Shown: positions 1 to 45,032 of the stretch, in pieces | Numbering within the stretch: the stretch's first letter is position 1 | Layout: each line of letters starts with the position of its first letter | Assembly: GCA_937922595.1 (NCBI GenBank) | Contig: CALAIY010000049.1 | Span: 1 to 45,032, forward strand | Direction: 5' to 3' | DNA: 45,032 nt | Origin: an uncultured Verrucomicrobiales bacterium | GTDB taxonomy: Bacteria > Verrucomicrobiota > Verrucomicrobiia > Verrucomicrobiales > DEV007 | Program-made: the position numbers and the translations under genes | Notes under the pieces: generated by a model | The model's database searches: none | What the model was told of the DNA's origin: nothing | Seen by the model: the letters and a program-made list of their open reading frames with translations, nothing else

Positions 1-2
1 GC

Positions 3-302
3 GAGATCGATGGCGTCCTCAGCAAGCCTAGCGTGAAGCGCCAGCTCCTTCCAGCCATGCTAGAAAAGGCTCAACAGATCGCCAAAAAACGCATGGCCAC
101 ACTCGTCGCCACCGCCACCAAAGAGATCGAAAAAAACCTCAGCATCGAAATCGAACGCCTCAAAGACCTCGCCACCGTAAACGATCACGTCCGCCCCGAA
201 GAAATCACTGCCATGGAGGATCAGCAAAGCACACTCCTCCAAGCAATCTCTGGAGCACGACTCCGAAGCGACGCCGTGAAACTCATTCTACGAAAGACCT
301 AG
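3..302 (+). CDS. rapA: RapA-like SNF2 helicase, C-terminal fragment cut by window edge
   Basis: The frame is open from the left edge and ends at a TAG, so this is the 3' end of a longer gene; the first ATG at 33 is probably internal. The visible part is about 99 residues. It is a charged helical segment followed by 'ERLKDLATVNDHVRPEEI', then a Gln/Leu-rich helix and 'LRSDAVKLIL'. This matches the last domain of RapA, the RNA polymerase-associated Swi2/Snf2 ATPase that recycles stalled polymerase; the E. coli tail reads 'RLEALRAVNPNIRDDEL...RLDALRLI'. The ATPase domain itself lies outside the window. The call rests on the C-terminal domain alone. I infer that it belongs to a full-length helicase and not to a stand-alone fragment. 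Confidence 0.75.
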   Translation, partial: EIDGVLSKPSVKRQLLPAMLEKAQQIAKKRMATLVATATKEIEKNLSIEIERLKDLATVNDHVRPEEITAMEDQQSTLLQAISGARLRSDAVKLILRKT

Positions 303-458
303 CAGCTGCCTGAAGATACGCGTTCTCTGCCTCCAGTTACTCAAGGCGCTCCACGCCGACTAATGGACGCTAGATCCTCTTCGCGCAATGAATCCTGAGT
401 GCCCCTCAAAGTGGTATATAGAGTTTGAATCTGCTTTCGAGTAGCTAAGAATAGACGG

Positions 459-1829
459 ATGGAAATCCAGAAGTTTGATCTTGTCGTATTAGGAGGTGGC
501 AACGCCACGAGCTTGGCTATCCGCGCGGCAGAAGCTGGCTGGAGTGTGGCACTAATTGAGGCAGACCTACTCGGAGGAGCCTGCCCAAACCGGGGGTGCG
601 TGCCCTCGAAGTTACTACTCGGATTTGCCGAGGTCGCGACCACGATCCAGCACGCTGCGCGGTTTCACATGGAAGCCAGCCTCGATAAGATCGATGTGGA
701 AAAAATACGAGCCGAGACACAAGCCGCGACGATTGAATCAACCGATGGAAGAATCGAAGCAAAGCTTCCGGCAAACTGCACACTTTTCCGTGGCTTCGGG
801 AAATTCATCGGGGAGCGCCGAATTGAGGTAAACGGCGAAGTCCTGGAAGGCGCGAAGGTATTAGTCGCCACCGGGACGCGCCCAAGTATTCCCGAGCAAT
901 TCCGCAACCTTCCCGTGTGGACCAGCGATCATGTATTCAGCATGGATAGCGTGCCAAAATCGATTGCGATTATCGGTGGCGGCTACATTGCCTGTGAATT
1001 GGCCTGGTTCTTCGCAAGCATGGGCGTCGCAACCACAATGCTGGTGCGCGGCGACCGCCTCTTAACCGCAGAAGACCGCGAGATTCAGGGACTTTTTAAG
1101 GAAGGGTTTTGCCAAGAGGTAGAGGTGAAATTCCAAACAAAGGTCACGGACGTCCAGGCAACCGATTCAGGTTTTCAGCTCGATCTGAATGACACCCAAT
1201 CACTCAACGTCGAGCGCGTGCTCGTAGCAACCGGGCGTGAATCAACCACCGATAAGATCGCTCCTGAAGCTGGAGGAATCGAGATCAATGAAAAAGGATT
1301 CATCGTCACCAATGACCATCTCCAAACATCTGCCGAAGGCGTGTATGCCCTGGGAGATGTCGCGGGACAGTATTTCTTCACCCATTCAGCGGCATTCGAA
1401 GCAACCTATCTAGGCGACTGCTGGCTGGAAGAAGAATCGGCACCGATCAATTACGGCCCGATGCCTCATGCGGTATTCTCCTATCCCGAGATAGCAGGCG
1501 TGGGCAAAACAGAGGAAGAGCTCAACAATGAAGGAGCCGAATTTCTTATAGGCTCCGTGCCCTATACGAGTGCCTCGAAAGGCAAAGCTATCAAGGAGCG
1601 GAATGGACTTTGTAAGTTCCTCGTTGCTCCCGATGGGACGATTCTAGGATGCCACATCGTAGGGCATCATGCTTCAATTCTCCTTCACGAAGTTATTCCC
1701 GTGATGCGGTGGCGGAATCAAATCGATTCACTCACGAAGATCATCCACATTCACCCTTCGCTATCAGAAGTGGTGCGCAACGCCGCACGGAAAGCGCTCG
1801 CAGCTTGTAAGAGCCACAAGGCTTCCTGA
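459..1829 (+). CDS. FAD/NAD(P)-dependent disulfide oxidoreductase, class I (mercuric/mycothione reductase-like)
   Basis: This is a full-length class I pyridine nucleotide-disulfide oxidoreductase of 456 aa. The N-terminal FAD-binding Rossmann motif is 'VVLGGGNATS' near residues 9-18. The redox-active cysteine pair is in 'GGACPNRGCVPSK' (CPNRGC) near residues 39-51. An NAD(P)-binding motif 'IIGGGYIACE' lies near 170, and the second FAD motif 'GVYALGDV' near 290. The C-terminal dimerisation domain carries the catalytic pair in 'HPSLSEV'. The family transfers electrons from NAD(P)H through FAD to a disulfide or, in MerA, to Hg(II). The C-terminal region resembles mycothione reductase more than lipoamide dehydrogenase, and no 2-oxo acid dehydrogenase genes are nearby. 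There is no N-terminal HMA domain and no C-terminal Cys pair, which argues against true MerA. Substrate is unknown. No clear Shine-Dalgarno precedes the ATG. A 'TATATA' box at about 415-420 may be part of its promoter. Confidence 0.85.
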   Translation: MEIQKFDLVVLGGGNATSLAIRAAEAGWSVALIEADLLGGACPNRGCVPSKLLLGFAEVATTIQHAARFHMEASLDKIDVEKIRAETQAATIESTDGRIEAKLPANCTLFRGFGKFIGERRIEVNGEVLEGAKVLVATGTRPSIPEQFRNLPVWTSDHVFSMDSVPKSIAIIGGGYIACELAWFFASMGVATTMLVRGDRLLTAEDREIQGLFKEGFCQEVEVKFQTKVTDVQATDSGFQLDLNDTQSLNVERVLVATGRESTTDKIAPEAGGIEINEKGFIVTNDHLQTSAEGVYALGDVAGQYFFTHSAAFEATYLGDCWLEEESAPINYGPMPHAVFSYPEIAGVGKTEEELNNEGAEFLIGSVPYTSASKGKAIKERNGLCKFLVAPDGTILGCHIVGHHASILLHEVIPVMRWRNQIDSLTKIIHIHPSLSEVVRNAARKALAACKSHKAS

Positions 1830-1836
1830 CCGATCT

Positions 1837-2565
1837 TCAATAACGCATAACGCGCTCCAGGAATTTACTCACCTCAGGACTCGGGTCCGTATCGAAGACT
1901 TCTTTAGGCGGAGCCGCCTGAATAATCTTCCCCTTGGCCAAATAGAGAACGCGATCCGCAGCAGCACGAGCAAAGCCCATAGAGTGCGTGGAGAGGATGA
2001 CTTGCTGGCCCTCTGCGGCGAGGGCTTGCACCGCATCGAGCACCTCCGCAGACATCTCCGGATCGAGCGCAGAGGTGGGCTCATCGAGAATCAGAAGCCC
2101 AGGACCAGGAGCGACGGCGCGCGCAATGCCTACCCGCTGCTGCTGGCCGCCGGATAACTGGGCGGGCAGCTTCTCGGCGTGATCCGCAAGGCCGAAGCGC
2201 GCCAAGGATGCCAAAGCCTTCGTCGCAGATTCGTCGGGAGTAAGTCCGTGCACTTTTTCCAGCGGGAGGGCGACGTTTTCCCGAGCAGTAAGGTGAGGAA
2301 AGAGATTGAAAGACTGAAAGACGAAGCCATTCGCCCGGCGGTGATTGAGGAGACCTTGCGGAGTGAGGATACTTCCGGCGACCGATACGGTGCCCGATGT
2401 GGGAGTGAGAAGCCCTCCTAAGACCCGGAGAAATGTGCTCTTCCCGCCTCCTGAGGGGCCGATGAGAACGAGCACTTTCTCGTCGTTTTCAAGATCGAGC
2501 GAGACGTCGTCGAGTGCGCGCTGGGTGCCGAATTGGCAGGTGACGTTTTTAAAGCTGAGTTTCAT
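1837..2565 (-). CDS. glnQ: Polar amino acid ABC transporter ATP-binding protein
   Basis: This is a cytoplasmic ABC ATPase of the amino-acid uptake (GlnQ/HisP) family, 242 aa, the usual length. Walker A is 'GPSGGGKS' (about residues 36-43), followed by the Q-loop 'FVFQSFNLFPHLT', the signature 'LSGGQQQR' (138-145), Walker B 'LLILDEPTSALDPE' and the switch 'STHSM'. The 'FNLFPHLT' and 'SALDPE' variants are typical of polar amino-acid importers. It starts directly after the stop of the fused receptor-permease gene (2566), so the two are almost certainly co-transcribed and form one GlnPQ-type importer. The gene ends seven bases from the convergent oxidoreductase stop. The family is certain; the glnQ symbol describes the type, and the actual substrate is unknown. 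Confidence 0.9.
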   Translation of the reverse strand: MKLSFKNVTCQFGTQRALDDVSLDLENDEKVLVLIGPSGGGKSTFLRVLGGLLTPTSGTVSVAGSILTPQGLLNHRRANGFVFQSFNLFPHLTARENVALPLEKVHGLTPDESATKALASLARFGLADHAEKLPAQLSGGQQQRVGIARAVAPGPGLLILDEPTSALDPEMSAEVLDAVQALAAEGQQVILSTHSMGFARAAADRVLYLAKGKIIQAAPPKEVFDTDPSPEVSKFLERVMRY

Positions 2566-4224
2566 CTAAGATTCGTAGGTGAAGCGCGCTTCAAGTTTCT
2601 TGGCGATCCATGCCAGCGGAAGCGTAATGAGAAGATATCCGACGGCGAGTGGAAGATAGCCTTCAAGCCCAGTGAAGGTAGCGGCGCGAGCGATATCCGT
2701 TTGTTTTGTAAATTCGGCGGTGCCAATCACCGAGAGCAGCGAGCTATCTTTGACGAGCATGATAAAGAGCCCCGCCACTGCGGGAAGAACGCGTCGCACG
2801 ACTTGGGGCACAATGACGTAGCGATAGGTCTGAAAACGATCAAAGCCGACCGCGCGCGCGGCTTCAAACTGGGTGGAACTGATACTTTCCACGCCGCCGC
2901 GAAGGACTTCGGCAAGATAGGCTCCCGCGAAAAGCCCGAGGAGCAAAATACCTACCCAGACTTTCGAATCGAGCCCTACGGCGTTTCCGATGACGTAGTA
3001 GCCAACGAGGAGAACGACGAGAAGCGGAGTGCCACGAACGAGTTCGGAGTAGGCGCGAGCAGTCGCCGCAAGCGGTGGGATACCGCTACGCCCCGCCACA
3101 ACCAGGGCGATACCGATGACGAGACAGAGAATAAGCGCAGCCAGAGAAATCCCGATGGTGAGAAGCCAGCCTTCGAGAATAAATGCTCTACGCGCCCAGA
3201 TTCCAGCCCAGTTCCAGGTGTATCCTTCATTGAGACTATTGAGAATGAAGGTGCACGCACCGGAAAGGGCAGCCACGATAATCGCAGCGACAAGGAGGTT
3301 TCGCGGGAGGCTTTTCCGCCAACCGGGAGCTGCGGAGAGCTTTACGAGGGCGGTGATTCCGATGCCTACTCCAAACAGCGAAAGCACGGCAAATAGCGTG
3401 CCGCTAGTCTTCTCTTGGGCCACCTCTGAAGGTGGAGTCTGAGGCTTAATCTCACCATCAAAAATGAAAGGAATGCCTGCCGATTCCATGAGCTGTTTTT
3501 CCTCGCTAAGATAGCGTTCGCCCAATTTTGAAAAACCACCTTCTGCGCGAAATTCCTGGAGAAACGCATTTACCTGAGTGCGGAGTTCTTCATCCCCTTT
3601 GCGAAGACCAATCGCCCATTGCTCGGCTTTGAGTGGCGAAAGAAGCGCCTTGGTCGTCTTCGGATGTTGCTTGTGGTGATGAAAGATTGAGAGCTGATCG
3701 TAGATCCAAGCATCGGCTTTTCCCTGAGCCACTTCGAGGGCGCAGGCGGGATCTTGCGGGAGGGCGGTGATCGTCGCTTCAGGGAGCGCTTTTCGGGCGA
3801 AAAGCTCTCCAGTGGTGCCGAGCTTCGCGACGATTCGAGTACCTGGTTTTTTGAGATCTTCGAGGCTCTGAATCGTGGAGTCTTTGCCCACAAGCATGGC
3901 AAGCCCGGTGGTCACGTAAGGATCCGAAAAGGAGATCGATTTACGGCGCTCATCATTGGCCGTCATCGAAGAGATGATACAATCGATCTTGCCCGATTTG
4001 AGTGCGAGGATGAGGGCATCGAACTTGATGGTTTCAATTTCGAGCGGGCGTCCGAGCGAGGCCGCTAGAGCTTCAGCCATTTGGATACTCACGCCATCGA
4101 GTTCGCCGTTTTCATCCACAAACTCAAAAGGCGGATATTCCGGTTCGGTACCAATGCGGAGGGGTGAGGCGGCGTGAGTAAACGCAGCAGCAAGGCAGAG
4201 AATAATGGTGAAAAGCGTTTTCAA
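2566..4224 (-). CDS. glnP: Fused substrate-binding protein and permease of amino acid ABC importer
   Basis: The protein (552 aa) combines two parts that are usually separate. Residues 1-18 are a signal peptide. Residues 20-250 form a type 3 solute-binding domain with 'GTEPEYPPFEFVDENGELDG' and 'SDPYVTTGLAMLV'. After two or three membrane segments (about 275-335), residues 345-550 form a His/Glu/Gln permease with 'SELVRGTPLLV' and the EAA loop 'EAARAVGFDRFQTYRYVIVP' that contacts the ATPase. Because the receptor is tethered to the membrane translocator, this corresponds to the GlnP architecture known from lactic acid bacteria. The start overlaps the upstream DUF502 stop by four bases (ATGA) and the stop abuts the ATPase start, which supports translational coupling. 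Substrate specificity cannot be read from sequence; small polar amino acids are most likely. Confidence 0.9.
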   Translation of the reverse strand: MKTLFTIILCLAAAFTHAASPLRIGTEPEYPPFEFVDENGELDGVSIQMAEALAASLGRPLEIETIKFDALILALKSGKIDCIISSMTANDERRKSISFSDPYVTTGLAMLVGKDSTIQSLEDLKKPGTRIVAKLGTTGELFARKALPEATITALPQDPACALEVAQGKADAWIYDQLSIFHHHKQHPKTTKALLSPLKAEQWAIGLRKGDEELRTQVNAFLQEFRAEGGFSKLGERYLSEEKQLMESAGIPFIFDGEIKPQTPPSEVAQEKTSGTLFAVLSLFGVGIGITALVKLSAAPGWRKSLPRNLLVAAIIVAALSGACTFILNSLNEGYTWNWAGIWARRAFILEGWLLTIGISLAALILCLVIGIALVVAGRSGIPPLAATARAYSELVRGTPLLVVLLVGYYVIGNAVGLDSKVWVGILLLGLFAGAYLAEVLRGGVESISSTQFEAARAVGFDRFQTYRYVIVPQVVRRVLPAVAGLFIMLVKDSSLLSVIGTAEFTKQTDIARAATFTGLEGYLPLAVGYLLITLPLAWIAKKLEARFTYES

Positions 4225-4901
4225 AGTTCCTTGCTCGGATCGGGGGCTACGAGACCAGCGGAGAGGATGAATTTAGTAGCCTCTTCAAGAGTGAGGCTGG
4301 AATTCATCACTTTGTCGTCTTCAACGAGCACGACGAAGCCAGTCATCGGATTTGGTGAAGTGGGCAGAAAAATAGCAGTGCGCGCGATGCCATCATCCGG
4401 ATCTACAATATGTCCGGTGACAAAGCCAACAAGCCGGCAACCCGGAGATGGGTATTCAACGAAGGCTACGCGTTTGAAGCTCTGCTGTTGGCCGACGGTG
4501 CGGAAGGCATCGATGGCTTGGCGGACGGATCGGTAAATGAAGCGAACCAGCGGAATTCCATCAACCACGCTTTCAAATGCAGCGACGATTTTTTTGCCGA
4601 TGACATTGGTCGCCATAATCCCGGCAATCCAAATGGCGGTGACGAGAAAGACAAAGATAATAGCCGGGACGACCACATCGATGACCTGCACTTTCCAAAA
4701 GAGCGTTTCTTCCAGCCACTCCCCGGTGGCCTTATCCACCTGGGCAAGCACTGGGCGAATGAGACGGAGAAGAATTCGGCCAAGAAACCCAACGATGGCA
4801 ATCGTCGCGACTAGCGGAAGGGAAACGAGCAGCCCAGCAAAAAACATGTTTCTCGCCCAGGCGAGGAAACCGTGTCGTTTGATTGCTTTGCGGACGGCCA
4901 T
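4221..4901 (-). CDS. DUF502 family membrane protein
   Basis: This is a 226-aa inner-membrane protein with two hydrophobic helices, about residues 18-42 ('FFAGLLVSLPLVATIAIVGF') and 72-98 ('VPAIIFVFLVTAIWIAGI'). They are followed by a soluble C-terminal half with the motifs 'GIPLVRFIYRSVRQ' and 'RVAFVEYPSPGCRLVGFVTG', then 'VFLPTSPNP'-type residues (here 'IFLPTSPNPMTG'). This is the DUF502 pattern, whose molecular function is unknown. It sits 12 bases after the DUF368 gene and overlaps the importer gene by 4 bases, so it is in the middle of an operon. Its placement beside a lipid-carrier translocase hints at an envelope role, but that is inference. Confidence 0.85.
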   Translation of the reverse strand: MAVRKAIKRHGFLAWARNMFFAGLLVSLPLVATIAIVGFLGRILLRLIRPVLAQVDKATGEWLEETLFWKVQVIDVVVPAIIFVFLVTAIWIAGIMATNVIGKKIVAAFESVVDGIPLVRFIYRSVRQAIDAFRTVGQQQSFKRVAFVEYPSPGCRLVGFVTGHIVDPDDGIARTAIFLPTSPNPMTGFVVLVEDDKVMNSSLTLEEATKFILSAGLVAPDPSKEL

Positions 4902-4913
4902 TTTGGTGAATTC

Positions 4914-5825
4914 CTAACGGGTACGACCAAGACGATCAACTCCGATGACGAGAGCTGCCCCCACGATGGCGAGGCCGAGGGCGAGCCAAGTCTGAGAGAT
5001 CGCTAGATCAGGAATTGTGTAATCATAGCTGAGGATCTTTTCTTTAGTCTCATCCCCGACGGTGATGATCTCAGTCTCTCCCGGCACCTTCCACGGCCAA
5101 ATCGTAGGCAGTGATCCAGCAACGAAACCGGTAACAAGGGCGGTGGCAGTATCGTGATAGCGCTTAAAGAGCCAGCTAAGAAGGTGAGAAAGCGCAATGA
5201 GCCCCGCGACAGCACCAATGCCAACCGGGAGAAGCTTCATCAGATCTCGCTCGTTAATTGCCCTGAGGACCAGCGGGTAATTCCCCATGAGGAGCAGAAC
5301 AAACGAGCCACTGACCCCAGGAATAATCATGCTGCACATAGCGGCAACCCCGCAAAGCATCAGGTAGAGAAACGAATCATTCTCGGATGCAGGAGTGATG
5401 AAAACGAAAGAAATGGCAATCGAGGCGCCGATGAGGAGCGCGACAATTTGTGGAATCCGCCAGGATTTCACCATACGCGCCACCGCAGGCACGGAGGCGA
5501 CGATGAGGCCGAAGAAAAACGCCCAGACAAGAGTGGGGTGTTTCTCGAAGAGATGTTCGAGGAGTTTTGCGAGCGAGATGATACTAGCGACGACGCCAAC
5601 TCCGAGGGCGATGAGGAATTGGAGATCAACCGTTTTGGCGAAGCCGGTAAAATCCCGTCTGAGAAGCTGCTTAGCCGCGTCGGGGCCAAACGATTTGAGA
5701 GCATTCAGGAGGCGCTCGTAAATACCGGTAATGAAGGCGATGGTGCCGCCGGAAACGCCGGGAATGACGTTTGCCGCGCCCATTCCAGCGCCTTTGAGGG
5801 CGACGATGATTAAGTCTTTAAACAT
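4914..5825 (-). CDS. popT: DUF368 membrane protein, undecaprenyl-phosphate translocase (PopT family)
   Basis: This is a polytopic membrane protein of 303 aa with two copies of the DUF368 hallmark loop: 'NVIPGVSGGTIAFITG' near residues 19-34 and 'IIPGVSGSFVLLLMGNY' near 166-182. The repeat implies an inverted-repeat transporter fold. The DUF368 family (PopT) has been shown to recycle the C55 carrier undecaprenyl phosphate across the cytoplasmic membrane, supplying peptidoglycan and other glycan pathways. Both loops are intact, so I expect an active protein. It is the first gene of the close cluster DUF368-DUF502-importer and lies 52 bases after the HExxH protein gene. The window also encodes a class A PBP and a polyprenyl glycosylphosphotransferase, both dependent on the same carrier pool. 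Confidence 0.85.
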   Translation of the reverse strand: MFKDLIIVALKGAGMGAANVIPGVSGGTIAFITGIYERLLNALKSFGPDAAKQLLRRDFTGFAKTVDLQFLIALGVGVVASIISLAKLLEHLFEKHPTLVWAFFFGLIVASVPAVARMVKSWRIPQIVALLIGASIAISFVFITPASENDSFLYLMLCGVAAMCSMIIPGVSGSFVLLLMGNYPLVLRAINERDLMKLLPVGIGAVAGLIALSHLLSWLFKRYHDTATALVTGFVAGSLPTIWPWKVPGETEIITVGDETKEKILSYDYTIPDLAISQTWLALGLAIVGAALVIGVDRLGRTR

Positions 5826-5877
5826 TGGGGGACTTGCTCATAACGCCGGGGCGCGGAGGTCGCAATGGAGAACGAGA

Positions 5878-7194
5878 TCAGAGTTTAATCCGAAGGCGTT
5901 TATTCATTTTTTCGACGAGGTCGGTGAGAATTTCCATTTCACTCCGTCCTCGGAAAAGCAGGTCGATATGGAGATAGCACACAGAGTCGCTGTAGCCTCC
6001 CGGCACAGGAGCCTTCGGAGACGTGGGAGGCGTGAGATTGCTCGGGTAGCGGAATCCCCCATTTCCTGTGGATTCGACTTCGGGGAGCTTTTTAAATGCG
6101 GCAATCTCTTCGCGATATTTTTTCATCCCAGCCCAGTAGGGTGCCCACCGACGCCCTTCGCCTGCAGCGCGATGAAAAAATTCGTGCATCGCATAGCCCT
6201 TTGATCGGTCATCGAGGTGCTCAAAGTAATAAAAGAGCACAAAGGCAGCTGCGTAGAGCCGGTGCTGCTCAGATGAAGACGCTTGGTTTCGCGCCTGCCA
6301 ATCATCCCGGCTAATTTCTAAAATCCCGCGCAGATCTTTCTTTGAAAACGCGCGTCCACCTCTACCGCGCCCATATTTTTCAAGATAATCCCTGAGACCT
6401 TTATCGGTATCATCGCAGCGAAAGCGGCCTGCACTGTAGGGCATACTCGATGTAAATTCCGCAGCCCCCTCAATGACCCACACAGGAAGATAATTAAGCT
6501 GCTTAGCCATCATCATGTGGGTGACTTCGTGGACAAGGACATCGACATCAAAGCGATCCGCCCGGAAGTAACGCCCGTTTTTCTTCTTCAACCCAAGGCT
6601 GGTAAACGGGATGTAAAACCGGTGTTCACGGCGCTTATAGACACCTCCCGAATTGGGCGGCCCACCACTGCTCACATAATCCCCAAAATTCTCAAAAAGT
6701 GAGGCCGGAAAAAGTGGCTCGTCCTCCTCGCGAGAAGACACACTCCAAGGTAATGACTGAAGGAGCAGATAGGTCGCCTCGAATGATCGGCTCACCTCCT
6801 TCATCGTACTCCCCGCAAGCTCCGCATCCGAAGTAAATTCGAAATTCTTCGTCCGATAAACGAAGCTTCTCTTTTTTTGCTCTGCCGAAATAATCTCAAC
6901 TTCCGTCGCTCCAGGAAGAAGATCCACCGCAGCCGGCCACGGCTTGCTACCTCGGCGGAAACGCCCGTAATCAAAAGGAGGAACCCAATCTTCTGTAATG
7001 TAGACTCTATCAGCCTCACTAAGATCCTTCAAAGGCACTGAAGAGCGCTTCCCCTCCATCGTGAAGAGCGCATTTCCATCCTCCACAGCGAGAAGTTCCG
7101 CTCGTATGGCGCGGCCATTAGTATTCGTCCATGTGCGCAACTCCGCACCAGCGGTAGACAGCACCGACAGAAATACGAAAAAAAATAGCCGCAT
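5878..7194 (-). CDS. Secreted HExxH protein with N-terminal SHD1-like domain
   Basis: The product is 438 aa with a signal peptide (residues 1-17, ending 'STAGA'). It is followed by an SHD1-like beta domain (18-70: 'RTWTNTNGRAIRAELL... VPLKDLSEAD'), a module common in secreted proteins of the PVC bacteria. The middle holds 'VHEVTHMMM' (H222, E223, H226) and then 'IEGAAEF' with E242/E246. This matches a gluzincin zinc site, with a HExxH helix and a downstream Glu ligand on a second helix. I therefore predict a zinc-dependent peptidase-like protein outside the cytoplasmic membrane; proteolytic activity is not proven. It begins only four bases after the AsmA-like gene, with a G-rich ribosome site in the stop region ('TAGGGGGATG'). 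Substrate and role are unknown. Confidence 0.7.
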   Translation of the reverse strand: MRLFFFVFLSVLSTAGAELRTWTNTNGRAIRAELLAVEDGNALFTMEGKRSSVPLKDLSEADRVYITEDWVPPFDYGRFRRGSKPWPAAVDLLPGATEVEIISAEQKKRSFVYRTKNFEFTSDAELAGSTMKEVSRSFEATYLLLQSLPWSVSSREEDEPLFPASLFENFGDYVSSGGPPNSGGVYKRREHRFYIPFTSLGLKKKNGRYFRADRFDVDVLVHEVTHMMMAKQLNYLPVWVIEGAAEFTSSMPYSAGRFRCDDTDKGLRDYLEKYGRGRGGRAFSKKDLRGILEISRDDWQARNQASSSEQHRLYAAAFVLFYYFEHLDDRSKGYAMHEFFHRAAGEGRRWAPYWAGMKKYREEIAAFKKLPEVESTGNGGFRYPSNLTPPTSPKAPVPGGYSDSVCYLHIDLLFRGRSEMEILTDLVEKMNKRLRIKL

Positions 7195-7198
7195 CCCC

Positions 7199-8587
7199 CT
7201 ACTTCAAAAGCCCCCGGAGAAAACCGCCAAGGCCTTTGGCTTCTTTGCCCAGGACCTTTTCCGTGGCCTGCTCAATAATCCCCGCGACATCGCCAAGCGG
7301 ACCTTCCAGGGAGACTTTGGGTCTTCCAAAATCTCCTTTCGATTCGAATGCAAGGGTGAGCCGCCCATCCGTGACCATCGGATCGATGACGAGCTGCTTG
7401 GCAATGTCGGCGATAGTACCACCGGTTTTGTCGCGGAGAACCGCTTTGATCGTTTTCACCGTCTTCTTAGTCGTCGCTTCCGAAAGAGTGAAAGCCCCTT
7501 CGAAATGGTGCTCCCGATCGGACGGGCGAATGCGGCTCCCCTCCCCCAGCGAAAACGTATAGGTAGACATAGCAAGTGCCACCGGCTGAGCGAGGCGAAT
7601 TCCTTCATTAGAAAAGCCCAGGGAAAGAGACGTGTCCTGCTGGAGTTCAGCCTGCCCCGCAATCGTCTCAAACAATTCACCCGCCTCCTTCCAATCCTTG
7701 AGGTCTTTCGCAACACCACGAACGAGCGGGCGGGCAGTGAAAGATGAACCTTTCAAAAAGATGAAATCGTAGACCGCATCCGGCCGAAGCTCTCCCGTAG
7801 CAGCATCAAATGGAGCAATTTCGCCATCCGTAGCCAAGCCGACATTGAGCACCTCAGGACGATCACTAGAATCCGCCTCCTGAGGTGAGACATCAAGTTT
7901 CAGCCGGAGGCTGGCCTCGACAATCGCCCGATTGTGATCCTCAAGATCACGGGCATCAAAATCGATCTCTGGAGCATCCAATTGAATTTCATCAGCAATG
8001 AATCGCCCACCCCAGGGAAGAAGAACTTCCGCGCGAGCATCCGTAAGCGACGCCTTCGCCAAAGTCGCGGGTATCGGGAGATCCGAAGCATTAAACGGCG
8101 GGCGCTCAGAAGGAGCAGACGGCGACGACACCGGCACCGCTTCGCGGAAACGCCCGAGAACCGTCGCCACGCCCGGCTTATCGAATAACTTTCCGAGAGA
8201 ATGCCCGCCATCTTTTCCCAAGACAGTTTTCACCAGCACCCCATCAATCTTGGCACCCGTGATCTCTAGCCGTCCCGATAAAAGAGGTCCCTTACGAAAG
8301 TGAAGCTCAGCGCTCTTACACGAAATCCCGGTATCCCCAATGGTAAGCGGCTCCCCCGCATCCAGCGGCGCAATCACGAGATCCCGAATGACGACACCCG
8401 TCGCACCGAAAAACGACGATTCTGAGCTTCCAATCGACGCTCGACACCCCCACTCAGCCTCCATCCGCTCAACGAGCCTCTCTGGAGTGAGTTCTCTCTG
8501 CGCAATCTGTGCGATCACGATGAGCGACACCGTCGCCACACCCGCTACGCCAACGCCTGCAACCAGTGCCTTTTTCGCTAATGCCAT
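7199..8587 (-). CDS. AsmA-like membrane-anchored protein
   Basis: The protein is 462 aa with one N-terminal membrane helix (about residues 7-28, 'ALVAGVGVAGVATVSLIVIA'). A long beta-rich periplasmic part follows, with repeated patterns such as 'GVVIRDLVIAP', 'LLSGRLEITGAKIDGVLV' and 'EIQLDAPEIDFD'. This layout is typical of AsmA/TamB-type proteins, which in other bacteria help move phospholipids between membranes. Similarity here is by pattern only, and no diagnostic catalytic residues exist for the family. It is the first gene of the minus-strand unit running to 1837. Its start is 108 bases from the divergent LysM lipoprotein gene, so the two probably share a promoter region. Confidence 0.6.
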   Translation of the reverse strand: MALAKKALVAGVGVAGVATVSLIVIAQIAQRELTPERLVERMEAEWGCRASIGSSESSFFGATGVVIRDLVIAPLDAGEPLTIGDTGISCKSAELHFRKGPLLSGRLEITGAKIDGVLVKTVLGKDGGHSLGKLFDKPGVATVLGRFREAVPVSSPSAPSERPPFNASDLPIPATLAKASLTDARAEVLLPWGGRFIADEIQLDAPEIDFDARDLEDHNRAIVEASLRLKLDVSPQEADSSDRPEVLNVGLATDGEIAPFDAATGELRPDAVYDFIFLKGSSFTARPLVRGVAKDLKDWKEAGELFETIAGQAELQQDTSLSLGFSNEGIRLAQPVALAMSTYTFSLGEGSRIRPSDREHHFEGAFTLSEATTKKTVKTIKAVLRDKTGGTIADIAKQLVIDPMVTDGRLTLAFESKGDFGRPKVSLEGPLGDVAGIIEQATEKVLGKEAKGLGGFLRGLLK

Positions 8588-8695
8588 AATATTGCTATCG
8601 TGTGCTCTCCCATCCTGAGCGACAAGCAGGAATTCTCGCGCTCATGATTGAAGCCCTCGCAATGCCGCGTAGTCTTCCCCACCGCGTTGCCCCCC

Positions 8696-9160
8696 ATGAA
8701 TACCATTTTCCGAATCCTCGTAGCTGGCTCTGCCCTCGCACTCGCCTCATGCAGCTCTTCGAAGCCCAAAGGAAAAACCACAAAATCGCTCCCTAAAGTA
8801 AGCGGCCCCGCACCATCCGGCTCCTCCAGCGCCCGCCCCGTGCACCACCTATCACGAAGCGAATACCCCTTCGATTCCGCAGGCAATTACATCTCGAGCT
8901 GGGCATCCTCCGGAAGTAGCAGCCGCTACACAAAGCCCAAAGCCAGCAAGAGGACCTACACCGCTAAGCCGAAGCCAAAATACAAGCCCAAGCCGAGACC
9001 AAAGCCAAAAGCCCCACTCATCCGCTACCACTTCGTACAAAAAGGCGATACCCTCTACAGCCTAAGCCGCCGCTACGGAAGATCCGTCCCCTCTATCCAA
9101 CGAGTAAACGGCCTCACTGGCCCCGGAATCCGCCTCGGACAACGCCTCCGCATCCCCTAG
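8696..9160 (+). CDS. LysM-domain lipoprotein with Lys-Pro spacer
   Basis: I chose the ATG at 8696 because it gives a proper lipoprotein signal: 'MNTIFRILVAGSALALASC' with the lipobox ending at Cys19. Longer in-frame starts add non-signal sequence. The mature protein (total 154 aa) has a Ser-rich linker. Residues about 79-107 are a Lys-Pro repeat ('KPKPKYKPKPRPKPK'), and the C-terminal LysM domain (110-154) has 'YHFVQKGDTLYSLSRRYG' and 'VNGLTGPGIRLGQRLRIP'. LysM binds the glycan strands of peptidoglycan. The Lys-Pro region is a stiff, positively charged spacer that could span the periplasm or bind anionic polymers. There is no catalytic domain, so a wall-binding or tethering role is likely. 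A weak hairpin and T-run follow the gene at 9180-9197. Confidence 0.8.
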   Translation: MNTIFRILVAGSALALASCSSSKPKGKTTKSLPKVSGPAPSGSSSARPVHHLSRSEYPFDSAGNYISSWASSGSSSRYTKPKASKRTYTAKPKPKYKPKPRPKPKAPLIRYHFVQKGDTLYSLSRRYGRSVPSIQRVNGLTGPGIRLGQRLRIP

Positions 9161-9385
9161 CCTCGCGCTAACGGGAGGGAGCGACGCGGTCGCTTTTGAT
9201 GATAATGGTGGTGACGCATTCCGCCCTTCTTTTAATTCAATATCTCCTGTATTCAGATCGTGAGTTAGATTCCCTCTGTTCGCGGCCAATGAAAACCTAC
9301 TGCCGATATAAATGACGCAGCATGTAAATATAACTCCCGAGAGAACTAAAGCGATTGATCGACACGTCATACCCATTCGATACAC
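9062..9385 (-). CDS. Possible small single-pass membrane protein (low confidence)
   Basis: This is a short frame with a GTG start at 9385 or an ATG at 9376. It begins 'MGMTCRSIALVLSGVIFTCC' and has one strongly hydrophobic segment, then a polar part 'NRGNLTHDLNTGDIELKEG'. The first 70 or so codons lie in the AT-rich gap and look protein-like. The rest runs antisense through the end of the LysM gene, where it is probably only a shadow of that gene. The frame is open upstream of the GTG for about 18 further codons, without a good start. I recognise no family. It may be a fragment of a decayed gene. Confidence 0.2.
   Translation of the reverse strand: MYRMGMTCRSIALVLSGVIFTCCVIYIGSRFSLAANRGNLTHDLNTGDIELKEGRNASPPLSSKATASLPPVSARLGDAEALSEADSGASEAVYSLDRGDGSSVAAA
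9180..9197 (+). terminator. Weak intrinsic terminator after LysM lipoprotein
   Basis: A 6-bp perfect stem AGCGAC/GTCGCT with a GCG loop (9180-9194) is followed by only four T residues (9194-9197), 20 bases after the LysM gene stop. The position fits, but the short stem and short U-tract make it a weak candidate. Confidence 0.35.
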
Positions 9386-9435
9386 AAATAGCGAAAGCCG
9401 TTTTTTTGCTGTCGAAAAAGCTAGGTGCCCTACCT

Positions 9436-9621
9436 CTATCTGGCAAATACGCTAAATTTTCCTGAGAGGCGGCGTAATTCTTCTGATTCGTGCTTCGCAC
9501 GATGTGATCTATCTACCATCGATTTGATTATTGAACCGGCGATAAAAAGAAAAATTCCAGCAAGTAATACAAGAACTGGTAGATCCCGACTAATACTTGA
9601 ACTCAGTAAGACTGACGACAA
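9436..9621 (-). CDS. Possible small membrane protein, 61 aa (low confidence)
   Basis: A TTG at 9621 opens a 61-codon frame with one clear membrane helix ('LPVLVLLAGIFLFIAGSII'). It is followed by a basic/acidic helix with 'SMVDRSHRAKHESEEL'. It overlaps the preceding 33-codon frame by 32 bases. Joined across a frameshift, the two would give a coherent two-helix membrane protein of about 90 aa. Whether this is a separate gene, a coupled pair or a frameshifted pseudogene cannot be decided from one sequence. I recognise no family. Confidence 0.3.
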   Translation of the reverse strand: MSSVLLSSSISRDLPVLVLLAGIFLFIAGSIIKSMVDRSHRAKHESEELRRLSGKFSVFAR

Positions 9622-9691
9622 GTAGGATGGTGCCAGATAGCAGCATTCGAATGACGCCTAGCTCACGGGCGATGACGACTTGATCAATCAC
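9590..9691 (-). CDS. Possible 33-aa membrane peptide (low confidence)
   Basis: A GTG at 9691 follows the stop of the molybdoenzyme gene by 27 bases and is preceded by an AGGGA-like ribosome site. The 33 codons contain a hydrophobic stretch 'MLLSGTILLVVSLTEF'. The frame is the same as that of the upstream molybdoenzyme and is separated from it only by the TAG stop. The start of the next short frame lies inside it. I give it as a possible small protein or as the first half of a frameshifted two-helix protein. Confidence 0.25.
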   Translation of the reverse strand: MIDQVVIARELGVIRMLLSGTILLVVSLTEFKY

Positions 9692-9718
9692 TCGAATTCC
9701 CTGTTGATTATGAGAGCG

Positions 9719-10366
9719 CTACCCCTTCGAGAAGCGGTCGTCGATCCAGGGGTCTGCGGTGTTGCTGTAGCCGCGTTTTTCCCAGTATCCTGGGGTGTCT
9801 TCTTTTTGGAAGGTGATGGTGCGGAGGAATTTGGCGGCTTTCCAGGCGTAGAGGTGGGGAACTACGAGGCGCAGTGGGCCGCCGTGGTCTAGAGGGAGTG
9901 GCTTTCCATCCAGGGTATCGGCTAGGAGGACATCTTCTTTGAGGAGATCGCCCAGGGCTAGGTTGGTGGAGTAGCCGTCGTAGCTAGTGAGGAAGACGAA
10001 GGCGGCGTCTTCTTTGGGGAGGACTCGGTCTACAATTTCGGAGAAGCGGACGCCGCTCCATTTGAGATCGTAGGTGCTCCAGGTGGTGACGCAGTGGAAA
10101 TCAGAGACGGATTCGATGCGTGGGAGTGCTTTGAATGCGGCGTGATCGAGGGTGAGCGGGTGCTCTACATCGCCGCCGATGGTGAGCTTCCATTGGTCTT
10201 CGGGGACTTGGGGGTGGATTCCGAGATCGAGGACTGGGAAGCCCTCAGCGAGCTTCTGGCCGGGTGGGAGGCGGTGGGTGGAGCGTGGGATTTCGCCGGT
10301 GCTTTTGCCCCGGGCGCTCATCTTTGCTGCCCATGCTGCTTTTCGCTCGCTGAGGTCTTTGGCCAA
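9719..10366 (-). CDS. Sulfite oxidase-like molybdopterin-dependent oxidoreductase
   Basis: The product (215 aa) is a short, stand-alone molybdopterin-binding domain of the sulfite oxidase/YedY (MsrP) superfamily. Diagnostic features are 'HRLPPGQKLAEGFPVLDLG' near the N-terminus and 'DFHCVTTWS' with the conserved Cys that ligates molybdenum (about residue 92). Further ones are 'SYDGYSTNL', 'HGGPLRLVVPHLYAWKAAK' and the C-terminal 'YWEKRGYSNTADPW'. There is no Tat signal or haem domain, so the enzyme is probably cytoplasmic, and its substrate is unknown. The start is a TTG one base after the TAA of the parvulin gene, which suggests translational coupling; an ATG at 10321 is an alternative. No MoCo biosynthesis genes are in the window. 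A second, unrelated molybdoenzyme lies at 40356-42641. Confidence 0.85.
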   Translation of the reverse strand: MAKDLSERKAAWAAKMSARGKSTGEIPRSTHRLPPGQKLAEGFPVLDLGIHPQVPEDQWKLTIGGDVEHPLTLDHAAFKALPRIESVSDFHCVTTWSTYDLKWSGVRFSEIVDRVLPKEDAAFVFLTSYDGYSTNLALGDLLKEDVLLADTLDGKPLPLDHGGPLRLVVPHLYAWKAAKFLRTITFQKEDTPGYWEKRGYSNTADPWIDDRFSKG

Positions 10367-10367
10367 T

Positions 10368-11408
10368 TTATTGGGCGGGTGGGGCCGGGACGAAGGTCTC
10401 GATCTTAGCTCCTGCTTTGAGGGTCTCGATGTAGGCGCGGATTGCTCCGTTTTTCTTCTGATTCCCGAGGAAGTCGGTGATTTTGCCTTTGGCTTCGGTG
10501 AAGGGGGTGAGGCCGCCTTCTTTCTTGGAATCGACTTTGATGAGGTGGAATCCGAATTGAGTCTTTACGGGCTCGCTTACGACTCCGGGCTCGAGGGCGA
10601 ATACGGTCTTATCGAATTCGGGAACCATCTGGCCACGGCCAAATTCTCCGAGGTCGCCGCCTTGTGGTCCGCTGGGTCCTTCAGAGATTTCTTTGGCGAC
10701 GGTGGCGAAGTCTTCGGCGTTTTCGCCGACGAGACGCTCGCGGACTTTGTCGATTTCGGTGCGTTTTTTGCCGAGTTCGGTGACGTCGGTGATGCCTTCT
10801 GTTTTTAGGAGGATGTGGCGGGCTTTGACGGATTCGTCGGATTTGAAGTAATCCGGGTTTTCATCGTAGAATTTCTGCGCTTCTTCTTCGGTGACAGCAC
10901 CTGCGGCTTCGGCTTTTGGATTGAGTAGCTTATCGGTCTTGAGTGAGCGGGCGACGTCTTGGCGCACGGCTTCTTCGGTGAGGCCGATTTGCTTGAAGAA
11001 GTTTTCCTTGGTGGTGCCTTCGGGTGCATTGGCGAGTACCTCGGTCATACGGGCATCGATTTCTGCATCGGTGACTTCGAGTTTCTGCTTTTCGATCTCG
11101 CTGGCGAAGAGTTTTTCGGCGATGAGCTCTTCGACGAGCTGCGGGATCATCTGGGCTACGGATTGCTCAAGCTGCTCGGGTGGAATCTGGCTGGCTTGTG
11201 GTCCGACGCGTTCTTTGAAGCGGATGAGGGCGTCTTCTTTGGTGATGTTTTTACCGTCGACGGTGGCGAGCACATCAGGAATGGCGCTGGCGGGTACGAG
11301 CTTGGGGGCGGCTGCTTCTTGTGGTGGTGCTGCAGGGGTGTCCTGAGCGAGGACGGGGGCTGCGGCGAGCGCGAGGGCTATGACCGCAATGGATTGGGTG
11401 AGTTTCAT
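10368..11408 (-). CDS. Periplasmic parvulin-type peptidyl-prolyl isomerase (SurA/PrsA-like)
   Basis: The protein is 346 aa with a signal peptide (residues 1-21, '[11 protein letters not shown]'), then an Ala/Pro-rich linker. A SurA_N-like helical chaperone region covers about 45-195. A parvulin rotamase domain covers about 200-300, with '[12 protein letters not shown]', '[21 protein letters not shown]' and '[12 protein letters not shown]'. The conserved His and GG-DLG motifs are intact, so an active enzyme is expected. It should act on proteins crossing the periplasm, in particular outer-membrane beta proteins. The gene is followed at one base by the molybdoenzyme and preceded by the SlyD-like gene, so two different isomerase families are side by side. 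It could be named SurA- or PrsA-like; the sequence does not decide. Confidence 0.88.
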
Positions 11409-11434
11409 AGGTTTTGAAATTTGAGGATGGTGGA

Positions 11435-11947
11435 TTAATGGCAGCCGCAGCCTTCACCACAGCTTTCTCCGGAGGGGGCGGCGTGGATGTGTCCGTGCTC
11501 TTTTTCTTCGGCTGTGGCTTCGCGGACGGCCATGATTTCGACGGCGAAATTGAGGTTTTTGTCGGCGAGGGGGTGGTTACCATCGACGTGGACGGTGTCG
11601 TCGGTGACTTTCTTGACGGTGAGGACTTGCTGGCCTCCTTGGCCGTCTTCGGCGTGGAGATGGATGCCTTCTTTGAGATCGCCGCCGAGGTGGGCGAGCG
11701 ATTCACGGGGAATTTCGCCGACGAGCTTTTCATTGTGGGTGCCGTAGCCGTCTTCGGGGGAGACTTTGACTTCTACTTTATCGCCGATGGCTTTGCCGGT
11801 GAGTGCTTTTTCGAGGCCGGGGACGATGTTTCCAGCACCGTGGAGGTAGCCGAGGGGGTCTTTGCCATCGCTGGTGTCGATAATTTGCCCGTCGTCGCTT
11901 TTGAGCGTGTAGTGAATATCGACCACGTGGCCTTCGGTAGCTTTCAT
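11435..11947 (-). CDS. slyD: FKBP-type peptidyl-prolyl isomerase, SlyD-like
   Basis: I chose the ATG at 11947 because the protein then begins '[19 protein letters not shown]', as SlyD proteins do; the upstream in-frame residues are not conserved. The 170-aa product has the FKBP fold split by an insert-in-flap domain: '[16 protein letters not shown]' then '[11 protein letters not shown]', an IF segment with '[17 protein letters not shown]', and '[17 protein letters not shown]'. It ends in a His/Cys-rich tail (about 148-170, 'EHGHIH', 'CGEGCGCH'), the metal-binding tail typical of SlyD, which delivers nickel in some bacteria. It is cytoplasmic and lacks a signal peptide. The neighbours are a parvulin and a zinc-ribbon membrane protein. 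Confidence 0.9.
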
Positions 11948-12045
11948 ATGTAAATTTGGGTAAGAGTTCCCGTCAAGGGAGCCGGTATTCTCCCGAGCGG
12001 TGGGAGGCATACAAGGGGCAATTCAGGTGTTTGCGCGGAGCGCGT

Positions 12046-13398
12046 TTATTCTCGAAACCAGGAGTTGTGGAGAAATTCTTCGATGTTTACCTGGTTGGTA
12101 TTTCGAGTCTTTGGTGGATAGCTTACGGAGAGCATGACGAGCTTTTCGGTGCCGTTGGCGATTTCTTCTTCGGTGAAGGCGAGCGTGTCGGTGGTGATGG
12201 AGCTGCGTAGGGGGGCGTAGCCGTAGATGGTGACTTGGCGAAGGTCGTCTCGGAGGGTGAAGCAGGCGTAGATTTTTGAATTATTGAAGGCGTTTGCGAA
12301 GTAATCGCCTGGCGTGACGCGAGCGCGGAGGATGACGGGGTCGCTCGGGCGGTCGACAAGAAGATCGGTCCACGGGATTTCGCTGTAGCCGACGTAACTT
12401 TGCCAATCGGCGAGGAACGTGCGGCGGGCGACTTGCTCGAGGATGAGTGGCTTTCGGGTCTTGTCCGTCTGGACGACATCGACGGTGAAGAATTTACCGC
12501 TTTCTGAGACGGTGATGTCTTCGTCGGGAACGATACGCTCATAAGCAAATTGCTCGAAGGTGGTGGGATCGGGATGGAGGCGATCGAGGAGCTTCCCGAC
12601 GACTTCGGGCTCGCGGATGTATTTTTTGAGGGCTTTGAGGTTTTGAGCGTGGAGAAAATTGTAGGCGGCTTCGCCTGCCAACTGGCGTGCCTGACGGGCT
12701 GCGGCTTCGGGGTCTTTGGGGGCTTGGGCTTCGATTGCTTCGCGGCGGGCGCGGTTTTCCGCGGCGTTTTGCTCAGCGAGTTCGTCGGAGGTGCTGATGA
12801 GCTTGAAGGCGACCCAAATACAGAGGGCGAGAACGAGGCCGGTGAGGGCAAAGAAGACGGCGCGTGGCGTTTTGGGATCGGCGACGGTGATCGGTTGTTC
12901 GTCTGATTTTTCGATCTCCCAGCCATCGGGTTTCACATATTCGCCGTCGGCGGGAGTGGTATTGGTGAGGCGGCGCGGATTGAGGCCGATTGCATCGTGC
13001 TTATCAGGGATAAAAGTATCTTTGGCTGGCGGGGTATTTTTGCCTTGGAATTCGGGCGAGGTGCTCACGGGAGCGCGTGAAGCGGGCGCGGCGAAGGTGG
13101 CTCCTCCGAATTCGGGGCTTTGAAATCCTCTTGAGGCGGAGGGACCGGCGTCACGGGGAAGAATGCCGACAATGCGAGAGGCCGGAGCTTTGGCGGGATT
13201 GGCTGGGGGCGCGCTTGCTGATGCGGGGAGGGTGGTGTTGATGATCTCTGGCTGGAGGGCTCCGCTACTACCGAGACCGCCGCCGCAAGAGGGGCAGCTT
13301 ACGAAAAAGCTGCTTGGAGTTTCCCCGGAAATTTTGAAGTGGCCTTCGCAGTGGGCGCACTTGAGGAGGTAGAATAAGGAGTAGGGAGGAGTGGACAC
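12046..13398 (-). CDS. Hypothetical membrane protein with N-terminal zinc ribbon
   Basis: I do not recognise a named family. The 450-aa product starts with a zinc-ribbon-like motif: two CxxC pairs at Cys14/17 and Cys35/38. A long low-complexity linker follows, rich in Ala, Pro and Ser (about 50-160), then one membrane helix at about 180-201 ('VFFALTGLVLALCIWVAFKL'). A charged, probably coiled-coil segment spans 203-250 and includes 'ENRARREAIEAQ'. The last 200 residues form a soluble domain with 'EVVGKLLDRLHPDP' and 'RKPLILEQVARRTF'. The ribbon would be cytoplasmic and the C-terminal domain outside. It lies between the ABC ATPase gene (75 bases upstream) and the SlyD gene on the same strand. 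Confidence 0.55.
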   Translation of the reverse strand: MSTPPYSLFYLLKCAHCEGHFKISGETPSSFFVSCPSCGGGLGSSGALQPEIINTTLPASASAPPANPAKAPASRIVGILPRDAGPSASRGFQSPEFGGATFAAPASRAPVSTSPEFQGKNTPPAKDTFIPDKHDAIGLNPRRLTNTTPADGEYVKPDGWEIEKSDEQPITVADPKTPRAVFFALTGLVLALCIWVAFKLISTSDELAEQNAAENRARREAIEAQAPKDPEAAARQARQLAGEAAYNFLHAQNLKALKKYIREPEVVGKLLDRLHPDPTTFEQFAYERIVPDEDITVSESGKFFTVDVVQTDKTRKPLILEQVARRTFLADWQSYVGYSEIPWTDLLVDRPSDPVILRARVTPGDYFANAFNNSKIYACFTLRDDLRQVTIYGYAPLRSSITTDTLAFTEEEIANGTEKLVMLSVSYPPKTRNTNQVNIEEFLHNSWFRE

Positions 13399-13473
13399 GT
13401 GGAGGAGAAAAATGCGGGAGGTCTAAGGGAGACGGGCGGAGCATCCAGGTCAAGTATGAGGGATCGCTATGCT

Positions 13474-14145
13474 TCAATGGACGTGGCCGTCTTGCACGCG
13501 AATTTGGCGGCGGGCGTGCTCAGCGACTTCATTGTCGTGGGTGACGAGGACGAGGGTGCGCCCATCGGCATGAAGGCGATCAAAGAGATCCATGATGAGA
13601 GCGGCATTTTCGGAGTCGAGATTACCCGTGGGCTCATCGGCAAGGATGAGGCGGGGCTCATTGATGAGGGCTCGGGCGATGGCGACGCGCTGGCGTTGGC
13701 CGCCGGAAAGTTGGCCTGGGCTATGATCGCCACGATTGGCAAGACCGACCATTTCCAAGGCGGCTCGGGCGCGCTCGGCGATTATTTTTCGAGGAGTCTT
13801 GGTGTAGCGGAGTGGGAGCGCGGTGTTTTCATGGACGCTGAGCTTGGGGAGCAGATTGAATGCCTGGAAGACGAATCCTATTTTAGCATTGCGAACGAGG
13901 GCGCGTTTATTTGAGGGAAGCCGGGACATATCTTCGCCATCAAAGAGGACTTTCCCGGAAGTAGGCTGATCCATAAATCCCATGATGTGCATGAGTGTGG
14001 ATTTTCCAGATCCAGAGGGGCCGATAATCGCGGAAAACTCCCCTTCCCTAATCTGAAGGTCTACATGATCGAGGGCGCGCACTTCGCCATCACCCATGGG
14101 GTAGACTTTGGAGACGTCTTGAAGCTCGAATACGGGTGGGGTCAT
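13474..14145 (-). CDS. ABC transporter ATP-binding protein, LolD/MacB type
   Basis: This is a 223-aa ATPase with Walker A 'GPSGSGKS' (42-49), Q-loop '[14 protein letters not shown]', signature '[15 protein letters not shown]' (146-160), Walker B '[14 protein letters not shown]' and switch 'VTHD'. The '[10 protein letters not shown]' box and N-terminal '[17 protein letters not shown]' place it in the LolD/MacB/FtsE branch, which extracts or expels substrates and does not import them. It overlaps the TolC-type gene by four bases (ATGA), so the two are coupled. A MacB-type permease and an HlyD-type adaptor would be expected, but none follows within the window; the next gene is the zinc-ribbon protein. 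The partner permease must be elsewhere in the genome, or the system is incomplete. Confidence 0.88.
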
Positions 14146-15653
14146 GGCTGAAGATAGGCCTCGGGCGCAGTGGCTTTTGATACGTCGATTCCGTAGCGTG
14201 CGGGTAGTGCGCCTTCGAGCGCAGCGAGTCGTGCGGCAGCTTTCTGGCGGGTGACGCGAGCTTCGAGAATACGTAGCTCGGCGGCTTCGGCTTCTTCTTC
14301 AGCTTCGAGGGTATCGCGGAGAGTGCTAAGGCCGGCGCGACGCTCTTCGCGACGTTGCTCGAAGCGAAGGCGATTGAGTTCGGCGGTGGAAGTGGCGGCG
14401 GAGACCTGCTGATCGGCGAGGGCGATTTCCCGGCAGGCGGCTCGAATATCTGCGAGCAGTGCGAGATCGGCTTTTTGGCGGTCGAGCCGAGCGGATTCGA
14501 GGGCAGCCGCAGCGCGGCGGGCTCCAGCACGACCGGCTCGAAGCCCCCAGGGCACGCGCACTTCAATGCCGGCTTCCCAGAAAAAGCCGTCGGCAGCAGC
14601 GGCACGCCGGTAGCTACCACCAAATTCGCCGTCTCGCCCGAGCGCGCCGGTACCAAGGGTGGCGTCGAGACGTGGGAGGCGGTTTCGCCGGGCGACGGCG
14701 AGATCCAATTCGCGAGAGCGGATTTGAGAATCGAGCGCGCGGGCTTCGGGTGCGGTCTCAAGTGCTCGTGCGAAGACGGTGGTGGCATCGGGAACAAATG
14801 GGGCGTTTCGCGGCAGCGGCTCAAGCGAGAGTGCTCCCGGTCTTGTCCCAAGGAGAATTCCCATGACCTGGAAAAGCGCATCGGCGGCATCGCGCCCTGC
14901 TGACTGAGCAACGAGGACTTCTTCATTGCTTTCTGCTAGTGCGGCGCGTGCTTCAAGTAGATCGATGCGAGTAGCAAGCTCTGCGGATTGGCGGCTTTCG
15001 GTCTCTTCTACGATCAGCGTTGCAAGGTCGCGCGATTGGCGACGAATTTCGAGGCGCGCGGCAGCGGCGACGAGATCCCAGTAGGCGTCTTCGGTATCGC
15101 GTAGGACACGATTGAGCTCAGCAAGGGTCTGGAGGTCCGCGCGCTCGGCGGCGAGCCCAGCAAGACGAAGAGGCGCGAGAGTGACGGTGCTGCCGCCACC
15201 AGCCAAGAGCGGCTGGCGGATTTCGAGGGCGAAGCGGTTGTTATACTCGGGATTGATTCGAGCGAAGGAGGAATTCGTCTCGGCACGCTCGTAGAGGGTT
15301 CCGCTTAGAGAAACTTCGGTGCCGGGAGCGAATGTTTTACTGACACCTGTTGTCACCGTGGCTCCGCTGCTTTCAGGCTGATCTGCACCATCGAGTTCGG
15401 AGCCGGCGGCAGGAGAGCGGCGCTTATTGTAATCAATATCGGCAGATAGCGCCGGATCGAATGGGGCGCGGGCTTCTTCGATCGCATCGCGGGCGTCAAG
15501 CGTGACGATACGCTCAAGCTGGAGATCAAGGTTTTGCCGGACGGCGGTACGGATGCACTCCTCTAGGGTGAGTGAACCATTTAGAATGCTCGGCGCAGAT
15601 GTACCGGCGAGAGCAAGCGTGGGAAATAATAGGAGTGGCAACAAAAATCGCAT
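14142..15653 (-). CDS. TolC-family outer-membrane efflux protein
   Basis: The ATG at 15653 gives a clean signal peptide ('MRFLLPLLLFPTLALAG'); longer in-frame starts add a basic stretch before it. The mature protein (503 aa in total) has the two repeated TolC-type halves. It begins with 'GSLTLEECIRTAVRQNLDLQ' and contains Ala/Glu/Arg-rich helical hairpins such as 'RVLRDTEDAYWDLVAAAARLE' and 'ADIRAACREIALADQQVSAAT', which form the coiled-coil tunnel. It would be a trimeric outer-membrane exit duct. It overlaps the ABC ATPase gene by four bases and lies 46 bases after the PBP gene. Neither an adaptor nor a permease gene is adjacent, which is unusual for a tripartite pump locus. Confidence 0.82.
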   Translation of the reverse strand: MRFLLPLLLFPTLALAGTSAPSILNGSLTLEECIRTAVRQNLDLQLERIVTLDARDAIEEARAPFDPALSADIDYNKRRSPAAGSELDGADQPESSGATVTTGVSKTFAPGTEVSLSGTLYERAETNSSFARINPEYNNRFALEIRQPLLAGGGSTVTLAPLRLAGLAAERADLQTLAELNRVLRDTEDAYWDLVAAAARLEIRRQSRDLATLIVEETESRQSAELATRIDLLEARAALAESNEEVLVAQSAGRDAADALFQVMGILLGTRPGALSLEPLPRNAPFVPDATTVFARALETAPEARALDSQIRSRELDLAVARRNRLPRLDATLGTGALGRDGEFGGSYRRAAAADGFFWEAGIEVRVPWGLRAGRAGARRAAAALESARLDRQKADLALLADIRAACREIALADQQVSAATSTAELNRLRFEQRREERRAGLSTLRDTLEAEEEAEAAELRILEARVTRQKAAARLAALEGALPARYGIDVSKATAPEAYLQP

Positions 15654-15699
15654 GAATGTCAGGGAGGCTCCCCCTTTCCATACGCGACGGTTTTTCCGA

Positions 15700-18195
15700 C
15701 TAATCAAAGTCGATCGCTTCGGGAGGCTCTAAGCGAATACGGGCTTTATCGCTTCCCATTTTCGTCGAAATTGCTTTAATTGCCTTATCCATACTATCGA
15801 GAAGCAATTCGGAGACCGGGAGCGCCCGGAGAAGCGGCTGTTTTGAATTATAAGGATCGAAGCCAAGGAGGGTCGGCTTTGAGACAGGAATGGACTTCGC
15901 CTCTTCTTCGGCAGATCCGGTGGCCACCGATTTAGAATCGCTAGCGAGGAGATCTGCGACTTGCTGGGGACGAGGAGCACCGCCTCCATGCACTTCACAA
16001 TAATGCTGCATTTTATCACCAGGACGAATAACCTCCGTGTAGGTGCAGCGATTGAAAACCGAGCGCCCAGTCTCGAAATCGATTCCTGTTTCGTAGCAGG
16101 TCTCGGTCGCGCGATGGCCCGAGATCGAGCAAATCTCCATGGTCTGAGCGCCCTCAGGTGCTACAAATTTATTGGATGGGAAGCTTGCCAGCGACGTGTT
16201 CATCACTTTCGTCCAGACAGGCAACGCAATATCTTTCGAATACGCATCGGGGTAAATCGTAGTGCGATTCGCATCGAAGCCAACCCACACCCCGCAAGTG
16301 ACGGTACTGTTATAGCCCATGAACCAGAGATCGGTGGAGTCGTAGTGCGTCCCGGTCTTACCCGCGAAGTAGCCATTGCGATCCAACTCGTAATCGGTGA
16401 GTGCGATTGAAGCACTGCCTTCTTGAATGGCTTGCTCGAGGCAACTGTGAACTTGGAAAGACGCAACAGGATCCATCACATCCACTTCTTCCGCGATGTC
16501 TTCCGCGTCGAAGATTTTTTCGCCATCAAAACTTCGGATGAGAGAGACGATATGGTAGTCGGCGGCACGCTTTCCACCATTTGGGAATGCAGTGTAGCCA
16601 AGGCACATTTCCGAAAGTTTCACTTCGCGGGCACCCAGGAAGGTCGATGGGTATTTCCAATCTCCTGAAGGAAACCCCGCTTTTGCGGAAAGATCCTTTA
16701 CCTTTGTAAGCCCAGCTCGTTTTCCAACCTGGAATGATGGCGATATCCGACCGCCCACGAGCGCTTCGCGCGCGGATTCTTCTTGCTTCCAGGTCGTTGG
16801 CCTTTCAGCTCCCCATTCTCCTAAAATCCCAGTCGTTCCCCCAATCATGACGGCGGCATTATTCACAGGCCCAGCAGGCACAAGTGAACCCGGAAACATT
16901 TCGCCTCCCTCAAAAGCCGCCGCAAAGACGAACGGGGTAAACGCCGTCCCACCCGGGCGACGCGTCAGCAGCGCTCGATTGTATTCGCTGTGATCGAAGT
17001 CGCGCCCACCGACCATCGCCACAATCGCTCCCGTTCGGTTTTCCACCATCATACAGGCACCCTGCAAATATTTGGGAAGCGCCGGCTTCTGATCCCGCTG
17101 TTTCGCTAAAGCGACTTCGTGAAGGTATTGTTCGTAAGTTTGGTGCTCGTAATTTGGCGTTTCTTTTTCGACCCGCCCTAGCTGATCGCGCAGGGAATTC
17201 TGGGCGACATTTTGCACATCGAGATCGATCGTCGTGTAAATTTGATAGCCGCTTGCGGTCGCATTCTTGAGGCCGATTTCATTCCTTACTTGTTGGCGGA
17301 TGTAGGCTTCGGCGTAGGTGGCATTCTGAATCGAGCGATGCGGCGAAATCGCAATCGGAAGCTCTTTGAGGCGCGCACACTCGGCCGGCGAGATAATTTT
17401 CTCGGTACGCATTCTGTTCAGCACATAATTGCGCTCACGCTTCGCCCCCTTTGGGTTGTTAATCGGAGAAAGCCCATTTGGGCTTTTGATCAGTCCGCAA
17501 ATGATCGCACTCTCATCTACGCTCAGTTCCTTGGCCGGTTTTCCGAAATATCCCTGTGCTGCAGACTCAATTCCATAAAATCCCGAGCCAAAATAAATTC
17601 GATTCAAGTAAAACTCGAGCACCTCCTGCTTCCCGTAATGCTGCTCAATGCGATGCGCGAGAAATGCCTCGGTAAGCTTTCGATCAATCGTTTTTCCACC
17701 GAGCGGAAATGCGTTTCGCGCCAGCTGCTGAGTGATCGTGCTCGCGCCTTGGGTAAAGCCACCACCCTTAATGTTTTTGATCACGGCTCGCAGAATTCCA
17801 ATATAATCGACGCCCTCGTGCGTTCGAAAGCGAGAATCCTCTGTCGCAATCAGTGCATCGATAAAATTGAGCGGCACATCCTCAATCGGAATCGGCTGAC
17901 GGTTTTCCACGAAAATTCGTCCGATCTCGCGGTTCTTACGATCATAAATCACCGATGCCCGCTCCAGCGACCGCATTTCCTCAAGATTGTAAGACAGCGC
18001 CTTGTCGCGGTGAGGCTTCAAAATAAGCAAAAGAGCTAAACTCCCAAAAAATACCCCCGCGACTCCGAGTAATGCAATCCACCGCACCCAGCCACGCTTA
18101 TAGAGCGGCGTCTTATAAAGACGCACTGGGCGTGGCTTAAATGGGTTGTCGTCCTCTTCCTCTTGGGAAGGGGGTTTGATGAGATCGCCGAACAT
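15700..18195 (-). CDS. Class A penicillin-binding protein with degenerate transpeptidase site
   Basis: I chose the ATG at 18195 because it avoids overlap with the divergent methyltransferase gene and gives a typical short cytoplasmic tail; longer in-frame starts exist. The product is 831 aa with a membrane helix at about 36-58. The GT51 glycosyltransferase domain (about 105-275) has all its motifs: 'EDSRFRTHEG' (catalytic Glu119), 'GASTITQQLARN', 'RKLTEAF' (Glu176) and 'EVLEFYLNRIYFG'. In the transpeptidase domain (about 375-650) 'VGGRDF' and 'KTGT' (613-616) are present. The SxxK nucleophile motif reads T-A-F-T (417-420), and the SxN position reads G-R-I (482-484). It therefore appears able to polymerise glycan strands but not to cross-link them in the usual way. 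The neighbours are the TolC-type gene and, divergently, the MidA-like gene. Confidence 0.85.
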   Translation of the reverse strand: MFGDLIKPPSQEEEDDNPFKPRPVRLYKTPLYKRGWVRWIALLGVAGVFFGSLALLLILKPHRDKALSYNLEEMRSLERASVIYDRKNREIGRIFVENRQPIPIEDVPLNFIDALIATEDSRFRTHEGVDYIGILRAVIKNIKGGGFTQGASTITQQLARNAFPLGGKTIDRKLTEAFLAHRIEQHYGKQEVLEFYLNRIYFGSGFYGIESAAQGYFGKPAKELSVDESAIICGLIKSPNGLSPINNPKGAKRERNYVLNRMRTEKIISPAECARLKELPIAISPHRSIQNATYAEAYIRQQVRNEIGLKNATASGYQIYTTIDLDVQNVAQNSLRDQLGRVEKETPNYEHQTYEQYLHEVALAKQRDQKPALPKYLQGACMMVENRTGAIVAMVGGRDFDHSEYNRALLTRRPGGTAFTPFVFAAAFEGGEMFPGSLVPAGPVNNAAVMIGGTTGILGEWGAERPTTWKQEESAREALVGGRISPSFQVGKRAGLTKVKDLSAKAGFPSGDWKYPSTFLGAREVKLSEMCLGYTAFPNGGKRAADYHIVSLIRSFDGEKIFDAEDIAEEVDVMDPVASFQVHSCLEQAIQEGSASIALTDYELDRNGYFAGKTGTHYDSTDLWFMGYNSTVTCGVWVGFDANRTTIYPDAYSKDIALPVWTKVMNTSLASFPSNKFVAPEGAQTMEICSISGHRATETCYETGIDFETGRSVFNRCTYTEVIRPGDKMQHYCEVHGGGAPRPQQVADLLASDSKSVATGSAEEEAKSIPVSKPTLLGFDPYNSKQPLLRALPVSELLLDSMDKAIKAISTKMGSDKARIRLEPPEAIDFD

Positions 18196-18266
18196 CGGTA
18201 TGGGGGAGTCTGAATCGCTACCCTGGAATCGCCTTAGCTCCAATCCTAAATTTCTCCGTAATACTC

Positions 18267-19388
18267 GTGTCCAACTCATCACCTGCGGTGGAAACCGCGC
18301 TACACCAAGCAATCGCCGCATCCACCGCGAAGCAAATTTCCTTCTCACGCTTCATGGAAATCGCCCTCTATCACGAGCCTGGCGGGTATTATACGGAAAG
18401 CGGTGCCGCAGAAATCGGGCGAAAAGGCGATTTTTTCACAAGCGTCAGCGTCGGCGAATGCTTCGGCTTCCTTCTCTCCCACATCGTCGCCGATTGCTGG
18501 CACGCCAGCGGAGCCCCCTCCCAATTCCGCCTCATCGAGCCTGGTGCCCGCGACGGGCAGCTCTCCACAGACATCATCACAGGCCTCGCCGCCCACACCC
18601 CAGCCCTTGCAAAAATCATCGAATCCACCCTCGTCGAGCCCGGCGGCGGCCCCTACCGCTCACTCGCAGAAGCCCCAGCCTGCGCCACCCCCGGAGTTCT
18701 CATCGCCAATGAAGTAATCGATGCCCTCCCCGTTCACCGCGCCCGCTTCGCAGAAAATCGCTGGCACGAAATCCACGTCACCATCGCCGATACCGCCACC
18801 GGCTTCGCCGAAACACTCGCTCCCCCATCAAGCTCCCTCGCCGCTCGCCTCGCAGAAATCCCCACCACCGACCTCCCAGAAAACTACACCACCGAAATCA
18901 ACCTCGCCCAACGCAGTTGGCTCGCCGACGCCGCCCGCGCCCTCCCTCACGGCCACCACCTCCTTTTCGACTACGGCCATCGCGCCGCTGAATACTACCT
19001 CCCATCCCGCCACGAAGGCACCCTTCGCACCTACCGCGACCACACCTCTGGAGACGATCCACTCGACGCCCCCGGCACCCGCGACATCACCAGCCACGTC
19101 GATTTCACCGCCCTCGCCGCCGACGCCCTCACCGCAGGCCTCACCCCAATCGGCTTCGCCGATCAACACCACGCCCTCACCCGCGCCGCCGCCCCCTGGC
19201 TCCGCAGCCTCGATGGAGACCCAGAGACCTTCCGCTCCACCGAGACACAAAAACGCCTCCGCCAATTCCAGACCCTCACCCACCCCACCATGATGGGGCA
19301 GAAATTCCACCTCCTCAGCCTCACCTCCGGCACCGCCTCCCCCGCCCCACTCGAAGCGATCACCCCAAGGCTCGATCTTCAGCCTTAA
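18267..19388 (+). CDS. MidA/NDUFAF7-like SAM-dependent methyltransferase (DUF185)
   Basis: This is a 373-aa protein starting at a GTG. The N-terminal pattern 'ISFSRFMEIALYHEPGGYY' and 'RKGDFFTSVSVGECFG' is diagnostic for the DUF185/MidA family. The SAM-binding loop follows as 'IEPGARDGQLSTDI'. Further family features are 'ANEVIDALPVHRARF' and 'LLFDYGH', and 'PGTRDITSHVDFTAL'. In eukaryotes NDUFAF7 methylates an arginine of a complex I subunit; the bacterial target is not established. The gene is divergent from the PBP gene (72 bases) and converges on the SpmAB-fusion gene, sharing the four bases TTAA (19385-19388) as overlapping stop codons. The coding strand is very C-rich, as in the genes that follow. 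Confidence 0.85.
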   Translation: MSNSSPAVETALHQAIAASTAKQISFSRFMEIALYHEPGGYYTESGAAEIGRKGDFFTSVSVGECFGFLLSHIVADCWHASGAPSQFRLIEPGARDGQLSTDIITGLAAHTPALAKIIESTLVEPGGGPYRSLAEAPACATPGVLIANEVIDALPVHRARFAENRWHEIHVTIADTATGFAETLAPPSSSLAARLAEIPTTDLPENYTTEINLAQRSWLADAARALPHGHHLLFDYGHRAAEYYLPSRHEGTLRTYRDHTSGDDPLDAPGTRDITSHVDFTALAADALTAGLTPIGFADQHHALTRAAAPWLRSLDGDPETFRSTETQKRLRQFQTLTHPTMMGQKFHLLSLTSGTASPAPLEAITPRLDLQP

Positions 19389-20701
19389 AACACCAGCTTA
19401 CACACAGCCACCGCCGCCACCGCACCAGCCAGATCCGCCGTAAGCCCCGCCGCCAGCGCGTGCCGCGTCTTTCTTACCGCCACCGCACCGAAGTACACCG
19501 CCAGCACATAAAGCGTCGTCTCCGTGCTCCCAAACATCGTAGCCGCCATCTTCGAAAGAATATGATCGCCCCCATACTGCGTCGTGATATCCACCAGCAC
19601 CGCCTGCGAGCCTGAACCCGTCAGCGGTCGGATGAGCGCCATCGGAAGTAATTCCGGAGGAAAGCCCACCAGCCCCAGCACCGGCCCCAGCTTCGCTGCC
19701 ATCCACTCGATGAAGCCCGATGCCCGCAGCATCGAAAGCGCACAATAAATCCCCACAAGAAAAGGAATAATCCGCAGCGCCACCTGCATCCCCTCCTTCG
19801 CGCCTTCGGCAAACTCCTCAAATACCTTCACCCCGCTCAGCGCCGCGTGAAGCGGGAAAAACGCCACCACAAACGGCATCGCCAAAGCCGAAATCGGATT
19901 CACCCACCTCTCAAATCCACTCTGCCACTCCGGCACCACCGCCCCAAACTTATCCGGCATCGTCATCCGCAGATAAAACACCACAAAAGCCGCCGCAAAC
20001 AACCACAACAACCCAATCCTCCAGCCGCCCAATTTCACCGGCTCCGCAATCGCCGTCTCCTCCCCCGCATCTTCAAAATTCCGATCCTCCTCCGCAACGA
20101 ATGCCTCCGGCGGCACCGCAAATATCGGCAGCTTCGCCAAAAGCTTCACCGCAGTCACCGCCACCACCGTCGAGCACAACGTCGCCAAAATCGCCGGCGC
20201 AATAATCGACGTCGCATCCGTCGCCTCCGCCGTCGCTAAAATCCCCACCGCCGTCGCCGGAATCAGCGTCACCGAGCTCGTATTAATCGCCAGGAATGTA
20301 CACATCGCATTCGTCGCCGTCCCCGGATGCGGGCTCAGCCGCGCCAAATGCTGCATCGCCCGCAGCCCCAGCGGCGTCGCCGCATTCCCCGCCCCCAGCA
20401 TATTCGCCCCCATATTCAGCGTAATCGCCCCAATCGCCGGATGATCCTTCGGCACATCCGGGAAAAGTAGCCGCATCACCGGACGCAGCGCCCTCCCCAG
20501 CAGCACAATCATCCCCGAGCGCTCCACCAATCGGATAATCCCCAGCCACAGCGTAATGATCCCACCCAGCGGCAGCGCAATCGAAATCACCGCCGTCTTC
20601 GCCGCCGAAATCATCTCCGCCGACACATCCCCCAGCACGCCACGCGCACCGCCCACCAAGACAGACAAAAGGATAAGTCCGAGCCAGATATAATTTAACA
20701 T
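19385..20701 (-). CDS. SpmA-SpmB fusion, nucleoside-recognition (GATE) membrane protein
   Basis: The ATG at 20701 gives a protein starting '[17 protein letters not shown]', as SpmA does; the longer frame adds a polar extension. The 438-aa product joins an SpmA-like half (about 1-195, '[19 protein letters not shown]' and '[13 protein letters not shown]') to an SpmB-like half (about 245-438). The SpmB half has '[22 protein letters not shown]' and '[22 protein letters not shown]'. Each half has several membrane helices and a Gate domain. In Bacillus, SpmA and SpmB are needed for spore core dehydration; non-sporulating bacteria carry fused homologues of unknown transport function. It faces the Tat-exported protein gene divergently (56 bases). 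Confidence 0.82.
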
Positions 20702-20757
20702 CCGCCCATCCTTACCCAATTTGCGATTTTCGCCACCCCGCGCCACCTATCTTCCCA

Positions 20758-21657
20758 ATGAACGTCTCACGCCGCCGTTTCCTCACGAGCGCCCTCGCGG
20801 CAGCCCCCGCCTTTACCCTCGCCGATCATCACGAAGAAACAGCCACCTACCCCTTCGAAATCTCCCTCGCCCAGTGGTCTCTTCACAAAATGACTTTCGC
20901 AGGCACACTCCCCCCGCTCGACTTTCCCGCCTACGCACAATCCGAATTCGGAATCTCCGCCGTCGAATATGTAAACCAGTTCTTCATGGACAAGGCCACC
21001 AACACCGCCTTCCTCGCCGACCTCAACAAACGCTGCTCCGACGCCGGGGTAAAATCACTCCTCATCATGTGCGACAGCGAAGGCGCACTCGGAGACATCG
21101 ATACAGACAAACGCACCCAAGCCGTAGATAACCACAAAAAGTGGGTCGAAGCCGCCAAGACCCTCCACTGCCACTCCATTCGCGTAAACGCCTCCTCCAG
21201 CGGCACCTTCGAAGAACAACAAAACCACGCCGCCGATGGCCTCCGCCAACTCTCCGAATTCGCCGCCCCCCTCGGAATCAACATCATCGTAGAAAACCAC
21301 GGCGGACTCTCCTCCGATGCCAACTGGCTCTCCGGCACCATCAAAAAAGTAGCCTTAAAAAACTGCGGAACCCTCCCCGACTTCGGAAACTTCAAAATCG
21401 CCAAAGACAAATTCTACAACCGCTACCAAGGCGTCGCCCAGCTCATGCCCACCGCAAAAGGAGTCTCCGCAAAATCCAACGACTTCGATGAGCAAGGCAA
21501 CGAGACCAAAATCGACTACGCAAAAATGCTAAAAATCGTAAACGCCGCTGGCTACACCGGCCATATTGGCATCGAATACGAAGGCAAAAAACTCTCCGAG
21601 CCAGAAGGTATCTTCGCCACGAAACTTCTCCTAGAGCGCTACCAAAAAATCACATGA
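20758..21657 (+). CDS. Tat-exported sugar phosphate isomerase/epimerase-like TIM-barrel protein
   Basis: This is a 299-aa protein with a twin-arginine signal '[16 protein letters not shown]' (about residues 4-19). A xylose isomerase-like/AP endonuclease 2-like TIM barrel follows. Likely metal or acid positions are in '[13 protein letters not shown]', 'GTLPDFGNF' and 'GHIGIEYEG'. The family includes hydroxypyruvate isomerases, inosose dehydratases and sugar epimerases, so the substrate cannot be named. The Tat signal indicates that it folds with its metal in the cytoplasm before export. Exported members of this family are common in Verrucomicrobiota and Planctomycetota. The stop overlaps the start of the next gene (ATGA, 21654-21657). 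Confidence 0.82.
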
Positions 21658-21869
21658 GCCTCCAAATCACCCCCGAGCTTCTCGAAATTCTCCGCTGCCC
21701 AGAAAGCAAGCAGCCCCTCCGCGAAGCCACCGCAGCCGAGATCGCAAGCCTCCCCCAGCCCCACCCCGAAGCCGCCCTCATCCGCGAAGATGGGAAACTC
21801 GCCTATCCAGTGAGCAAAGGTTTCCCAGTGCTCATCATCGAAGAAGCCATCAAGACCACCGGTCTTTGA
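21654..21869 (+). CDS. Trm112-like small protein (UPF0434/YcaR family)
   Basis: This is a 71-aa protein with '[18 protein letters not shown]' and '[15 protein letters not shown]', the Trm112/UPF0434 pattern. In eukaryotes and archaea, Trm112 is an obligate partner that stabilises several methyltransferases. The bacterial YcaR-type proteins are thought to act similarly, but their partner is unknown. Only one of the usual zinc-ligand cysteines (in 'RCPE') is present, as in many bacterial members. The start overlaps the preceding gene by four bases, which suggests coupled translation. The MidA-like methyltransferase about 2 kb upstream is a speculative partner. Confidence 0.85.
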
Positions 21870-21898
21870 CTTCTCCAATGAATCGCTCGTCGCCGCGC

Positions 21899-24800
21899 TT
21901 ACTTCGCCGCCTGGAATAGGAAGGCTAGGTCTTCCTTGCTCAAGTTCTTCGTAAAGCTTTCTTGGCCGAGGACTCCGGTGACAAGGGAGGTCTTCTGCTG
22001 CTGCAGGACGCGGATTTTTTCTTCCACACTGTCGCGCATCAGGAGGCGGTAAGCGTTTACCTTATTCTTCTGGCCGATACGGTGAGTCCGGTCAATTGCC
22101 TGAGCTTCCACTGCCGGATTCCACCACGGATCGTAGAGGACGACGTAACTTGCCGAAGTAAGGTTAAGACCCGCTCCACCTGCTTTGAGGGAGAGGAGGA
22201 AGACGTTAGGATCCGTGGCAGTTTGGAATTTTTCAATCTGCTCCTGCCGATCATTGGTCTGGCCGGTGAGGTAATTGAAGGGACGATCTTCTTCCTGCAG
22301 GCGACTGCGGATGATATTAAGCATCGAGACGAACTGGGAGAAGACGAGCACCTTATGCCCCTGGCTCTTAAGCTGATCGAGAAGAAGGAAAAGAGCATTC
22401 ATCTTAGCGCTCTCTTCTTCCATATGCTCGGCATCAATAAGACCCGGGTGACAGCAGATCTGACGAAGACGCATCAATCCTTGGAGAACCACTAGGCTAT
22501 TACGCTTAAGCGATTCGTCCGTCTCGACTCCGGTGAGAATATCCTGAATGCGCTGAAGCTCATCCGTGTACATCTGCGCCTGGACGCCTTCCATCTTGCA
22601 GTAAATTTCTTCCTCGGTGCGCGGCGGAAGATCAATAGCGACCTGATCCTTGGTGCGACGAAGAAGGAAGGGACGAAGACGTGCCGAAAGGCGAGTCTGA
22701 GCACCGGGATCTTTGCGGCGATCAAAGCGCTCTTTGAAGTATTTACGGTCTCCGAGGACGCCGGGCATGGCGAAGGCCATGAGGGACCACATGTCGAGCA
22801 GGCGGTTCTCAATCGGCGTTCCCGTAAGGACTAGGCGGCTCTGAGAATTGAGTTCACGAGCAGACTTGGCGGCCTTAGAATCCGGATTTTTGATCTGTTG
22901 GGCTTCGTCAAGAATCACGGCGAGCCATTTGACATCGTGGAGCTTATCCGCGTTTACGCGAAGCTGGGCGTAGTTCAGCACCACGACATCAAGATCTTCT
23001 TTGACCTCTTTGACGTCGAATTCATCCTTCGTACGAATCACTTTCACACGGAGGTGGGGAGCGAATTTCTTGCACTCTCCGGACCACACATCGAGGACGG
23101 ATTTCGGACAGACGACCAGAGTAGGAAGCTGCTTCTCCGCATTGCGTTCACGCAGCCAGACAAGCCACGTAAGCGCTTGGACGGTTTTACCAAGACCCAT
23201 GTCATCGGCAAGGATGCCGCCAAAGCTGTTGGTCGCGAGATAGGCGAGGAAATGATATCCTTCGACCTGGTAAGCACGAAGATCTGCTTTGAGTAGATCT
23301 GGAACTGGCGGCGCGACCTCAAGCTTAAGGGTCTCGGAGCGATCCATGATCTTGCCCCACATCTTCGCATCGAAGACTTCCTTAGCAGCCGGATCAGCGA
23401 GCTGAAGAACGTGCATCCGGTGGGTCTCACCATCGAGATCGAATATATCGAGCCCAAGGCGATCAATCGCAGCCTGCTGGCCTTCATCGAGATCAAATTC
23501 AAGGCGGAGCCAACCACCATCATCCATGCGAACGTAGCCACCGCGAGCGGCGACGAGCGTGCGAAGCTCTTTCTGAGAAAGATCGAGACCTTCGACATCG
23601 AGGACAATTTTGAGATCGAACCAATCGATATCGCTCTCAGCAATCTCGAAGCGAACCTTCGCGCGCACAGGATCCTTGCGCAGCGTCTCGATCTCTGGGA
23701 CGAGAGTGAGCTCGATATTTTCTGGGAGACTTTTCAGCCACTCGGAAAACTTTTCAGGGAAAGCTTTCGTAACGCGCGCCTTGAAGGCTTCCTGCTGAAT
23801 ATCATAGGTAAAACCGGCGTTATCGAGAAGGCGGGGCACGGGACGCAGCGGCACACGATCAATGTGAAGGAGTTTACCTTCAGGTGGATTGGCCGGCTTC
23901 GTAATCTGCCACCCCTCTTTAGTGAAGCGCTCTTCCTGGACGCCATCCGGATCGGCGGCGGTAGCTTCGAGAACCACGTGCTCAGAATCGGCACCAGTCA
24001 TGGCACGCACGACGCGAATATCAAAAGTGGCCGAGAGCGGAAGATCAATGGCCTTTTTACGGATACTCGGTGGAAGCTCCGCGCCAATGTGGCTGAGGAA
24101 GGCGATACCGGGATTCGTGACGAGCACATCTTCAAGAATCTCGTAGCGCGGCTCCACTTCATTGCCCTCAGTCCAACGCGGCGGCCCAGGGTAAAGCGCA
24201 TCATCCGCAAGATACCAATCCTGCTGGCCAGGGAGAAGCTTCAGCGAAAAGTGAATCGGCTCGCCATCAGAATTGGCGAGGCGAAGAAGGAAGCGAGAAT
24301 CGGGATTGTCATCATCGCCATTATTTTCCGGCTCTTCACAAATCCACTGAAGAGGCTCAGAAAAACGCACAACTGGCTGCTCGTCGAGCGTCACAATGCG
24401 GTCGATGAGATCAGGCTGCTCAAAAAGGCGGGCAAAGAGGGCGCAGTTTTCCGGCTCATCAAATCGCATTCCACTGCCATCCGCTTCACGAAGACGAAGA
24501 AAGGCACGTGACCAAAGGAGATCTGAAGGACCATCGAGACGAAGAGCACCGTTTTCGTAAGCAGTATTCAGATCCGCAAGCTTATCGGCTCCACCGATTT
24601 GCGCCCAAGGATTTGGCTTCGTGCCCTCAGGCGCATCGGCGGGAAGCTCCTCCCGCATCTGGAAGAGCACCTGGCTTGGAAGCACCACCAGGCGAAATTT
24701 CAAATGCCTTGGTGGATCGAGCGTAGGCGCATCAAGGGATGCAGATGCCGCCGCGACGAGACTATTCCACTGATTGATCTCGCGAGCCCGCTCCCAAGAT

Positions 24801-25414
24801 TCGATTTTGCCACGCGTTTCCTCAAGGTCGGTAAGCGGACGCATACATGGGATGATCGGCAGCCCCTTTTTATCGAAAGCGTAGGCGATGTAATTCCAAA
24901 AATCGATAATATCCTCGGGCGGCGTGTTCCACAGAACGAGTGCATCATAGCTTTCCACGACCCACTTCGGGTTGAGGCGCACAAGGTCGTGATCAAAAAT
25001 TTCCCCTTCCGTAAGGAGACGGGTATAGCGCTTTTCGAGCTTATCTGCGAAAGCCTCTTCGAATGGCTTGAGATCGCGATCAAGCGCATCTTCCATCAAT
25101 TCCTGGAGAGTCTTTTCCTCAGGAATATCATCAGGAGGATCTGGCAACTTGCCGCCTCGCTCAATGCGCTCAAGCATCGTCGCATAGACAGCAGCAGTCT
25201 TCCCCGTGACGTCGCTTGAGCAGCGTCCTCCCCACTCTTCGCCGTTTTTGCGCAGCGTGGTTTTATAGGTGACGCCACCGTCATCTACGACGCCTTGGAC
25301 AAAAATGTCGCTGCCGTAGATTTCTTTGACACAGCCGCCGCTCTGAAGCGTTTCGCCCTCTTCGCGGACACGGTCTGAAAAATTTTGGAGAAACGACTGC
25401 GTTGCGCGGTCCAC
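21899..25414 (-). CDS. SNF2-family helicase (Swi2/Snf2 ATPase)
   Basis: This is a 1171-aa protein with a GTG start. The C-terminal half is a complete SNF2 motor. Motif I is 'LADDMGLGKTVQAL' (about residues 735-748) and motif II is 'ILDEAQQIKN' (about 840). Later motifs include 'LTGTPIENRL', 'KVLVFSQFVSMLN', 'SLKAGGAGLNL' and motif VI 'DRTHRIGQ' (about 1110). The N-terminal half lacks known enzymatic motifs. Near residues 61-80 the position of a SWIM zinc finger reads 'WGGRCSSDVTGKTAAVY', so three of the four zinc ligands are missing. SNF2 motors translocate on double-stranded DNA; bacterial members with this layout are of unknown target. It follows the flippase gene by 118 bases on the same strand. 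It is distinct from the RapA-like gene at the left edge. Confidence 0.88.
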   Translation of the reverse strand: MDRATQSFLQNFSDRVREEGETLQSGGCVKEIYGSDIFVQGVVDDGGVTYKTTLRKNGEEWGGRCSSDVTGKTAAVYATMLERIERGGKLPDPPDDIPEEKTLQELMEDALDRDLKPFEEAFADKLEKRYTRLLTEGEIFDHDLVRLNPKWVVESYDALVLWNTPPEDIIDFWNYIAYAFDKKGLPIIPCMRPLTDLEETRGKIESWERAREINQWNSLVAAASASLDAPTLDPPRHLKFRLVVLPSQVLFQMREELPADAPEGTKPNPWAQIGGADKLADLNTAYENGALRLDGPSDLLWSRAFLRLREADGSGMRFDEPENCALFARLFEQPDLIDRIVTLDEQPVVRFSEPLQWICEEPENNGDDDNPDSRFLLRLANSDGEPIHFSLKLLPGQQDWYLADDALYPGPPRWTEGNEVEPRYEILEDVLVTNPGIAFLSHIGAELPPSIRKKAIDLPLSATFDIRVVRAMTGADSEHVVLEATAADPDGVQEERFTKEGWQITKPANPPEGKLLHIDRVPLRPVPRLLDNAGFTYDIQQEAFKARVTKAFPEKFSEWLKSLPENIELTLVPEIETLRKDPVRAKVRFEIAESDIDWFDLKIVLDVEGLDLSQKELRTLVAARGGYVRMDDGGWLRLEFDLDEGQQAAIDRLGLDIFDLDGETHRMHVLQLADPAAKEVFDAKMWGKIMDRSETLKLEVAPPVPDLLKADLRAYQVEGYHFLAYLATNSFGGILADDMGLGKTVQALTWLVWLRERNAEKQLPTLVVCPKSVLDVWSGECKKFAPHLRVKVIRTKDEFDVKEVKEDLDVVVLNYAQLRVNADKLHDVKWLAVILDEAQQIKNPDSKAAKSARELNSQSRLVLTGTPIENRLLDMWSLMAFAMPGVLGDRKYFKERFDRRKDPGAQTRLSARLRPFLLRRTKDQVAIDLPPRTEEEIYCKMEGVQAQMYTDELQRIQDILTGVETDESLKRNSLVVLQGLMRLRQICCHPGLIDAEHMEEESAKMNALFLLLDQLKSQGHKVLVFSQFVSMLNIIRSRLQEEDRPFNYLTGQTNDRQEQIEKFQTATDPNVFLLSLKAGGAGLNLTSASYVVLYDPWWNPAVEAQAIDRTHRIGQKNKVNAYRLLMRDSVEEKIRVLQQQKTSLVTGVLGQESFTKNLSKEDLAFLFQAAK

Positions 25415-25461
25415 GGGTAGGATCGGGGGTCGGGATTGGGGGAATAGATTGCCAGAAATGG

Positions 25462-25510
25462 CCGCGCATTCGCGCGGACGAGATTCTTACTCGCCACGCC
25501 CCGTCGGGGC
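25462..25510. other. Two short GC-rich hairpins between flippase and SNF2 genes
   Basis: Two perfect inverted repeats lie in the 118-base gap: CCGCGC-ATTC-GCGCGG (25462-25477) and GCCCC-GTC-GGGGC (25498-25510). Neither is followed by a T-run on the minus strand, so they do not look like intrinsic terminators. They may slow or protect the transcript end, or be incidental. Confidence 0.3.
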
Positions 25511-25532
25511 AAGCGCTGGGGTGGAAAAAGTA

Positions 25533-26972
25533 TCAAACACCTGAGAAATCCGAATCAACCGGAGCAGGCGCATCCGGTGCCGGGACTACAGGAGTCGCAG
25601 CATCAGAAGTGCCCGATGAAACCGCGGCACCTCCACCGGCCTCCATCCCAGCGAGGTTGCGGCGCACAAGAATGGGAAAAATCCAGCCCGTGATGGCGAG
25701 CATCGCACATCCCATTCCAAGAAAGAGCCCCGGCATTTCGAAAGCGCGCATCCCAATATAAGCACACGCAATTACGATCACTGCCTCACATGTGGAGATA
25801 ATCGCCGTTTTGCGCAGCTCTCGGAGGCCAAGAAGCACGATATAATTCAAGTGGCTCCAAACCATGCAGGCGAAATAAAACGCAAAGCCAGCAAGAAGCG
25901 GGCGGGTGTATCCATCCGGATCATCAAGCCAAAGACCAATCGCGAAAGGCCCCGCGACACTCATGCCCACAATCACCGCAGCACCATAAGCTGAGCCAAA
26001 CCCAGCCATTCGCTTCCACCCATTTCGAATCCAAGCGACATCAAATCGAGCTGCCGCATCAGCGACAGCTGGCCAAAGCGGATGAGTGAACATCACCACA
26101 AAACCCATCAAAAGTGTGCTCACCTGGAGCAAAATAGTAAAAATCCCCGCAGCTGCCGGCCCTCCGATATGCGCAGCAATGATCACTCCGCCCTCCCGCT
26201 GGCTCAGCGGCACGACGCACTGCCCTACAGAAAAAAGGACACCATCCGAAGCAAGCTCTTTACCAGTAGCAAACGAGGCTTTCCCCGGCCCCGAAATCAA
26301 ATAAGGGCGCTTTCGAACAAGCGCGATGCTGTTTCCGCCGCGCAGCAAGGCCGGAATCCCATAGACGACCATGAGAATGAATTCAGGAGTCGGGAAAACA
26401 AAAATACCAGCCGCAAGCGCTGCCCCCGCAGCGACGTTCCCAGCCGCTCCCCATAGATTATTGATATGAACTTCCTGGTAACCGGCTCGCGCCTGATCGG
26501 AAATCCCAAAAATAAACTCCATAAAAACAACCCCAAGACTGATATAGCAGACGCGCCGAACGAGATCCGCATACGGCTCCCATCGATCCCCCAGCAAAGT
26601 TGTCACCGGCACGAAAGTAAGAACGAGCCCCGCAATCAAGCAACCGAGAAGCCCAAGCACCATCACAGTGACCACCGCACTACAATAATAGCGCCGTTCC
26701 CCATCTCTATCCTCAGCAGCCGCAAGGCGGGCAATAGCACTCGTGAGACTCGGCCCAATCCCAATCTGCATCAGGTGAATAATCCCCAATAGCGAAGCCG
26801 CGATCCCAAAAACACCAAATTCCTCTTTACCAAGCTCGCGATACGCCAGCGGCATCGCAATAAGCTGCAAGAGCACGTTCCCCCCCTTCGAAAGAAGCGA
26901 CGTGAGAACGGCGGAACGGATCGCAATCCCGCGGGAGCTTTTCACTCCAAACGAGAACTTATCACGCAGCAC
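25533..26972 (-). CDS. Wzx-like polysaccharide flippase (MATE/MOP superfamily)
   Basis: This is a 479-aa integral membrane protein with about 12 hydrophobic helices. The N-terminal region reads 'AVLTSLLSKGGNVLLQLIAM' and 'YRELGKEEFGVFGIAASLLG', typical of O-antigen/exopolysaccharide flippases that move undecaprenyl-linked oligosaccharide units across the cytoplasmic membrane. The start overlaps the end of the polyprenyl glycosylphosphotransferase gene by 11 bases. The pair encodes the first step and the flipping step of a Wzx/Wzy-type pathway. No polymerase or further glycosyltransferase is present nearby. The C-terminal tail is Ala/Pro-rich and low in complexity, ending 'DAPAPVDSDFSGV'. Confidence 0.82.
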   Translation of the reverse strand: MLRDKFSFGVKSSRGIAIRSAVLTSLLSKGGNVLLQLIAMPLAYRELGKEEFGVFGIAASLLGIIHLMQIGIGPSLTSAIARLAAAEDRDGERRYYCSAVVTVMVLGLLGCLIAGLVLTFVPVTTLLGDRWEPYADLVRRVCYISLGVVFMEFIFGISDQARAGYQEVHINNLWGAAGNVAAGAALAAGIFVFPTPEFILMVVYGIPALLRGGNSIALVRKRPYLISGPGKASFATGKELASDGVLFSVGQCVVPLSQREGGVIIAAHIGGPAAAGIFTILLQVSTLLMGFVVMFTHPLWPAVADAAARFDVAWIRNGWKRMAGFGSAYGAAVIVGMSVAGPFAIGLWLDDPDGYTRPLLAGFAFYFACMVWSHLNYIVLLGLRELRKTAIISTCEAVIVIACAYIGMRAFEMPGLFLGMGCAMLAITGWIFPILVRRNLAGMEAGGGAAVSSGTSDAATPVVPAPDAPAPVDSDFSGV

Positions 26973-28476
26973 CGTCGCGCTTGAAAAAGGTGAGTATCAT
27001 GATCTGAAAATCGAGCCAGAGGTTCCAATTTTCAATGTAAAAAATATCGCAATTGATCCGCTCAGTAAGATCCGTATCCCCGCGAAGCCCATTGATCTGC
27101 GCCCAGCCAGTAATACCCGGCTTAATGTGGTGCCTGGCGTTGTAGTGCGGGATGGTCTCACGGAAGTCCTGAATAAGCTCGGGACGCTCAGGCCTCGGCC
27201 CCACAAGACTCATCTCACCAGTGAGGACATTCCAAAATTGGGGAAGCTCATCAATATTCCACTTCCTCATGAAACTCCCAACCTTGAGGCGACGATCATC
27301 GACTTTTTTACTCCAGCCAACTTTTCCATCCTTCTCAGCATCAAGCCTCATGGAGCGGATTTTAAGTATATCGAATGAAATCCCATTCCGCCCGATACGG
27401 CGCTGCTTGTAAAACACAGCCCCCGGACTTTCCCGGTAAACAAGGAAGCTAAAGAGCGCGATCAGAGGAGCCGCGCAGACGAGCCCAATCACCCCCCCAA
27501 CAATATCAACCAGACGTTTCAGGTAGATATTTACCGGCGAATAAAGAGGAAGCTGAGACACACCAAGCACCGGAATTCCACTCATATTCTCCAGACTCAG
27601 CCCTGAGAGCAAGATCTGAAATGAAGACGGCAAGAGCTTAAATTCGACCATCTCTTTTTCACAGTCGTTTGCGATACCCAAGATGGTGCCGCGATCCAAC
27701 TGATCATCCACCACCATCACCATATCGACAGCATGATCATCAATCATATGCCGAAGACTCTCGAGATCCCCCAACTTTTGAACCTCTTGCGGAATGAACC
27801 TATCTCCCCCTCTCTCATCCTCTCCAACAGAGATAAACCCAGCAAGATCATAGGGACGGTAAACATCCTCACGCATGGATTCATAAAACCGCGTGCTCTG
27901 CTCCGACCACCCAACAAAAAGCACTCGCTGACGCAACTCAGAAGCAACAGAATCCCTCTGAATGTAGAGCGAAAACATCCATCGCCAAGCCACCAACCCA
28001 ACCACCACAAAGGTAAATCCAAGCATCGTGTAAACTCGGCTAATCGGCGGATCAACCCTAAGAATGAGCGATAACGCAAGATAACTCAGCAACCAAAGTG
28101 CCGAGACATGAAGAACCATTCGTAGCGCCCTGCGAAAGCGGAGAAGCTTCCGCGCCCGATAGAGACCACTATTAACAAGAAGGAAGCTATAAAGCGCACC
28201 CCCAAAAATGAAGTGCCCCACATACGCGGAAGGGGTGAGATTCCCATCATACACACCGATTCCAGCAATAGGCGTAAAGAAGCGCACCCAGAAGGCTGCA
28301 AGCAACCCCGCGAAGACCACGACGATATCGATAAAAAAGACCAACGCCAGTATGCGCTCTGCAGCAGCATGGCGATCACGCTCCGCAACCACCCGAGTCG
28401 CTTCAGCTCTTGGCACAGCAGACGTGGGTAATTCGGGAGAGAAAGACGTTACGAGGGAGTCCTGAGGGGGATTCAT
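26962..28476 (-). CDS. Exopolysaccharide polyprenyl glycosylphosphotransferase (WcaJ/WbaP-like)
   Basis: The protein (504 aa) has four or five N-terminal membrane helices (about 40-190). A Rossmann-like CoA_binding_3 domain follows (about 195-330, 'RVLFVGWSEQSTRF'). A C-terminal bacterial sugar transferase domain covers about 335-504, with 'KRLVDIVGGVIGLV', 'GAVFYKQRRIGRNG', 'WNIDELPQFWNVLTGEMSLVG' and 'RHHIKPGITGWAQI'. Such enzymes attach a sugar-1-phosphate from a UDP-sugar to undecaprenyl phosphate and start capsule or exopolysaccharide repeat units. The conserved Asp-Glu of 'IDELPQ' is present. An AAGGA-type ribosome site lies just before the ATG. It overlaps the flippase gene by 11 bases and uses the same lipid carrier that the DUF368 protein recycles. 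Confidence 0.92.
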   Translation of the reverse strand: MNPPQDSLVTSFSPELPTSAVPRAEATRVVAERDRHAAAERILALVFFIDIVVVFAGLLAAFWVRFFTPIAGIGVYDGNLTPSAYVGHFIFGGALYSFLLVNSGLYRARKLLRFRRALRMVLHVSALWLLSYLALSLILRVDPPISRVYTMLGFTFVVVGLVAWRWMFSLYIQRDSVASELRQRVLFVGWSEQSTRFYESMREDVYRPYDLAGFISVGEDERGGDRFIPQEVQKLGDLESLRHMIDDHAVDMVMVVDDQLDRGTILGIANDCEKEMVEFKLLPSSFQILLSGLSLENMSGIPVLGVSQLPLYSPVNIYLKRLVDIVGGVIGLVCAAPLIALFSFLVYRESPGAVFYKQRRIGRNGISFDILKIRSMRLDAEKDGKVGWSKKVDDRRLKVGSFMRKWNIDELPQFWNVLTGEMSLVGPRPERPELIQDFRETIPHYNARHHIKPGITGWAQINGLRGDTDLTERINCDIFYIENWNLWLDFQIMILTFFKRDGAA

Positions 28477-28481
28477 ATTCC

Positions 28482-28629
28482 TTACGGATAGATTAGTTTA
28501 ATAATAGCTGGCCGAATGACAGGCTCATTAAAACCTTCTGTTCTCATATCCATCACTACTATAGCGAGTCTATTCTCATTTTCTAGCAAAATAAATGAGA
28601 TATTATAATTTTTGAGAAAACAGGACTCT
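28482..28629 (-). other. AT-rich leader with unassigned reading frame upstream of glycosylphosphotransferase
   Basis: This gap between YraN and the glycosylphosphotransferase start is much richer in A and T than its neighbours. One minus-strand frame stays open across it and ends five bases before the next ATG. It reads 'NYNISFILLENENRLAIVV', then 'MDMRTEGFNEPVIRPAIIK', which looks protein-like. The upstream part of that frame is only a shadow of YraN. It may be a small leader ORF (ATG at 28553), a gene remnant, or chance. The promoter of the polysaccharide genes is probably here. Confidence 0.3.
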
Positions 28630-29226
28630 TTACGTGTAAGTAAAAGGCTCAGACAGGACAAACGCACCCTCGATGTGATTAATCCGAGGACTCTCATTCT
28701 CCACAAAAACGATCTCCACAATATCAAAGCGGAAGGCAATTTTTGGTAACCCCAACATTTTCAGCCACTTTTGCGCCCCCACACTGAGATAGCGTTTCTT
28801 ATCTGAATCCACAGCATCAGCCGGTCGCCCCCATTTCATCGACGTGCGTGCCTTTACCTCACAAAAAACAAGGGTCTGACCATCACGAAGCACAATATCG
28901 ATCTCACCTCCCCCCATTCCCACAAAATTTCGCCAAAGAACGCGAAATCCTTTCGCCGCGAGATACTGAGCAGCCACCTTCTCCCCGAGTTCACCAATTT
29001 CCGCAGTTTTCAATCGCCGCATCCCACCCGTCTCCTGATCCAACACTTCCAAAGTCATCACTTGCCGAGGCCATGGCCGAAGCCGCGCAAGAAGGGTTAA
29101 AAACAGACCTCCAATCCCCGCCCGGCGGTAGAAACTTGAACGCTCGCCCGGCAGCGTTTCCGCCCAAGCGCTCGATCCAGCCCCGGGAAACAACTCACGA
29201 GACTCAGGCACCGCCTCCCCTCGCAA
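28630..29226 (-). CDS. yraN: YraN family protein (UPF0102), nuclease-like fold
   Basis: The conserved core is clear: '[20 protein letters not shown]', '[19 protein letters not shown]', '[10 protein letters not shown]' and '[13 protein letters not shown]'. This is the UPF0102/YraN pattern with a restriction-nuclease-like E...D...EVK arrangement; the biological substrate is not established. The longest frame (198 aa) starts at a TTG that overlaps the RNase HII stop by 23 bases. An ATG at 29058 gives 142 aa, closer to the usual size, so the start is uncertain. The order rplS-rnhB-yraN is a conserved bacterial arrangement, and it supports the call. Confidence 0.88.
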
Positions 29227-29863
29227 TCACATTTGCAACAGGAGCGAAGGAACGACGGTGCTCACGACAAGCACCATGCTCCGCGAGAGCCTCAAGGTGA
29301 ATTCGCGTCCCGTATCCCTTATGCCTCTCAAAACCATAGCAAGGAAACTCCTCAGCCAGAGCGACCATTTCCCTATCTCGCTCAACTTTCGCGATAATAC
29401 TCGCCGCCGAAATCGAAAGCGACCTGGCATCCCCCTTCACAAGCCCTTCGTGATCTAGAGAAAAACCAGGAATAGGCAATCCATCGATCAAGGCAAAATC
29501 AGGCCTCACACTCAGAGCCACGACGGCTCGCTCCATGGCGAGCCACGAAGCCTTGAGAATATTAATCTCATCAATCTCGGAGACCGTCGCCCGACCCGAC
29601 CCCCAGGTAATGGATTCATTTTCCGTAATTTCCGTGTAAAGCCGCTCACGCCGTTTTGCGGTCAGCTTTTTAGAATCATTGAGAATTGGGTGCGCATACC
29701 CCTCCGGCAAGATCACCGCCGCCGCGACCACTCCTCCAGCCAGCGGCCCGCGTCCCGCCTCATCAATTCCCGCCACTTGGAGAAACCCGCGTTTCGCGGC
29801 AGCGATCTCGTGCTCTAAATTGGGCGAAGGAGGGAGGGTGAATACCTGTTTCTTACGACGCAT
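29204..29863 (-). CDS. rnhB: Ribonuclease HII
   Basis: RNase HII (219 aa) cuts the RNA strand of RNA-DNA hybrids and removes single ribonucleotides from DNA. The catalytic acidic residues are in '[19 protein letters not shown]' (Asp and Glu) and '[12 protein letters not shown]' (Asp), with '[11 protein letters not shown]' between. I chose the ATG at 29863; the frame also opens with a TTG two codons earlier. The ATG lies just five bases after the U-tract of the rplS terminator, leaving no room for a Shine-Dalgarno. Expression may need readthrough from rplS or another initiation mode. It sits between rplS and yraN, the usual neighbours. Confidence 0.92.
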
Positions 29864-29867
29864 GGAC

Positions 29868-29898
29868 AAAAAAAGGGGGCGCAGATTGCGCCCCCTTT
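29868..29898 (-). terminator. Strong intrinsic terminator downstream of rplS
   Basis: There is a perfect 12-bp stem (29872-29883 with 29887-29898, GC-rich) with a 3-base loop. On the minus strand it is followed by a run of seven U residues (A-run at 29868-29874). It lies 22 bases after the rplS stop and just before the RNase HII start codon. Confidence 0.85.
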
Positions 29899-29920
29899 CG
29901 AGAATTTATTTCGAGAAACT

Positions 29921-30274
29921 TTACTTGTTGCTCGTCTTGGCCTTCACAGTGGTAGCAGCCTTGCCGATGCGTGTGCGAAGGTAATTAAGCTTAGCACGGC
30001 GGACTTTGCCTTCCTTGATGACTTCAACCTTGGCAATCTTAGGTGAGTGAATCGGGAAAACACGCTCTACACCTTCGTTATAGGAAATTTTACGAACCGT
30101 GAACGCCTGGCTGATGCCAATACCTTGCTTAGCAATGACGATTCCAGCGAAAAGCTGGACACGCTCTTTACCACCTTCAACCACGCGCACGTGGACTTTT
30201 ACGTTATCGCCGACGTTGAACGGAGCGAAATCCGTTTTCATCTGCTCTTTGCCGATCTTTTCGATGACGTTCAT
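29921..30274 (-). CDS. rplS: Ribosomal protein L19
   Basis: L19 sits at the interface of the 30S and 50S subunits. The ATG at 30274 gives the usual 117-aa protein starting '[13 protein letters not shown]'; longer in-frame upstream sequence is not conserved. Characteristic segments are '[16 protein letters not shown]', '[15 protein letters not shown]', '[11 protein letters not shown]' and 'RRAKLNYLR'. The usual upstream partners (rpsP, rimM, trmD) are absent; instead a divergent PQQ-type gene begins 191 bases away. Downstream come rnhB and yraN. An intrinsic terminator at 29868-29898 separates it from rnhB. Confidence 0.95.
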
Positions 30275-30465
30275 GGTGCGGAATGCTGGGAAGCGGGTAA
30301 TCTGTGGGAAATTAAGTTTGGAAACCCCCGATATCACGGTTGCTTGAGGCTCGCATTGCGTGCCGTCTGCGTATTTCACCAATCGTGGGGGCAGGATCTC
30401 TACGCGGTTTCTTAACAAATGCAAAACCATATTGGCCAAAATTTCGCTTCTCCCTCCGAACTTCC

Positions 30466-31668
30466 ATGAAAACTCCCCTAGCCCTCCTTTCCACCCTCGC
30501 TCTCGCAGCCTCATGCAATGCTGCCGATTGGCCACATTACCTCGGGTCTGATCGATCGGGAATCACAAGCGAGGACGTACCTGATACGCTCTCCGAAGTC
30601 TGGAAGCGCAATCTTGGGATCGGAATTTCGCAGATCGTGGTGCAGGGCCAGCGAGCCTACACCATGGGCAATTACGACAATGAGACCACGATCTACTGCA
30701 TTGATCCGGAAACAGGGAAGGATCTGTGGTCGGAAAGCTTTTTCAGCCCCAGCGAGAAAAACAACTTCAGCGGCGGGAAAACACCGTTTCCCGGAGGCCC
30801 CACTTCTACACCCACGATCCACGAAGGCAGGCTCTATACTCTGAGCCGATTTGGCCACGTCCATTGCTGGGACACAGAGACTGGGAAGCAACTCTGGGAC
30901 TTGGAATACAAAAAGGCATTTCCAGACCACACTCTCCCCACCTGGGGATACTCCGCCTCCCCCTTCATCGACGAAGGCCGCCTCTACCTTGAACCCGGTG
31001 GAAAGAACCATTCGTGCGTCGCTCTGGATGCGAAGACGGGTGCCGTAATCTGGAAGACAGGGAAAGACGGTGCCGCCTACTCTACACCACAGATCGCCGA
31101 AATTGATGGGAGGAAAACGCTCCTCACCTTCAATGCCTTCGGCCTCGTCGGTCGCGACCCATCAGATGGAAAAGAGCTTTTCCGCAAGCGCTGGAAGACC
31201 AATTACGATGTGAACGCAGCGCAACCCATCGCGCTCAATAGCAAAAATATCTTCATCTCCTCAGGCTACGGCACCGGCGGTGCCCTCTTCGAAATTGCAA
31301 ACCAAGAGGTAAACACCATTTGGGAGACCAAAAAAATGGCAAACAAACACACCGTGAGTCTCCTCATCGGGAAACACCTCTACGGCTTTAGCGAGGACAC
31401 CTTGCGCTGTATCGACGTCGCCACAGGAAAACCACTCTGGAACAAAGATGGCTACGGCCGGGGCTCACTCACCGGCCTCACAGGAGGCAAAGCCATCGTC
31501 CAAGCCGAAAATGGCACACTCGCAATCGCAAAACTCTCCCCGTCCGGAATCGAGATCATCAGCGAAATGAAGCTGTTTTCAAAACACCACAGCTGGACAG
31601 CCCCCAGCGTAGCCAACGGCCGAATCTTCGCCCGCGACGTCTCCGGGAACGTCGTCTGCCTGAAGTAG
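30466..31668 (+). CDS. Exported PQQ-type beta-propeller protein (BamB-like fold)
   Basis: The ATG at 30466 gives a signal sequence '[19 protein letters not shown]'. A Cys at 17 might make it a lipoprotein, but the lipobox is not canonical. The 400-aa product begins '[18 protein letters not shown]', the usual opening of PQQ-repeat propellers in this phylum. It continues with repeats such as '[17 protein letters not shown]', '[17 protein letters not shown]', '[19 protein letters not shown]' and '[17 protein letters not shown]'. No quinoprotein catalytic Cys-Cys or Ca site is evident, so a structural or binding role like that of BamB is more likely than dehydrogenase activity. It is the first of four closely spaced + strand genes for exported proteins. 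Confidence 0.82.
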
Positions 31669-31690
31669 CGTTAGACATCCGCGCGGGCAG

Positions 31691-33538
31691 ATGTTTTCTG
31701 GGGGCGTGATACTCCCTTTTCGATCCCTCTGCGCCACGGCACTACTTTTCGCGGCTCCTATTCTTTCTGCGCAGGTTATCGTAGCGCCAAGCTCCCTCAC
31801 TGGGCGGCAATTGTCCCGAAGTACGATATCCCTTTCTTGGCAGGACAACTCCCAAGACGAGACCGCTTTCGGCATTCAGATGCGATCTGGCAACAGCGGA
31901 TATGTCAATATCGCTATCGTCGAAGCCAATACCACCTCGACTAATATAAACTTTCCTCTTGAGCTAAATCCCACAAGCTCCCGCATATTCTTACCGGCAG
32001 GCATCAATCATCAGTTTCGTGTAGCAGCACTCAGGGGCCCTTTTAATTCAGATTTTACAGATGCTTTTTCAATTATCGCCCGGGCTTTCGAAATCCGTCC
32101 GCAAAAGGAATTCACGCTCAGCCCAGGAGACACCTTCGAATTCACTCCGCAGCTTTTTGATTCCGCGAGCAATACAGAATTCCCCTTTGAAATCCTCGAT
32201 CTCCCCCCCGGGCTATCTTACTCAGAGGAAACCGGCCTCATCTCAGGCACCGTCGTCGGCGCGCAATACACAGGATTCACCCTCGTTCCTACCACCCCAC
32301 TCTACCGCGAACGTGCCGCAGCCACGATCGATCTCGTAGCACCACCCATCACCACCAGCCCAGAAACTCTCGATATCCTCCAGGGAGCCACCACAGAATT
32401 CGATCTCGACGCATTATTCGACGATCCAGATATCGGTTCAGCCGTCCGCTACGACACAACCGAAGGCTCAATCAATATCGGGCTCTTCGACGACACCGCC
32501 CCCCGCACCGTTTCCAACTACTTCGCATACTCTGATGCCGGAGCCTGGAACGGCACATTTTTTCACCGCGCCATTGCCGGATTCGTGATCCAAGGAGGCG
32601 GCTTCACCCCAGCCGAGCCAGGCACCGCCACACGTATCCCGACGCTTCCAGCCTTAGAAAACGAGTTTTCCCCCATCCGCCCAAATAGCCGGGGCACCAT
32701 CTCCATGGCCAAACTCGGAGGCAACCCAGACAGCGCAACCAACCAATGGTTCCTCAGTCTCGGAAATAACACGACGAATCTTGATAACCAAAACGGCGGC
32801 TTCACCGCCTTCGGGAAAATTCTCGGCAATGGCCTCACCACCGCCAACGCAATCGCCGCACTCGACACCGGCACCATCTCCGTAAACGGCAGCAATCTGG
32901 TAGGCGTCCCCCTCCGAGCAGGCACCACCTCCACCTCCGAGCCCAATTCCCTCGTCACCGTTTCATCCATCACAAGGATTCCCACTCTCACCTACACCAC
33001 CACGACCCCCGGAGTCTCCATCACCGGCTCCGCAGCCACAATCACCGCCTCCGGCGAAACCACCATCTCCCTTACCGCCACCGACCTCGATGGTCTCGCC
33101 ACCACCGTAGAAATCGACCTCAATGAAGTCGCCTCCCCCACCGATCTCCGCACCTTTGCCGCCAAATTCCAAATCCCACCTGATCCCGAAGAAAATAGCG
33201 ACGGCGACACCCTCCCCACCCTCCTTGAATTCGCCACCGGTAGCGACCCCACACTTCCAGACATCGACGTCATTCAATTCGGCTCCACCGGCACCTCACC
33301 CACACTCACTTTCCCATTCGAAGCCGGCATTCCCCGCCTCACCGCCATCGTAGAGACATCTACCGACATAGCATCTTGGAATTCCGCATGGAATTCTAAT
33401 CAGGGACTAGATATCGAAGGCAATCTCCTCTCCACCTCCCCCGGCCCAGGCTCCACGACCCTCCTCACCATTTCCTCGGGCATCCCCTTTACCGCCCAGC
33501 CTCGTCAATTTTTCCGCCTCCGAATCATTCAAAACTAA
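31691..33538 (+). CDS. Secreted multidomain protein with cyclophilin-type peptidyl-prolyl isomerase domain
   Basis: The product (615 aa) has a signal peptide ending near 'APILSAQ' and a fibronectin type III-like domain (about 35-120, 'RSTISLSWQDNSQDETAF'). A putative-Ig (He_PIG) domain follows (about 130-215, 'DLPPGLSYSEETGLISG'). Next is a cyclophilin domain (about 245-395) with 'TAPRTVSNY', 'FFHRAIAGFVIQGG' and 'NQWFLSLGNN'. The catalytic Arg, Phe and Gln are kept, so activity is likely. A second He_PIG-like part and a C-terminal module ('LLEFATGSDPTLPDI' ... 'FFRLRI') end the protein. The ATG at 31691 lies 22 bases after the PQQ gene; a GTG at 31706 is an alternative. The next gene begins at the base after the stop. 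Confidence 0.85.
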   Translation: MFSGGVILPFRSLCATALLFAAPILSAQVIVAPSSLTGRQLSRSTISLSWQDNSQDETAFGIQMRSGNSGYVNIAIVEANTTSTNINFPLELNPTSSRIFLPAGINHQFRVAALRGPFNSDFTDAFSIIARAFEIRPQKEFTLSPGDTFEFTPQLFDSASNTEFPFEILDLPPGLSYSEETGLISGTVVGAQYTGFTLVPTTPLYRERAAATIDLVAPPITTSPETLDILQGATTEFDLDALFDDPDIGSAVRYDTTEGSINIGLFDDTAPRTVSNYFAYSDAGAWNGTFFHRAIAGFVIQGGGFTPAEPGTATRIPTLPALENEFSPIRPNSRGTISMAKLGGNPDSATNQWFLSLGNNTTNLDNQNGGFTAFGKILGNGLTTANAIAALDTGTISVNGSNLVGVPLRAGTTSTSEPNSLVTVSSITRIPTLTYTTTTPGVSITGSAATITASGETTISLTATDLDGLATTVEIDLNEVASPTDLRTFAAKFQIPPDPEENSDGDTLPTLLEFATGSDPTLPDIDVIQFGSTGTSPTLTFPFEAGIPRLTAIVETSTDIASWNSAWNSNQGLDIEGNLLSTSPGPGSTTLLTISSGIPFTAQPRQFFRLRIIQN

Positions 33539-36500
33539 GTGCGATCCCCCTCTCTTCTCCTCCTCTCTGCGCTCCTTCTTTCCAGCTGCGGCGACCGCGA
33601 TCAATCCGGTGGCCTCCTCCCCGGGTTCTCCAAAAAATCGCTCATTAGTAGCGTCCCCTTCCGTGGCCCACTCACGCTCCCTCAAGGCTCCGCCCACTCC
33701 CTCTTCCAAGAGCTTTCATCAGACGAAAGCGGAATCACATTCCGCGCCCTCACCGATACCACCCACCCTCGGAATCGGCTTTTCGCCTCCCCCATGGCAG
33801 CTGGCGGCATCGCTATCGGCGACTTAAATGGGGACGGCCTACCCGACGTCGTTTTTGCCAGCGGCCCCGCATCCAACGCACTCTTCCTCCAAGAAACTCC
33901 CGTAAACGAAACCGCACGCCCCCGTTTCCGCGCCGTCCCCACGATAGAATCCGGAATCGCCGGCTCCGAGACAGATTGGGCAGTCGGCATCGCCCTCGTC
34001 GATATCGATTCTGATGGCGACAACGACCTCTACTTCTGCAATCACGGCACGCCAAACCAACTCTTCATCAACGACGGCACCGCCACCTTCACCGAATCCG
34101 CCCACGCCTTCGGCCTCGCCCACAACGACGCCTCCCACACCCCCGCCTTCGCCGATTACGATCGCGACGGCGACCTAGACCTCTATCTCCTCACAAACCG
34201 CCTTTACCACCCGGAAGGCAACCTCGAAGGCCGCACCGATGTACTCTCCATCGACCCCACTTCCGGAGATCCCATCATCCACCCAGACTTCCAAAAACAC
34301 CTCCGCATCGTCGGGATCTCCCAAGGCTCCAAGCCCGGAGCACTCAAAGTAGATTACGACGTCGCCGGACGCCCCGACATCTTCTTCCACAACGACCTCA
34401 AAGAAACCGGCTCTCCCACATTCCGCGACATCACCACCCAAGCCGGCCTCGCTACACCCGGCGGCCACGGACTCTCCGCCACCTGGTGGGACTACAATCA
34501 CGACGGCCTGCCCGACCTCTACATCGCCAACGGCTCAAACGACCCCGATCACCTCTTCCGCAACAACGGCGACGGCACCTTCTTCAACACCACCCACGCC
34601 GCCCTACCTCGCATCCCATCCTCCTCCATTGGCTCTGATTTTGGCGACCTCAATGGAGACGGCTTCCCCGACCTACTCACCACCAACATACCCCACACCA
34701 CCGCCCCCTCCCATCACAGACGCAATTCCCTCTATCTAGGCACTGGCACCAGCCGTTTCCAAGAAGCAGCCTATCTTGCAGGCCTCGCCCAATCTAATTC
34801 GAGCTGGTCGGTAAAACTCCGCGACTTCAACAACGACGCCCTCACCGATGCCATCATCACCAACGGAATATCTCCCGGCCCCCCCCAGCAAAACCTCGCC
34901 TTCTCCGGCACCTCCAAATTCCCCCTGAAAAACACCACCACACGTTGGCTCCCTCAGCGAAAAACAATATCCCTAGCCTCAGCCACCGCCGACCTCGATC
35001 GCGACGGAGACCTCGATCTCATCACCATAAACTTAGAAGAAGAAGCCAAAATCCTATTAAACACCGCCGTTGAACGCGAGCCCAATGCATTCGCAATCTT
35101 AGTAAAGCTCATCGGCAAAAAATCCCACCCCCAAGGAATCGGCGCACGCATCACCGCCGATAGCCAATCCCAATTCATCTCACCCCTACGCGGCTACCTC
35201 GGCAGCGATGAGCCCATCGCCCACTTTGGCCTCGGAGCCTCGACCACCATCGGAGCACTCACCATCCACTGGCCTTCCGGCCACATCCAATCCTTCGCCG
35301 ATCTCAGCGCAAATCGCATCTACACCATCACCGAGCCCAAAGGCACCCCGCCTCCAGCGAACCCCATCACTCCTCCAGCACCACTCCTCCGAGAGACCTC
35401 CGCTCTCGCCACCGCCCCCACCCACCGCGAAAAACCTTTCGATGACTTCGCAGCCCAGCCACACCTCCCCTACAAGTTATCCCAGCAAGGCTCCGCCATC
35501 TGCTCCGGCGACGTCAATGCAGATGGCTTCGACGATCTCTTTCTAGGCGCCCCCTCCGGCTTCACCGCCACACTTCTACTAGGCAACGCCAAAGGCACCT
35601 ACACCACCTCCCAGCTCCCCTCCTTCGCCGCCCACGCCACCTGCGAAGATATTGGAGCCATCTTCTTCGATGCCGATGGAGACACCGATCTCGACCTCTG
35701 CGTCACCTCAGGAAGTAATGAATTCCCCCACGGCTCCCTCGCCCTCCTCGATCGCCTCTATATCAACCAATCCGGCACCGGAGACTTCACTCCCGCCGCC
35801 CCTGGCACCTTCCCCCTCATCCCCGAAAGCACCGGCCCAATTGCCGCCGCAGACATCGATCTCGATGGCGACATCGATCTATTCATCGGCGGCCGCGCCA
35901 CCCCCACAAGATACCCCTTTGCTCCCCCCTCCCGTATCTTAACCAACGACGGATCTGGCCGCTTCACCACCACTCTCACCCTGCGCCCAGGCATGGTCAC
36001 CGCCGCCCTCTTCAGCGACGCAAACAACGATGGCACCCCCGATCTACTTCTCGCCACCGAATGGGGGAAAATCCGCCTCTTCCTCAATCACAAAGGCAAG
36101 CTCACAGAATCTCCGACCAATCAGAACCTACCCACCGGCTGGTGGTCCTCCCTCGCCGCTGCCGATATCGACACCGATGGCGACATCGATTTCTTCGCAG
36201 GAAACATCGGCACCAACACCAAACACCACGCCCCCGCCATCCTCTACGCCGGCGACATGGATGGCACCGGTAAATTACACCTCACCGAAGACAGCACCCT
36301 CTACCCACCCGATAAGTTACAAAGCGCCCTCCGCCTCGAAGCCACCGAACTCCGCTCCGGCATCTTGGAAAACAACGGCACCGGCACCCTCACCTTTCGC
36401 CCCCTCCCCGCCGCCGCCCAGCTCGCCCCTATCTATGGAGCAGCCTTCACCTCACTCGATGGCGATGCCTCACCCGATCTCATCTTAGTAGGAAACAGCC

Positions 36501-36928
36501 ACGCCCCCCATCCCGATACAGGTAATCACAATGGCAGCTGCGGCCTCGCCCTACGCGGCTCCTCCACCGGGCGTTTCACCCCACTCTCTCCCCTCACCTC
36601 TGGCCTCCTCGTCCCCGGCGATGCCGCAGCCCTCACCACACTCGACACCGGCTTCGCCGTCTCGGTCAATAGCGCTACACCACAGCACTTCACTCCCACA
36701 CTACCCCAAGCAGCACGCACCATTCGGATCTCAGCCCCACCCGGCACCCGCCTCACCCTCCAGATCTCCACTGGAGCCACCCAGACCCAAGAAGGAACCT
36801 CCCTCTTCGGAGTCCCCCAAAGCCCCGGCTCCCGCCTAGTCTTAGAAGCACGTAGACCAGGCCACAAAACAACCTCTCACGACCTCACCGGCAAAACCAA
36901 AAACGTCTTTCAACTAGACTCACTATAG
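33539..36928 (+). CDS. Large FG-GAP/VCBS repeat lipoprotein with ASPIC/UnbV domain
   Basis: A GTG start directly follows the previous stop. Residues 1-17 form a lipoprotein signal ('LLLLSALLLSSC', Cys17). The 1129-aa protein contains at least 12 FG-GAP/VCBS repeats with Ca-binding loops, such as 'DLNGDGLPDVV', 'DIDSDGDNDLY', 'DYDRDGDLDLY', 'DLDRDGDLDLI', 'DVNADGFDDLF', 'DIDLDGDIDLF' and 'DIDTDGDIDFF'. They are spread over two propeller-like blocks. Between the blocks, near 530-600, is an ASPIC/UnbV domain ('AHFGLGASTTIGALTIHWPSG'). This is the layout of CRTAC-like proteins, usually envelope-anchored binding or adhesion proteins; no enzymatic site is visible. It is the third gene of the four-gene exported block. 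Confidence 0.85.
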   Translation: MRSPSLLLLSALLLSSCGDRDQSGGLLPGFSKKSLISSVPFRGPLTLPQGSAHSLFQELSSDESGITFRALTDTTHPRNRLFASPMAAGGIAIGDLNGDGLPDVVFASGPASNALFLQETPVNETARPRFRAVPTIESGIAGSETDWAVGIALVDIDSDGDNDLYFCNHGTPNQLFINDGTATFTESAHAFGLAHNDASHTPAFADYDRDGDLDLYLLTNRLYHPEGNLEGRTDVLSIDPTSGDPIIHPDFQKHLRIVGISQGSKPGALKVDYDVAGRPDIFFHNDLKETGSPTFRDITTQAGLATPGGHGLSATWWDYNHDGLPDLYIANGSNDPDHLFRNNGDGTFFNTTHAALPRIPSSSIGSDFGDLNGDGFPDLLTTNIPHTTAPSHHRRNSLYLGTGTSRFQEAAYLAGLAQSNSSWSVKLRDFNNDALTDAIITNGISPGPPQQNLAFSGTSKFPLKNTTTRWLPQRKTISLASATADLDRDGDLDLITINLEEEAKILLNTAVEREPNAFAILVKLIGKKSHPQGIGARITADSQSQFISPLRGYLGSDEPIAHFGLGASTTIGALTIHWPSGHIQSFADLSANRIYTITEPKGTPPPANPITPPAPLLRETSALATAPTHREKPFDDFAAQPHLPYKLSQQGSAICSGDVNADGFDDLFLGAPSGFTATLLLGNAKGTYTTSQLPSFAAHATCEDIGAIFFDADGDTDLDLCVTSGSNEFPHGSLALLDRLYINQSGTGDFTPAAPGTFPLIPESTGPIAAADIDLDGDIDLFIGGRATPTRYPFAPPSRILTNDGSGRFTTTLTLRPGMVTAALFSDANNDGTPDLLLATEWGKIRLFLNHKGKLTESPTNQNLPTGWWSSLAAADIDTDGDIDFFAGNIGTNTKHHAPAILYAGDMDGTGKLHLTEDSTLYPPDKLQSALRLEATELRSGILENNGTGTLTFRPLPAAAQLAPIYGAAFTSLDGDASPDLILVGNSHAPHPDTGNHNGSCGLALRGSSTGRFTPLSPLTSGLLVPGDAAALTTLDTGFAVSVNSATPQHFTPTLPQAARTIRISAPPGTRLTLQISTGATQTQEGTSLFGVPQSPGSRLVLEARRPGHKTTSHDLTGKTKNVFQLDSL

Positions 36929-36945
36929 ATTAGTTTGTGCAATAG

Positions 36946-39900
36946 ATGGCCCTTCGCAATTTTAAAACTATCTCATGGATTCTGATCCTTCTCACCATCA
37001 CCACCGTTTTTCTTAAACGCGAAGGAGACCAATCCGACACGCCCCACACCAGCGAAAAAAATCGAGCCGCACTTACCCTTCCGCTAGTTAGCAACGAAGT
37101 CGCCCTCAACAAAGCGAAGACACTTCAAGAACAAGGAGTCTACCGCTTCGCCGAATCCATCCCCGTCCAGATAACCCCACAAAATCACGGCACCTGGGAA
37201 ACACTCCCCTCCGGCAGCTCACGCTGGACACTCGAAGTACGATCTCCCGGAGCCTCATCGCTCAATTTCGGATTCTCCCGCTACGCAATGCCCGAAGGCG
37301 GAAGCCTCACCATCCAAAAACCCGGCGCCGACCCCGAATTCCGAAGTTTCACCTCGGCAGATAACGAAGCTCACGGCCAGCTCTGGACTCCCATCCTACG
37401 CAGCGAATCCGCCCTCATCAGCCTCGAACTCGCCCAAGGCACCCGCGAAAGCCTCGTCCTCGAGCTCGCCTCAGTAAACCACGGCTTCCGCCACGAAAAA
37501 ATCGGCGGAGACATCTCAGGCACATGCAATATCGACGTCAATTGCGACGACAACACGCTCCCCGGCATTGGCTCCATGATCGACATATATCGCAATCAAA
37601 TCCGCTCAGTAGGCGCCTACACCTTGAATGGCATCGACACCTGCACCGGCGCACTCATCAACAACACCGCAAACGACCGCCGCCCATTTTTCCTCACCGC
37701 TGCCCACTGTGAAGTCACCGCCGAAAATGCCGCCAGCATGGTCGTATTCTGGAATTTCCAAAACAGCACCTGCCGCCCTCCCGGCAGCCTAGAAAGCGGA
37801 CAGATCGGCAATGGAGACCTCTCCCAATTCAATACCGGCGCAACCTTCCGTGCCGGAAACAGCGCCACCGATTTCACCCTCGTAGAGCTCAATGATCCCA
37901 TCGCAAATGACATCAATGCATTCTACGCCGGCTGGAACCGCACCGGAGCAAACCCCGAATCCGCCATCGGCATTCACCACCCCGCCGTAGCCGAAAAACG
38001 CATTAGTTTCTCCTTCACCAAAACCCAAACCACTTCGCAAAGCGGCACCACCTCACCCGGCGATGGTCGCTTCGTCCGCGTCGTCAGCTGGGATCAAGGC
38101 ACCACTGAAGGCGGCTCATCCGGCTCCCCACTCTTCGATCTCTCCGGCAACATCATCGGGCAACTCTTCGGCGGCTTCGCCGCATGTGGAAACACCTCAT
38201 CAGACTGGTATGGCCGCATCTCCCAATCATGGACTGGCGGCGGCACATCAGCCACCCGCCTTTCCGATTGGCTCGATCCCACCAATTCTGGCGTATCCAT
38301 TCTAAACGGCATCGGCTCGCCCCAAAGACTTGCCGTTATCGGGAATTCCGACCCAGAAAACGAAAATGGTGAAACCGCGTTCACTATCTCATTAAGCGAA
38401 TTCCTCGGCGGACCGCCCCACCCCACCTTCACCATCGATTACACAACCGCAGACGGCACCGCCACAGCCGGGAGCGACTACACGGCCACCTCCGGCACCT
38501 TAGAATTCGCCCCTGGCGAAACGTCCGCCACCGTTCTCATCCCAATACTCGGAGACTCCACCCCCGAAGAAAACGAAACCATCAACCTCATCCTTAGCAA
38601 CCTACAACCCGCCGACGCTGTGTTCATCACCTCAGCCGAGGCCACCGCCACCATTCTCAACGACGACTTCATCCCACCCGTTTTCACATCCGCAACGAAT
38701 ACCTCCGCCACCGTCGGCGTGCCATTCAGCTTCCCTGTCACCGCAAAAAATACCCCCACCGAATTCCGGCTCCTTGGTAATCCACCTCTCGGAATGCAGA
38801 TCGATCCCGCCTCCGGAATCATCACTTGGCTCCCGACTTCCGTCGGCCAAATAAGTATCACCGTTTCCGCAACAAACCCTGCCAAAAGCGTCAATTCCAC
38901 ACTCACCATCGCCATCGCCGAAAACCCCCTTCTCGTCGCCATCGACAACACCAATTTTTCTATCCCTCTAAGCACTAGCTCCTCCTGGACACCCCAAAGC
39001 GCAATCAGCTTCGATGGCACCGATGCCATTCAAAGCCCCTCACTCGGCAACAACGATTCCTCCACATTCACCATCGAGACCGAAGGCCCAGGAGCACTTG
39101 AATTCTATTGGCGAGTATCTTCCGAAGCAGGATTCGATTTCCTCACCTTCACCACCAATGGCGAAGCCATCACCCAGATATCCGGCGAAGTAGATTGGCA
39201 GCGCTATGCCATCAGGCTCGGATCAGGCACCCACCAGCTAGCCTGGACATACACAAAAGACCTCTCTCAATCCGAAGGCCAAGACACCGGCTGGCTCGAC
39301 GCAGTAAGATTCGTCACCACCAATGACGAAGTCATTCTCTTCTCCCTCCCCGATGCACAAATCCCATCAGGATTGCCCTACGCCCAGCGCATCGATTTCA
39401 CCCCATCCACAGCCAGCCTTACCTCCAGCCCCCTTCCAGCCTGGCTCAGCATCAGCGACGACGGATTCATCTTCGGCACCCCTCCCCCTCCCCCTGCCAA
39501 CGACACACACACCATATCGATCACCGCTTCCCACGAAGGAATCTCCAGCAGTAACAGCTTTGAAATCACCACAAATCCCTCCATCGATTTCACTAGCGAA
39601 TTAGGCTCCACCAACGCCGTAGCATTCTACAACGAAAACGACACCCCATGGGTACGCGCCACAGACACCGCCGCTAGCGGAAACACATCTATCCGCAGTG
39701 GCGGCATCGATGACAATGAATCCAGCACCATCAACGCAAGCCTCAGAGGACCTTCCACACTCTCCTTCGCATGGCGCGTAGACTCAGAAGCCAATTTTGA
39801 TATCCTCAGCTTACGACTCGATGGGAACATCATATCCCAAATCAGCGGGAACCTCCCGTGGCAGACCTTTACCCTCGCCATCCCCGCCGGTCGCCACGAA

Positions 39901-40344
39901 ATACAGTGGCTTTACCAAAAAGACGGATCGGAAAGTGTCGGGCTAGATCGAGCCTACCTCGATTCAGTAAGTCTATCCGGCTACGGAGCATGGATCGCAT
40001 CTCATCCAGTAAACGGACGCAACGATCCATCTTACGACCCCGATAAAGACGCCCGCTCCAATTTCATGGAATACGCCCTCGGCACCGATCCCGCCACCCC
40101 AGATATAGCAAACAATCTAACCTATAACTTCGAAACCCTCCCACCTACCATCAACCTCACAAAGCCCACCAACGTAGATGGCGTGCGCTACCTCCTCCAA
40201 ACATCCACCACTCTCGCCCCCGAATCATGGACCGAAGAAGAAAGCGAAATCATTACCGATGACGCCTCCTCATTCATCGCAAGCCCCACCGAGACACCTC
40301 AAAGAATTTTCCTCAGGCTCGGCGCACAACCGGTAGCTGAATAA
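36946..40344 (+). CDS. Secreted trypsin-like serine protease with Calx-beta and repeated C-terminal domains
   Basis: This 1132-aa protein has a hydrophobic N-terminus ('ISWILILLTITTVF') and, after about residue 170, an S1-type protease of the lysyl-endopeptidase kind. The catalytic triad is His254 ('LTAAHC'), Asp309 ('DFTLVEL') and Ser392 ('GGSSGSPLF'), and paired Cys are seen near 200-280. Then come a Calx-beta domain (about 460-580, 'DGTATAGSDYTATSGTLEF') and a He_PIG/cadherin-like domain (about 585-665, 'PPLGMQIDPASGIITW'). Two copies of a beta-rich module follow (about 670-790 and 885-1020, each with 'W.Y.KD' and 'LD.V'). The C-terminus ('FMEYALGTDPATPDI' ... 'FLRLGA') resembles that of the cyclophilin protein two genes upstream. 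It starts 17 bases after the lipoprotein gene and its stop faces the oxidoreductase stop. Confidence 0.85.
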   Translation: MALRNFKTISWILILLTITTVFLKREGDQSDTPHTSEKNRAALTLPLVSNEVALNKAKTLQEQGVYRFAESIPVQITPQNHGTWETLPSGSSRWTLEVRSPGASSLNFGFSRYAMPEGGSLTIQKPGADPEFRSFTSADNEAHGQLWTPILRSESALISLELAQGTRESLVLELASVNHGFRHEKIGGDISGTCNIDVNCDDNTLPGIGSMIDIYRNQIRSVGAYTLNGIDTCTGALINNTANDRRPFFLTAAHCEVTAENAASMVVFWNFQNSTCRPPGSLESGQIGNGDLSQFNTGATFRAGNSATDFTLVELNDPIANDINAFYAGWNRTGANPESAIGIHHPAVAEKRISFSFTKTQTTSQSGTTSPGDGRFVRVVSWDQGTTEGGSSGSPLFDLSGNIIGQLFGGFAACGNTSSDWYGRISQSWTGGGTSATRLSDWLDPTNSGVSILNGIGSPQRLAVIGNSDPENENGETAFTISLSEFLGGPPHPTFTIDYTTADGTATAGSDYTATSGTLEFAPGETSATVLIPILGDSTPEENETINLILSNLQPADAVFITSAEATATILNDDFIPPVFTSATNTSATVGVPFSFPVTAKNTPTEFRLLGNPPLGMQIDPASGIITWLPTSVGQISITVSATNPAKSVNSTLTIAIAENPLLVAIDNTNFSIPLSTSSSWTPQSAISFDGTDAIQSPSLGNNDSSTFTIETEGPGALEFYWRVSSEAGFDFLTFTTNGEAITQISGEVDWQRYAIRLGSGTHQLAWTYTKDLSQSEGQDTGWLDAVRFVTTNDEVILFSLPDAQIPSGLPYAQRIDFTPSTASLTSSPLPAWLSISDDGFIFGTPPPPPANDTHTISITASHEGISSSNSFEITTNPSIDFTSELGSTNAVAFYNENDTPWVRATDTAASGNTSIRSGGIDDNESSTINASLRGPSTLSFAWRVDSEANFDILSLRLDGNIISQISGNLPWQTFTLAIPAGRHEIQWLYQKDGSESVGLDRAYLDSVSLSGYGAWIASHPVNGRNDPSYDPDKDARSNFMEYALGTDPATPDIANNLTYNFETLPPTINLTKPTNVDGVRYLLQTSTTLAPESWTEEESEIITDDASSFIASPTETPQRIFLRLGAQPVAE

Positions 40345-40355
40345 TTCTCCCACCT

Positions 40356-42641
40356 CTATTCAGCGCTCGCAGCCACACTTATCTCAATCCCCTTACTCGT
40401 CGGGGTATTCGAAATCTCTGCTACGCTCTCCACGGGAACCAATACATTCGCTTCCGGAAAATAAGCAGCCGCATGCCCGCGTGGAATTTCATACGGAATC
40501 GCCTGCCACTTCTCGGACACGGTCATCTTCCCCTTCCAGTGACTAGTCAGATCCACCTGCTGGGTTGGCTTCAAGCCAAAATCCCGAAGATCCTCGGGAT
40601 TCAAAAATACAATCCGCCGCGCATGGCCAATCCCCCGGTAGCGATCATCCATTCCATAGACAGTCGTATTATACTGATCGTGACTCCGTAGCGTCTGCAA
40701 AATGAGATGCCCCTCTGCCACCTTCATCGTTTGCACTTCCGAATTCGAAAATTCCGCCTTCTTACTAGCCGTACTCCAAATCCTCTGCGCAGCAAGATTA
40801 GGAAGCTCAAGCACTCCCTCCTTTCGCATCCGCGCGTTAAAATTATGAAACCCCGGAATGACCTTTTCAATTAAGTTACGGATTCGATCATAATCCCCCG
40901 CAAGGTAATCCCAACGCACCGTTGCAGTGTCGCCGATCAGTTCCTTCCCGATTCCCGCGATAATACCGACTTCACTTTTCAATTCTGAAGAAACCGGAGC
41001 AAGAGAGCCTTGAGACCTTTGCACCATACCCATGGAGTTTTCACACGTGACATACTGATCTCCACTTTCTCCATCATCCCGATCACTTCGCCCAAGACAC
41101 GGAAGAATGAGCGCCGTTTTCCCAGTAACCAAATGGCTCCGATTGAGCTTTGTCGAGACGTGGCACGTAAGGGAGCACTTCGTGAGAGCCTCGGCAGTAT
41201 AAGCCGTATCCGGTGACGCCTGGACAAAGTTCCCACCCATTCCAATAAAAACCTTCCCTTTACCCTGCTGCATCGCCTGGATCGACATCACAACATCAAA
41301 GCCATGTGCCCGCGGCGATTCGAATTCAAAGACCTCATCTAATTGATCGTGGAATTCCGCAGGCATTTTCTCAAAAATCCCCATCGTACGATCCCCCTGC
41401 ACATTACTGTGCCCACGCACCGGGCATAACCCCGCACCCGGCCGACCAATCGCTCCAACAAGTAAATGGACATTGACGACCTCCCTAATCGTAGCCACCG
41501 CATTGCGATGCTGCGTAAGCCCCATCGCCCAACACGTGATCAGCTTCCGCTTCCCGCGCAACATCGTCCGCGCCAGCTTCTCGATTTCCGCCCGCTCGAT
41601 TCCACAATCAGCAAGCAACGACTCCCAATCAGACGCCTCGATCGCCTTAATATAATCATCAAGCCCCAAAGTATGATGCTCAATAAATTTGTGATCAAAC
41701 ACCGGCTCACCCGCCTCTTCCCAAGCCAGCCAAGTCTTGGCAACTGCCCGGAGCAGCGCGTGATCCCCATTGGGTTTCACCTGAAGATATTGCGAAGTGA
41801 TCTTTGTCCCTTTATTCAGTAGCCCCATTGGCTTCTGCGGATTCGCAAATGAAAGCAGTCCAGCCTCCTTCAGCGGATTAATCGCGACCACTTTCCCACC
41901 ATTTTCGACCGCACGCTCCAAAGCAGAGAGCATTCGCGGATGATTCGTTCCTGGATTCTGGCCAATATCTAGAATCGTATCCGCCTCATAAATCTCCTCA
42001 AGAGTCACCGTTCCCTTCCCCACACCCACCGCCGAATTCATCGCCGCACCGCTGGACTCGTGGCACATGTTCGAGCAGTCCGGCAAATTATTCGTCCCAT
42101 AAAGCCGCACCAGCAGCTGGTAGAGGAAGGCCGCTTCATTAGACGTGCGTCCAGATGTATAAAAAATCGCCTCATCGGGAGTCGCCAGCGCTTTAAGTTC
42201 CGCAGCGATCAGCTTAAACACCTCAGCCCACGAAATCGCCGTGTAATGGCTCGCCCCAGGAAGCTTCACCATCGGCTCCGCAATCCGCCCCTGCCGCTCA
42301 TGCCAAGCATCAGACTTTGCCTCAAGGTCAGCAATTGAATATTTTTCAAAAAACTCCCGAGTGATCGTATCTTGCGTCGCCTCCGAGGCCACCGCCTTTG
42401 CGCCGTTTTCGCAGAATTCCGCCGTCGCACGCTCATCATCAGGATCCGGCCAAGCACACGATGGACAGTCGAATCCACGCTTCTGATTCAGCTTCATCAG
42501 CGCCTCCGTCCCACGAGCAACCCCAGCATTGCTATAGACATGCTCAAGCGAGGATTTCACCGCAGGCATACCCGTTGCCCAAGTCTTAGATTTTTTAAGA
42601 TCTAGCTCATCTTCTTCTTCAAAAGTCGTTTCGTTTTTCAT
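40356..42641 (-). CDS. FdhF/YdeP-type molybdopterin oxidoreductase
   Basis: This 761-aa protein belongs to the YdeP-like branch of the DMSO reductase/formate dehydrogenase alpha superfamily. It begins with 'ALMKLNQKRGFDCPSCAWPDP', which carries only one CxxC pair and not a 4Fe-4S cluster motif. It then shows 'ISWAEVFKLIAAELK', 'FYTSGRTSNEAAFLYQLL', 'LPDCSNMCHESSG', 'DIGQNPGTNHPRML' and 'WAMGLTQHRNAVATIREV'. C-terminal cofactor-binding motifs are 'LQTLRSHDQYNTTVYG' and 'VFLNPEDLRDFG'. No signal peptide is seen, so it is cytoplasmic. YdeP is linked to acid resistance in E. coli, but its reaction is unknown. An FdhD-like sulfurtransferase is not in the window. The divergent TetR gene begins 207 bases away and may control it. 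Confidence 0.88.
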   Translation of the reverse strand: MKNETTFEEEDELDLKKSKTWATGMPAVKSSLEHVYSNAGVARGTEALMKLNQKRGFDCPSCAWPDPDDERATAEFCENGAKAVASEATQDTITREFFEKYSIADLEAKSDAWHERQGRIAEPMVKLPGASHYTAISWAEVFKLIAAELKALATPDEAIFYTSGRTSNEAAFLYQLLVRLYGTNNLPDCSNMCHESSGAAMNSAVGVGKGTVTLEEIYEADTILDIGQNPGTNHPRMLSALERAVENGGKVVAINPLKEAGLLSFANPQKPMGLLNKGTKITSQYLQVKPNGDHALLRAVAKTWLAWEEAGEPVFDHKFIEHHTLGLDDYIKAIEASDWESLLADCGIERAEIEKLARTMLRGKRKLITCWAMGLTQHRNAVATIREVVNVHLLVGAIGRPGAGLCPVRGHSNVQGDRTMGIFEKMPAEFHDQLDEVFEFESPRAHGFDVVMSIQAMQQGKGKVFIGMGGNFVQASPDTAYTAEALTKCSLTCHVSTKLNRSHLVTGKTALILPCLGRSDRDDGESGDQYVTCENSMGMVQRSQGSLAPVSSELKSEVGIIAGIGKELIGDTATVRWDYLAGDYDRIRNLIEKVIPGFHNFNARMRKEGVLELPNLAAQRIWSTASKKAEFSNSEVQTMKVAEGHLILQTLRSHDQYNTTVYGMDDRYRGIGHARRIVFLNPEDLRDFGLKPTQQVDLTSHWKGKMTVSEKWQAIPYEIPRGHAAAYFPEANVLVPVESVAEISNTPTSKGIEISVAASAE

Positions 42642-42652
42642 GCGTCTATAAA

Positions 42653-42686
42653 TTTCTCACGAATTGCACAGAGAGGGTTTCTCACG
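42653..42686. repeat. 9-bp direct repeat TTTCTCACG upstream of YdeP-like gene
   Basis: Two exact copies of TTTCTCACG lie at 42653-42661 and 42678-42686, 25 bases apart (about two and a half helical turns). They sit just upstream of the YdeP-like start (42641) on its promoter side. They could be regulator sites, but two short matches in 200 bases are only weak evidence. Confidence 0.3.
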
Positions 42687-42804
42687 CGACCCACTTGGAC
42701 TACGAGACCAAAGCGCTTCACAACTATAGTCTAGGATACAGCATCAGCGAAGCTTTCATTTTCGAGACAGCACCCTCAACACTTCCGATTTCTAAGAGAA
42801 ATTT

Positions 42805-42833
42805 TTGACGAACCGTCACTCTTTGGGCTAAAT
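42805..42833 (+). promoter_or_regulatory. Candidate promoter of TetR gene: TTGACG, 17-base spacer, CTAAAT
   Basis: TTGACG (42805-42810) is a near-consensus -35 box. After 17 bases, CTAAAT (42828-42833) is a weak -10 candidate, giving a start of transcription very close to the ATG at 42849. The -35 box overlaps the palindrome at 42806-42818, as expected for autorepression. Confidence 0.4.
42806..42818. promoter_or_regulatory. Candidate TetR-family operator TGACG-AAC-CGTCA
   Basis: This is a perfect 5-bp inverted repeat with a 3-base centre, in the divergent region between the YdeP-like gene and the TetR gene and overlapping a -35-like box. TetR dimers bind palindromes of this kind and often repress themselves and a divergent neighbour. 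The arms are short, so this remains a candidate. Confidence 0.45.
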
Positions 42834-42848
42834 GCCTGCCCTCCTCAA

Positions 42849-43646
42849 ATGCCTAGCAATCCCCCGCCCCTCGACCACCCGCCGAAAAAACCTGGAATCA
42901 CCCAGCGCCGCAAGGCTCGCGAAAAACTCCAGCGCGAGGAACTCATCATCCGAGAAGCCCGCAAAATCCTCCTCTCCAAAGGCTTTCAGGGCCTCAATAT
43001 GGACGACCTTGCGGAAACGGTCGAATACGCAAAAGGCACCCTCTATCTTCACTTCACGAGCAAAGAAGATCTCGTAGTCGCCGTCGCCACCCACGCCCTC
43101 AATGAACGCGCCGAGCTCCTCAATCGCGCCACCACCGCCCCCGGGAGTACCCGCGAAAGGATGAGCGCAGTCAGCTTCGCCGGCTGCGAATTTGCCCACC
43201 GTTTCCCCGAATACTTCCAGCTCGATCGTATGCTCACCGCCCAGAGCTTCTGGGATCGCGCCAGCGACGTCCGTCGCGCAAAATACACCGAGCAATCCGC
43301 CCTCAGCTTCCGCGTCATCGATACCCTCGTCCGCGAAGCCATGCTCTGCGGCGACCTCGCCGATGATGGACTCCCGCCAGATCGCATCACATTTGGCCTC
43401 ATCTGCCTCGACGTCGGCACCCAAATCATGTCCCGAGACCCCGCCATCGGCCAGCTCTCCAAAGACATCGAGAAAAATCCCCTCACCGCCGTACGCGAGC
43501 AGCAAGAGCGCTACCTCGATCTCCTCGATTGGAAACCCACCTACGGCACCACCACCATCGACACCCTCTCCATCGATCAAAAGCTCCGCGAAACCATCTT
43601 CACCGACGCCAAATGGCGCCCCAGAAAGCCAAGACCAAAAGCATAA
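42849..43646 (+). CDS. TetR/AcrR family transcriptional regulator
   Basis: The 265-aa product has the TetR N-terminal DNA-binding domain (about 20-75): 'EELIIREARKILLSKGFQGLNMDDLAE' followed by the recognition helix region 'VEYAKGTLYLHFTSKEDL'. The C-terminal part (about 85-230) is a ligand-binding and dimerisation domain, here with 'CEFAHRFPEYFQLDRMLTAQ' and 'ICLDVGTQIM'. The extension before the HTH is basic and Pro-rich. The ligand is unknown. It is divergent from the YdeP-like gene with a palindromic candidate operator between them, and lies 33 bases before the sugar kinase gene, so either neighbour may be its target. Confidence 0.88.
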   Translation: MPSNPPPLDHPPKKPGITQRRKAREKLQREELIIREARKILLSKGFQGLNMDDLAETVEYAKGTLYLHFTSKEDLVVAVATHALNERAELLNRATTAPGSTRERMSAVSFAGCEFAHRFPEYFQLDRMLTAQSFWDRASDVRRAKYTEQSALSFRVIDTLVREAMLCGDLADDGLPPDRITFGLICLDVGTQIMSRDPAIGQLSKDIEKNPLTAVREQQERYLDLLDWKPTYGTTTIDTLSIDQKLRETIFTDAKWRPRKPRPKA

Positions 43647-43679
43647 GCAAAGGCCTTAAATCTTTTACCTAAATCTAAA

Positions 43680-44780
43680 ATGTCTCTAGAAATCCGACCA
43701 GCCGCCGAATGCCACTACGCCAACGTCTCCCTCGGCGAAGTCATGCTCCGCCTCGATCCCGGTGAAGGCCGCGTCCGCACCGCCCGCCAATTCCGCGCCT
43801 GGGAAGGCGGCGGCGAATACAACGTCGCCCGTGGCCTCCGCAAATGCTTCGGCCTCAAAACCGCCGTCGTCACCGCCTTCGCCGAAAACGAAATCGGCCA
43901 CCTCATCGAAGACTTCATCATGCAAGGCGGCGTCGATACCGACTTCATCCAATGGCGCACCGACTTCGATGGCCTCGGCCAAAACGTCAGAAACGGCCTC
44001 AACTTCACCGAGCGCGGCTTCGGCATCCGCGGAGCAAAAGGAGCAGTCGACCGCGGCCACACCGCCGCCTCCCAGATGAAGCCCGGCGACATCGACTGGG
44101 AAGAAATCTTCGGAAACCGCGGCTCCCAATGGTTCCACACCGGAGGCATCTTCGCCGCCCTCTCCACCTCCTCCGCTGAACTCACCATCGAAGCCTGCAA
44201 AGCCGCCAAAAAACACGGCACCATAGTCTCCTACGATCTCAATTACCGCCCCTCCCTCTGGAAAAGCATCGGTGGCCTCGCCAAAGCCCAAGAAGTAAAT
44301 CGTGAAATCGCCCAATACGTCGATGTCATGATCGGCAATGAAGAAGACTTCACCGCCTGCCTCGGCCTCGAAGTCGAAGGCGTCGATGAAAACCTCCAAG
44401 GAATCGAAATCGATAACTTCAAACGAATGATCGAAAAGGCCGTCCAGGAATTCCCCAACTTCAAAGCCACCGCCACAACCCTCAGAGAAGTCCACACCGC
44501 CACCGTAAACGACTGGGGAGCCCTCTGCTGGCACGACGGCCAATTCCACGAAGCCACCCACCGCCCCAAGCTCGAAATCCTCGACCGCGTAGGCGGCGGC
44601 GACTCCTTCGCCAGCGGCCTCATCTACGGCTTCCTCAAATTCAACGACGCCGCCAAAGCCATCCAATACGGAGCCGCCCACGGAGCCCTAGCCATGACCA
44701 CCCCCGGCGACACCACCATGGCCACCCTAGCCGAAGTCGAGAAACTAATCGGCGGCGGCGGCGCAAGAGTTGACCGCTAA
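43680..44780 (+). CDS. kdgK: PfkB-family sugar kinase, 2-keto-3-deoxygluconate kinase-like
   Basis: This is a 366-aa ribokinase/PfkB fold protein, slightly longer than the usual 310-340. 'SLGEVMLRLDPGEGRV' near the N-terminus and 'FRAWEGGGEYNVARGL' form the substrate-binding side. 'VSYDLNYRPSLW' (about 187) is typical of KDG kinases. The PfkB signature with the catalytic Asp is 'LDRVGGGDSFASGLIYG' (about 300-316), with 'NEEDF' near 221. KDG kinase phosphorylates 2-keto-3-deoxygluconate from pectin, alginate or glucuronate breakdown for the Entner-Doudoroff route. No KDPG aldolase gene is in the window, so the substrate is an inference. An intrinsic terminator follows at 44827-44869. Confidence 0.85.
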   Translation: MSLEIRPAAECHYANVSLGEVMLRLDPGEGRVRTARQFRAWEGGGEYNVARGLRKCFGLKTAVVTAFAENEIGHLIEDFIMQGGVDTDFIQWRTDFDGLGQNVRNGLNFTERGFGIRGAKGAVDRGHTAASQMKPGDIDWEEIFGNRGSQWFHTGGIFAALSTSSAELTIEACKAAKKHGTIVSYDLNYRPSLWKSIGGLAKAQEVNREIAQYVDVMIGNEEDFTACLGLEVEGVDENLQGIEIDNFKRMIEKAVQEFPNFKATATTLREVHTATVNDWGALCWHDGQFHEATHRPKLEILDRVGGGDSFASGLIYGFLKFNDAAKAIQYGAAHGALAMTTPGDTTMATLAEVEKLIGGGGARVDR

Positions 44781-44826
44781 CAATCCCGAATATGGATCAT
44801 TAAATCCCCTTCTTCGATAGCCCTCG

Positions 44827-44869
44827 AAAAGCCCATCGGCATTACGCTCTAATGGCCGTGGGCTTTTTT
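44827..44869 (+). terminator. Intrinsic terminator after sugar kinase gene
   Basis: The stem AAAAGCCCA (44827-44835) pairs with TGGGCTTTT (44859-44867). It is extended by CGGC/GCCG after one bulged T, with a 14-base loop, and is followed by a run of T (44864-44869). It lies 46 bases after the kinase stop. Confidence 0.85.
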
Positions 44870-45032
44870 AGGACACACGAAAACTGGTTTGGGGCTAGTA
44901 TCATTCGCGTTCCTCATCAGCTTCCGTTGGGAAATACATCTGAGAAAAGTTCAAAAAACAAATCGAACGGTGCGGCGTAAGGACCTGTTCCAACAAAGGC
45001 TCGAAGGGATACTGCGGCTAATCAACAATCCG
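44870..45032. other. Right-edge region without an assigned gene
   Basis: I see no recognisable gene after the terminator. One + strand frame is open to the window edge (about 165 bases) and reads 'LVSFAFLISFRWEIHLRK' in its middle, with a possible TTG start near 44891. This could be the 5' end of a gene continuing to the right or a chance frame. Confidence 0.25.

Follow-up and report, generated by a model that had tools for sequence, protein, structure and literature searches.

A class A penicillin-binding protein lineage of Verrucomicrobiales with intact glycosyltransferase motifs and a maintained, probably non-acylating transpeptidase domain

Class A penicillin-binding proteins (PBPs) are the textbook two-headed synthases of the bacterial cell wall and are targets of penicillin. 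The window described here, a stretch of 45,032 nucleotides from an uncultured Verrucomicrobiales bacterium, carries on its minus strand a class A PBP gene with a degenerate transpeptidase domain (15700..18195; ATG at 18193-18195, stop at 15700-15702), which encodes a protein of 831 amino acids. A membrane-anchor helix is predicted at the N-terminus in the AlphaFold2 model (residues 35-68; 17992..18093, minus strand), followed by a GT51 glycosyltransferase domain (residues 90-262; 17410..17928, minus strand) that matches Pfam PF00912 with 209.5 bits against a cut-off of 27. The catalytic glutamates of this domain, Glu119 (17839-17841) and Glu176 (17668-17670), are both read in the translation, in line with an earlier note on this DNA that had called the GT51 motifs complete. 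The transpeptidase domain (residues 379-668; 16192..17061, minus strand) is barely recognised by Pfam PF00905 (28.9 bits, residues 379-637). The AlphaFold2 model has a mean pLDDT of 89.8 and a pTM of 0.83, with values mostly above 90 in the transpeptidase domain (94-98 in most ten-residue blocks), and its top solved-structure match in Foldseek is Escherichia coli PBP1b (5hlb, E 4.7e-41).

Among the features that define a bifunctional class A PBP, the protein has the KTG motif and lacks S-x-x-K and S-x-N. The nucleophile motif reads T417-A-F-T420 (16936..16947, minus strand; codons ACG GCG TTT ACC), the S-x-N site reads G482-R-I484 (16744..16752, minus strand; codons GGT CGG ATA), and K613-T-G-T616 is kept (16348..16359, minus strand); the earlier note had read all three sites in this way, and the codons and the translation bear it out. 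No relocated S-x-x-K is present within the transpeptidase domain, and the two that the whole protein contains, at 752 and 801, belong to the C-terminal tail. As far as these residues tell, the acyl-enzyme chemistry, which uses the Ser nucleophile, the Lys base and the Ser and Asn of S-x-N, is gone from the window protein.

By its architecture, namely a transmembrane anchor, a GT51 domain and a domain of transpeptidase fold, the protein passes as a class A PBP, and its placement in the tree agrees. It stays below the curated cut-off of TIGR02074 (PBP_1a_fam; 443 versus 508.75 bits) and below that of TIGR02070 for monofunctional transglycosylases (135.7 versus 182.65 bits), with 500 residues extra in the latter case. 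With bifunctional class A PBPs such as PBP1a and PBP1b (E. coli PBP1b 5hlb, A. baumannii PBP1a 3udf) it shares the domain order, the membrane anchor, the GT51 motifs, the transpeptidase fold, KTG and a Cys-containing segment near the C-terminus, but it differs in the absence of S-x-x-K and S-x-N, in a G-E-W-G-x-E motif in place of W-x-P-x-N, and in an extra conserved C-terminal tail. In its predicted mode, as a GT51 polymerase without a transpeptidase of its own, it resembles MtgA/MGT (TIGR02070), whereas it retains a full-length transpeptidase-fold domain under selection. The extra tail (residues 770-831; 15703..15888, minus strand) contains D780-P-Y782; it is conserved, restricted to the clade of the window protein and mostly of low model confidence, and it is a candidate peptide for partner binding or self-binding.

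Upstream of the PBP gene, a PF02636 (NDUFAF7/MidA-like) methyltransferase is divergently transcribed (18267..19388, plus strand), and 23 of the 41 loci, over several families, have it next to the PBP. No conserved operon partner that could account for the function emerged from these loci: only this divergent methyltransferase recurs, and it has no clear functional link. On the other side, the 450-residue protein encoded at 12046-13398 (minus strand) has an N-terminus resembling a zinc ribbon and matches no Pfam family; in nine loci, Akkermansia included, a member of its cluster lies just downstream of the PBP.

The protein is a near-universal component of its order. A family-level search gave matches in 58 of 59 genomes, and with a profile of 30 orthologues, which was used for the order, class and phylum searches, the orthologue was found in 271 of 280 Verrucomicrobiales genomes that are at least 90% complete (97%). 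At the level of the class, 102 of 286 genomes matched at E 1e-186, further families included; at least 88% of these matches are the long orthologue, which a score gap from 685 to 662 bits sets off from a shorter canonical paralogue. In the phylum-level search 33 of 241 genomes matched, all within the same class; that other orders of the class lack the orthologue holds at the score threshold used. Among the carriers is the gut genus Akkermansia (record JAFURE010000086.1, L045).

The states of the active-site motifs were read from a deduplicated sample of 109 clade members, smaller than the set of 271 order genomes with the orthologue; the genomes are largely metagenome-assembled. Position 417 is Thr in 102 of the 109 and Ser in seven. 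Position 420 is far less constrained: Lys is kept in 36 members and replaced in 73, by ten residue types (T 33, L 22, F 6, M 3, V 3, I 2 and one each of H, Q, G and A). The S-x-N motif is intact in 52 and broken in 57. By contrast with these sites, K613 of KTG is invariant (109/109), as are E119 and E176 in all 108 members with the columns filled, E460 and W461 (109/109 each) and, with one exception, E464 (108/109). The last three belong to the motif G459-E460-W461-G462-x-E464 (16804..16821, minus strand), which stands where canonical PBPs have W-x-P-x-N. Aligned by the same profile, 71 canonical class A PBPs drawn from many phyla all have S417, K420, S482, N484 and K613.

The fixed state of the clade is thus T-x-x-(variable). 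The earlier note had asked whether an orthologous clade shares T-x-x-T and G-x-I; the shared Thr417 stands, while T-x-x-T is only one among several end states. In combination, 27 members have T-x-x-K, S-x-N and K-T-G, six are fully canonical, and the remainder are degenerate in at least two places; the 27 may have residual activity. No other sampled member is as degenerate as the window protein, which alone among the 109 lacks Ser, Lys, S-x-N Ser and S-x-N Asn together and also deviates at six residues that the clade otherwise conserves. The loss of transpeptidase function that the earlier note had deduced for it appears to hold, though as an ancient, order-wide condition and not as a peculiarity of this organism.

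In a tree of 122 rows, some deep branches of which are weakly supported, the Thr clade is a single group (SH-aLRT 97-99) with the canonical Verrucomicrobia paralogue next to it. Ser417 occurs three times inside the clade, in a genus of the window organism's own family (g4), in a second genus (g226, family f86) and in a divergent sequence (L218). The arrangement in which the Thr rows form one clade with the Ser members outside was rejected (p-AU 5.7e-10, log-likelihood 197 lower), with a test group that was picked after the tree had been seen. An ancestral Ser would need at least 14 separate losses of Ser against three reversions, so the most parsimonious history has Ser replaced by Thr once and regained three times. 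Lys420 changed at least ten times on the tree and S-x-N at least 11 times, and the independent pairs that differ are too few to bear a correlation between the two losses.

The residue at 417 is coupled to that at 462. Thr417 occurs with Gly462 in 102 of 102 members and Ser417 with Ala or Ser at 462 in seven of seven, and all 71 canonical Ser proteins have a residue other than Gly there. Conservation of 90% or more in the Thr rows is seen in 133 columns; of these, only 462 has changed in every one of the three Ser lineages, against 0.02 such columns expected. About 180 sequences obey the rule without exception, with three independent switches, which are too few for significance in a sign test. 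The simplest reading, in which the contact is deduced from covariation, is that the extra methyl group of Thr takes up the room of the side chain at 462. Six sequences from two nested genera (L030, L032, L035, L036, L174, L199) have complete S-x-x-K, S-x-N and K-T-G motifs with Ala462, and do so without the canonical W-x-P-x-N. These genera represent an apparent re-activation of a pseudo-enzyme, and in the Ser417 lineages with the full S-K-S-N-K set the domain may be active.

Purifying selection acts on the transpeptidase domain across these states. In 16 close pairs, pairwise Nei-Gojobori dN/dS of the domain lies at 0.009-0.096, a rough estimate given that several pairs are close to saturation at synonymous sites. 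The values are similarly low in TxxT, TxxM, TxxI, TxxL, TxxK and SxxK pairs, and none is near neutrality. Together with the high-confidence predicted fold, these ratios of 0.01-0.10 favour selection over decay, as had been suggested from the preserved fold and KTGT. Pseudogene decay at the level of the clade was rejected on the same ratios and on the 97% retention in the order.

The genome from which the window derives, a MAG-like assembly of 3.27 Mb in 174 contigs with 92.9% completeness, has three GT51 genes: that of the window, a canonical class A PBP (C172) and a stand-alone GT51 protein of 241 residues (C145). A search for a second, canonical class A PBP, as the earlier note had advised, is thereby answered. 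The C172 paralogue (L002/L007) has the same fold and GT51 motifs at 37% identity, but differs from the window protein in having S-T-F-K, S-R-N, K-T-G and W-S-P-K-N and no C-terminal tail. The genome also encodes three class B PBPs, two SEDS proteins and eight YkuD-domain proteins, so that polymerase and cross-linking functions are available from elsewhere in the genome. Each of 17 further genomes has two to five GT51 genes plus more PF00905 proteins.

The stand-alone GT51 protein (L225:266-988) groups with a divergent Thr-type paralogue, L156 (SH-aLRT 93), and looks as if a Thr-type protein had entirely lost its transpeptidase domain. A different case is that of the second GT51 proteins of Akkermansiaceae, of about 570-640 residues (L221:2797-4551, L219:960-2798, L220:837-2759, L224:1203-2900), in which GT51 is intact, the S-x-N and KTG segments are missing and S-x-x-K is degraded (e.g., GAAFEP). 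One of them lies directly downstream of the canonical class A PBP in its genome. They share an intact GT51 and a lost transpeptidase with the window protein but are of separate origin; the GT-domain tree indicates that they are duplicates of the canonical class A PBP, and they appear to be another, independent transpeptidase loss in the same family.

Taken together, the window protein is probably a glycan-strand polymerase with a maintained pseudo-transpeptidase domain, descended from bifunctional class A PBPs. The membrane-anchored GT51 domain would polymerise lipid II, and the pseudo-transpeptidase, with its fold and KTG wall kept, would no longer form an acyl-enzyme. It could instead serve as a structural or regulatory module that docks partners, holds or senses stem peptides or nascent strands, or sets the activity of the glycosyltransferase. 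Cross-links would be made in trans by the canonical class A PBP, by class B PBPs with their SEDS partners and by L,D-transpeptidases. The history would start with a single ancient Ser-to-Thr change, permitted by Gly462, and continue with repeated drift of Lys420 and S-x-N. A transposon-based essential-genome study of V. spinosum (PMC12283558), in which class A PBPs are not discussed, found three class B PBPs and two SEDS proteins to be essential; this is consistent with, but no proof of, cross-links made by other enzymes.

A purely scaffolding role is not the only way to understand the invariant residues. The presence of Thr417 in every non-Ser member and of K613 in all 109, despite the loss of Lys420, goes beyond what a scaffold would demand and could point to residual chemistry, and the domain might still be catalytic, with Thr417 as an unusual nucleophile that is activated by K613, K/R483, E460/E464 or, in the TxxK members, the usual Lys. 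The constancy of Thr417 (102 of 102 non-Ser members), K613, E460, W461 and E464, the 27 members that retain T-x-x-K, S-x-N and K-T-G, and the interchange of Ser and Thr on the tree would all suit such an enzyme. However, the base Lys and one or both S-x-N residues are missing from the window protein and from most clade members, position 420 tolerates Leu, Phe, Met, Val and Gly as an unused site would, and the methyl swap with residue 462 accounts for the conservation of Thr as packing; a catalytic threonine is considered unlikely. Somewhat related, and also put forward only tentatively as a doubtful idea, is that the site was re-tooled around the invariant Thr. The 417/462 switch would then toggle the domain between catalysis and a non-acylating sensor of stem peptides that gates the attached polymerase, with at least two lineages back at the full S-K-S-N-K set.

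The loss might also have been selected as insensitivity to beta-lactams, leaving a polymerase that is not acylated and hence not stalled by antibiotic-producing neighbours. Such insensitivity would require losing the acylated Ser, and many of the hosts are environmental metagenome-assembled genomes, but the partner transpeptidases of the own genome are canonical and should stay targets, and the trait belongs to the ancient core of an order that includes gut Akkermansia instead of being patchy, which makes this origin quite improbable. Still less credit is given to decay, with the transpeptidase half as a remnant in the course of being lost. Its appeal lies in the window protein, alone among 109 in having lost all four catalytic residues and changed at six other conserved ones, and in the grouping of the transpeptidase-free C145 protein with L156; the low dN/dS, the retention across the order, the open frames and the invariant residues disfavour it at the level of the clade. 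As for an error of sequencing, assembly or alignment, the window comes from one MAG-like assembly, but the frame is intact, canonical controls align at the same columns, and the orthologues with the same Thr in 102 sampled genomes, single-contig ones among them, rule it out to near certainty.

Searches of an open-access library turned up no description of class A PBPs that share a Thr in place of the nucleophile, and as subscription papers were outside the scope the novelty of the lineage is provisional. For the glycan polymerase with a pseudo-transpeptidase domain that we favour, labels based on domains, such as "bifunctional PBP1A" or "penicillin target", would be wrong for these genes. The coupled 417/462 switch yields an exact rule, open to experiment, for the conditions under which threonine is tolerated at a PBP site. 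As a gene that is nearly universal in Verrucomicrobiales, it would constitute a natural experiment on the long-standing question of what the transpeptidase domain does for the polymerase besides cross-linking.
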